From NCBI GenBank assembly GCA_009741485.1, contig VKON01000212.1, positions 36,681 through 100,680 of the forward strand: a DNA stretch of 64,000 nt, given 5' to 3'. The position numbers and the translations under genes were made by a program. Under the pieces are notes generated by a model. That model was not told the DNA's origin, ran no database searches, and saw only the letters and a list, made by a program, of their open reading frames with translations. Shown here one piece after another: positions 1 through 64,000 of the stretch (its first letter is position 1; every line of letters begins with the position of its first letter). The DNA is from Malurus cyaneus samueli. Its lineage: Eukaryota > Chordata > Aves > Passeriformes > Maluridae.

Positions 1-3000
1 TTACAGACAAAAAACCTGTCACAAACATATCACAATGATCTGCATACGCCTGAGCAACTATGTCTAGGTAAAGCAAGACACTTTATTTTCAAGGGTCTAT
101 TTAGGCTATATATAATTAACTTTATGTGTAAAACATTTTAATATAGAAAACATCAACATATCTTCATTCACATCTACACTAATAAACCACAGATGGGTCA
201 CTAAATCAAGATTTAAGATATTAAGAAGGCATGATTTAAGACAAAATACAAGATGTGCTATAAGATTTTTCTTCTTACTACGCACTCATTTGCTCTTCTC
301 TCATCTATCTCGTTTTATTAAGGTCTGCCTCCAATTTACTTTCACTCTCCACACATACCTCAGAGGAGGCATTAAGCTGCACCAATCCATGATTGACAAG
401 GTGGAGGTAGATGAGCTATTATCAACTAGAGCTTCAAGAGATTTCTAGTAAAGCATGGGAGAGGCAGACACTCAGTCTGAAATAACTTGGTAAGAAAAAA
501 AAAAAGACTAAGCTGCTGTCTGAACAGTTTTGAATTGGTATTTTTTTGAGCCTACATCCACCATTAGTAAAAAAAAATACAGGTATACAGGCTGATCCCC
601 TCAACTTTTGTACCCATAAATTTCTGGGTGCAGGAGTTTACATTCTTGAAACAGTTTTTGGAGGTAGTGCTATATTCTATTCAGCAGCCTGCATTTTCTC
701 GGTTTTACTTGTAGTCCTGAAGCAGGCAACATTAACCTCGAAGGGATGAGCTGCACAGCAGTACAGTACTATAGTTAATGGAGTTACAACAAAGATCTGC
801 AGCACCACCTGAAATATTTAGTGTAAGTGCCCCAGAATTCAGAATATTATCAACTCCTGCAGCCCACAGATGAGAAATCCAGTGACTAATAGAGGAGTCT
901 GCAGTCTCAATCAAAAGAATAGTGAGTTGACAGCCAAATTTCAGCAGAACTGATTCATTCACACACATTAAAAAATTGGCTGTAAACACTGATGTGTTCC
1001 ATATCCAGCAGTTGTCTCCTGTGATAAGCTGGCACCTGTTCCAAATGGGGACATCAACTACAACATCGTTAGCAGCATTGCCTTACTACTGCTGCTCCAG
1101 TGATAAAGGGCTCCAATTCTAATCATCAAAGCTATTGGAAATAGTGGTCCTTATCTTCTGCCAGGTGACCATGAATTGAGCATCCAGGTATTCCCATGAA
1201 CAGATGAGGGATGCCAAACCCAGAGCAGGTTGAATTTGATTCTGAACAGTGACTGTCCTTGGGTGCATTTCCTAGGAAGGGTATGTCTACTTGTCAGAAC
1301 ATACTACACAATAGAAAAGGGTGCACTTGTTGAAAGAAGAAGTTAGACAGAGAGGAGGGAGAAAAGGAGGAAGAATGCAAGTCATGGAGTTGTTTATAGT
1401 GCAGCAAAATGCAATCACTTGGTTCATGTATTCATTAATGGCACCTCTGAATGATACCTATGCAAGAAGGTTCACATTACCATTCCTTTCATGGCTCCTC
1501 TTTGTATTCCACTGCACTTCATTTCCTTTCATTTTCCTTCAAGTGATCTGGACACAGCCTCTCATCCTCAAGAAGCTGACAGCAGAACAAATAACACAAA
1601 AGGCAGCATTTATACGCCAAAGACAGAAAGAAAACAAATGCCAGAATAACAGAAGCAAATGCCAAATGACAGAAAACCTGTATGTTGTAACATGCAAACA
1701 CTTTGTTACTGTAAGTTCCAAAAAGGTACATAAATTTACAAGAGAATATTATAAAATACATTGGCACCACTTCATCCATGTTTCACTGACAGTTGTTTAT
1801 ACACTGAAGGGTAATTGCCCTCTCATGTTAGGAGTTGCTCACAGAACTTGACTGCTTTGACCAAGTCCCTCATAGCAGCCTCATAGTATGGCTGGAGGGA
1901 CACACTTCTGGTTACAATGGCCCTGGAAAAAAAAGCCACAAAAAATCCTAAATCAAATATGTTTCCTGAGTGCTTGGCTGATAAGGATGATTGAGAGCTC
2001 TTGCTAAAAAGAAGTCCAAGCTGACTGGCAGCTGACAGTCAAAATAAAGAAGGACAAAAAAGAGGCTTGGGCTACCAGTATCTTAGACAGAGCTAGTAGT
2101 AGAAGGTTAGGTGTTATATTCCAGAAGAAAATGTAACTATTTGGCAGTAGCCTCAACAAAGTCACCACTCGGCTTTCTTTGGCTGGTAATGTTAGTAGAT
2201 GGATGGTCTGCCAGCAATGATAGGATACCTGCTGTCACACATCTATGCCAGATGTATCACTGACATTATTCAGAAATATCCTCAGGAGAAAACCTTTTGA
2301 GTGCTTTTGGTTTCGCCATTGCTGGTAACAGAATACCACTTCTCAGATTCAGGCAATACAGGCTGAATGTTGTTTCTTCTTCTGTATTTCTACAACAGGA
2401 AAGGGAAACTGTCATCTTCCTCCCACAATCAACAACACTCCTGGGAAAGTCTTGTTGGAGTCTGTTTTGTAAACTTCAAACTGGTGGAAGTAACTAGAAA
2501 ATACTACTTTGCCATGCAAGTTAAACTTTTGTAGCATACCTTTTTCATCCAAATGACTTCTTACTGAGATTAAATAACAAGTTCGGTACCAGACTCCTGA
2601 TTGCAGCTAGGAAGAAAAGAGATACACTTGGAGGCTTTGCTGCCTCATATTTCAGCTCATGGGCACATAGTCCCTGAAAAGTCTGCCATGAATATTTCCA
2701 GGACTGAATGTCAACAATTTTGAAGAGTGCACAGGACATTACTGACACATGCAACAATGGTCAAAAGAGGTCAGTCTATTTAATAATCCAAAATGGGTTG
2801 CTGGGTCAATGGCTAACTTTGGACAAAGCATATGCCCTCTTCCTACCACTGTTAGAGTTGCAACTTCACTCCAAAGCATAGACAAGTTTATGCCTCATCT
2901 ACGTACCAGGTTTGTAGTCCATTGTCAGTCTTACACTTTAAGGATCCTCTGAAGAAAATATTCAAATGAATTCTGAAAATGTGAAACTATCATCACCTTG

Positions 3001-4209
3001 CCATTTAACTAGAGAAAGATTTTAGAAGATGTAGATTTAACTTCACTAAATAAAACATGTTCACAGTAGCCTTCTCTTGCTTTTGCTCACTGGAGATTGG
3101 CACATATGCTACTCTAAGCTGAACTTGTGTTTGCTGTAAGAAAAAAACAAAAGACAATCTGAAATGGTTCAACAGGATTTTGTTCTAGAATGTCATATTC
3201 AAGGCAAGTCTCACACTTTTGGATAAGGGGTGTTGAGTACAGTTACTTCACTGTACTTTGCACACAAAAGCACAACTGTGAAGTGAAAGAACAGTGATTA
3301 CACCAACAATACCCAGATAAAACTCCAAAACTTTTCAACTTGCTATTTTTAATCATAATTTTTCCCTTTTATGAATTTAGAAACAAAAAAAAATGAATCT
3401 AACATGCAAATTTTTATTTTAAGATTTGAAAGATCACAAATTATTTTGCTTGTGATCTATGGTATCTAACAATGCAAAGAGCCAGAAAATCATCTACGGT
3501 GTTAAAAATGTGGAAAATATTTCAATTTCATAGGTACTGAAGACATGAATCTGCACCAAGGACAGCATTCAAATAAAAAAATAAATAACAACACATTTTA
3601 TAATTACCAACTTCTTAATAGAGCTTACTTTAGCATTCTTTTTCTTAAAACTTCAACAGAAGTGAATTTAAGGGTTTTTTCCTGGGGAACAGCTAGAGTT
3701 GTCAAGGTGATAAATGAAAATGTTAATGACTCTCTACTGTCTATATCCAAAAAATACTTCAATATGGCACACTGGCACTCAGGTATTTCATGGTGTGTTA
3801 GTGGAAAACATGAAAAAACTGGAGCAGAAGCACCACAGCTGCTCAGGCAAATAACCTCTGATCTTAAGTGCCTAAGGAAAAATGACTGCTGTCATAACCT
3901 GCACAAACTCTAGAATGTCCACCCTCCTTGAAGATGTAAAGCAGATGTGTAGCTACTAATATTAAACTTATAACCCTATTTTCTGCATGTACTTTACAGT
4001 ATCAAAGGATTCTGAAGCTGCTACAGTATCTAAGGCTCCACATCAATAGAAATTTAGCATGCTGAAACTGAAAATATGGTAGCTTATCTTCTGTATGGGC
4101 AGGGGAGGAAGGGAAATGATTTATACATCTCAAGACCAAAAATATGATAGCTGCAGCAACCTGTCTGTATGTTTCCATCACCATATACTCACAGAAACAT
4201 AAAAGGGCC
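1..4209. other. Unassigned non-coding stretch
   Basis: AT-rich sequence with no recognisable gene, RNA gene or repeat family. The longest open frame, 1321-1851 on the plus strand (176 codons), has a lysine- and histidine-rich chance composition, no domain and no visible splice context. Short A-runs occur near 490 and 565. Degenerate old repeats cannot be excluded by eye. Confidence 0.5.
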
Positions 4210-5275
4210 CATTTGACTTAAAGCTGGCAAACAACCCAATTTTCAAGAAGGGCAAGAGGGATGACCCTGGTAACTACCTGTAGAAGGATCTCAGTTAGGT
4301 GAATCTCTGTTAGACAGGTTTCTGTGGGAACAAGGTCATGAATTGCTGTTACTGAGCAACCCAGACAAGATAGAGCAGAATGGGATAGAAGAGGATGGGA
4401 AGGAAAGAGGAGGACGTGACTACAGCAGTGTAACATGTACCTCGCGCTGACCATGAAGAAGAAACATAGTAAGAAGCAAGAACAAAGAGCAAGTGAAGAA
4501 CAATAGGACGATTGAAGAAAGTGCAAAATGCTGAGAACGTCGATTTAAAACTGCAAGGCATGCAAAAACATGCTTTTGCAAATATACCAATCATACGCTG
4601 AAATGTAATAGACAGACTGCTAAATTAACCAACGAATAATTGCTAATCATATAGAAAGGCATTGCTAATCATATAGAAACGCTGGCTTATGAAAATAGAT
4701 AAAAAGGAGCTTGTATTAGAAATAAACGGATCATGCTCATCATATTGGTGACCTTGCTGCCCGTCGACCACAAGTACCCACCTGTCAGTCCCACCTCAGT
4801 GCCTGGCAAAATTATAGAGAAGATTATTCTGTGTGTTATTGAAAAATACCTGACGGACAATACAGTCATCAATCACAGCCAGCACGGGTTCATGAGGGGA
4901 AAATCCTGCTGAAAAAACATTATTTCCTTTCTTGACAAGATTATCCACCTCACTGATCAAGAGAAGACAGTTGAGGTGATCACCTTTTTGGATTTCAGTA
5001 AAGCCTTCAATGCTGTCTCTCATAGTGTCCCAGACAGAATGTCTAGCGTTTACCTGGATAAACACTTAATCTGATGATGAGCTACTGGCTCACAGGTTGG
5101 GCACAAAGGGTGACAACAAATGGGTGACATCAGGCTGGTGACCTGTCACTAGCGGGTGTTCCACAGGGCTTCATTCCAGGCCCAGTGCTCTTCAATGTCT
5201 TCATCGATTACTTAGACGCAGGATTTGAAGGCATAGTAAGCAAGGCTGTCAATTATACTTGTCTCGGAAGGTGCT
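4210..5275 (+). repeat. CR1 LINE fragment (ORF2, reverse transcriptase part), split by an LTR
   Basis: Translation of 4215-4278 gives the CR1 stretch LKLANNPIFKKGKRDDPGNY. It resumes after an inserted LTR at 4779 with PPVSPTSVPGKIIEKI, then SQHGFMRGKSC, then the polymerase motif-A region FLDFSKAFNAVSH, then a motif-B-like VPQGF. An in-frame TGA after GKSC (about 4909), frame breaks near 5070 and loss of the downstream catalytic motif show a dead copy. CR1 encodes the endonuclease and reverse transcriptase of the main bird non-LTR retrotransposon; this is only the middle of ORF2. The right edge is about 5270-5280, where an LTR begins. Confidence 0.9.
4279..4772 (+). mobile_element. Solo LTR of an endogenous retrovirus, inserted in CR1
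   Basis: A 494-bp block starts TGTAGAAGG and ends GTCGACCACA, interrupting the CR1 frame exactly between GNY and PPVS. Flanking 6-bp copies ACTACC (4273-4278) and AGTACC (4773-4778) differ by one base and look like an aged target-site duplication. A TATA-like ATAAAAAGG (about 4700) and an AATAAA (about 4721) lie in the order expected of a plus-strand U3-R-U5. A 19-bp motif with ATTGCTAATCATATAGAAA occurs twice near 4630-4679. A 6-bp duplication fits class II-type avian retroviruses. No viral genes remain. Confidence 0.8.
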
Positions 5276-6345
5276 GTAGGTTGGCATGAGCCAGATGCCA
5301 GGCACCCATGAAAACCTCTGCAGCTAGACAGAGGAGAGAAAATGTTACAAAGAGTTCATGTTTTGAGAAAAGGACCAGATGGGATGCCTCAACAAATACC
5401 ATCATGGACAAAACAGGACCAACTTAGGGATATGAATTTATCACTAATAAAATCAGAGCAAGATAATGAGAAGTAAAACAAGCCCTTAAAATCACCTTCC
5501 TTCTACCCTTCCCTTCTTCCCACTTGGACCTCCTAGCCCAGCAATGCAAGGAGACAGGGAATGGAGTTTATGGTCAGTTCATCACCTAAAGGCTTCTTCC
5601 ACTTCTCAGGGAGAGGAGTCGTTCTCCTGCTGCACTGTGATGGCCCTCCCATGAGAGACAGTTTTCCACGAACTTCTCTGACGTCAGTCCATCTCATCAG
5701 CAGTTCTGCAAACTGCTGCAATAGGAGTCTATCCCACAGGCAGCTGTCCTCCTTCAAACTCCTGCAGCATGAGTCACTCTTCCATGGGGTGCAGTCCTTC
5801 AAGACAGGCTGCTCCAGCATGGGAGCATGGCCCTTCTCTCCACAGGAATCTCAAGGCCTCCTGTAGGTATCCCTCTACTCCAGTATGCGCTCCTACACAG
5901 GCCACAGGTGGATCTCTGCATCCCTGTAAACCTCCAGGGATTGCAGGGGCACTGTCTCACCATGGTCCTCACCATGACCTGCAGAGGAATCCCAGCTCTG
6001 GTGCATGGAGCACCTCCTCCCTCTCCTTCACTGGCCTTGGTGTCTACAGAGTTGTTCTCACATGCTCTCACTCCACTCTTCTCTGGCTGGAATAAAAACT
6101 GTGCAACAACTTTTTTTTTTAATTTTTCTTCTTAAATATGTTATCACAGAAACATTACCACCATTTCCAATTGGCCCAGCCTTGGCCTGCAGCATTTCCA
6201 TCTTTGGTGCCACCAGGGACTGGATCTGCTGGAGATGGTGAATGCTTCCAGCAGCTTCTCACAGGAGCTAACCCTGCAGCCCCCGCTTCACTACCAAAAA
6301 TCAAGCTATGCAAAACCCCTGGAGTTTTGCAGGAAAGAAACGGAG
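5276..6345 (-). mobile_element. ERV LTR-type repeat, minus orientation (family copy 1)
   Basis: The reverse complement contains a run of degenerate units of the type CATGGAAGAG, GAGCAGCCTG and GAACTG, and the block GATGAACTGACC. The same succession recurs at 44926-45850 (minus) and 47910-49244 (plus). The edge near 5276 reads TGCTGTAGGTTGGC and the copy becomes unrecognisable after about 6345. It abuts the end of the CR1, so it probably inserted into it. Open frames here (for example 5561-5866 and 5827-6135) are by-products. Family assignment is by shared sequence between the three copies; the class (ERVL-like) is from memory. Confidence 0.7.
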
Positions 6346-7249
6346 GGAATTGTGTTTAGAAAAGATGGAGTGGCAATATAATGATCTTGAAAGAAGTGGC
6401 ATATCTGCAAAAAAACCAAGCTCTTACACTACCATTCATTGTAGCTTAAGGGCAACAGGCTTAAAATTACAAAAAAACAAGATTTAGATTTCCTAGCAGG
6501 AAAGACAAAGATTTGCTAGAAAGGACATTTCACAACATATCTGAACAATCTTCTTACTGGGAAGTGGAATACTAACTTTCAGAAACGTTACAAGAATGCT
6601 GATGTACATCTGTCTGCTTTGATTCAGTACATTTAATGTAGATCTTCATAAACTGTGTTTTCTGTTTAGAAAGATGAGGTGTCTTAGGACTCTATCAGAG
6701 AACAGAATAACTGTATTCTGTCTGAATAGAAATCCATGTAGTCACACATCTCATTTTGGATAGTGGCCAAGGCAGGTGTAAGGAATAGGATCAGTGCAAA
6801 CATATTCCCTGTGAAATCACCCAAGTTTCAAAATGTGGCATACAGACATTTGAATAATGTTGTCTCTTTAAGGAGTTTCATAAAGATTCCTCATAAATGC
6901 CATTTACCTTAGCTGCAGGCTTTTTGTAGGATTTGTTTTCTTTATAAGAAAAAGCTGTGGAAAGGATAAAAAACTTGTTTGTAAAAATAAATTTCTTCTT
7001 TGTACAATGCCTGATCCAGTTAGCTGTTAAACTGACACAGACTTTTCTTTAAAACATGAAAATGTTTGAGGAGGTGTATTGTTTCATCTTCTGTCTTTAT
7101 GAACAAGTTTTCTCAAGCTACTATGAATGAAACTTTGTTTCTATTAAACAGTGAGGCTTAGGGAAGAATATCAATTAACCAAGTGTGCGTTACCTAGCTT
7201 GATACAAACAGGTATCAAAAGGAACTCTAGCGTAACTTTTGAACTTAGA
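6346..7249. other. Unassigned non-coding stretch
   Basis: No gene, RNA gene or repeat family recognised. AT-rich sequence between two repeat fragments. Confidence 0.5.
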
Positions 7250-7800
7250 CTACATTGTTATGTCCAACACTAATTCCACTGGATGCAACTTCATTCCCTC
7301 CCCTTTTGCCCTTTCACTGGTCAGCAGAGATATTGGTATCTCCCACAGTACCAACCCTCTTGCTCGCTGCCTTCTCTTCTCCAAGCTGAACAAAGCAGTA
7401 GTTTCTACTGTGGTGCTCAAAACAGACACAGCATGAAAAGTCCCTCCCTCACCCAGATGCATCCCAGGACACAGGTGGCCTTCCTGACAGCCAGGACACT
7501 GCTCATATTCAACTTGCCATTAACTCAAATGCCCACGTCTTTCTGTAGGGTTGCTCTCCATAATTTTATTATCATCTCATCCCAGTTGAAGAATCCAGTA
7601 CTTACTCTTTATTAAATTTCATATCTGGTGATCATCCTGCTCCATTGTCTATTCTGATCTCTCTGTTAGGTTTCTCTACCCTTGAGGGACTCCACAGCTC
7701 CTCCCAGTTTAGTATCGGCAGCAAATTTACTTAAGGTACATTTGGTTCATGTGTCCACAGTCATTTACAAAAACTTTACATACTGCATTTTGTGCAAAGT
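7250..7800 (-). repeat. CR1 LINE fragment, minus strand
   Basis: Read on the minus strand, the segment gives broken CR1 ORF2 C-terminal text: an AADTKLGGAVES-like block near 7720-7660, a DLGI-like block with VNGKLNMSSV near 7530-7500, and a LLCSAWRRE-like block near 7390. Frames shift repeatedly, so this is an old inactive fragment. The plus-strand ORFs at 7239-7615 are shadows of it. Confidence 0.75.
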
Positions 7801-10800
7801 ATACTGCTGTAAGCATCCAAAAGGCTTACGTCAAAAACAACCTCATACTTTCCCAACTGAAGAAAAAGAAGGAAATCACATGCAAAAGCTTTCATGATTT
7901 AAGAACCTTCTTTGGATCTCTTAATAAAGACTTGAACTTATCCACCTATCCTGATAAAAGAAATCTTGTGTTATCATGTCTTAAAAAAATGTTTTAAGAT
8001 GTAAGCTAAATGAATATGAGACATGAGGAAATGATGAGCAACTGTGGACAGAGAAAAACCACACAAAATTTTATCAGCGGACACTCTCCAGAAAGCTAGA
8101 TCAATTCTGCAGGGGTTTAACAGTTAACAGTTTGTAACAGCAGAAGCAGCAGCACCAGGAAACAGGACATTTGTAACACTTGTAGCAAACAGAAGTCTAT
8201 TCCAAAACTATGAAGAAGTCCTGTCACACTGGGTCTTTTGAAACCCGACTCTTTCAGTTGACTTATGTATTAAAAGATCGTTCCTGGCTTTTACTGGTCA
8301 ACACAAAAAATAGGCTTTCTGCCTCTTGACCCCAAGGAGTTCTTATGCTTGGACCCATCACAGTATCACAGGGTGCCAGCTCCGCATCCTATCAAGACAC
8401 CGAACTAATGCATTCAGACCTGACCAGGAACAGGAATACAACATACTCTTGTACAAGCTGTGTCTCAAAGTACACAAGGAAAAAAGTGACAAAGCCCAAA
8501 CAATAACAGATACGCTGTGTTAGCTTTAATACTGTAAAAAATGTGTACGTATCTTTACATACAATTTTTTTTAATCATCCAAGATTTTTCTCCACGTCCC
8601 ATTTTCTGTGTTCAGAAATTCAAGTTATAGAAGAGATCGAGCCTCTCTCCCAGTTTATTCCCCATTAAACTTGGACTATCTCCTGTCTTCAAGGAGCTTT
8701 TCTGCATCGGATCAGCAGGCATTCTTTACTGGTCTATTAATATCTAGCTCAAATGAGGACAAAATTTTCCATACATGGCTACTCAGTTATAAATTTCGCA
8801 ATTATTCATCTTCATATTTTTAATCTTGCTTTTTATATGAGATTTTAAAGTGATAAATAAGCTTGATATAAACTTCAGTTCTGTTTATGCAAGCGTTCAG
8901 TTATTGGCGTCTGCAGTGGCATATTTCCCAAACGTTAGAAAGCATGCTAGAACAACTTTTCAGAGTTGGAAATGGTGTTGCACCTATCAGTAGAGGCTCT
9001 ACATAACTCACAGCTGCAATTTCCAATTGTTAAGACCAAGACATTCAAAACACTGATTGTTTTTTGACTAGTTTGTCTTTGTAAATGCAGTGAGAGACAA
9101 TTCTCTTGCTGAAATTAGATACAAGCTGAGTAAGATTGAGAAAATTTGCACCAATAACGACATGGTATCTGCCATAGCAGACACCAAAATTGTCCCAGGC
9201 TTATCCAGTTTATCTGACTATGATAGATCCTGAGATTCTAGGTTATGGATCAAAGAAGTCCATATAAAAATATTTTTTGAAAATGTGTGGGGCTTTTTTT
9301 TTTCCACCAGAAAATTGTTTGGAACATAAATAACCTGTTACATTTTGGTTTTTTTTTCTGCAGGAAAACATCAAGGTTTACCTGCAGGACAAACAAGAGC
9401 CTAAAGATTGTTTGCATTTCCCATGATTCTAACTTGCTTAAACAGTTCAAATGCTTGCGTAAACCTATGCTTAAAGAGTGTAACACCTCCTCAGGGTGGT
9501 TCAAAGACTAGAAAGATTCAACAGAATTGAATTCTAGGATGTCAGGAAAACAGTCTATATACATTAAATATTTCAATTATGTTTCGTTTTAATACTGGTG
9601 GTCCTTTTTAGATACAGAAACAACATACTTCTAGAATTTACTGTTCCCTCACCTGCAGTCTACAATCCAGCTATTCTAGATTCCTCAACTAAGCCTCTCC
9701 AAGAATCATTGTGCTGTGTTTTCATTTCAGTTTTATCTTTAAGCACGGGGGGAAAAAGTCAGGTACAAGAGGAAGCAAAATAAAGACTTGCATTTATCAT
9801 AAGGATAATGTATTTCCCAGCTGTGTGCGGCACAAAGGAAACTGTAGGTAAAAATTACCTTGGGAGGCTGATTTGACCTCATCTGAACTGTTATTAGAGC
9901 AAGTAAGAAGTTTTCAATACAACAAATCAGCAGGTAGAGGTAAAGAAAATCTACAGCAGATTCCCTCCTCAGCCTACCACTGTAGAAATTACCTCAAAGA
10001 AAATTACTCCAATTTTGTTCAAACACCAAGAGACAATGAAGACTAAGGAAAAAATATTCCTCTTTCTCTGCTAAGCTATAACTTAGCCACTTTCATGAAA
10101 CATAGTCACCCCCACCCATACTGTTGTAGCAAATTTATGCCTTGATACTAATGTATATAGATTTATGGAATTAGCAATAAAAATATACAATAATTCTAAA
10201 CTAGAATTTGAACATTTTGTCTACATTATCAAGATTATGGTGGAAACTGCAACACATTAAAAAAAGCATATCTTCCAGGGCTTAAAGACAGTTCTAATAA
10301 CTTTTATGGCACCAGCCATGAGCATAGCTGCTGGATGTCAACCACATTCATGTTAGTATTACCATACATTTTAGTAACAGCTGCTTCTGATGTCAATTTC
10401 ACATCTCAGAGTTAAAGAATATTTAGTACCTTCCCAAAGGCTTATCTTTTCTTCACCACAGGTCTGAATACTGACATCCATGGACTACACCAGCAACATC
10501 CTAAAGTCTATGAGCCACATCTGTTCACAGAAGCTGAAGACAGACCTCACAAAAAAATGAACACAGCAGTTGCAATCAGCAGTCTCAATAGCAATATGAT
10601 GCTGCAATATTATGTTTTACACAGTTATAATAATATCCTTAAAACATATAGTGTTGAAATATCATGCTAAATGCTAGGAACACTGTAATCATATTTTATT
10701 TTTTCACTGAAGTTTACAGAAAACATGTTAGTTCAGCTTAAAAAAAGTCTCAACACAGAAGGGAGTAGATTGGGTTTTTATTTGTAAACAATAAATCATC

Positions 10801-11054
10801 TCCTCAATGAAAGTCAAGTTCTAGCAATTGCGAGAAGTCCACAGTGGCTACATTTACTTACAATTTAATATCTGAAAAAAAAATCAGATTACTGTATGAA
10901 AAAAGTGTATGCCACACTTAATGGCATACAAAATCTGTAACAAGCAAAAAATACCCTGTTTTACTCATAATCTCCCTTCCAAAGAGGTTTTTATTTTAGT
11001 GCGATTAGTACACTCTCCCCATGGGGTATACACTGATCTCTATGTACAAAAAGA
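7801..11054. other. Unassigned stretch 3' of FAM174A
   Basis: Intergenic AT-rich DNA. No exon or repeat family is recognised. A longer FAM174A 3' UTR could extend into the right end: a minus-strand AATAAA-like signal also occurs near 10790. No coding signal was seen on either strand. Confidence 0.45.
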
Positions 11055-11225
11055 TACAACAAATTAATACGTTGTTTATTGCAAAACATTAAGGATGCCG
11101 CAATATACACAAACTAAACTGGTTCCCCCCGACTTGCATACCCTCTCACTTCTTACTTCTCCCATGAAGCAGTCTCCTTCTCCGGTTCTAAGATTAAGTT
11201 TTTTCATTGAAAGGCACGCACTTCT
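11055..11225 (-). CDS. FAM174A: FAM174A, candidate last exon (coding 11204-11225) and 3' UTR
   Basis: On the minus strand a pyrimidine-rich tract, TTCTTCTATTGTAG, is followed by exon sequence beginning at 11225. Joined to the two leftover bases of exon 2 (AG), it reads REVRAFQ and stops at TGA (11206-11204). The 3' UTR then runs to an AATAAA signal (11080-11075). My memory of the human transcript is that the protein ends at HPRR and that the sequence after it (GTGCCTTT, then ATGAAA, then AACTT) resembles this segment. That supports the match and suggests a slightly longer C-terminus here. The phase fits exon 2. Uncertainty: the exon is nearly all non-coding, so it rests on splice and poly(A) signals and a remembered UTR. 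Confidence 0.6.
11075..11080 (-). terminator. FAM174A poly(A) signal AATAAA
   Basis: Minus-strand AATAAA in the context TTGCAATAAACAACG, about 125 bases after the candidate stop codon and followed by a T-rich stretch. A distal site may also be used. Confidence 0.55.
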
Positions 11226-11524
11226 CTACAATAGAAGAAATAGCTGCATTAATCTGAAATGCCCTGTTTCAAGATGAATTTAGTCTACATTTTTAAAGAT
11301 CATGCATTATGAAACAATCCAGACAGATATGATATTTTACTATTAAATTTGACTACAAAAACTCGCAGTTACCATATTACTGTGAAGCAAAGTGCCATAA
11401 ACCTGCATTCATTTAAACTTTCCAAATAGCTCCTTTACAAAAATAAAAAGGAATTTACCATGAAGAACGTATTTTTGAACTTTCAAGGCTCCTGAGCTCC
11501 TACTGAAACTTTGTTTAAGTCCTT

Positions 11525-12240
11525 GTTTTGGGTTTATTTTGTGCCAATCCTGTATTCCTATATTTCATGAGCTTGTATGCCCAAAAGGTGCCTGTGCCTT
11601 TAAATGCGACTCGGAACAAGGCGCAGGGGCAGGAAGGAAGGCAGTGCAGGCAGTTAAAAGCTGGGGCTGCCACACTGCCGCAGGCTTTTGGACCTCAGCT
11701 CAGCACTGCGGGAGTCCTGCTTGCTGTGTGCAGCAGAGTTACATTGTTGCTGTTTAGCTAGCTCAGGTTTGTTAGCATGGGCAAACAGTTTTCCCTGGAC
11801 TGCCAAACCCTCTGCAGCTCCTGTGATTTTTCTTCTGGAGCAATTCAGTGGCTGGCACGGACAGGCAGCACCGCTCCGTCTCATCCTGGACTCCGAAAGA
11901 AGCCAAACTTGCAAAAGAAAAGCACACCGAGCCCTCTGTTTTATCCACTCTGAGGACTATCATCAGGTTTTCCACTGTTGCTGGAGCAGCCACGTGGACG
12001 TTTTTTTTCTTCTGTTTCTTTTTTTTCCCAGGGACAGGAGCCACCATCTTTTCTCCACACCATGTGGCCATGCAGCTCTGGGGTGAGGGGGCGGCCTGCG
12101 TTCCTGGACCTTTAAATATCTAACAGTTACTTTTTATCTGTGTCCTGTGGGCACAGTTGTTAATAAACTACTTCTTTTTTTTCTCTTCATGTTTCCCGAC
12201 CATCTATTTTCGTATTGGTGGGAAAAAATCATCAAATTTT
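11525..12240 (+). mobile_element. Probable ERV LTR inside FAM174A intron 2
   Basis: A GC-richer island starts TGTTTTGGGTTTATT and contains a TTTAAATATC element near 12113. A strong AATAAA (12162-12167) follows, then a T-rich U5-like tail. This order of signals is that of a plus-strand LTR, antisense to the gene. The open frames 11528-12123 on both strands show no protein family. No target-site duplication was found, so the edges are approximate. The alternative is a CpG-rich regulatory segment. Confidence 0.45.
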
Positions 12241-12338
12241 TCACTTCACAGGAAACATTTACTCTGTAACTTTTTTTCTCTCTGAAAACATTGTCTCAAA
12301 CCAAGACAGCCCTGGTAGCATTCCAGTTACAGAATGCT

Positions 12339-12342
<4 letters not shown>

Positions 12343-12373
<31 letters not shown>
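12343..12373 (+). repeat. A31 homopolymer run
   Basis: 31 consecutive A in an intron. No retroposed body could be recognised upstream of it. Confidence 0.8.
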
Positions 12374-12376
<3 letters not shown>

Positions 12377-15300
12377 TAAACTCTTCTCCTTGGCCTTGCA
12401 GCACTGAGCAAGTAGTTTCCTGTGTGAATTCATTCAATCAGGATTGCAAACTACTAGTGTGATACAAACTTCGAAAAACAAAGATGTGGTATCAGTATAG
12501 AACGCCTCAGTCAGCATGCAGGTAAAGGGGTATTGCAAGAGACCAAAGGTTAGAATTTTCAGGCTTGGACATTTAATAGTATCCTATTGAGCAAAATGGG
12601 TAAAACATCCTAAAACATCCCCAAACAGCAGCATCACAGAAACTAGTGACATGGGTGATGACGACAGTGGGAGTACACTTAACTTGTATCTGTCTTGCAA
12701 CTGACGCTCTGGGAACCTTTTTTCAATTTAACTCTGAAAGAGAACAGCAATCCTTGAAAGCACTATTTCTTATCTGGACACCAGTATACTAACACTAGTA
12801 TTGTAATTTCTAGGAGAGAAGCCAGTTTCTCTGCCTACTCTTGGAAAGGGTCTAAACCCTTATCAGCTAAACCAAAACATGCCCATAAGGATTTCTAACA
12901 TATGAATGTAACACATGCATGTAAAAATTCATATTTCTAACTATTTTGTAGAGTATCACCCCAAAATAAGCCTGCTTGTTTCATGCAAGCAAAATGAAAC
13001 CAGAGTAGGTGCCACTACAGTCTTTTAGCGGGTCACAAAATATAGGGAAAAAAGATATTTATATATGTGAAACAATGCTTTTATACATAAACCAAAACTT
13101 GACTACTTCGATGGGAATAACAAATGTATATGAACATGAAGACAAGAATTTCCGGTAACTGCATTCAGTTTTTTAGTGCCTTCCATTATGAGGGAAAAAA
13201 ATTTAAGAACTAAAGCTCAATTGTTGATTCTAAGTAAAACTGCAACTGTTTTTTACTTAAAAAATACTAAAATCAAAATTTACTAAAGGTCTCTTTTCCT
13301 TGTTCCCATGCTCGATGCCTGGCTATATATTTAAGCTACCTTTAAAACAAACCCAACCATACCTCTGAATTACTGCAAATGTCAGAACAAAGTGTAATGA
13401 GAATATCTGACATCTCCTGAGAATATCTGACTATTACTTTCAGCAAGCTGTCCTCAGTGACTCTTTGCTTACTTAGGCATTTTGTACTTCCTTTGGTCAC
13501 TGTGCTTAAGTGGTGACATGAAGACTGATTATTAAGCTTTAGCACAGATACAAAGTTGAAACAAGAGGAAGTAACTTTAAAAAGTACATTCCCAATCAAG
13601 ATTTTAAAAAGTAAAATAATTCAAGTACTCTAGTTTTCAAACTATCCTCCCAGCAATGACATATCTTTGCAAAGCCTGAACAGCATTTTATCAAGCCATT
13701 CCACAGAGATTTGGGAATTCACGTTGTGCAGCACTGCTTTCATTCTACATATGAACACTATTTCAAAATAAGGAGTAGCTCTTAAAATTTAAAGAAGAAT
13801 AAAGAAGAATATATTCTCTCCATAAAGAATACAGTCAGATCTCAATATACAAAACCAGAGAAAATTCACCACTTTCACTAAATATAACTGAAGTCCTTGT
13901 TTTCTTGAGAACCCAGTATTAAAATAAGGACTTCAATAATTTGAGCACATACTTTCAGAGAGATACTGAACCAACAGTTTAGATACTGCCACAATTAAAT
14001 ACTCCAACTAATTTTTTTCTCCCTTAGAGTGAAGTGTTTAGAAAACAGGAAAGAAAACAAAAAAACCCAGAAATACACTCTCTGAAAGTTATTATTGGAT
14101 AACATTGTTTGTTAACTACATCTTACTTTCTACTAAAAAAACATACTTGGCACTCCTATAAATAAGCATTTATAAAGAACATCATGTTAACTGGTCATCA
14201 AATACCTCAATGTCTAACAAGTATGCTGAATTACAACAGAAGTTAAAAGATTTAAGGAAGACATTGAGGGAATGGCTGGATATAATGTGACAATTATTAA
14301 TTACAGTTTACATATGACTATATATACTGGAACAAGACTAGTAACATAGGATAATGGTAAATGTCACATAATTCTAGAATACCGAGGAATCCTAAGTGGA
14401 AATATTCCAGCTAATTTATTGTGGTATATGAGGGAGAAAAAAATCGAGAGGGTCTTCGACTTACGAAAAAAAAAATTAAATCAGAAAGATTCCCTCTAAG
14501 GAGACAAAGGTAAAACAGACTAAACCTTTCACTTCAAGCTCCAGAACTGTGTCCAAAGTTCTTCCTGACAAACAGCAGAATATCTGACTTACTACTCCAG
14601 TACTTTTAATTCATTTGAGACATCATGTATTGCATTTGTCAAACTGTTTTGCTTGAGATTTGAATCTGGTTTCACATTAAACAGTGTGATTCAATTACTT
14701 GCTGCTTCTGGCAGAATTTATCTGATCTCTTTTGATACTTGACAGTAATCAAGTAGCCCTCGCTATGAACTATTACTGTGATAATCACATCCATTTTTTT
14801 ACTGTACCTTTGCACATGCAATGTGCATTACTCAATAAGGAAATTAAGTGTGAATTGCACAAATTTATGCTTGAATTTATCATAATGTTTAAATGTAAGG
14901 ACACAAAGGAAACATAACAGAACTTACACAAAATAGGGAAATATAAAAAAAAATTTCCTGTACCTATAAAGCTTCGGAGAGTAGCTTAAGAATATGAATC
15001 ATTCAATGCAGCACTAACAAATGTAGAACTTGGTGCAGAATCATCATCAACTAACTGCTGACTACTTCGGCAATGAGAAAGCAGGATGAAGCAAAGCCGC
15101 TTGAAACAGAACTCGTAAGTGAGAATACACAGGAAAAACTGAGGAGCCTCCAAATAAAAAAAAAAAAGAGAAACGTAAAAGCTAGTGGTTGACTTCAACA
15201 TTAGCTTCAATAATGACACACTGTATTTGTAACAAAAATAATCCTACCTTCCTCTGCATTTCTCTGGAGCTCATATGTTGAAGACAAATGGTGTTTATCT

Positions 15301-15466
15301 TCTTGCCCACTAAATTCTTGCTTACTTAAAATTCAAGTGATCTTGACATCCCTTCTCCAACTATGCATATGAAACACAGTAGTGAGCTTTCTCAGAGAAA
15401 CTGCTTATCAACTACACTCCTTCACTTCTATTGCTAGAAAGTACATTCAGGTTCTGAAATACAAAC

Positions 15467-15603
15467 CTCCGAGGATGGCTGGCATCAAATAGTGTTGTAT
15501 CATCATCATCATCATCATCTTGTTCTAATGGGGTCAGCTCCATGTTTTCTACGTTCATATCCAAAACTCCGTATCTTCGCGTTTTTCTGTTTTGCCTCTA
15601 ACC
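15467..15603 (-). CDS. FAM174A: FAM174A exon 2, conserved cytoplasmic tail, carries a 1-base deletion
   Basis: The minus strand reads, after the acceptor TACTTTTCAG, the conserved tail [13 protein letters not shown], then [12 protein letters not shown], then seven Asp, then [11 protein letters not shown]. The donor is CGGAG followed by GTTTGT. This is the signature of FAM174A (TMEM157), a small type I membrane protein; the function is not firmly established. Exon 1 ends with two bases of an Arg codon and exon 2 ends with two bases of one, so exon 2 should be a multiple of three. It is 137 bases. The join reads G-GTT-AGA-GGC; one extra A (AGA-AGG) would restore the conserved frame. Without it translation leaves frame after two codons. 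Either an indel error or a real lesion. Confidence 0.9.
15499..15519 (-). repeat. (GAT)7 trinucleotide run encoding seven Asp
   Basis: Seven uninterrupted GAT codons within FAM174A exon 2, forming the acidic cluster after LEQ. From memory, mammalian homologues have a mixed Asp/Glu cluster here. A pure codon run is prone to length variation. Confidence 0.85.
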
Positions 15604-18600
15604 CTGAAAAGTATTTTAAAACAATCCAGTAATGTAAATTTTTTGCTGTTTTCTGATCCAGTAATACCGCTATATTCATACTTAGTGCAATTTTTTTAAA
15701 ATTTATCGTAAGCATACACACTTAGCTCTATGAAACTCAGAGGTCAGACAAATCAAGGCCATGCTGTCAAGAGTTTACCATTAATTATAGACGGTAAGAA
15801 CACCATCTGCAGTTTGTACAGAATTTATGTAGTAAATACAAAAAGCCTATAAAGGCACTTATGAGCAAAATATAAGAACCACATAAAAATCTGTGCAAAA
15901 GAAATACTTCTTTTTAAGCAATATTCTAATGAAAAGATGTCTTGCTACATATTCTCTAGTGTGGTCTTATGCACTGTAAAGTACAGCAAATGAACCAGCA
16001 GAAACTAAACAAAAGTATAGCAAAGGTATATACCAAGTAATGACTGACAATATTATTATAGTCTGTGAAGTCTTTTATAGATAACAAGTTAAAAAACTTA
16101 GTTATAATTACTTTAAAATTATAAATATAATTATTTTATAATTACTTTCACTTAGCTATAATTACTTACTTTAGAATTAGACTAATACTGTAGAGTCAAT
16201 GCCTTGTATGCTTTACAAAGCACGGAAGGAAGAGGCAGTGACTCACGTTTCAGGATTAAGGCACAGTGCTTATCACAGACTAGCAGACTGCATCTGCTTT
16301 TGTCACTCTCCACAGTTTTGCTGCATGGGCTTGGGTCCCATGTGAACCACCAACACAATGAACCATTCCACTTGGCTTTCCAGAACTACTCTTACACCCA
16401 TGGAACAAGACTTGCTCAACTTCCAGAACTCAGATCAATCACCACTCACCAAACACCATGCAAAGGCATCTGTTTACAGAATGCTGACAGAGTCACTTTC
16501 AATAACTAGCAAACAGCAACTACATGAAAGCTATAAAACTTTAGAAAAAAGAATTTGTGTCTACGCATTTAGTGCTAAACTCAAAAGTGGTGACAGACCT
16601 TTCTTTTAGAAATTCCAGAATTTACAATCCCAAGCTAGGTGCCTAGGAAATGTGTTTACAACATTCAGGAAGTTCAATACAGAACATCTCAGAGCTAATA
16701 AAAAAATTGTTAATATATTATGATATTATAGTATGTGCTATCATACTACACATAAAACATTTACAATTGTACTACGCATAATGACTTCTCTGTCCCATAT
16801 TTAGGCACCATTTTAACTATCTTTAAATAGATATCAGATATAATACTGAGATTCTCAGCTTCAAATTTTGTCCTGAACTCTGGTTCAGGACAAGTCGTAA
16901 TTACACGACTTGTTTAAATATCCTTCTTGAAGGCACACATAACAGCATTCAGACTTGGTTTATATTTTCAATATAGTCCAGTGAATTATACAACTGAGAA
17001 GTAATTGTAAACTTTTAAGAATGGGAAGGAGATAAAATATACACACCCTTCTTCAAAGTCTTCCAATTTCTGATGTTATTAAAAAAAAAATCAACATGAT
17101 CATTTCCACCACTCTCAACTATGATGTGAAACAGCATCAGCTGCTACCCCAGGCATTTAAGTGTTTTAGTGCAGAACAAAATACCCAGCTTTCTCATTTG
17201 AAGCTAAGGCTAGTAACAAAGACAAAAATTTCACCTTTCAGTTCAAGACAAAGTCCCTTCCATGTTCTTCATTTATTTCATCTGTTCTTTAGTCCTCAAC
17301 TAGAAAGAAGATGCATACTTCAAAGCACCAAACAGAAGAAAATTCTAAAACTTCTAAGATGACTGTGATGAAAAAATAAAGTTGTTTTATACATATTGTG
17401 TCTTCTGTTTTGTTTCCACTAAAATAGAAGCTAAGCAATTCAGACTACAACAAGCATTATGGACATCCTTCTAAGTAAGAAAGTATTTTAAACATAAATA
17501 TGCTACTCATACAGTCAATTTCTGTCAGCCTCACTATACATTTTACCATTTTTTCTTAATGGGTTAAAATGGAAAGTGAGTTGCTACTGTGAGTTCGGAG
17601 TAACCTAAAACAGTCATAGCAAATGTCTAAACTAGATAATGCAAAAAAACCCTATTAGATACGTGGCATAGATTTCTAGATTCAAGCAAATCCAATTGAA
17701 AAAGGGATAAACTAATAATAAACCAATAATGTGCAATTCAAATCCTAGTCTATGGAAGAATCAGTCAAAAACCTAGAGCTCTAAGAATACTGAAGATGAT
17801 TATGCAACACGCATGTCATGGTCACAGCTACGACTCTAAAGCAGTATCTTCAGTGGTAACAAAAACTAACTTAAAATCTTTTACTCTCTGACTGTTGTAG
17901 AACACATCTCATTTGGATGGGACCTACAAGTAGTATCTAGTCAGCTGCCTGATCAATTCAAAATTTAATTTGCAAGCATCGTACCATGGGTATTGTCCAA
18001 ATGCCTCTTAAACACTGACTCCCTCTCTAGGAAACCTATTTCAGTTGTTGACCAACCAATCAGTAAAAATATGCTTCTTTATACCTCTCTTGATGCAACT
18101 TTGAATCATTCCCACACATCCTATAGATGTATATTAGGAAGAAGGGATTAGCATCTCCTTTCTCGTAGACCTGCTGGGAGCAATGAGGTCACCCCTCAGG
18201 CGTCCTCTTCTCCAAAGCAGACAAACTCAGGAGTTCTCAGCTGCTCCTCAGAGGACAGGCCTTCCAGCTCTACCACTAGCCTGGTTGCCCTAGAAGTCCC
18301 TTAATATGCTTCTTACTGCACACAGTATTCACAGGAAGGCCATGACAATGCTGAATATAGTAGGACAATCCCCACTCTTGACTGTTTGGCTGTGCTGTGA
18401 GAGATGCACTCAAGGGTGCAGTTTGCCCTCTTCGCTTGGGGGATACGTTGGCTCATACTCAACTTGCTGTCAACCAGCACCCTGAGATCTCTCTCTGCAT
18501 GACTGTTCTTCAGAACTTCTCTCCCAAGTAACAGTACGGTTCAGCGTTTCCCTGTTCCAGCTGCCGAACCCACCATTTGTTCTTGTTAGATGTCACACCA

Positions 18601-20306
18601 CTGGTGACAGCCCAATACTCCAATCTTTCCAGATCCCCCTGCAAGGCCACTTGCACCTTGAGAGAGCCAACTGTGCCTCCCAGGCTGGTGTCATCAGCAA
18701 AGCTGCTAATGGTGCATTCAATTCCAGATAAGAGTTTTGAGCAGAGCTGGCCCTAGAACTGAACCCCAAGAAGCACCACTGGTGCCGGGCACAAGCCTCT
18801 TCGCTACCACCCTATGAGCCCTGTCATTCAGCTATCTCTTCACCCAGTTCTCCATGAACTTGCTCACCCTGCAGCTGGAGATACTGTCCAGAAGAGCACC
18901 ATGAAGAACTGCATCAAAAGCCTTCACCCACTGGGCAGGTGAACTGGCTGAAAGTTTGTAAAAAGCTGTTAAGTTTTTATGTCTTAGAACAAAGTATGTC
19001 TTCATGCCAAGGAAACCTATCCAAAAAATGGGTCGTTTGCACTGAATCTATTTCTTATATAAACACTGCAAAAAACAAGTTCAAATCCAAAAACATACAA
19101 TTAACCTACTGCAAATTTCAGAAGCAAGATGCAGCAGAATTACAGAATAATGTGAGGTGTTAATCTTCCAGTTTACAGTTGCACCTAGGAGACAGCACTC
19201 CAGTTTCAAATGCAGAACAGCATTCTACTGCCAAAAACTGGAATATCAAGTAATTACCACTCATTCGGAAAATAATAATGACAGACAATAGTTTTCTTTT
19301 CCAGCTCCTGCAATGAGAGGTTTTATTTATTTGGCCTTTCTACGGTACTATTCACACCTCCAAATCCAATGGGCTGTTGTTACGAAATACACTGACACTG
19401 AGACATGCCCTTGCCTATTTTTATTTGCTTAAAAAATGAGTGACATTTCCTTTACAGTATTTTATTATTAAGATATGCATTCTAATGAAAATAAGAATGA
19501 AATGAAGGCTTCTCAAGAGTTACCTTTAAGAACTATAAACCAATCAAAATAGACTAGTTCATTTTGCATGTATCTTAGTACATGACATTCTAAGAACACC
19601 GTCAATTGCCCTTCTAGACTAAATGATGTAGATACTAGGCATGAGTATATCTAAATGCAATGAAGAGTACATAGAGAACCTGCAACATAATTGATTTGCT
19701 TTACGCATAATCACACATTTGGGCCTTTCCTTGAGGAGCTCAAGTTAAAGCATGGGAGACAGAAGTAAAATTGCAAGGACAAAAAAGCACTGACAGCCAC
19801 TGTATTTTACTGAAAAAGCACATCGAGTTACATGATCAGTAGTTTCCGTGAGAAACGTAAGAGCAAATAACTGGCAGTGCAAGCTTTACAAGACCCCTTT
19901 CCTTAAAAAGACACAAAGTAGGTTAATTTTACTGTGAAAGAAAGCATAGAAGACAGATGTTCACTGGCAAAGGACAACTTCGGTAGTTTAGCGATACATA
20001 AGTTCGCAAACTGGACAAAAGGCACTCACAGAACATACAAAATAAATTCAAATGGGCTGACGGATGCCTGCAGTTGACAAGTCCACCTAGAGGGCACAGG
20101 AAGGAGTCGGGAAAGGCCCAACACTGATATACGGTTGCCGGTGACGCGAACGGAGCCAACCGACCTCCTCCCGCCCACAGCAGGGAAGAGGCACCAGGAA
20201 CTTCCCAGCGCAGCCGGGCGCTCCTCGCCGGCCCCTTAGGAGCCGCGGGACCCAACACGCAGTCCCGATCCCGTAACTGCACCCCCGCGCCCGCCTGGCC
20301 CCTCAC
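15604..20306 (-). other. FAM174A intron 1
   Basis: 4703 bp between the exon 1 donor (GTGAGG, 20306-20301) and the exon 2 acceptor (15606-15604). It contains a minus-strand CR1 (17890-18935). Outside that, AT-rich sequence with no recognised RNA gene or exon. Confidence 0.75.
17890..18935 (-). repeat. CR1 LINE fragment, minus strand
   Basis: On the minus strand: VKAFDAVLHGALLDSISS, then NWVKR, then a degenerate GASWGSVLGPALL (motif B), a damaged substrate-binding region, RDLRVLVDSKLSMS, then a 3' part with GTGACCTCATTGCTCCC and a UTR-like tail to about 17890. Several stops and frameshifts make it inactive. It is in sense orientation to FAM174A within intron 1. Confidence 0.85.
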
Positions 20307-20690
20307 CGCACGGTCCGGATCACGAAGTAGACGATGAGGGCGGCGCTGGCCAGCACCAGCACGGACAAGGCGCGCTGGGTCATGGGCTGGCCCTGCTCGG
20401 GCGGTGCCGACACCTCGGCCAGCCGGTTATTGCTACTGCTGCTGCTCCGCGTGGCGGGCCCGCCGGCCGCCTCCGTGGGACGCAGGAGGCGGTGGCGGGT
20501 CCCGGGCGCGGGGCCGCGGCCTCCCCGCAGCAGGCGCCACCAGCAGCACCAGCAGCAGCCACCCCCCAGGAGTGGGCAGCGCCGGCGGCTGCATCTCCCC
20601 GCGCCTCCCGCCCAGCGCGGCCCCACACAGCGCGGCCGGCCCGGCCGTCGTTAGTGCGGCCGCCGGAAGCGGAAGCTTCCCCTCCCCACC
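20130..20690. promoter_or_regulatory. CpG island and probable FAM174A promoter
   Basis: A sharp local rise in G+C and CpG surrounds exon 1; it is the strongest in the window apart from the 57-64 kb array. Upstream of the start codon the plus strand holds CGCCGGAAGCGGAAGC (20661-20676), two ETS-type GGAA cores, and no TATA box, as in housekeeping promoters. The start site is inferred at about 20620-20680. Confidence 0.65.
20307..20594 (-). CDS. FAM174A: FAM174A exon 1: signal peptide, linker and membrane helix, with a +1 frameshift
   Basis: The ATG at 20594-20592 (G at -3) opens MQPPALPTPGGW, then LLLVLLVAPAAG, a clear signal peptide, followed by a Pro/Arg-rich lumenal stretch. This frame stops at about 20430 after a Gln run. 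The conserved membrane part, PMTQRALSVLVL and VYFVIRTV, lies in another frame open from before 20560 to the donor at 20306. From the ATG the exon is 288 bases; to reach the donor with two bases of the final Arg codon it should leave remainder 2 when divided by three. One extra base (or two missing) therefore sits between about 20520 and 20433, in very GC-rich DNA. The protein would be type I, with its tail in exon 2. An alternative ATG at 20626 in the membrane frame lacks a signal peptide and is less likely. Confidence 0.85.
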
Positions 20691-20894
20691 CCACGGTATC
20701 TCTCTATTCCTTTCATGGGCACCACTCTTTTTCAGTGGGTGGTCGGTGACATTTGGGCGAGTCAGGGGCTTCTTCGAATACAACAACTTTAAGGCAGGGT
20801 TGTTTTTATTCAACCAATCCTCTATTTTAGCCTCATTCTATGTGCAAAAGAATAGAAATTTTATAACTGACTTCAATGAAAGCAGAAATGTTAA

Positions 20895-21320
20895 GGAAAC
20901 TTCCCAGTGTGACTATTTATGACACTCCCTAGCAACCACCTCCCAACACCAGACCTGTCACTGCTGTCATCGAAGTCCCTTCTCAGCGGAAGCTCCAGGG
21001 ACCCGATGAGTCCCCGCTTGTCTCCCCACACATCCCACTCACAGTCATACCGGGTTTCCCACAGCAGAGTCTCAGATGTCTCTTTATTGATGGCGCAGTA
21101 ACACAGAAACAGCCTGAGCTGGTCCTCTGATGCTACCGAGCAACCTGCACCAGGTGTATTGTTCAATAATAAGCAAAAAGATGGTTTGGAAAGCAGTAGG
21201 GCCTGAAAACTCCAATTTTTGCTTCAGTTGTGGTCCAGTGATGGAAAGACCGGGAAAGGACTGTGTCTGGGCAGACCACAGCCAAGGCTGATGAAGCATC
21301 CAGTGAACCTGGAACACAGG
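20895..21320 (-). mobile_element. Possible LTR fragment upstream of FAM174A
   Basis: The minus strand has AATAAA (21088-21083) followed by GAGACATCTGAGAC, an arrangement seen at the R/U5 border of some LTRs. A 91-codon open frame (21166-20891) shows no known domain. Neither terminal dinucleotides nor a duplication were confirmed. It could instead be ordinary unique sequence. Confidence 0.25.
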
Positions 21321-23516
21321 ACCCTGGTTTAGGGTAATGCTACAGAATAACTCTGCTGTAAGGGTTATTGCTCTTGTGTTGCATTGTGGCTCAACTAAAC
21401 TCTGTTCTGATAGGATAATCCTTTAATCCGTTAATTTTCAAGATCCTTACAAAGTGGGTTTTTTTTGTTGTTTGTTGTTTTTTGTTTTTTTTTTTTTTTG
21501 TTGTGTTGGTTTTTGTTTTTTTTTCTGTATGCACAGCAAGGATTTCAGGGGTATAGGGCATCTACAAAATGGGAAATACACATTGGTAGTGAGCTCTTTT
21601 GTCATTAGTCAGTGTATTGAAGGGAGTGGATAAAGTGCCAGAGTAGCAAGGAAGCCTTGTACAGAAATATTTCTGCAGTTGAAGTAATATGGACAACAAC
21701 CAGATTTTGTTCAGGAGCAGACTAATTACCCCAGAGGCCTTGAACTTAGCAGTGTATCAATCATATTGGTCATACAAAATCACTATAGATAGTGCAAAAA
21801 CAGTGATTAGTTAACAAGTTTAGCAGTTGGTTAACTGGGAAAACATGTTCAAGGTCTTGCATCACACAATGAGTCTGAATTTGAAATTGTAAAACTGTTT
21901 TAAATAGCATGTGAGCCTTTAAATTATCATGTGTCTTCCCCTTGAAAAAAAATGTAGTCCTTTTAATGAGAATAATGTTTCAGATTATATGAACAGATTT
22001 TGCTGAAGGTGCTGGAAGGATGGAGCAAGTGAATAAGCTTCCATGATAGTTCTGTATGAAGTGGATGACTTTGACAGCGTTTGACTGATTCAGATCCTCC
22101 CACTGCCAGTATCATACTGCTTCTGTCATATGAGTTGCCCTGAGATATATTTTCTCTTGACAAGTCCAAGCAACTCCTTTGCAGCACAGAGACAGAGGAA
22201 ACTGTTGCATTCAAAGTGAAGGAAGAATATTTCCTAGAACATCAGTCACTGATGTTAAATTGTCCTACAGAAATGTCCATGATGCATGGACTGTGTAAAG
22301 TCTAACAGCGCTGGTTTTCTCACTCAGGGTGATATGATGACATTCATTGTGGCAAGCCGCATGTTAGATGGAAAGCATGAAGGGAAAAGAAAAGAGGATT
22401 GCCTTGGTCACTACGACTATGAGATGACAATATTAGTATTTTAAAATGCCCTCTTGGCAAAACTACCATCCTTAAAACCAAATGTTCTGGTGCTGTATGG
22501 ACAGGTTGTTTTCTGAAGGTTTTTTTCCCACTAAATGAGAAGCTAATTCTCTTAAAATCAGCAGATTAAGATAGTCTTTGGGTTTTGAGATAGAAACCAA
22601 AAAGGCAAAGCAATTTATGTTCTTTATTTTGAAACAAAAAGAATTACTGAAGTTTCTTGTATATTTCTTTGTTTCTTTGGTTTGGATTTTTTCCTTTTTT
22701 TTTGTTTAATCATTGAAATGCACATATTTGTTCAGTATTCAAGTCAGATATAAATAAACTTCAAGTTTGTGTGCAAAAATTTGTTTTGAGAGCTAGAAGA
22801 TAATTCTTTCATGAAGTGCCACATAACTTCAAACCTGCATGTGGAAACTGATTTTGCAGTAATTTTTAGATTTTTTTAATGGTACCTGACTGTTAATGAC
22901 TGCTGTCTAATTTATTGTTTAGAGACAAAGGAAACAGAATTTTTTAAAATAGTGATATTCTGTTATCATTCTGGTATACATATATCTGATATATATATGT
23001 GTGTGTATATATATGTATATATATGTCTTTTGAAAGATGTGCCTTAGGATTATATTTCCCCATTCTGAACTAAAGTATAGAACCTTTTTCATTTACAAAA
23101 GGAATAAGCATCTTTCTTATCTTACACCCAAAAGGTGGAAGAACTTGAATATCAGTGAAAGACCCTGACTTTTAAATTGTTAAAAATAATGGAACTTACT
23201 TGAGTTTTACCTTTGAGAAAAACAAATGGGTCAATTTTTTTTCAGCTCCATATAACAGGTCTTGCAAGTGAATTGAAAGAGCAGAGAAAATACTTCACAT
23301 GATTATGTGAGGGTCAAGGATGTCTGAGAACATTTAATCAGGAAATGAAACAATAATTCAGAGAAAGGCACTTAGGAGATCAGTATATTCTTCCTTTGTC
23401 TTGTTGAGTTAGTTCAACTAAAATGTCATTATGTGTTTCCTGGTACTTGTAGCACCAAAGGGCGTCATACAGAACACATCTATTTCTTCTTCCCCCACCT
23501 CTATCAGTCTGTCTAC
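21321..23516. other. Unassigned stretch with T-rich and TA/TG simple repeats
   Basis: No gene recognised. Contains a T-rich stretch (21457-21523) of TTTTTTG-type units and an AT/GT microsatellite (22971-23027). Confidence 0.5.
22971..23027 (+). repeat. (TA)n/(TG)n microsatellite
   Basis: Imperfect run of TATATA with an internal GTGTGTG. Confidence 0.8.
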
Positions 23517-23646
23517 ATCACAGAATATTCTGTGTTGAAAAGGGCCAACAAAGATCATCAGCCCCAATTCTTAAGTCAAAGCTCCATACAGTCATCAAAC
23601 CCACAACCCTAATATTTGCTAGGACCACTCTCTAACCAACCTCAAG
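23517..23646 (-). mobile_element. tRNA-derived SINE with CR1-like tail (TguSINE1 type)
   Basis: On the minus strand the head reads GGTTGGTTAGAGAGTGG (tRNA A-box region), then GGGTTGTGGGTTTGATGA (B-box region), then a tail GATGATCTTTGTTGGCCC leading to AGAATATTCTGTGATG, as in CR1 3' ends. A tRNA-Ile-like head with a CR1 tail is the architecture described for passerine TguSINE1. Its box sequences are degenerate, so it is not a functional tRNA gene. It is a lineage marker supporting a songbird source. The name is from memory and not checked by search. Confidence 0.75.
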
Positions 23647-24599
23647 TTGTTTCATTTTATCCTTTATGAAGTTCTTATGGAATGACTTGTAGGTGATCTT
23701 GAGAAATGAAGACATCAGAAGTGATCATGGTCTTCTGGTCTGATTGGAGGTTACACAGGGGCATACTGGCTGATGCCAATGTAAGCCATATTAAGCTCTT
23801 AAACCCGGAAATGATCTGATTCTATAGGTCTTCAAACCATGTTCTAGTCTCATTTATTGTGTCTGAGGACATCTTTGTCCAAATATATCTATACTTAGGC
23901 TTCCATAGATCAGATATCTTTTTGAGTAATCAATGAAAAAAAGCTCACTTTAATGTCTTTTCTTTTAATGACTCTTCCCCCAATAATATGCAAACTAATT
24001 AACTACGGATTGTTGCAAAACATTGCAGAAGAATGTGCTCTGCAGAAGATTTACAGATATGTTTTGTAAAAAAAAGTGTGAAGTTTTCTAATGAAAGGAA
24101 TTGTCGAAGTAGAGACAGACAACGTGACACTAATAATGAGCAAAAGACACTGACAGACCACTTGATTATGGGGCTGATCCCCTTTTATCTATTTAGCAAT
24201 AGGTGTATACTAAGTCTTCAGCATAAATGGCAATTGTCTATTTGCTAATTAGCAACCCCTTCTCTACTCGTCAGCGTATGATTGGTGTGTTGCAAAAGCT
24301 GTGGTGTCATTAATTCTCACAATATTGCTCTGTCTTTGGCATCTGCCCAATCTGACCGTTCTTCAACATTCCGTTTCCTTTTCCCAGAGACAGTCAAGGC
24401 ATCTCAGTCACATTGCTTTGGTAACGTCTTCCTCTGTCTTGTCCTCCTCCATCTAGACTTTCAGACTCCCTTTTGTTTTACCAGATCTCAGGGGTACACT
24501 ATTATTGGTTGATTTTCAGATTCAGAACTTGCAAGGCTGCAATGCCAGCTTTCAGCCTTCACAAGGAATGATCAATGTCTTTACAAATAAATTATGGGG

Positions 24600-24970
24600 T
24601 CTGCTGGTAGATAAGGCCAGATACAGATAGGTGAAAGGAGCAATGGGACGAACTATAAATTCCATAGGAATTTCACCAAGTGACACATACTGTTACTCAC
24701 CCAAAACAGTGCTAAATCCCTGGACTGAGAGAAAAAGAACAGACACACAAAGAATAAAAAAGAGGGGAGAAGGATGTGCATTAGATGGTGGTCTGTATTG
24801 GATGATTTGGGGAGTCTGTACCTCTCAAGTCCCTCAGCCAATGGGGAGAGAGAGAAGGAAATGTGGCCAAGAAATTAGGATAAAAAGGAGGCTGCATCCT
24901 CTAACAATTTGAGATACCCCATGGAAATGTCCCATGGCCTCTCCCTTAATTCGAATAAGGTTACGGGACT
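24600..24970 (+). mobile_element. Probable LTR promoter segment
   Basis: CCAAT (24838-24842), then GGATAAAAAGGAGG (TATA-like, 24878-24891), then a CATCCTC start-site-like motif and a CTCTCCCTT stretch. Order and spacing are promoter-like and no host exon follows. Edges and class are unknown. Confidence 0.35.
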
Positions 24971-25925
24971 CCTCATTTTGGAGGATTTTTGGATATAAAT
25001 CTCTGGTATTTGTGGATTAACTAACAAAAAGAAATGGCGATGCATTTTGTATTTATTGTATGTCTTTTTAGATTGCAGCTGAGCGCATTTGAAAAATTTA
25101 TTTAGGTCTACACAATTGTTATTTGAAATATCTTCATTAGGTCTCGACAAAACTAATTGAGCTGTTTTATTTAAAGAAAACTTGGTGAAAACGACAGTAT
25201 GATATCCTGAACATAAAAGTGGTATCTAGAACACGAAGGTAAGGAATATTTTCAAAGTTGGAAAATACTGCCTAAAACCAGGTTTTGAATGGAGTTCTAT
25301 TTGTGTAGGGTTACAGAATATTGGTAGTGGTAACAGCAGAACAATGGACCTTGAAAGTGAGGCCTATCTGTTATCTTTGCGGAAGAAGCCTTGAACAGAC
25401 TGAGTAATCTCACCATGTTTAGCATTAAATTTTCATGTTTATTACCTTTTGTCCTGGTGGTACCAAAAGGCTCTGACAGTGCCAGGATCAATTATTAGTG
25501 CCCAAGAACAAAAAGTAATTGAGAGGACAAAGGAATGCTACCAAAAACAAACAAAGAAAAAACCCATACGCTTTTTATTTTTAATCATTAACGTATACTT
25601 AGGAATATGTCACACAAGTTTGTGTTCTCTTTGAAATAAAACTTAGAGGGTGAAACTTGCCAATAAAATCACTGCATTTTATGCTTTCCTGTTTTAGGCA
25701 GGTGAACAATAAAAGTTTACAATAAAAGTTGCTCTTTTCATTGTGCTTTTGTAATATTGAGTAATCAGATAGAGTCTGCTTTTATTGTAATAGCAAGTTG
25801 CTGAAGGTAGACAAGCTACTTCGTTTCAAAAAAAAGGAAATCATTTTATATTGATACCAGACTCAGCTGGTATCAGCTTTAACAAAATTTTAAATATTAG
25901 AAAATGCACATTCTTTAATACAACT

Positions 25926-26200
25926 TGTTGGACACAAAGAGGATTTTCCTCTAGTCTTGTAACCCAAGACAGGCAAGAAAGACTTTATTACACATATTGT
26001 TTATATATTTATTACTATCCTCGTGTGCTTGATGTATAGTCATTGCCCTGTTTTGCATAGTCTCATCTCTATCAGAAGTCCTTATTTGGTCCTGAAGGGT
26101 CTCTCTTGGGGTCTTTGATTGTGGTGTCTGCTGATTGGCCCCTGTTCTGAGCAAGCGCAGTTTGTTTCCAGCAATTTGCAAGGCTGTTTTTGTCTTATCT
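25926..26200 (-). mobile_element. Probable ERV LTR 3' part
   Basis: On the minus strand CCAAT (26138-26134) precedes AATAAA (25989-25984), and a U5-like tail ends TTTGTGTCCAACA at 25926. The promoter, poly(A) and terminal CA are in LTR order. The upstream (U3) edge beyond 26200 was not resolved. Confidence 0.5.
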
Positions 26201-26608
26201 ATGCTTCAGAGCTCAGCCCACATCCCCAGGATTTCTCCAAGGTTGTTTTGCTAGTATTTTGTTACTTATTAGATCATGGGATGTGGCAATGTATCATTTC
26301 CCTTATCCATATACAAGTATAAAATATCAATGGTTTATAGTGCCAGTAAATTTACTTAAGCATTTTCATATTAGCCATCTTTTTACTGGTCACAGCAAAT
26401 ATTTCTTTGGCAAGTTTTTCTCTAAAATGATGTTTTCTGGTGTTCCAGTGAACAGTATTTTTCTTTCATTATTCTCACGTTTATCTTCAGATCTAATAGT
26501 TTCCAGAAGAATCTAGGCTGTTTACCTAGAGATGAAAGCCAGAAGGCATCCTAATTTGTATCAGATGTTATAGATGACCTTCTATCTTGTTCCCCTGCTT
26601 ATTTTTTC

Positions 26609-26911
26609 TCAAGTGAATTGATCCAAATCTGTGGGACGCCCAAGTTTGGAGACTTTTGAACCATTGTAGCCATTTTCTCTGTCACAGAGAGACACTATAT
26701 ACTTTCTAGAGGCATTCTGTCTCTCACTTGAAGTAAAATCATGACACCAACCACTGTCCTCTGCAGTACTTTCTGAAAATCTGCTCTCTTCCTCAAAAAT
26801 CACAGCTCTGGCCAAGTGATCAGAAAAGGACAAAAATGGTCCAGTAGAAGCAGTCACCATGAGGGCCATATATTGATTGTTCTCATGACAGCAGCATTTT
26901 CTAGTGTACAC
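26609..26911 (-). other. Unassigned 100-codon open frame
   Basis: An open stretch ends in GRPTDLDQFT and a stop. Its composition (mixed charged and polar, for example FEEESRFSEST and SSERQNASRK) is more protein-like than most chance frames here. There is no ATG at the left edge, no clear splice pair and no recognised family. Candidates are an exon remnant, a retrogene fragment or chance. Confidence 0.2.
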
Positions 26912-27105
26912 GGAGGCTCACCTGTAAAGATGTGCTACTCTTAGCAGAAACTCTTTGTATGATATGTGTGTTTGATGCAACCATGGTAGTCCTATACCTT
27001 CCTGGAAGCCCTGAATGCTCTCTATGAGTGGCCTATGATGTGACACGAGTAGCCCTTTTACTTCCTACCTGATATGCCCCAATGTGGGGCAGCCTTTCAT
27101 GACAA

Positions 27106-27500
27106 TGTAGGAAACAGGGGAAACAGCCATCTTTTTAGCTGACGCAAAGAAATCCCTCCCTGTTTATTTTTAAAAGCTGTGTCCTTTTATACTTCCATTT
27201 TCCCAGGCTAAACATTCATTGCCTGTTTGCTTTGCAGAGCTGCCACCTATTAACCTTTTTATCCAATCACATCTCTAGTTAGGTGATGTCTATGGGCTCT
27301 GCTTACCAATCACAGGTTGACACACAAGGCAGGGTCGTGTCAACCACAGGCTGTTTCCCTTGATCATGTGACCTACAGCACAAACCTTTCCCAAATGTGT
27401 AAGAATAACCCCAGCACTGTGGCTCTCTCCTGGTGCTGGAAGCGTGTATGATGTCTGCTGCTGAAAAAGACTGGAGATAGGGATTTCAAAATAAACTACA
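27106..27500 (-). mobile_element. Possible solo LTR
   Basis: 395 bp bounded by TGTAGGAAA and ATAAACTACA, with inverted TGTAG ends. The minus strand has TATAAAAG (27191-27184) and AATAAA (27168-27163), unusually close together. No target-site duplication was seen. Confidence 0.35.
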
Positions 27501-29671
27501 CTTCTTACCACTTTGATTACTTGTTCAAATTCTAATGTATGTATTTCAGAGATTTACATTAATGACTGTCATTAGAGGCCAGAAATTTACTGATAACCAC
27601 TTACAAGTACTGTCTTGGTTTGCATTACTCTTTGCCATTTAAAGTTACATATTCAGCTGTTTCTGAAATGGTCTTTTGCTTGCATGTGTTCTTTCTTGGG
27701 AAGGCATCAAGAATTCAATACATTGTGTCCCCAGCTTTAATACACTCTCAAAAGATGATTTTCATGAGATGGGAAACAGAGAGGGGAGGAAAAGCAAATA
27801 AAAAATATATTCTCTGTAGTTTTTCTTGTTTTGTAAACATTGCCAAGAAAGGGCTTGTTTTAAGAACAATAAAAATACAACAATTAAATCACTTACAGTG
27901 ATCTATTTTATTTCCTCTATTGAAACTGTGGAATGGTATAGAGATTTTCTACTTAGAACTCTTTCGACTGTTTCCAAAGTATGAATTAAATCTTAAAGAC
28001 TTGGATTCTCGGTATTATGCACACCATAAATTTACATTGAAATGCACAAGATGCAACTGTACATTGAATATGCACAAAGTAGAGTTCATTATCAAATTTT
28101 GCTGTAATCCTAGAACAAGTAGTGGTTTTAAAAGAGCAGTTGATTTAATTCTTAACTGGTTGTCAACATAAAAATAATTTAGAGCTTACACTCATGAATC
28201 AGGTACCAAGAAACACAGGTTTACAGTTGGACTTCTATCACACCTTACTCTTGTCTTCAAAGACTTATTGAATGAAAAAGAAATGAGGACCAGACCATAT
28301 TGGGATAACAGTTGAAAATATGGAGAATACTTCTTTGCTGATAACACTTATAATTATTTTAAGTATTTGGAGTTGTTACCTGTCAACAGTGAAATGCAAT
28401 AGACAGAAAAAAATTTAATCAGCAACTTTTTGTTGAGAAATAGAAGTTTAGGAAAAGAGCCTATGAAGTGTGTCATATCAAGCAAGATGCAGAAAATGTC
28501 ATAAGGCCTGTCTAGACAGTACACCAAGACTCAAACATACAGTAAACAATTGGGTTCATGGAGGTAAACCAGCAAGATTGTCTTGCACATTTACATTGTG
28601 TTCGTTCTCTATATGGTCATACTATAGCAGAAAAGAGAACCTGTAATTGCCATGACTAATTCCTATGAAGATTTAAGTCTCAAATTGTATGATTAAATGC
28701 TGTAACCCTTGTAGTAATTTGGTATGGGAAGTAATTTGCTGTGGTGAGTTTCCTCCTTTATGTCAACTCTTTTTATCATTGATGGCCTTTCCAATAGGAA
28801 ATATTCAAGAGTGGTTTTGGCAATTTTTCTCACTCCCTTTTAAGTACTAGTTCCTTGTAGACAAATATAAAGTACAGCTGATGGCAGATGACTTTGCCAA
28901 ATTAGGTTCTGAAGAGTCATAGCACTCATCTTTTCCCTCTAAAGCAGGTTAGACGAGTTCCTGAAAAAAGGGCACGGGGGAATGAGCACATTAAAATACA
29001 GTCTTTTATGTGCAATTTTATTTTTAAAAAGTACCCTTCAGAAAACTTGGAAGTTCATTTACAATTGTAATGTCTTTATAGTCTTTTAATATCAGGGAAG
29101 GATACTGATGTATGTACTTGAATCTGATCCTTTATCATAGAAAATTGAGCTTTCAGCCCTTTGACAATTATGTCCCACATTTCAATGAATATTGTAATGC
29201 CTGATTTTTCCTACGTAACGCCTAATTTTTCCTATGAACGAGGGGCATCAGAAGAGATTTGGGAGAAAAGTGAAAGAATGTCAGATAAGTTTTCTCTGGA
29301 TAGAAGTAGATGGAAGTAATGCAGAAGTATGTTGACCGTAGTGATACCCGTAGTAAAATTGCTTTTCAGAACTTACTCCATACTCAGTCAGAATTTTACA
29401 AGCTCATTTTGTCAAATGAATATCTGCCTCTGAGAAACTTGTGACAGTTTAGATATATTCATGATACAAATTTCAAAATGTAATTTTGAAACATCATAGA
29501 AATTTTCTCAATGAAATCCTTAACAAAAAAAAAAAAAATAGAAAAATCCGTATTCTAGAAAAATACTTAGTATTGCAGTAAGCAGACCCCTAATAGAAGC
29601 TGATACCATGCACCATCAACACTTGCTAACGTCTAAACTTCAAAAGTCTCTTTTGGGCTGGTATGAGAGGT

Positions 29672-30678
29672 TGTCTTGGTTTGAAAGATCGGTGTTTGCC
29701 GTGAAAAGAGACCCCTTGGAGTGGTGGATATGACCCTCCCTTTGAATTATTATAGCTTTGAAAACCATGGTCTTTCAGGCAAGAATATAGGTAAAACGGA
29801 ATAACAGCTTTTACTAACGTGTATAACAAGGTGAAACAAGTAACAACGATAGCAACAACCAGCCCAGTCCCAAACCCAGTGACAGCCTTGCAGAGACACA
29901 CCCTCCCCTTTGGTGCAGTTCCAGTCCCAGTCAGAAGGGGGCACTGTTGGCTCCCAGCCAGGCAGGGTGGGTGCGATGATTCCCCGGCAGCTGCAGGGGG
30001 CACTGTGATGTGGGTCCCTACTGGTTCAGATCTCTCACATGGCCAATGGCAGACACAAACCAGCAGAGATGGCTGCAGAAAAGTTCCTCTACAAACTCAC
30101 AGTGGAAAACGCCAATCTCGGTGCTTCTCTGGACGGCAGGAAGCCCCAGGACAGCCGGATGAGCAAAGAGATGACCAGAATCCCATGGCTGCAAGACGGG
30201 ATGCAGCAAAACTCCACTACTGGAATTGGAATCTCAGGGGTCCCCAGCAAGGCACAGGGGCAGAAGATCACAGTGCAGCAAACAGGAACCAACAAGCGGA
30301 GATGCTGGACTCTGCAGAAAGCAGCAGGCAAGTTGCCCCCTGCAGGTAGCAGGTCCACCTCCTTTCCCGAGCCAAGCAGGGTAGGAAATGAAGTTACCCC
30401 CGCCTCACTTATGCACACTTTCCCCAAAAAGTGTCCAAAACTCCCGCAAGAACCTCCGTTTCTCCAGAGAGGGATAAAAAACAAAACAAAACAAAACAAA
30501 AAACCTGTCAGGCAGGAGTGCTCAGGGAGATCCTTCGGGTGGGGCGTAGGTTCTTTTTGTCTTTCCCAATTGCCCAGCCATCAAACGAGTGACTTGGCAA
30601 TCAGTGTATCCCAGCAACAAAATGGGCAAGAAAAATTCCCCAGAAAGGAAACAAAAAGAGAAACCTTAAACCACAACA
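29672..30678 (-). mobile_element. Solo LTR with perfect 5-bp target-site duplication
   Basis: A 1007-bp block starts TGTCTTGGTTTGAAAG and ends TTAAACCACAACA, giving imperfect inverted termini (TGTyNTGGTTT). It is flanked on both sides by GAGGT (29667-29671 and 30679-30683), a clean 5-bp duplication as expected of ERVL-type integration. A diverged relative lies at 38987-40027, and a duplicate in the right arm at about 34250-35510. The sense strand is judged from the relative, whose plus strand carries the R/U5-like CCTTGTTATA stretch. The 232- and 176-codon ORFs inside are not genes. Confidence 0.85.
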
Positions 30679-31368
30679 GAGGTGAATCCTCACTGCTGTT
30701 TCCTTTACTCCCTGCAGGAAAACTGAGTAGATGGTGATGATACATATCACCCCTTCATCCCATCATCCCTTGCTCCTCAGTTCACTTCCACACATCATTC
30801 ACTCTACCTTCCTCAAGACGGAGGGCATATTGCACTCCTCATTTATCAGCTCTGTCTCTTCTCTTTCCTGATTGTATCCGAGGGTTGCACGTAGGTTCCT
30901 TGTTCCTGTCTCTGGCAGAGGTTAATAAACAGCAACCTGCTCATGAACTCTGAAAGGTTCTGAAGCAGAGGATGGTAGTGGTAGTTGGTAAAGAAGGCAC
31001 CTAGGAAGGGGAGTGGAAGAGCGTGGAGGGAAAAGGAAGAGGGGGAAAAGGAAGCTATCTCCTCCTTCCTGGTGTCTGACTGATATACTGGGTGTGGTAA
31101 GCCAATGCATTCCAGGAGAAAAAGGGAATGTTTAAATATAAGAGTGTGGAGAATACAGACTTGTCTGGGTGTTTTATGACGTGTTCTGTATTTAGTCATA
31201 TTTCATATTGCTCCCCACAAGCCTTCTAGTTTTGTTATCAGTGATGGCCTGCCACTTTTGCTGTTCACTGTTGTTTAGAAAAGAGAAGCAAAGTCCTAGT
31301 GGGAAAACTGTTAAAACTACACAATCAGCTCTGGAGAAATCTAAATCTCCATTTTTTTTTTAAGTTAT

Positions 31369-32035
31369 TGTTGTGGTTTAGGAATGGTACTCCCCAATGT
31401 CGTGCCCATGCGGAGATTCTCTGGAATGCCATTCACTCTCTTTCCCTTCCCATTCCCACTGCTGAGGGATGGAGTTGAGAATCAGAGGTACACAGGTAAA
31501 GATCAGAGGTTGAGATAAGAACAATTTGCTGGAAACAGCTGTGAGATTTAAAAAAAAAAAAAAAAACACCAAACAGTAGCAGCAACAAATTTAATAACAA
31601 AAGTATTCAAAAAGAGGTAATTATTCACATGCAAGAGTGCTCACCTTGGAGCCCCCCAAAACAAACAATGCTGACTTTCAGAAATGTCCTCTGAACATGG
31701 TCCTGCGATACAAACAGAAAGCAGCTGGTTTCCTAGGGATCTTGGACAGTAACCAGGAAAGCCAGCTGTTTATATGCAGGGGCTCAGTGCAGTTCAGTCC
31801 TTCTCACATATAATCAGTCACTCATTTTCTTTCTGTAAACAATTCAGGATCTGTGCTGAATAAAAACATTGCAGACTGAGTCAGTAACTTGAACTCCAAA
31901 CGACAGATATAAATGCTGATGATTCAGGGAAGGTAGAGTGTGACCTCCTCGCTACCAGTCTGTGGAGGTGTGTTCGGCTTCCTCAAGATCTCCTGTACTC
32001 CATCTTGTGTGCGCTTATCATCTGCTCTCTCAAGT
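31369..32035 (+). mobile_element. Probable second LTR in the left arm, right edge unresolved
   Basis: Starts TGTTGTGGTTTAGGAATGG, matching the terminal motif of the neighbouring LTR family. A GAATAAAAACATTGC poly(A)-like segment lies near 31858. It stops before a CR1 segment that begins about 32040. A mirrored copy is at about 32950-33570. Confidence 0.45.
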
Positions 32036-32039
32036 GCAG

Positions 32040-32218
32040 CCACATTTTAAATGAGAATAAAGGTGAAAAAAAATGTGATGGGATAGAAAATGATAGGATT
32101 TTGAAATTTCTGAGGAGTAAGTTTCTGTTTGTATTCCTGTCTTCCATGGAGCACCAGAGCTAGGAATTCCCAGGAGCAAGAAATCAGGTAAGGAGGACAA
32201 GAGCCCAGCATGGCTGAG
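32040..32218 (+). repeat. CR1 ORF2 segment ending at the gap
   Basis: Plus-strand translation gives CIPVFHGAPELGIPRSKKSG and then KEDKSPAWLS, the CR1 region just after the endonuclease domain. The frame is cut by the N run at 32219. Its continuation is found reversed on the far side (32769 down to 32244) and then at 37389. Confidence 0.8.
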
Positions 32219-32243
32219 NNNNNNNNNNNNNNNNNNNNNNNNN
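32219..32243. other. Assembly gap, 25 N
   Basis: A run of exactly 25 N. A fixed short N run is a typical placeholder left by gap-closing software. It separates the two inverted arms. Confidence 0.98.
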
Positions 32244-32769
32244 AGTGCCATGACTTTGAAATATCATGTGAGAGTGCGCTTGGCAAATTACATGTCCATT
32301 CCCTCAGGATATCTGGGTGCATGATTTCAACAGGTCCCAACAGACTTACGTATAATAGAGTGCTCCAGCAGTCACGAACCTGATCTTTACTTATGCGAGC
32401 AGGAGGGATTTTCTCCTGCAGCCCCCATCCTGCTGTTCACTGACTTGAGAGGTGAGGGCATAGAGAGGATCATTGGAGACTGAGGTAAAAAACTGTTGAG
32501 TATCTCAGCCTTCTGCTTATCAATTGTTACCAGTTTTCCGTCAGTTCCGGTTTTTTTTGTTTTTTGGGATATACATCTTGATTCCTTTCTTGTTAACACA
32601 CCTGCAAAAGCCCTTCCATTTTTTGTGTTCCTTGCGAGGTTCAGTTCCAGCAACATCTTGGCCTTCCTCACCCCATCCCTAAACAGCTATACATCTCTAT
32701 ACTGATCTCATGTCACTTGTTTTGTTCACTCCTGTGCATTTCTTCTTCCTTTAGTTGACCAGCAGTCAC
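32244..32769 (-). repeat. CR1 ORF2 segment, probably in reversed orientation
   Basis: On the minus strand the reading runs GVRKAKMLLELNLARNTKNG, then KLVTIDKQKAEILNSF, then VEIMHPDILREW and SALSHDISKSWH. This is the CR1 stretch linking PAWLS (32218) to [10 protein letters not shown] (37392 onward). It is the only part of 32244-37388 not present in the left arm. Confidence 0.85.
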
Positions 32770-35700
32770 TCAGCCATGCTGGGCTCTTGTCCTCCTTACC
32801 TGATTTCTTGCTCCTGGGAATTCCTAGCTCTGGTGCTCCATGGAAGACAGGAATACAAACAGAAACTTACTCCTCAGAATTTCAAAATCTATCATTTTCT
32901 TCCATCACATTTTTTTTACCCTTTATTCTCTTTAATGTGGCTGCACTTAGAGAGAGCAGATGATAAGCGCCACAAGATGGATACAGGAGATTTGAGGAGC
33001 CGAACACACCTCCACAGTCTGTAGCGAGGAGGTCACACTCTACCCTGATCATCAGCATTTATATCTGTCGTTTTGGAGTTTCAGTTACTGACTCAGTCTG
33101 CAATGTTTTATTCAGCACAGATCCTGAATTGTTTACAGAAAGAAAATGAGTGATGATTAATATGTGAGAAGATGAACTGCCATGAGCCCTGCATAAAACA
33201 GCTGCTTCCTGGTTACTGTCCAAGATCCTAGGAACCAGCTGCTTTTCTGTTTGTATCGCAGGACCATGTAGAGGACATTTCTGAAAAGTCAGATTGTTTG
33301 TTGTGGGGCTCCAAGTGACACTCTGCATGTGAAATTAATACTCTTTTTGAATACTTTTGTTATTAAATTGTTGCTGCTACTGTTTGGTGTTTTTTTTTTT
33401 TTTTTTTTAATTCACAGCGTTTCCAGCAAATTTCTTATCTAACCTCTGTCTTTACTGTGTAACCTCGATTTCAACCATCCCTCGCAGTGGGAATGGAATG
33501 GAAAGAGAGTGAATGGCATTCCAGAGAATCTCCGCATGGGCACGACATTGGGGACCATTCTAACCACAACAATAACTTAAAAAAAAATGGAGATTTAGAT
33601 TTCTCCAGAGCTGTTGTGTAGTTTTACAGTTTTCCCACTAGGACTTTTGCTTCTCTTTTCTAAACAACAGTGAACAGCAAAAGTGGCAGGCCATCACTGA
33701 TAACAAAACTAGAAGGTGTGGGGAGCAATATGAAATATGACTAAATACAGAACACGTCATAAAACACCCAGACAAGTCTGTATTCTCCACACTCTTATAT
33801 TTAAACATTCCCTTTTTCTCCTGGAATGCATTGGCTTACCACACCCAGTATATCAGTCAGACACCAGGAAGGAGGAGATAGCTTCCTTTTCCCCCTCTTC
33901 CTTTTCCCTCCACGCTCTTCCACTCCCCTTCCTAGGTGCCTTCTTTACCAACTACCACTACCATCCTCTGCTTCAGAACCTTTCAGAGTTCATGAGCAGG
34001 TTGCTGTTTATTAACCTTGCCAGAGACAGGAACAAGGAACCTACGTGCAACCCTCGGATACATCAGGAAAGAGAAGAGACAGAGCTGATAAATGAGGAGT
34101 GCAATATGCCCTCCGTCTTGAGGAGGTAGAGTGAATGATGTGTGGAAGTAATGAGGAGCAAGGATGATGGGATGAAACGGGGTCTGGATATGTATCATTA
34201 CCATCTACTCAGTTTTCCTGCAGGGAGGTAAAGAGAAAAGCAGCAGTAGAGGAGAGTTCACCCACTCCTGTATTTCTTCCGTTGTTAGGTTTCTTTCCTT
34301 TGCTCATTATCACTGCTGTGGATTGGTTTCTTGCCAATTTATGTTGCTGGCTCAGATACATGTATTCCAAGATTCACTTCGGTTTTGTATGGCTGGGCAA
34401 TTGGACAGACAAAAAAACCTTACGCCCCACCCGAGGCATCTCACCTAAACACTCCTGTCACTGGACAGGGTTTTTTGTTTTGTTTGTTTTCGTCTTTTTT
34501 ACCTTTCTATCTGAGAAACGAGGAAGTTTCTTCGGGAGTTTTTTGGTACTACTTTTTGCGGTGCACGTGTTGCTCATCGAAGTGAGGCGGGGGTAACTCT
34601 TCTTTCACTAACCCTGGCTCTGGACTCGGTGAAGGACGATGGATCCTGTACCTGCCAAAGGGGCAACTTTCTGCTGCTTCTGCGACCGAAGTTCCCATAT
34701 TCTCGCATCTCCGCAATTTGTTTCGCTCCAGTTCTTTTGCTGCCACTGTGATCTTCTGGCCCCTTGCCTTGTGGGGACCCCTGAGATTCAATTCAGTTAT
34801 GAGATTTGCTGCAAGTCCCGTCTTGACAAAGCCATGGGATTCTGTCATCTCTTTGCTTCACCGACATTGTCTCCTGGGCTTCCTGCCGTTATCTCAGACC
34901 ACCACAAAACCTGAGATCATTGCGCGTTTTCACCTATCTGCATGATGTTTTTAGTTAGAACTTTTCATCAGCCACTCTTGCATCTGGATTTGCTCTGCAT
35001 TGGCCATGTGGTGAGTCTGAAACCATTAGTCGACCACATTCCGAAGTGCCCCCCCACCCTCCCATGCATTGTCTTCGCTCCGGGGAATCATCCGCACACC
35101 ACCCTCCTTGGCTCGGGACAGCCAACAGTGCCCTCTTTCCTGCCACCTGGACTTGGGAACCACCAAAACGGGTACGGGTGATGTCTTCACCTAGCTGTCC
35201 ACTGGGCTTTCTTGTGGGGATCTGGGCTGGTTGTTGCTTATCGTTGTTGTTACTTGTTCACCTTGTTATACTCACGCGATAGTATAAAGCGTTATTCCGT
35301 TCTTACCTATGATTCTTAGCCTGAAAACCATGGTTTTCAAAGACGTTATAACTGTGAATTCAAGAGAGAGGTCCATATACAGCCAACTAACCGTAAGGGC
35401 AAGCTCTGTGCTTTTCAATCGAAAGCACCGACTTTTTACAAAACCCAGACAAACGGCTCTATACCAGTGCGCCAAAAGAGAATTTTTGAAGTTTAGACGT
35501 TAGCAAGTGTGTGGGGTTGCATCGGTATACTTCTATTGGGTCTGTACTTGCAATACTAAGTATTTTTCATAGAATACGGAGATTTTCGTATTTTTCTTAT
35601 TTATTCCTTTATTAAAAGATGATTTCATGAATATTTCTAGTGAGCTTTCAAATAATAACGTTCACCAAATACATTTTGGATTGTATCATGGAGACTATAT

Positions 35701-37388
35701 CTCAAACTGCTCACCAAGTTTCTCAGAGCAGATATTCATTGACAAAATAGCTCTGTAAAAATTCTGACGTGAGTATGAGTAAATGTCGAAAAGCCATTTA
35801 TACGGGTTATCACTCCGGTCTATAACCATACTCTGGCCCTTACTTCTCAATCCTACTTCTATCCAAGAAGACACTAATTACTGACATTCTTTCACATTTT
35901 CCCCAAATCTCTTCTGATGCCGCTCAGCATTCATAGGAAATAGGGCAAGTTACCTAAGCGGTAAGAGTAAGAAATCTAGCATATACAATATCATTGATGT
36001 GTAAACATCATTCAAAGGCTGAAAGCATCAATCTCTTCTATGATCTTCTGAGAAGGAATGCTAGATTCAAGACATACTCAGTATCCTTTCCCTATATTAG
36101 AAAGACTAATAAAACATACACTTGCTAATGAATCCAAATTTTCTGGTCAGGTCTACTTTTTTAAAACTCATAAAAATTGCCTAAAGATGTATTTTAATGT
36201 GCTCTTCCCCCGTGCCCATTTTTTCAGAACTCGATCATAACCTGCTTTAGAGGAAAAGAATTGAGTCTATGACTCTTACAGAACCTAATTGCAAAATCAT
36301 CTGCCATTCAGCTTGTCACTTTTATATTTCTGTCTATCAAGGAACATAGTACTTAAAAAGGGAGTGAGAAAAATTGCCAAAACCACTCTTGAATATTTCC
36401 TATTGGAAAATGCCATCAATGATAAAAAGAGTTGACATAAGGAGGAAACTCACCACAGCAAATTTACTTCCATTACCAAATTACTACAGGTTACAGCATT
36501 TAATCATACAATTTGAGACTTAAATCTTCATAGGAATTAGTCATTGGCAATTAACAGGGTTCTCTTTTCTGCTATAGTTATGACCCATATAGAGAACGTA
36601 ACACAATGTCAAATGTGCAAGACAATCTTGCTGCGTTTACCTCCATGAACCCAATTGTTTACTGTATGTTTGAGTCTTGGGTGTACTTGTCTAGACAGGC
36701 CTTATTGACATTTTCTGCATCTTGCTGTGAATATGACACACTTCATAGGCTCTTTTCCTAAACTTCTATTATCTTCACACAAAAGTTGCTGATTATTAAC
36801 TTTTTTTCTGTTCTATTGCAATCTTCACTGTTTGTACGGTAACAAACATCCAATACTAAGCAATAATATACTGGAAAGGTTATCAGCAAAGAAGAGCGCA
36901 GAGTTTCTCCATATTTTCAACTGTTATCCACATAATTGCGCTTCTGTCCATCATCTTTTTTTCTCTCTGATATAAGTCTTTTAGAAAGGCAAGTGAGTGT
37001 GAATGAAGGTTTTCAACTGTCAAACCGCACTGTTTCCGGACTTCTGATTTTCATGAGTTGAAGCGTCTATTATTTTTATGTGACAACCAGTTAAGAATTA
37101 AATCAACTGCCTCTTTTAAAACCACTACTTGTTCTAGATTACAGCAAAATTTTTGATAATGAACTCTACTTTGTGCATATTCAAATGCTTACAGTTGCAT
37201 CTTGTGCATTTCAATGTAAATTTATGGTGTGCATAATACCGAGAATCCAAGTCTTTAAGATTTAATTCATACTTTCGAAACAGTCGAAAGAGTTCTAAGT
37301 AGAAAATCTCTATACCATTCCACAAAGTTATCGGAATATTTCAGAGCAATAACAACTCAAATATTATCGTAAGTATTACTTGTTGTCG
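32770..37388 (-). repeat. Right arm of the inverted repeat, likely a misplaced raw read
   Basis: Reverse complement of 27868-32218, about 270 bases longer than its partner. Differences are mostly isolated one-base insertions or deletions, often homopolymer changes, and are densest at 34150-37388. For example, the two versions of 28480-28660 differ almost only by added single bases. The ORF at 33737-34129 mirrors the one at 30846-31199. Features inside it (LTR at about 34250-35510) should not be counted as extra copies. Confidence 0.8.
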
Positions 37389-37830
37389 CACTCAGATGAA
37401 GTTCCAGATGACTGGAAAAGAGAAAAAAATTGTACCCATCTTTAAAAAGAGTGAAAAGGAGCACCCTGGGAACTACCAACCTGTCAGTCTCACTTTTGTG
37501 CCTGGGAAGATCATGGAACAAATCCTACTAGAACCTCTGCTAAGGCATGTGGAGGACAAAGAAGCACAGCTTCACCAAGATTAAGTCCTGCCTGATCAAC
37601 CTAGTGGCCTTATTGATGAAGTGTCTATATCAATGGACAAGGGAAGGGTTCTATATGACATTTATCTGGACTTCTATAAAGATTTTGGCATAGTCTCCCG
37701 CAGCTTCTTTCTCTCTAAAATGGATTTGATGAGTGGATTGTTAGATGGATGAAAAAGTGCTTGGATGGTCACATCCAGAGAGTAGTGGTCAATGGCTCAG
37801 AGTCTGGATGGACAAGTGACAAGTGGTGTC
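37389..37830 (+). repeat. CR1 ORF2 segment (reverse transcriptase), interrupted by an LTR
   Basis: The plus strand reads [12 protein letters not shown], then after a one-base slip in an A-run [20 protein letters not shown], then [11 protein letters not shown], and near 37780 RVVVNGSESGW. The beginning GCACTCAG overlaps the end of the reversed piece at 32244, which joins the two. Stops and slips show an inactive copy. Confidence 0.85.
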
Positions 37831-38720
37831 TGTTGCAAATGGAGTGAGAGCTTAGACAAACCCTGCCTTGGCTCAGATTTCTGACAGTAGCTCTGTTTGA
37901 GGTGGCCAGCACCCCAAAGGGTTCTCACTCTCAGGTTGTTAAGAATGGCTGATTAGGTCAATTAAAAAAATTAATTATTTATTGAATAGACACAAGATTA
38001 ACAGACATAAAACTTTAAACAGGTTACTTACTACACAGGACAAAACAGAAAGAACTACTAGTAGATAAAAAATACCATGCATTATGAAAGGTACCTGTAT
38101 TACAGCTAGCAAAGAAATAACATAGATTAGGAGTCAATGTAGCTTACCACCAAACTGATGATGGAGTACTCATTAAGTCCTTTCAGACTCAATTTCCAGG
38201 AAAGTAACCATGAAGATACATCCAAACTTCAGGGAAAAGCCTTACATGTTTCCAGGTGTATAAGAGAGTTCTGATTTAATGAAGGTTTGTGTAGCTTTTA
38301 TTGTTTGTAAAGTGAAGTGCATGTCAATGACAAATTCCAGCAGTTTATCTCCCTACATCTTGTTTTCAAGGCAAAATGTTTATTGTCAACTAGGAGTTCT
38401 GCCTCTAGCACCAGAGAGAGCTGGCACTATCACTAGCTAGAGATAACTCACTACTGGGTAGTCTGGCCTGGGTTATCTCATCAATTCATGTGAGGGGGAG
38501 AACGCCCCGAACTATCACATCAGCTGATAGAACAGATAAGGTCTTCTGTAGTAGGAGGAAACATCGCCCACAAGTTGGTCCTCAGTTTGCCATAATCTGA
38601 CGATATAAATCTCATAAAACCAGAGATTATGGGTTGAGTGTACCCCAGCAAGTCAGAGATTACCTATTGGAGGATGGTGGTGACACACCTGATGATGACA
38701 GGAACAATATCCGAGCAACA
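37831..38720 (-). mobile_element. Solo LTR inserted in CR1
   Basis: 890 bp bounded by TGTTGC and GCAACA, perfect 6-bp inverted ends, breaking the CR1 just before its motif-B region. The minus strand has AATAAA near 37975 close to the TGTTGC end, consistent with a minus-strand LTR. A plus-strand CGATATAAATC is probably fortuitous. No matching duplication was found, so either the edges are off by a few bases or the insertion is old. Confidence 0.65.
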
Positions 38721-38986
38721 GACATAGTTGAATAAGGGCCCAGGAGATCCAATGTAGTCAAACATGATGTAAGACCTCAAGGTTAGGCTCCAGCTGGATG
38801 AAGAGCAGCTGAAGTACTTGGTCTGCTTATCTGAGAAACGGAGAGCTGAGGGGAGACCTCATTGCAGTCTGATCATTTCCAAGGAGGGGAGAAACAGCAA
38901 CACTGATTCTCTTCTCTGTGGACCAGTGACAGGACCAAACAGGCCCCAAGAAGTTCACAGCTCCAAGGCTGAAGAACATTGGACAG
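38721..38986 (+). repeat. CR1 3' segment between two LTRs
   Basis: From about 38770 it reads like the CR1 C-terminal end: LSEKRRAEGRPHCSLIISKE and then a GPVTG-like piece. The intervening CR1 portion expected after 37830 is absent, so a deletion accompanied or followed the LTR insertion. Confidence 0.7.
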
Positions 38987-40027
38987 TGTTGTGACCCAGG
39001 GCATTCTTGGGATGGTGTCTGTGCAGGACCAGGAGCTGGGATTTGATCCCTGTGGTCCTCGTTTTGAGTGTTAAGATTTTTTTTTTTTTTTTTTCTGTTT
39101 TTTTTTTGTTTGTTTGTGTCTTTGTTGTTTTGTTTTTTTTTTTTTTGTCCTTCCTTTTGGGATTTTTCTCCATTTGTTGCTGGGAACACTGATTGCTAGT
39201 CATCCTTTTGATGGGAGTGTTAGTGAAGACAGATGCACCTATGCCCCACCTAAACGGAATCTTGCTAAGCCACTGGGAGGTGTGTGTTGTGTGTTGATGG
39301 GGGTGTAACGTTCACTTCCTCCGCTGCTTCTGGGGGGAAGGAGGTCTACCGTAGCTTCGTGGGGGAGAGGTTGGCCTGCCTTTCTTTCGGCAGAGTCCAG
39401 CATCTCCACTCATTGGCTTCCTGTTGCTGCACTAGTGATCTTCTCCCCCTGTGCCTTGCCGGGACCCCTGAGATTCCAGCTATCAGGAGTGAGCTCTGCT
39501 CCATCCCATCTAAGCCGCCTCTGGTTCTTGCTGTCAGAGGAGCACCGAGATTGGTGTTTCCGCTGTGAGTTTCCAGAGAAACTTTTCTCCATCCACCCCT
39601 GCCATTTTTGTGTCACATGTCGATATGGTAAATCTTGACCAGCGGGACCCGCCACAGCGCCCCTGCAGCCCCGGGAATAATCTACCCGCCTGCCCAGTGA
39701 GCCAACAGTGTCCCTGCTGAGGGGACTGTGACTGCACCAAAGGGGAGGGGTGTGTCTCTGTAAGGCGTCACTGGGTTTGGGTGCTGGGTTGGTTTCTATG
39801 TTAATTGTTACTTTTTTACCTTGTTATACATATGATTAAAAACGGTATTTTTTTTTTTTTTTTTTTTTTCTTTTCTTTTTTTTTGTTATTTTTTCCTTTT
39901 TCCTTAACCCATATTCTTACCTAAGCCTGGATTTCCAAGCTATAGGATAATTTTGAGGGAAGGGAGTCATATCCACTCACCCAAGGGGTCCCTCTCATTG
40001 GCAAACCATTGTCTTCAAAGCAAGACA
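38987..40027 (+). mobile_element. LTR related to the one at 29672-30678, inserted in CR1
   Basis: Starts TGTTGTGACCC and ends CTTCAAAGCAAGACA. Its interior shares a series of motifs with the reverse complement of 29672-30678: CTTGCCGGGACCCCTGAGATT, the SPQQG-like GCCAACAGTG block, CACTGGGTTTGGG, CCTTGTTATAC, and CCAAGGGGTCCCTCTC. Two long T-rich tracts (39077-39146, 39848-39890) interrupt it. No target-site duplication was found. Frames within it (for example 38827-39189) are not genes. Confidence 0.7.
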
Positions 40028-41578
40028 CCTCATATCAGCTATATCCTGTGATTCTGTATATTAACACACGAACTTTATGTTTGTGAATGTCCACCCCTGA
40101 CAGATTAGGGTCAACCCTAATCACACTTCAATGAACTGACGAAATTTCAACCATCACGTCGACCAACAGACTCTGAAATTGCAACAAACAGTCCCATTGC
40201 TGGACCACATGAGACCAATACACTTCTGCCTATCCTTTCTTTCTTCTTTCTCTTAACATTTGTGAATGTTATTTTCTAGTATTTTTAATGCTACTTTCAA
40301 CATGTTGAACAAAAGGCACAACCTGCTCCATTGCAATAAATTACTTAAAAAACCATAAATATCTTTATAAACTAGACATTCACCTTTTGGAGGGTCTTAG
40401 CAAGAAGCTGAACGTGAATCATTTCAGAAAATTTGGATCGCTCATCCTGGAAGGTCAGTGCAGGGTTGGAGCAGCGAGTAAGTGTGCCAGTGCCACCATG
40501 GCTAATAGGTCTTATAAAGTCCGCTTCAAGACCAGAGCGAAAATGTCTATAAACTCCTACAACTTATGAATCATATCTAGAGAGTGGTATTAGTGTGATT
40601 TGAATTAAGATCCCAGTGGTCAAAATGCAAGCAACCTCAGGTTGCTAGTGTGAAGTTACTTTTCCCAGCACTTCATGAAACTCCGCATGCCTCTGACCCT
40701 AGCTTTGGAGCAGGAAGCTAAAAAGGAAGAACATACTGCTGTTACTTTTTCTCTCATCTGTGATTGCTCTTATTCGCTGGTGCTATCTCCACAAACAAAA
40801 AGCAAGAAGAAGAAAATTGCACTATGCTCATATAAAATATTGTTTGTTACAGCAAACTTTGTCATAATGCCTCTGAAAATTAATCCACTGCTTTGGAGGC
40901 TAAATAACATAGCTTCAAAAAACCTCGGAGTTTTTTTTAAAGGCGTTTAACTTTTCTTTATGGCAAGGAGCTCCTTGCTGTATTATCCTAAAGAATTGCA
41001 GGAAATATAGAAGAACTCTTTAGATGTCAGTCTAATGTAGCAGTATAAAACATCTTCTAAATAACATACTTTTCAAAGACTACATTCAAATGGAAAAAAG
41101 GCCCAACCCAAAACATGAAGCATATTAGAAAAGCACCAATAAGTCTCTTATGCTTAATGTTTTACTTAAAATGCAAAATAACATTTACACAGTAACTTTG
41201 ACTGCAATGTTGCCAGGTGTTTTGTGTTCTCAAGTGCAAAACTTTGCTTTGCTTTTGGCAGAGGTAATTTATCAGAAGAAACTACTTTATGAGGCCACAA
41301 ATCCTCCTCTTTACACCAGCGTATTACAGACATGAACTTGCAAAGAGATTGATATAACCTGTACAGAGCAAAGCTAGAACTTATTGGATACGACTCATTC
41401 CGTTCATCTGCAATACCTGTCTTCTTCAAATTCTGTGTATTCAGTTTTCAGTGCTTTAAGAAAAGAGAAGAAAAAAGAAAAAGAGCAAAAAGAACAAGAA
41501 ACAGAGCCACAACAGGAAATAAATAACCCAACAATGCTTACAATCCATTAATCACAGAAGAGCAGAGAAACTAAGTGT
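40028..41578. other. CR1 end, then unassigned stretch
   Basis: The first ~35 bases (CTGTGATTCTGT) resemble the 3' terminus of CR1 and may close the nested element. Beyond that no gene or repeat family was recognised. The small frames at 40387-40569 and 40675-40950 are lysine/serine-rich and unsupported. Confidence 0.4.
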
Positions 41579-42469
41579 TGTGAAAAAAGGGCAACCAATG
41601 AAGAAAGGTTCAAAATATTCCAAAAATGAGATTAAAACTACACAAGATTATTTTTTTATGATAAAAAAATTGATATACTATTATTTTGATCGTAAAAGAG
41701 CAAAAGAGAAAGCAGAGAGAAAAGAAGAAAATAGAAAGTACGGGGGTGGGGAGGTGGCAGGGGGACAGGGAAGGTGACAGGTTAGATAAAACGATTACAC
41801 CTTCCGGGGTCCAACGATTCCTCGTGCCCCTCCATCCATCTTCTGGGTGGTGAGGGTTCACCACTCCGCCAGCTAACACGCAGCCTGGCAAAGAGTACAG
41901 AATCCATGTGCATTAATTTTACTTTTGGGCCATGGTAACATCACATGCTCCATCCTCAATAGGGGCATCGTTTTGACACTGTCTTGCAACATTGTGATTT
42001 TTGCATATCTTGCGTGTAGAGCCTGGGGACCTTTGGGTGGTCTTTGGGCCTGACAGCCCTGACTTGTCCAGTCAGCATTGGATCAGCCTGTCCTGGGATG
42101 CAGGGCCCCACAGCCGAGATGCTTTGCACAGCAGAGGACAGGCGTTTCTCTGCCTCTGACCACAGGCACACCCAATGCCTCTCTTTTCCCCTCCCCACCC
42201 TGTGGTGGGGGTCTGTCCTGGACTGGCAGCTGATAACCCTGGGGGGATGGTCCCCACCCAAAGTGCTAAGTGTGATCCCTTTGTGAATGTGTCCTTCTCT
42301 CCAGCTCTGTATTTTATCTTTGAACAGGGGGCAGTGAGCAGTGTAGCCAGGGTCCCATTCAGGGTTTTGGTGGCTTTCTCTGCTGCTTTTGTATAGTTTT
42401 GCAATAATATGCAGAAGGTTCATCATGAAAATGTTTAAATCATAAACTGTAGCATTTCAGTCTCTGACA
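41579..42469 (-). mobile_element. Solo LTR (family pair member 1)
   Basis: 891 bp starting TGTGAAAAAAG and ending TCTCTGACA. The same sequence, diverged, recurs at 55457-56365 in the same orientation, sharing for example CAACATTGTGATTT/CAACACTGTGGATT, GCAGAGGACAGGCGTTTCTC/GCAGAGGACAGTCATTTCTC and CACCCAATGCCTCTCTT. On the minus strand it begins TGTCAGAGAC and ends TTTTTTCACA. Frames at 41956-42426 are by-products. No target-site duplication was seen. Confidence 0.75.
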
Positions 42470-42528
42470 CCAACCAAACCAACACAAACCAAACCAAACC
42501 AAACCAAACCAAACCAAACCAAACCACA
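42470..42528 (+). repeat. (CCAAA)n pentanucleotide microsatellite
   Basis: About ten units of AACCA/CCAAA, first irregular then perfect, directly adjoining the LTR terminus. Confidence 0.9.
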
Positions 42529-44925
42529 TCAGAGATGTAAATGAGGCACCATTGACAAATGGATTGGAGGCAATTGTTCATCACAAAGTAAGTGTTCATA
42601 AGTTAATCTGTTGAATAAATAAACAGTGAAGAAATTATAAAAGCACCATTATCTATTGTTGACACCTATGGCAATTTGAAGGTTGTAGGAATATGATGTA
42701 TTTATTGCCCTTTCTTATGGCTTTTCAATATGTTTCTTTGCTAACACGATCTGTGGGAGGTTCTGCTCAAAACCAGTGTTATTAATGGAGAAGAAATGAA
42801 GGAATGATTTTCATAATTGTAGCATCTTTTCTTATCGAAGTCTAGGAAAGGATTTTCACTGAAAACCCTTTCTGTCATAATTATTGTTCCAGTTCTCTGC
42901 AATATAAAGGATCTTAAGAGTTCTGCTTTACTCCCAAATTATATGGTGCACCAATCAGAGGATTGAGTATAAAACACAGTACCTTTTTTCTAAAGTAAAA
43001 AAGATCCTGTTTTAGTATTTGCTATTGACCATTCTGTAAAAAAAGAACTTTAACCGAGCTGACCCAAGTAAACGCGTTAATTATTTTTAAGTTCTCATGC
43101 TGGTATTTTAGAAAGGTCCTGTGATGTTTTATTTCATTTTTTTTTTGTTTAGGATATATTAAAAACTGTAGTTTTCACAGGAAGTTGGAAGTGAGACATA
43201 AAAATTTGGAAGTGTAAAATTACAATTACCTGTTAAGGAAGCTTTGCAAGTACAATGAATTGTTTGCTGGAATTGCAGAGATCATGTGGTATCCTTGTAT
43301 TAAAGAAAGCTAATTAAAAAAAATTGACTAAAAAGCAATTTTATTCAGTCACATTTCTATAGGTTTTACATAAAAAAAATGGGGACACATTTCTGCTGTT
43401 TAAAAGAAAAATATCAAAATACCTAGATTGTAAAGTACTCTATTCTCATTTGGTAAAAAAATGATGTTTTATTTCCATGTAAAACCAGCATAATGAAATA
43501 AACATTTAAAACATTCCTGCATGCAATCTTACCAATTGCAAACACTTCACAATTGTCACATTCTGTATTTCTCAGTGTAATTAGAAAACACTGTCTTCTA
43601 TACGCATGGATTTTTATGGTTCTGATCATAATAAGATCATTATCAGGGACTGCAAATAACATGGTTTTCTCCAGCATGTCAGTTTGATAGACATTTTCCG
43701 CTTTCTTTGTACAAAGAATTAAAATCAGTAGATAAAAGAAGCAGTGCTTGGGTTTTGAAAAAAGAGGAAAACTTAACATATGAAAAGCATCTCACACATA
43801 CAGAGTAATGTTCTTGTTATCTAAATTTATACAAAGCAATACATGCTGAGGAAATTAATTATCACTATAATACTTCACTATCGCAAATATTCCTTTAAAA
43901 TTATGTATTGAATTTAATTACCTGAAGTTTAAAAAAATTAGGGTTTCCTATAACATTATTTGTTGCTTTCTAATACTTTAAATACTGATAGTTATCCGTT
44001 GTCTCTTATGTGATATATAGCACCAAATTTTAGGAACCAGAAATCACTGCAGTCTCTTACCCTGTAGTTTACTCTTATATGTAATTATTTTATTAAATCA
44101 CGAAGATGCAAGCCCAGAGGCCACTTTAACAAATCAATCATAAAGTAGGTTTAATTTAATTCAATTCAATCCACAGAAGATCAGAAGATTTTATCATAAT
44201 TAAAAAATCTCTAGACATACAGCACAGAAAAAATCATTGTTCAAAACTTTTTAAAAGTAGTAAGCACTTCCATATTGCATACAGTTTTCCTTGCTTGCTG
44301 AAGGCAACAAAGTCACATTTTTGTTATCCAAATATTACATTATTTGATTACTTTTCTTCCTGCTAGTTCCTGCTACGCCTTTCCTGAACTGTGAACTAGC
44401 TGAAAGAGCATTTAGGCGGGTAGCCCAAACCTTGGACTCACTCATGAAGCCAGTTTGACCCTATGAAGAGTCCCTGACCCTCTCCTCCACACACAACTGA
44501 AACGAAGTTGTTCAACAGTGATGCGGTTTTTATACTATACCATTATTACTTGTTTTGTTGTTCAAAGGTGATGTACATTTTTATACTGTACATTTTTATT
44601 GGTTTTGAAGAAATTTATTTATTTAAGCACTTGAATGTTATCTTTTTCTTTTATTCTGTTTCCTTTTGTAGTTTAGTTTTCTTTATTCACATAACTCTAT
44701 CCCAGATTCCCCATGTTGAACTAATAGGGAGAAGTTCAGTTATAAGAACAATTCTAAATGTTTACAATGCCAAAGCTGCTAGACAGCAGGCATTTGGTCT
44801 TTCTTGCCCTTGGGCTTGCACTCCTCATATGTGTCCACAAAACAAGCTTTATTGAAGCTGGTGATTGTCGTAGTATAAAATGAAGATAAAAGAGAAATGC
44901 AACAGCTACTTATCTAGTAGGTACT
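42529..44925. other. Unassigned non-coding stretch
   Basis: AT-rich; no recognised gene or repeat. The minus-strand 118-codon frame at 43423-43779 and the plus-strand frame at 44508-44855 have chance-like hydrophobic compositions and no domain. Confidence 0.45.
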
Positions 44926-45850
44926 TGTGGTTTGGATGCTGGCTGAATGCCAGGCACCTACAACACCTGCTCACCCTCTTTCCCCCCACCACAACTGGAC
45001 AGAGGAGAGGGAAAAAGAAAAAAAAAAATAAGAGAAAGGTTAATTTCAGTTGAGATAAGGACCAGGAGAAAACATTACAAGGGCGTGAGGGGTTGGTCAG
45101 TTCACCCAGATCTTCTGCAGCTGCTGGGGGAGAGAAGTCCTTCCCTTATGTTGCTGTGGCATCCCTCTCACGGGAGATAGTTCTCAGTGAACCTCTCCAG
45201 TGTGGGTACATCTCACGAGCAGCAATCCCCACGCACCCACTGCAATGTGAGCTCCCCCATGGGCAGACAGTTGTCCTAGGGTGCAGTCCCAAGGCCAGGC
45301 TGTTTCATTTTGGGAGCAAGGCCTCTCTCTCCATGGGTCTCCCACTGGAACACAGCTGCGTCCAGGCATCCACCCATTCCAGTGTGAGGCACCTCCTCCA
45401 CCAGCTGTAGGTGTATCTCTGCATCCTCTATGGACCCCATGGGCTGCAGGGTGACATCCTGCTCCACCATGGTCATCATCACGGCCTGCAAAGGAATCCT
45501 GGCTCCAGCTCCTGGAACACCTCTTCCCCCTCCTTCTCCACAGACCTTGGTATCTCCATCCCTCAAATGTCCTCACCTAATCCCATTTCTCTGGCTAAAA
45601 CAACTGTGTGCCCCCTTTGTTTTTATTTCTTCTTAAATATGTCATCCCAAATGCATAGCAAACATCTCCAGTGAGCCCAGACTTGACCAGCAGCATGTCC
45701 GTCATCGTTAGAGCCATCAGAGTTGACTCTGCTGGACATGGTGAAAGCCTCCAGAAGCTTCTCACAGGATCCATCTCTGTGGCCTCCACACTACCAAAAA
45801 CTGGGACAAGCAACACCAATACAGTACTAAAAGCTAAATTCACTGCTAAA
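44926..45850 (-). mobile_element. ERV LTR-type repeat, minus orientation (family copy 2)
   Basis: The plus-strand edge reads TGTGGTTTGGATGCTGGC. On the minus strand the copy contains an AATAAA-like AAGAAATAAAAAC signal near 45635, then degenerate units with GGAGCAGGATG, CCCATGGGG and GGAACTG-like motifs, and ends with CCAGCATCCAAACCACA. It is the best-preserved relative of the copies at 5276-6345 and 48480-49244. ORFs at 45093-45576 are artefacts of the GC-rich repeat. Confidence 0.75.
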
Positions 45851-47569
45851 TAATATTGGCAATTCTCTAATAGCTTTCCATAGACTTCAAGAGGTTTTCA
45901 CAGGAATGCACTTACTTGCCTGATTCAGTAATTCACAAAAATGTATTCTTCACTATTTGAAAGGATTTTTAGATAAGCTGAAAAATATTTGAATGTGCTT
46001 TTATTGAAAAGACATACGGTTATTTAGTGAATAACCGTAATTTAGCTTTTGAGTATCAAGTTCATTATAAACTTTTGCCTTTTTCACTACACCAGTTATA
46101 GAAATCATCTGATATTTTTTTGTATAGTCTGATTGGGTAATTTATGTCACTAAGGATCTGAAAACACACTGGGAACTCAAAATTTTGTAATTAAATATTT
46201 ATGCTTTTTTCATTGGCTAAATTCTAGCAAAATAATACATTATTGCCCCTGTGCTTTGTCTACTCAGTTAAAGAGCCGCTATTTAGAAGTGGAACAGAAA
46301 CATGGTTCTAATATCTCAGTGTTGTTCACAAGCTGGTTCTTGGTAGGTCCACTGAAAATCAGCTCTAGACACTTCATTTCTACTAGCAGATAAACATGGA
46401 ATTCCTTAATTTTTGGAAACTTCAGTTACTGCAAAGACTATGCTGCACCTTAAAAATTGTGTGTTTATCCCATTGTGTATCCTGAAAGATTTTATCTGGG
46501 AGGTAAATTTTGATACTCCTTAACTCTGCACAAAATTAAGGCAATACTCAATACTATAACAATATCTGAAATTCTCTATAGTTACACACATTTATCTGAA
46601 AATATTTCTATTTTCAAACCAGAGGAATATGTCAATGCAGAAGAATTAGCCTTTGGATTGTTGGGCAGCAGACTGTACCTGCTTTATTTCCATGAGAGGC
46701 TGAAAGGAAAGAATTATGTGATTTCTGTTTAATCCCACAAGGCAGTTTGCAGGTACAGCTGCAAGTTGAGACACCTGACACTGAAGTGCTAATGCTGGCC
46801 CTTTATTTAACTTCAGCCTTTCTTGCTCATTATCTTAATATTTTATTTCCTGCTTGAAACAGATGCTTATGTGGAACATAACCTGAACAGAACAGAAAAA
46901 ACAGCTAATCCACTTGCGCGGAAAGCTGTTCAGCTATGAGAAATTGGCAAACTTGCTAAGAAAGTGTGATTACATGGTGAATGGAGAGTCAGCATTTTAC
47001 TGCCCGTGGACTAAATGTGAATGAAAAATTAATAATGTTATTAAAGTATCACTTCAAGTTCAGGCAGCAAACTGGAAGTCTTACAGAAAAAAAGGTTTTA
47101 GAAAGACACCAGAATTTTTTATTTAAGCCTGTTAATATAAATGGGAAACAATAACCTGCTTTTTGTCCCGCAAATCTAAAATCTGTCTGTTTCTCCCAAG
47201 TGAATCAGGTTGCCTAGGAAAAAGATACTGTATTTGGTTTGTGGGGTCAAATTTTGGTAGTGGGAAGGGGGGACTGCAGGGTTGGCTTCTGTGAGAAGAT
47301 GCAAGAAGCTCCCCATTTGTCTCATGGAGTGAATGCCAACCATCTCCAGGATAGACCTGCTGCTGCTGAAAGCTGAGGCAATCAGGAATGATTATAACAC
47401 CTCTGTGGTAACACATTTGAGAAGGGGAAAAGCTATTTCACAGATGTAATTGCATCTGAAAAAGAATAGAATAAGAATGCCTTAAGAATTTTTAGCTTCT
47501 ATTCTTCATCTATCTGTAGCTTTGGTGTATAGCTCTACACTTCATAAAGTGCAAGAAACTGCTGTTCTC
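45851..47569. other. Unassigned non-coding stretch
   Basis: No gene, RNA gene or repeat family recognised on either strand. Confidence 0.45.
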
Positions 47570-47909
47570 AGCAGTTTAGACAAAACATTGCTCTCAACTG
47601 GAAAATCCCAGGACACTTCGCTGCCTCAGAGCCCCCAAAATACATAAACAGCAGTGAACTGGGTGCAGCAAGATTGGGGTGGTTAACATCATCACCTGAA
47701 GGTGAAATTGGAGAATTGGAGCTCGATATGTTAACAAGACAGAACCTATAAAAGGAGAAGATCTCATGACTCAGCGTCTGTTTTGGGTGTAGCCTCATGA
47801 CTAGGCTTTGTCCACCCTGAATGTACCTGTAGGCCTTCATTAAATTTGTCTGCTTTTTATTCTCCTTACTTTGTCTGGCTTCTGTTTCAGATAAGCCATG
47901 TTTTAGGCA
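47570..47909 (+). mobile_element. LTR segment with promoter and poly(A) signals
   Basis: TATAAAAG (47747-47754) is followed 85 bases later by ATTAAA (47839-47844) and a T/G-rich tail, the standard U3-R-U5 order. It leads directly into repeat-like sequence beginning GTGAGAGGACC, so it may be part of the same element as the next entry. The left edge is estimated. Confidence 0.5.
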
Positions 47910-49244
47910 TCAAGAACATGTGAGAGGACCAACTATGACACCCAGATCAGTGAGAAGGAGGAAGAGGAGATGCCTCAGGCACTGGAGCTGAGATTCCCCT
48001 GCAGGCCATGGCACAGCCCATGGTGATGTTGATGCCAAATTGATTCTTGTTTTTTTTGCTTTTATATATTCTCTACATTCTTTATGTGTAGCTCTATAGC
48101 CTATTATTGTATTCATAATTAGCATTTTACCTACTCTTGATAGAAAGACAAAAGAAATTCCCCAGTAGATTCAAGCCACAGGGGTCCAAGGTTAGGGCCT
48201 CTGGGAAGCCAAAGTTGAAACTAGCCCTTCGAGACACATTTTCATAAACAAAATTTAACTAACTACATTGGTTGTGTGTGTGGGGCATGTGGTTCAGGAA
48301 AAGGTAGAACCAGGGGGAATTATTTCATTACCTATGTCTCTAACTGTGGAATCTTGTCAGTTATTCTAATTTGCTAATTATGTTAAAATTGTATACTCAT
48401 GCTATGTGTACATTTTTGGTGGTTTCTGTCTAGAGTGTTGGGCACCATAAGAAACCTTATAAAGTTAACCCCTTTTCATCACTTAGCTGTGTCTGGCTCC
48501 TACTTTTATGACTAGCAATGAGGTATAAAGGGCAGCTGTGCCCCTGCGGCCCATGGAGGTTCTTGGGGATGCAAAGATCCACCTGAACTTCATAGATGAA
48601 CTCCACAACGGAGCAAGTGGATTCCTGAGGGGAGTCTGTGAATCTATGGGAAGCCTGTCCTGGAACAGGCTCCTGGCAGTGACCTGCAGACCTGCAGAGC
48701 TGTGAAGCCCGTGCTGGAGGTGGTTTCCTGGTAGGACCTGTGTCCCTGTGGGTCCCCAATTGGAGCAGGCTGTGCCTGAAGGATTGTGCCCTATGGAAAG
48801 GGACCCACACTGGGGCAATTAATGAAGAACTGTGGTTTGTGGAGAACTGTCTCCGGTGGGAGGGACCCTATGCCAGGACAGGGGAAAGACTCCTCTACCT
48901 GAGTAGCAGCAAAAGCATCACAGCAAAAGCTGTGATGAGCTGACCACAACCCTCATTCTTCATCTCCCTGAACTGCTGGTGGGGGAAGGTATAGAATCTG
49001 GGAAGGAAAGAAGAGTAGTGAAAAGGTGCTTTTAAGAATTGTTTGCTTCTTATTATTCTGCTCTGATTTTGATTGATAATGAATTCATTCATTTCCCCAA
49101 GTGAGTCTGTTTTACCCATGATGGGAATCAGTGAGTTGCCTGTCCCTGTCCTCATCTCAACATATGGACCCTGTCCAGTTCTGGAGGGGTGTGATAGAGT
49201 GGCTTTGGTGTAGCTTTGCATCCAGCCAGGGTCAAACCATCACA
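47910..49244 (+). mobile_element. ERV LTR-type repeat, plus orientation (family copy 3), probably interrupted
   Basis: From 48480 the plus strand carries the degenerate series CCCATGGAGG, CCTGGAACAGG, GGGACCCACACTGGGG, AAGAACTGTGG, GGGAGGGACCC and GAGCTGACCACAACC. It ends with CCAGCCAGGGTCAAACCATC and ACA at 49244, matching the ends of the 44926 copy. The stretch 47930-48035 looks like an earlier portion of the same repeat. The intervening 48036-48480 holds its own TATAAAG (48458-48464), suggesting a second inserted LTR. Confidence 0.65.
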
Positions 49245-50280
49245 TATATCTTGACACAAACCTGATTAGCCTGACTATCATTCTTGCAAGCTGTAAGAGC
49301 ACATGTGACTTTCACATTTCATATATTTCCTTGACATTATATATAAAGCACTCAAGGATACTTGAAAATGGACTAGGAAGAGTCATTAAAACCAGTCAAT
49401 TTGACATTAATATTCAGTAATGAAAAATCATTATCACAAAAATCACAAATATTTTTTGTGCTTTTGCTCGGTTGTATTTCAAACAAACTAATTTGTAAAT
49501 ATCTTATTCTGCCACCTACAAAAATAGATAAAAGGAAATGGATCTAGCAAGAAAGCTTAAGCTAACAGGGTAAACAGCTCTGCATCATATTCTGGCTCAT
49601 ATAAATGTGATTATTCTCTCCTCAGCTTTAACAATCACTGCTTTGCCTTGCTGACAGTGGTTTACTTCCTTAGAGTGAGGAAGCATGAAGAAACAATTTT
49701 AGTGAGTTGTCTGTACAATGGCTATGTGTGCAGACTTTATTATAATGACCTTCTTCAGTGCAGAGACTGAAGTGGGTTTTTTTTTTAAGAAAACATGATA
49801 TTGTTACCATAGAATATAAAAAGGTATTAGAAAGCTGCTCAGCGATGCTGAAGATTTAATGCATTTTGTAAATGAAGTCAATCAACTGTTGATTTCATGT
49901 GCTTTCTGTATACATGGTTACATATATCTTTTCACTGTTGACTTTGGAATATGTAGTGTGCTGAAAAATGAATTAGTAAATAAAATCAATATAGTTATTT
50001 AACTAGAGACGTAGGTATATCAAAATAATTAATATATATATATATATATATTTGTGAAAACAGCTTTAACTTGCATTTCTTCTACTAAACAGTCATAGAC
50101 AGCCATATGTCCTTACAGTCCATTACATTAAAATGTAAGAATAGTTGCTGCAGGTGTATATTCATATTTAGAAAACACAATACCTTAAACTTAGATCTTT
50201 ATTTTATTTTTTTTCTCCAAATATCTTCTGTTACTTCTTTTATTTATTGTAGTAAAATTAAGGTTTGGAAATTTGTGACG
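49245..50280. other. Unassigned stretch with a (TA)n run
   Basis: No gene seen. A (TA)n run lies at 50031-50051. Confidence 0.5.
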
Positions 50281-51056
50281 TGTTGATTTTGGCTGGGGCA
50301 CATGCTTTGCCTATAGCTCACCAGGGATAAATTTTCCACACACCTTAGGAACAGAGACACTGTGGAAGCTTGTAAGTCTCTCTAAGGGCGCCCATGAAAG
50401 AGAGGATGCAACAGCACAAAGGTGCTGCAGTTTTGCTCTGTAGAAATCAGTGTAGATACGAACCAAAGGATGGAGCAACACAGCAGTGTTGTGGTTTTGC
50501 TCCATCAAAAAAAAATCCAGCTGATGGGAGCAAAACCAAAGAAACGATCCAGATGGCAATCAAAAGCTGATCTTTGCTTCATTAACTCGAAAATACACAT
50601 TGCCTTTCATGTCCTTGTATATGCTAATGACTGGATTCACTAGAACTCCACCCAAATGGGAAATTACATCCAACTGTTACTTGACCTTTTTCCTTCCCAA
50701 GAACAAAATATTATAAATATAGTTTAAGCAGAAAGAGAGGTCAGAGAAGATGCCATTGTAATTTCTGGGATCCGTAGATGGGCTCAGCCTTCTCCCCCAC
50801 AAGGGTTCCTGTTGGGTAAGAACCATATTCTGTGTGTGCTGAGTGATTATCTCCAGCCACTTTTCATTAGTGATTAGACTGCCGGTGTTTCACTTCCAAC
50901 TTATTCTTGCAGTCAGTAGACTATCAGCTACCGGTCAACCTCGGAACTTTAACCTGTCATAGTCTTCTGTTATCACTGTATTTGTTAATAAAATGTGTTA
51001 TTCTGTAAACTATTTATCATGAGTCCGTCAATGGTACTAGTAGTGGCTTGCACCAG
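50281..51056 (+). mobile_element. Probable LTR, plus orientation
   Basis: Begins TGTTGATTTTGGCTGGGGC, a beginning I recognise from common bird ERV LTRs. TATAAATATAG (50712) and AATAAA (50987-50992) are in the correct order and followed by a T-rich U5. The right edge is approximate and no duplication was found. Confidence 0.65.
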
Positions 51057-54000
51057 GTTACATACTTGACAAAATTGGTAATATCCCAACTAAGGCTGGG
51101 GACACTGCCAGTGAGTGATCATGAATAGGCTGATCAAACCTCCATGAGCTGTTCAGTGATGTGATGCCCCACAAGGAGCTTATCATCCCTGCAGGTGTTA
51201 AGAGAGTGATCAAATTTAAAGGGTTCAAAGAAGACCTCCCTTGTCATATGACACTTGATGTTTTCAATCTCATGTTTGTTAATATTTTCATTTTCCTATT
51301 ATTTTTGGTTTTGACAAAATTAAGTTTTGCAGTTTAAAAAAGAAAAAGTTTTAAAAATATTCTCATATTGTTCTAATAAATGTAAACATATCCCCATTAA
51401 CTACTGTACTGCTTTTCTTTTCACTAGTGAATCAAAGTGTGAAAAATATATTTTATATTAATATTTTTCAACTCCAGAGGTTTTGCTTCTGGAATGGCAC
51501 TAAATTCCTTGTGGTATGAATGTCTCTATTCCATATGTTAAAATATTTAAGGCCCTGGTTCTATCAGCCCACTAATCAAAACAATAATCCAATTAATTGG
51601 GACTGCGTGTAATATGATAAGAAAAAGTATAAGTTTGTAATATACAGATATAGCACAAAACAAACATCAGGAGAGGATATTATGAATGGTACCTAATTCA
51701 AATTAACAGACAGGGTAAAAACTTCAAAAACTATGTAAAAATCAGTCGCACCAACTTTCATAATGAATTGGTTGATATTAAAGTTGCAGAGTCAAATTTA
51801 GCAATACTAAGTTTTAAAGAGCTAAGAAATATCTGCTAAAAAATAACTGATTTTGCTATTTTTAAAACACTGGGTTATTCAAGAAGGTGTGTTCTGATCT
51901 TATCTACTCATAATAAAGGTACCAGAGAGCACAGGGACACTCAATTTAAAGTCAGCTGTAGTTGCTGTAGCACTTGGATCGCTTTCTCATATTTTTTTCA
52001 CTGGGACTGGGACTTCAGAAGCAGTGATACATTTAGTAGGCCAAGAAAAAATTAATACTGAAGAAAACATCTTTTTTTATGGAGAATGATTTTGATATGG
52101 TAAGGAATGCCTCTTGTAAATGATTCCTTAAGCTACTAAAATATTTTGTTTATTTTTAGAAATTATAATATTTAACTTAAACTAAAACATACTTTAAGAA
52201 AGACTCGAGTTATTTTTCTGATTTCAAGAATATTTTTGAGGTTCTGTGAAGGAGACTCCTTGAACTTTGTAAGAACAGTATTTTTTCTGAGAGGTACAAA
52301 TGAACCATAAATGTACTTTGAAAGGAAGTGCGTAAATGTAGATAATATTACAACTGGAAAAGGCAGTTTGCACTCTTGCCTGCATATAGTCTCATAAAAC
52401 CTCAGAAGTACCAAGTCACTCAAATTTGTCAAACTGATATGTGGTTCAAATTGATGTGACACTACCTAAGTTTGAAAAATTAACAATATGAGAATATATT
52501 CGGCCCAAAATAGTAACCTTCCTTTTCAAGTTGTCACAGATAAATGCCCCTTTGCGCTTAGTGCACATATGATTTTACAAATTTACAAAGCAGAAGCAAC
52601 CACTTAATCTTTTCCAGGCATTTCTTTGAAGAAGCAGCAGGGATGTATTTCCATTACCTTCCTACATTCTTCCCATTTTCATACTCCTTCAGTAGAATAT
52701 AGTAGTTGACACTAAATAACTCATATTTTTACATTCCAGATTATTTCTTTCACTATCAATGTAAAACACCACAGCATAAGACCACGATACATTTTCTGCA
52801 AACATTTCTCCAGTATAAAAGTAGAGCTTGATTTGACTGTATTCATAACCCTATTGTGTTCACTAGCTATGAAATGCTGAACTGCTTGACAGCTTACTGC
52901 ATACATACCTTGTAAAAAGACATTGTTAAGATTGGCTGCTTCAAGATACCCATTCAAGGGATTTTATACCATATATTTGATTTTGAAATTGAAAAGTTTG
53001 TTTGCTCTTTGGGTTGTGCTGATGCATTGTGCTTATAACATCCTGTCCAAGACCTGACAAAGTAATATGATATGTTGCGCACATGTGTTCCATATGAATT
53101 TATGATTGAGTTAATGCCCTGTACCACATAAATTTTTCTCTGATTAAATATATGCACAATATACAGGAGCAACCAACCTGAATGTTCTTCAGTCCCTTCC
53201 TGAGTAATTTGCAAACCAAGGCATAAAACCCCATTGGTACTTCTGGTGACAGTTAGATAAATGGAGCACTTGATATTTTCTCTCCTGAATTACACAATCT
53301 TTGCTTGCTATATGGCTGGTGTAAAATGGAATCAGTAACAGTTGAGTATTCAGGATTCTTCTCAGGTGGAGTTTGTTCAAATCCAGATCCAGTGAAAATG
53401 CCACCTGTGTTCTCTATTTCATGCAAAGCTTCTTTTGCACTGTATTAGCAGATGAGTGGGAAGGATATATCCAAATTTGTGTTCTAGTAGAAGAGCAATT
53501 AAATATGCAAAGGAAAGCAGTTAGTTGCTACCACCTCAAGACTTAAAACCACAAAGATATGACAACTAATGATTTTAATTGCAATGGAAAAATATGGATA
53601 TGAAAAGAAGGACTGTTTGGACATTCTCAATGTGATTTAGGTTGAATAAGCCTTTGTTAGAAAGTAACCAACCTTGTCATTTCTCTGCCTGGGAATGTAG
53701 GATTTTCAAAAGCATACAGATTGATATAAAAGCCTGCATATCACTATTTTTAGCACCTTCAGTGTGGAATAAACTTGTAGGTAATGATGTGATTCTGAGA
53801 GACCTTCTTGGCATTCAGCAGTTGCCACAAGAAAATAGTATGTACATTGCAAGCTGCATATATAACAAAGGTCAAAATAAATCATGATATGTGTTGAAAG
53901 TAATTGAAAGAAAACCCAAACTATATTCATCAGCATTTATGCTGCTCAAAAAAACCTACCTCAAAAATTCCTGAATATGATCAAAGAAACAAGTACTCTT

Positions 54001-55456
54001 TCTATTTACAGTTCTTTGATGGTATTCCCCTCCTCTGCAAATAAAAATCATATGCAGCATTCTGTAATTCCTCCAGTCCTGTGTCCTTACACATTCTTCT
54101 GTAAGGGTGATCTAGTGGTTTTTTTCACATATGAAGGGTCAGACATCAAAGTAAAGATTATGTAGGTGCCTTGTGGTGTTTGTCAAAAAGTTTAGATATA
54201 AAAACCCTTTCAAAATCTGGAGAATGAGGCACTTAATTGGGGTAGAGACCTTCAAAATTTCACAGAGCATCTGTTCTGTCTTTGAAATTCTGAGCCTTTC
54301 ACTTTGTTGGAAGAAAGATGCAGGGGGTCCTTTCAGTTTCTCATTCTTGATCTGAAAAATATATTGCTGAGGGAGGGATAGGCAATCTCTCTGAGGTAAG
54401 GCATTACAGTTGCAATGCTGTGCAGATGATAAATTTCTCTTTATACCTTCAGAAATTTTTTTGACATACTCTTTTGCATTATCTGTGTTCCACTGTGCAC
54501 AGCAAATCAGCAGGGAAAGAAAATAATTTAAAAAAAAAACTCTTCATAGAACCCTCTTAGTACATATTGGAGATTAATTTTAATAACATAAAATAGGAGT
54601 GAAAATATGCTGGAACAGGTTTTAATACACTGAAGGTAGATATTTTGGTGTTTTGATTCTCCAAATTGCACCTGAAAGAAGGCTGTGCTGCTGGTAAAAA
54701 CAACATGCCATATTTCCCAGCATTTAAAACCTGATCTATCACCCTTATGCATAGCAAGAGACACTCATTTTAGAGTCTTCTATTTGGATTCTACTCCTAA
54801 GGAAAATTTGGTAGTGAGAACTGGGGGGAACAAATTATTTCATGTAAGTCAGCTTTCCTTCAGATATAGAAACAATTATTTGTGTCTAAAATGCTCAGAT
54901 TAAAAGACCATTCACTAGCAGCTGACAGTACCTACAAACAAAGAGGAACTTCCTATGAGTCTTTATTTACTCTTTAAAAGAAATCTTGTTATCTGTTTCT
55001 GCCTTGCTGATTAGCAAGGCATGAAGAAGGATGTGGGAATACTCAATGAAATACAAGTTAGTTACTAATTTGTCACTCTGACAGGTTAAACAATAGTCCT
55101 ATTTCCAAGAATATCATTATATCAAATAAAATGAATAACCATGCTTAAGGAAGGTAGAGTTTTTTTCCAGGAAAAGGTAAGTTATAGCTGAAATTGAAAT
55201 GAGTAGCCTGCAAACATACCTGTTCATGTGAAGGAACGCTCCATGCCCACATGGATGCAGGGCAACACAGACATGGATGTCACTGTGAATACGCATTTTA
55301 GTGCACTGTAACCTGGGATCACTAAGATTAAACAGAGTGGCTTTGGTTTATTTAAGGACTCTACAACTGAGATGTCCTAACAATATAAAATTGGCATAAA
55401 ATTATAGAGCTAGTGTTACAATCTGATTTAAGCACAGAAAAGCAAAAGGAACTGTC
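51057..55456. other. Unassigned non-coding stretch
   Basis: AT-rich sequence with no recognised gene, RNA gene or repeat. All ORFs here are under 100 codons and without family resemblance. 51090-51240 could be a short remnant following the LTR. Confidence 0.45.
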
Positions 55457-56365
55457 TGTGAAAAAAGCACACCAAATGAGAAAAGGTTCAAAATATTCCC
55501 AAAACGAGATTAAGACCACACAAGATTAAATGTCGATGCCAAAAGATTGATATACTTTATTTAATAGCAAAAGAGGCAAGGAGAAGGAAAGAGAGGAGAA
55601 AGAAATAAATAGAAAAAGTATGTGCGTGGCGGGGGTGGGGGCGGGGCGGGAGGAAGTGACAGGGGTTAGATGGAAACTATCACCCTTCCGGGGGTCCCAA
55701 CAATGTCTCATTGCTCCCCTCCATCCGGTCTTCTGGGTGGTGAGGGTCCTCACAGCCTCCACGCTGCCACACCAAAGAGTACAGAATCCAGTGCATTAAT
55801 TAGGTTTGGGCCAGCTGGGAATGCCCACATCTCACACCTGCAGGGAGCTTGGTTTGACACTGTCCCTTGCAACACTGTGGATTTGTTGCATCATTTCTGG
55901 TGTAGGGGACCCCTTTGGGTGGTCTTTGGTCCATGACAGCCCCTTGACTGTCCACATGAGCTTGGATCAGCCGGTCTCGGGGTGCAGGGCCCCACAGCTG
56001 AGCACTTTAGCACAGCAGAGGACAGTCATTTCTCTGCCTCTGACCACAGGCACACCCAATGCCTCTCTTCTCCCCTCATCACCTTTGAAGTGAAGGTCTT
56101 TGCTGGCCTGGCAGCTGATAGACCTGGAGGGACAGTCCCCACCCAAAGGTGCTAAGCATGATCCCTTTGTGAATGTGTTCTTTTCCTCAGCTCTGAGCTG
56201 TTCTGTGTCTTATCTTTGATCAGTGGGCAGTGAGCAGTGTAACCAGGGCCCCATTCAGGGTTTTGATGGCTTTCTCTGCAGCTTTTGTATAGTTTTGCAA
56301 TAATATGCAAAAAGTCCGTCATTAAAATGTTGAAGTCATAAACTGTAACATTTCAGTCTCTGACA
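55457..56365 (-). mobile_element. Solo LTR (family pair member 2)
   Basis: 909 bp starting TGTGAAAAAAG and ending TCTCTGACA, a diverged copy of 41579-42469 in the same orientation. The minus strand has AATAAA at 55561-55556. A G-rich stretch GGGGGTGGGGGCGGGG lies near 55630. No target-site duplication found. Confidence 0.75.
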
Positions 56366-56429
56366 GCTGGGGAACCCAAACCTCACACACACAAACAGAA
56401 TGGGTCAGATTGAAAAGAACTATGGTGTG

Positions 56430-56650
56430 TCCCAACCTCCATACTCAAGCACGGCCATCCCAGAGCAAATGGCACTGGACTGTGTTTAGACAGTTCTTTA
56501 ATATTTCCACTTAGGGAGACTCTACACCCTCTCTGGGTTATCTGTGCCAGTGCTTGGTAATAGGCACAGTAAAGAAGCTCTTTCTCACACTCAAGTGGAA
56601 TTTTCTGTGTTCCAGTTTCACTCCATCTGGAAAGGTTAGGTCAGATAATG
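56430..56650 (-). repeat. CR1 3' fragment, minus strand
   Basis: The plus strand reads GGGAGACTCTACACCCTCTC, then TTTCTCACACTCAAGTGGAA and GTTCCAGTTTCA, the complement of the well-known CR1 3' region. Short and old. Confidence 0.75.
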
Positions 56651-57290
56651 GAGACAAGAGCTTTCATGGCTTTCTAAATAGATTCCAGATAGATAATTGT
56701 GTCTTTCAGCATTGTTAGTACATCATCTACATAGTAAAATTTCTCCCTAAGAGTCTTTGATGGGTCTAGCTGTCAAAGATCACAGTTCATAGATATGGTT
56801 ATCTCTAGCATATGTGACTTACCTCTGCTCAGATCCAATTTTTTATGGTATAGATCTATACATAGACATAGAGGTCTATACTGTGACATAGAGGTCACAG
56901 TTCTTATCTCGTGTTTCTAGCACTGCATACTTCCATGGGAGTAATTTCTGCAGGGCTTCCAGAAGAAGTCAATGAACTGCACCTCTAATTCCAGGACACA
57001 GTTTTCAAACACATGCATGCATGAAAATTTGCTCATATCTGTATCTACATATAAGAGATATGTACACCTATAACATCCTTCTTCCCTCTCAAAGTGTATA
57101 AATGACAAGTAGCTTGAAGAAAGACTACTTCAAAACTTGAAACTATCGACAAAATAATGATGTAGGCCAGTTTAAGCCTTAGAGGAGTGACATATCAAAT
57201 CTGGACTAATGATTCCGAAAAAACAAATTAAATAATCAATATAGCCGGTACATTGCAAATCATCCATTGAATATTTTCTGACTATATCAA
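56651..57290. other. Unassigned stretch before the CT-rich array
   Basis: No gene recognised. Two imperfect copies of a GACATAGAGGTC motif lie near 56867-56898. Confidence 0.5.
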
Positions 57291-60200
57291 ATGGAATTCA
57301 TTCCTTCCGCGCCTTCCGCGCCTTCCATCCGCGCCTTCCTTCCGCGCCATCCACGCCTCCCTTCCTTCCTTCCTTCCTTCCTCTCCTTCCTTTCCTTCCT
57401 TACTTTCCTTCCTTCCTTCCTTCCTTCTTCCTTCCTTCCTTCCTTTCCTTCTTCCTTTCTCCTTCCTCTCTTCCTTCCTTCCTTCCTTCCTTCCGCGCCT
57501 TCCTTCCTCTTCTCCGCCCTTCCTTCCGCGCCTTCCTTCCGCGCCTTCCTTCCGCGCCTTCCTTCCGCGCCTTCTTCCGCGCCTTCCTTCCTTCCGCGCC
57601 TTCCTTCCTTCCTTCCGCGCCTTCCTTCCTTCCGCGCCTTCCGTTCCTTCCTTCCTTCCTTCGCGCCTTCCTTCCTTCTACGCCTTCCTTCCTTCCGCGC
57701 ATTCCCTTCCGCGCTTTCCTTCCGCGCTTTCCTTCCTTCCTTCCGCGCCTTCCTTCCGCGCCTTCCTTCCTTCCTTCTGCGCCTTCCTTCTTCCTTCCGC
57801 GCCGTACTTCCTTCCTTCCGCGCCTTCCTTCCTTCCTCCGCGCCTTCCTTCCTTCGCGCCTTCTGTGCCTTCCTTCCGCGCCTTCCAACCTTCCTTCCTT
57901 CCTTCCTTCCTTCCTTCCTTCCTTCCTTCCTTCCTTCCTTCCTTCCTTCCTTCTCTTCCTTCCTTCTTCCTTCCTTCCTTCCTTCCCTTCCTTCCTTCCT
58001 TTCTTCCTTCCTTCCTTCCTTCCTTCCTCCTTCCTCTTCCTCTTCCTTCCTTCCTTCCTCCTTCCTTCTTCTCTCTTCCATTCCTTCCTTCCGCGCCTTC
58101 TTCCGCGCTTCCTTCCCGGCGCTTTTCCGCGCCTTCCTTCCGCGCCTTTCCTTCCGCGCCTTCCTTCCGCGCTTTCCTTCCTTCCTTCCTCTTCCTTCCT
58201 TCTTCCTTCCTTCCTTCCTTTCCTTCCTTCCTTCCTGGCCTTCTTCCTTCCTCCCGCGCCTTCCCTTCCCGCCTTCCTTCCGCGCCTTCCTCCGCGCCTT
58301 CCTTCCGCGCTTCCTTCCGCGCCTTCCTTCCGCGCCTTCCTTCCTTCTTTCGGCGCCTTCCTTCCGCGCTTCCTTCCTTCCTTCCGCGCCTTCCTTCCTT
58401 CTTCCGCGCTCTTCGCCTTTCCTTCCTCCTTCCTTCCTTCCTTCCTTCCTGTCCTCCTTCCTTCCTTCCTTCTTCTCCCCTTCCCTTCCTTCCCGCCTTC
58501 CTTCCTTCCCGCCTTCCTTCTCCTTCCGCGCCTTCCTTCCTTCCGTTCCTTCCGCGCCTTCCTCCTTCCGCGCCTTCCTTCCTTCCGCGCCTTCCTTCCT
58601 TCCGCGCCTTCCTTTCCTTCCTCCTCCTTCCTTCCTTCCGCGCCTCCTTCCTTCGCGCCTTCCTTCCGGCCTTCCTTCTTCCTCGCGCCCTTTCCTTCCT
58701 TCCTTCCGCGCCTTCCTTCCTTCCTTCCGCGCCTCCTTCCGCGCCTTCCCTTCCTTCCTTCCTTTCCTTCCTTCCTTCTCTTCCTTCCTTCCTTCTCCTC
58801 CTCCTTCCTTCCTTCCTTCCTTCCTTCCTTCCTTCCGCGCCTTCCTTCCTTCCTTCTTCGCGCCTTCCTTCCTTCCTTCCTGCCTTCCTTCCTTCCTTCC
58901 TCCTCTTCCTTCTCCTTCCTTCCTTCTTCCTTCCTTCTCTTCCTTTCTCCTTCCTCCTTCCTTCCTTCCTTCCTTTTCCTTCCTTCTTCCTTCCTTCTTC
59001 CTTCCTTCCTTCCTTCCTTCCTTCCTTCCTTCTTCCTTCTTCCTTCCTTCCCACGCTTCCCTTCCTTCCTTCCGCTCCCGCCTTCCGCGCCTTCCTTACG
59101 CGCCTTCCTCCTTCCGCCCGTCCGCGCCTTCGCGCTTTCCTTCCTTCCTTCCGCGCCTTCCTTCCTTCCGCGCCTTCCGCGCCTTCCGCGCCTTCCGCGC
59201 CTTTCCGCCTGTCCACGCCTCCGCGCTTTCCTTCTCACGCCTTCCTTCCTTCCGGCTTCTCCGCAGACTTCCTTTCGCGCCTTCCTTCCTTCCTTCATAT
59301 CATTCCTGCGCCTTCCTTCGGCCCTTCCCTTCCTTCCATCGCCGCCTTACCTTATCTGGTACTTTCTTCCGTGCCTTCCTTGCGCGCCTTCCTTGCCGCG
59401 CTTCTTCTGCGAGTTCCTTCCTTCCTTCCCTTCGCGCGTTCCTTCCCGCCTTTCCTTCCTTACTTCCTTCTTCTTCCTCCTTCCTGTCCTTCCTTTCTTG
59501 CTTCCTTCTCTTCCTTCCTTCCTCCGCGCCTTACTTCCACCGCTTCCTTCTTTCTCGCGCATTCCTTCCTTCCGCCCTTTCCTTCTCCTTCCTTCTCTTC
59601 CTTCCCTTCCTTCCTTCCTTCCTTCTTCCTTCCTTCCCTTCCTTCTTCCTTCCTTCCCTTCCTTCTTCCTCTTCCTTCCTTCCTTCCTTCCTTCCGCGCC
59701 TTCCTCATTCCGCGCCTTCTCTTCCGCGCCTTCCTTCCTCGCCTTCCTTCGTCCTCCTTCCGCGCCTTCCTTCCGCGCCTTCCTTCCGCGCGTATCTCTT
59801 CCGCGCCTTCCTTCGCGCCTTCCTTCTATTCTCCGCGCCATCCTTCCGCGCCTTCCTTCCTTCTTGCCTTCCTTCCGCGCCTTCCTTCCGAGCCTTCCTT
59901 CCGCGCTTCCTTACTATCCTCTTCCGGCGCCTTCCTTCCTTCCTTCCTGCCGCGCCTTCTCCTTCCGCGCTTGGGGTTCTCTTCCCTTTTTCCTCCCGTC
60001 CCTCCTTCCTCCCGCGGCCGTCCGGCCTTCTCCTTCCTTCCTTTCTTCCTCCCTCCCTTCCTTCCGCGCCTTCCTTCCTTCCTTCCTTCTTTCTCCTTCC
60101 TTCCTTCCTTCCTTCCTTCCTTCTCGCGCCTTCTTCCTTCCTCCTTCCTTCCTTCTTCCTTCCTTCCTTCCTTGGCACTGCGTCCGCGCTCCGCGCTTCG

Positions 60201-63200
60201 CGCTTCCGCGCTCTCTTCCTCTTTCACTTCCCTTCCTTCCAAAGCGATCGCTTCCTTCCTTCCGCGCCTTCCTTCCTTCGCGCCTTCCCGCTTCCTTCTC
60301 TTCTTCCTGCCTTCTTCTCTTCCGCTCTTCCTTCCTCTCTTCCTTTCTTCTGTCCTTCTCCTTCCTTCCTTCCCTCCTTACCTTCCTCCTTTCTTCCTTC
60401 CTTCTTCCTCTTCTTCCTTCCTTCCTTCTCCTTTCCTTCCCTTCCTTCTCCTCTCCTTCCTTCTCCTATCCTCTTCCGCGCCTTCCTTCCCTTTCTTGCC
60501 TTCCTTCCGCGCCTTCTTTCGCGCCATCCTTGGCCTTCTTCCTTCCTTCCTTCCTCCCTTCCTTCCTTCTCTTCTTTCCGGCCTTCCTTGCCCGTTCCTT
60601 CTTTCCGCCTTTTGCCCCTTCCTTCCTTCCCTTCCCGCGCCTTCCTGTCCCTTCCTTCTTCCGGCCTCATCCTTCCTTCCTTCCTTCCGCGCCTTCCTTC
60701 CTTCCGCACCTTCCTTCCGCGCTTCTTCCTTCCTTCCTTCCTTCCTTCCTTCCTTCCTTCCGCCTTCCGCCCTCTGTCGCCCCGTCGCCTTCGCCCTGTC
60801 CTTCCTTCCTTCCTTCTTTCCTTCCTTCCTACCTTCAGCCTTCATCCGCGCCATTCGCCTTGGGCTTTCTCTTCCGCGCCCTTCCTTCCACGCTTCCTTC
60901 CTTCCTTCCTTCACGCGTTCCTTCCTTCCCTTCCTTCCTTCTTATCCGCGCCTTCCTCCTTCCTATCTTCTCCTTTCCGCGCCTTCCTTCCTTCCGCGCC
61001 TTCCTTCCTTCCTTCCTTCCTTCCTTCCTTCCTCCTCCTTCCGCGTTCCTTCCTGCGCCTTCCTTCCTCGCTCTTCCGTCGCTCCTTCCTTCCGTCCTTC
61101 CTTCCTTCTCCGCTTCCTTCCTTCATCCTTCTTCCTTCCTTCATCGTCCTTCTTCCTTCCTTCCTTCCTTCCTTCCTCCTTCCTTCTTCTCCTTAGCCTT
61201 CCTTCCTTCCTCTTCCTTCGTTCTCCTCCTTCTTCCTTCTTCCTTCCTTCGCAATTACCTCCTCCTTCAGCGTTCGCGTTCCTTCCCTTCCTTCCTTCTT
61301 CCTTCCTTCTCCGCGCCTTCTCGAGCCTCGCGCCTTCCTTCGCGCCTGCGCCTTCCCTGTCCTATCGCGCCTAATCCCGCTTCTTCCTCCTTCTCCTTCT
61401 TCCCGCTCTTGTTCTGCGACCCTTCCGCGCACTTCCTTCGTCACGCCATGCACTTCCTTCCGTCCCTTCTCCGCGCCTTCCTTTCTTTACGCGTCTTCTT
61501 CCTCCCTCCTTCGCGCTTACCTCACCCTTCCTTCTCTTCCAAGCCTCCTTGTCCCCTTCCTCGTTCTCTTCCTTCTTTCCTTCGCTTCCTTCCTTCTTCC
61601 TTCCTTCTTCCTCCTCTTCCTTCCTTCTTCCTTCCTTCCTTCCTTCCAGCTTCCTTTCCTTCCTTTCTCTTCCTGTACTTCCTATGCGCCTTCCTTCCCT
61701 GTCTCCTTCCGCGTTCCCTTACACGCCTTCTTCCTTGCCCTTCCTTCCGCCTTCCTTCCGGCCGCGTCATTCCTTCCTTACCCTTCGCAGCGCTTCCTTC
61801 TCTCCTGCTTCCTTCCGCCCTTACCCTTCCATGCAGTATCCTTCCTTCCTTCCTCTTCCTTCTCAAGAGTTCCTTCCACTTTCCAGGGTTCCGGCCTGTC
61901 CTTCCTTCCTTGTACCTCTCCTTCCTTTGCGCCTATCTCGGTCCTGTCCGTCCTCTTCCTTCATCCTATCCCTTCCTTCCTTCCCTTCCGTTCCTTCCTC
62001 CGCGCGCCCTTCCTTCCTCGCGCGGCCTTCCTTCCAGTCCTTCCTTCCTTCCGTTCACTTTCGCTGCCTTCCGCGACCCTTCCGTTGCACGCTTCCTTCC
62101 TGCGAATCTTCCTTCCTTGTGATTCTTCCTTCCTATTCTTCCTTCCTATTCTTCCTTCCTATTCTTCCTTCCTATTCTTCCTTCCTATTCTTCCTTCCTA
62201 TTCTTCCTTCCTATTCTTCCTTCCTATTCTTCCTTCCTTTCCCTCCTTCCTTCCTTCCACTTTCCTTCCTTCCTTCCATTCCTTCCTTCCTCCTTCCTTC
62301 CTTCTCCTTCCTCCTTCTTCCCGCCTTCCTTCTTCCTTCGCGCTTGTTGTTATATCCTTTCTTTCCTTCTCCTTCCTCTTCCTTCGCCTCTTCCTTCCGC
62401 GCCTTCTCACGCCATTCCTTTACCTCCTTCCTTCCCTTTCCGTCCTTCCTTCCTTCCTTCTTCTTTCCTCCGCGCCTGTTCCTCCCGCGGCTCAGCGTAC
62501 TTCCCTCGGCCTTTGCCCCCTTCCTTCCTTTCTTTCCCAGCGCCTTCCTTCTTCCTTCCCTTCCCCCTTTTCCTTCCGTGCCTCTCCCTTCCTCTTTGCT
62601 TCCTTCCTTTCTTCCTCCCTTCCTTCCTTCCTTCCTGTCCTTCCTTCTCATGTCCTTCCTTCCTTCTTTTCCTTCTTCCTTCTTCCTTCTTTCCGCGCCT
62701 TCCTTCCTCCTTCCCGCGCTTCCTCCTTCCTTCTCCTATCCCGCCTTTCCCGCGCGACCTTCCAGCCCCTTCCGCCTCACTTCTCTCCTTTCCTGTCTTC
62801 CTCCTTCCTACCTATTCCGAGCCACTTCCATTCTTCGCGCCTTCCTTCCCCGCATGTTCTTACATCCCTGCGCCTTCCTCTTCCGCCGCTCTCCTCTTCC
62901 TTCCTTCCTTCTTCTTTCGCGCCTTCCTTCCTTCTTCCCTTCTTCCGGCGTCTCTTTCTTTCCTTCCGCGCCTTCCTCCTCCTTCCTTGCTTCCTTCTTT
63001 CTCCTTCTTCCTTCCTTCATTCCTTCCGCGCCTTCCTAACTTCCTTCATTCCTTCCGCGCCCTCCTTCTCTTCCGCGCCTTCCTCCTCCATCTCTCTTCC
63101 ATCTTCCTTCCTTCCTTCCTTCCTTCCTTCCTTCCTTCCTTCCTTCCTTCCTTCCTTCCTTCCTCCTTCCTTCCTTCCTTCCCTTCCATCCCGCCTTTCT

Positions 63201-64000
63201 TTCGCGCCTTCCTTCCGCGCCTTCTTCCTTCCTTCCTTCCTTCCTTCCTTCCGCGCTTTCCTTCCTTCCGCCCTTCTCCGTCGCCTAACTTCCCGCCTTC
63301 CGCGCCTTCCGCGCCTTCCGCGCCTTCCTTCCGCGCCTTCCTTTCCTTCCTTCCTTCCTTCCCCGCATTCCTTCCTTCCTTCCTACCTCCCTCCCTATAC
63401 CTCCATTTCCTTTCCTTCCTTTGGCCTTCTTCCTTCTTCCTTTGTATTCTTCTTCCTTCCTACTCCTTCTTCCGCGCCTTCCTTCCGCGCTTTCCTTCCT
63501 TCCTTCCGCGCCTTCCTTCCTTCCTTCCTTCCGCGCCTTCCTTCCTTCCGCGCCTTCCTTCCGCGCCTATCCTCCGCCCTTCCGCGCCTTTCTTCCACGC
63601 GGCCTTCCTTCCTACTTCCTATCCTTCCCTTCCACCGACCTTCCTTCCTCCTTCCACGCCTTCCTTCCCCGCCTTCCATCCTTCCTCCGTCCTTTCTTGT
63701 CCTATATTAACCTAAGACTTACTTCCTATGATTCCTTTTCCTTTTCCTTCCTTCCTTCTTGCTTTCTCTTTCTCTTTCCTTCCCTTCTTCTTCTACGCTT
63801 CCCTTTAGTTTCGTCCTTCCTCCCTTCTTCGCTTCCTATCTCCTTCTCCTTCCTTCCTTCCTTCGCCTTCCTTCCTTCCTCCCGCGCCTTCCTTCCGCGC
63901 CTTCTTCTCCCGGCGCCGCCTGTTCCTTCTTTCTTCTTATCCGTCCCTCCTTTTTGTGCAGCGCACGCCTTCGTTTCTTTTTCTTTTCTGGCTTCTATTG
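57291..64000. repeat. CT-rich tandem array: (CTTC)n mixed with CGCGCCTTCC units
   Basis: 6.7 kb of almost pure C/T on the plus strand starts abruptly after GGAATTCATT and runs off the window end. The two building blocks are CCTTCCTTCC runs and CCGCGCCTTCC units, combined irregularly. Because pure C/T on one strand and G/A on the other cannot form most stop codons, giant open frames arise on both strands (plus 57291-61196, 1301 codons of Pro/Ser/Phe/Leu; minus 59298-57400, 632 codons of Arg/Lys/Glu/Gly). These are not genes. Irregularity rises to the right, where non-repeat bases become more frequent. It could be a real degenerate satellite or poorly resolved reads. Confidence 0.95.
62122..62238 (+). 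repeat. Nine perfect 13-bp tandem units inside the CT-rich array
   Basis: ATTCTTCCTTCCT repeated nine times without a mismatch. It is the most regular stretch in the right part of the array. Confidence 0.95.

Follow-up and report, generated by a model that had tools for sequence, protein, structure and literature searches.

The inverted repeat around the single run of N in the window (the whole stretch analyzed here, which spans the final 64,000 bases of C193, a scaffold of 100,680 bases in an assembly of 1.067 Gb and 1295 scaffolds) is most likely an assembly artefact and not biology, and its value lies in marking a fault that is possibly systematic. The explanation that we consider very probable is that a long-read gap patch of the opposite strand over-filled a gap of likely 520 bases, situated inside one plus-strand retrotransposon, with 5.1 kb of reversed sequence that now reads as a false palindrome arm. 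This second arm is probably absent from the animal. The retrotransposon is one that we take to be CR1, a name that comes from a preliminary description of this DNA; judged by the size of the assembly and its CR1 content, the animal is likely a bird.

Read in order, the sequence passes from plus-strand CR1 ending at 32218 to 25 N, then to minus-strand CR1, then to a reverse-complemented left flank, and finally to plus-strand CR1 again. The left flank (27877–32218, plus strand), whose final base directly abuts the gap, is the accurate copy and forms the first arm of the palindrome; it closes with CR1 piece A (32139–32218, plus strand), the translation of which ends in PAWLS. The gap itself (32219–32243) is the only run of N in the window and is exactly 25 N long, the size that PBJelly gives to short gaps when it inflates them, according to a passage in PMC6733440. 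It is followed by CR1 piece B (32244–32768, minus strand), 525 bases that are likely the true gap content lying in reverse, and then by the likely spurious second arm (32769–37387, minus strand), in which the left flank is read again, with many errors, as its reverse complement. The right flank opens with CR1 piece C (37388–37830, plus strand), whose first 5 bases are the same as those that end reversed piece B. Subtracting this overlap from piece B predicts that 520 bases truly separate 32218 from 37388, in place of the 5169 that were assembled.

Pieces A and B were searched separately in the same genome, and eight CR1 loci were fetched where B matched over most of its length, a choice made before any result for piece C. 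Once B is reversed, the element is collinear with other CR1 copies, in that A, reversed B and C follow one another on one strand in six of the eight (L030, L031, L032, L033, L034 and L037), two of which include a short match (48 bases of piece C in L034 and 34 bases of piece A in L037). As for the other two, L035 has no piece A and matches piece C only from base 199, while L036 has no piece C and has piece B split in two parts. Piece A, for which the genome holds 34 matches, 2 of them in the window, is present in seven of the eight loci. The preliminary description had read the element as PAWLS on the plus strand up to 32218, then 32769 to 32244 reversed, then plus-strand CR1, and this order is borne out by the strands, the reading frames and the six collinear copies. 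With the pieces translated apart, the reading frame passes both joins, and at the first join it runs ...SPAWL/S/DCWSTK. Piece B contains internal stops and frame shifts, so the host CR1 is a decayed copy; a Pfam search at E ≤ 1 gave no hit for three peptides, which are short and lie between stops. In a search of the PDB with a CR1-like fragment, LINE-1 ORF2 and one RNA-directed DNA polymerase made up the four hits, all of them weak and not used as evidence.

The end of reversed B and the start of C have GCACT in common (37388–37392), and an overlap of 5 bases is what four of the six measurable copies imply, with 4 bases in one copy and 14 in another, the last figure needing 37 bases of extrapolation; a seventh row, based on another match of C that lies far off in L032, was left out. 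A terminal overlap in GCACT had already been noticed, and its five shared bases stand, with the correction that the right flank begins at 37388 and not at 37389. Among 39 other CR1 matches to 37325–37860, 13 start exactly at 37388 and 2 start earlier. At the A–B join, B begins slightly too late to sit flush against A, by one base judging from L030 and by four bases judging from L031, L032, L033, L034 and L036 (in L037 piece A cannot be extrapolated to this join). Since the filler itself reads through the A–B join, the 111 bases of it that adjoin B being identical to the left contig end, this offset is either a minor lesion in the copy at hand or an error in the read.

The differences between the two arms are rich in indels, with insertions in excess: 32769–37386 aligns as the reverse complement of 27877–32218 with 4074 matches, 65 mismatches, 479 extra bases and 203 missing bases in the right arm, which gives an identity of 84.5% when that full pairwise alignment is scored and of 82.8% by BLAST over 27927–32218. 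In the pairwise alignment the right arm carries 301 insertions and 177 deletions, and 357 of these 478 indel events are of one base. The far end of the arm (37325–37388, 64 bases) matches the left flank weakly, with 4 of 500 shuffles reaching an equal score. Accuracy varies along the right arm, from 100% over 301 bases (30919–31219) to approximately 68–82% per 100 bases at 29000–30700. This patchiness suggests partial consensus or polishing, which must be assumed since a 301-base identical run beside stretches of such low accuracy is not what one raw read would yield.

A repeat at 29672–30430 served as a referee between the arms, both of which were compared with seven other copies, namely the six best-scoring loci in the same genome and one at 39.3–39.8 kb in the window. 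Over the 370 columns where the arms differ, the family agrees with the left arm alone in 286, with the right arm alone in 23 and with neither in 21 (24 columns are ambiguous and 16 without information); substitutions are far more numerous in the multiple alignment than in the pairwise one, and the split of these columns by type is untrustworthy, but their direction is plain. The six genomic loci are 76–83% identical to the left arm and 51–55% to the right in pairwise comparison, and the seventh copy is 52% identical to the left arm and 34% to the right. The differences in a genuine palindrome should be divided between both arms, but 286 of the 309 decided columns put the change in the right arm. 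The CpG content points the same way. Random base-calling errors create CpG, while CpG is lost as copies age in a methylated vertebrate genome, and the observed/expected ratio nearly doubles from 0.243 in the left arm to 0.454 in the right (44 vs. 84 CpG in the aligned parts). Given the direction of change relative to the repeat family and the raised CpG, sequencing, and not evolution, seems to have produced the right arm as a noisy copy. The filler, indel-rich and with errors that fall nearly all within it, has the long-read error profile of an over-filled gap.

The referee is itself a dispersed repeat of approximately 740 bases, for which LTR-like is only a guess; 39 further matches to it were scored among 1480 genome candidates, and a second, more diverged copy lies in reverse at 39295–39841 of the window. 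When the genome was searched with 27800–30000, the matches besides the two window copies were confined to the last ~350 bases, a dispersed repeat, with 40 of 1480 candidates scored, a sample which does not show the remainder of the query to be single-copy.

In the explanation that we favor, a read of PacBio type, or a consensus made locally from a few such reads, would have spanned the gap and been anchored on the right contig. The five shared bases suggest that it was cut at the first base of that contig (37388), since the gap-side end of the filler matches the right contig start within five bases. The tail of the read, comprising the gap content and approximately 4.6 kb of left flank, would then have been attached to the right contig without reverse-complementing, and the whole filler (32244–37387) would be this one reversed tail, with the gap marker before it and the right contig after it. 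Such a tail would no longer have overlapped the left contig, and because it could not merge with that contig, the gap would have been kept as a 25-N marker at 32219–32243, in the way that PBJelly treats short gaps; the length of 25 N is what points to a PBJelly-like gap filler. The preliminary description had proposed that 32244–37388 was inserted backwards, and that the simplest genome is one continuous plus-strand CR1, about 0.5 kb of which now lies reversed, with no second arm. The reversed CR1 piece is indeed there, although the insert is larger than 0.5 kb and adds approximately 4.6 kb of re-read left flank, while the single continuous element without a second arm gains support from the collinear copies, the five-base join, the read-type errors and a second case flush with a 25-N gap (described below).

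A different artefact, which we consider improbable, is a read with a missed adapter (a fold-back read), in which case the filler would be the second pass of a hairpin read running back along the left flank. The second arm is error-rich, as this would have it, and passages of the PBJelly paper state that missed adapters yield opposite-strand copies in ~1% of PacBio reads (English et al., 2012; PMC3504050). However, a fold-back read would turn at random, at a point unrelated to contig edges, whereas the gap-side end of the filler falls no more than 5 bases from the right contig start and in register with the CR1, and the five bases common to the two suggest a cut where that contig begins. A forward pass through the gap is also missing, with 25 N in its place.

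The favored explanation, a read tail pasted in unreversed, can be compared with what is found at other gaps of the same length. The readable part of C193 has one further 25-N gap, at C193:32259–32283 (L029:5579–5603), 4.4 kb upstream of the window. The 690 bases flush with it (C193:31569–32258) recur in reverse at 35838–36534, 3.6 kb downstream, with 97.4% identity and 17 gaps in 702 columns, and a looser alignment extends this inverted copy at lower identity. It is likely the same artefact, though without the rise in CpG (the ratio is 0.044 in the arm vs. 0.088 in its left partner, and 0.25 in the gap content), and no terminal overlap was found between its filler and the right flank. The filler of this second gap also opens, at the first base past the N, with C193:17460–18473 in reverse at 86% identity (at 32284–33294) and holds a direct 94% copy of C193:18473–19197 (at 35065–35791); the two source stretches meet at C193:18473, which is perhaps another hidden seam. 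At the third 25-N gap (C1063:24637–24661, or L022:1476–1500), which lies beside a CR1, the flanks examined show no inverted copy, and the 937 bases that follow it recur in direct orientation ~2.65 kb further on at 98%. The inverted flush-copy pattern is therefore present at two of the three 25-N gaps seen, both on scaffold C193, and the sampled parts of C1236, C1141 and C1269 (110 kb, ~89 kb of it readable) contain no 25-N gap. At the other end of the window, which is also the scaffold end, a 6.6-kb irregular CCTT-rich repeat (57312–63904) runs nearly to the last base; raw reads may have extended the scaffold here. Counting against the pasted read tail are the patchy accuracy of the arm, the 23 of 309 decided columns at which the right arm is the family-like one, the second case lacking a CpG rise and a terminal overlap, and the third gap lacking an inverted copy.

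It is also important to consider a real inverted duplication with the CR1 at its center, in which partial gene conversion would have made the identical patches. The patchy identity, with its 301 identical bases in one run, is what such conversion would leave, but the differences are dominated by indels and nearly all private to one arm, and CpG goes up, not down. The CR1 would moreover have to break at the contig edges and yet be collinear after the insert is reversed, and the same geometry is seen at the second gap. We reject this palindrome on the direction of the errors, the CpG and the CR1 order, and regard it as very improbable. Least credible is that two separate CR1 copies lie here as neighbors in opposite orientation with no misassembly, which we reject since A, B and C are consecutive stretches of a single element: this genome is rich in CR1 and neighboring copies are common, but independent insertions would hardly follow on from each other with nothing missing or repeated beyond a few bases, and the error-rich arm would stay unexplained.

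If the pasted read tail is the right explanation, the record loses an inverted duplication of 4.6 kb, along with ~4.65 kb of surplus sequence. The combination of an inverted copy that abuts a 25-N gap with an excess of indels in one of its arms is a simple diagnostic, by which faults of this kind can be recognized before anyone scores them as palindromes, segmental duplications or inversions. Tentatively, and with somewhat less than even confidence, we suggest a systematic strand fault in which the tails of spanning reads anchored on one side are pasted unreversed, with many false palindromes flush at 25-N gaps here and in similarly made assemblies. Were the fault systematic, these could pass for real inverted duplications, and with the pattern at two of three gaps, both on one scaffold, a genome-wide count is worthwhile.

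Over-filled gaps as such are known, being reported together with missed adapters in passages of the paper on PBJelly (English et al., 2012; PMC3504050), in passages on 28,377 gaps in Trematomus (PMC9635638) and on 236 gaps in a bird-of-paradise (PMC7757076), and as a suspicion in a passage of PMC8848313. The titles, abstract openings and passages of the gap-filling literature that we consulted contain no account of a filler that is itself reversed and repeats the opposite flank, which is not proof of its absence from print. The present locus resembles the over-filled gaps described in these passages in that error-prone long reads extend contig ends, excess sequence results, and the gap is left open with a 25-N marker. 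It differs from them in the orientation of the filler, which is not that of the extended contig, since the CR1 order requires it to be reversed; the published accounts, as far as these passages go, deal with extensions that do not reach each other, for which errors of scaffolding or assembly, inversions included, are suspected. With the palindromic reads that arise from missed SMRTbell adapters it shares an inverted, error-rich copy of the flank, but the filler ends at a contig edge and not at a random turn point. The host element, finally, is like other CR1 LINE retrotransposons in its ORF2-like pieces and its dozens of related genome copies, and is unlike an intact one in being an ordinary decayed copy.
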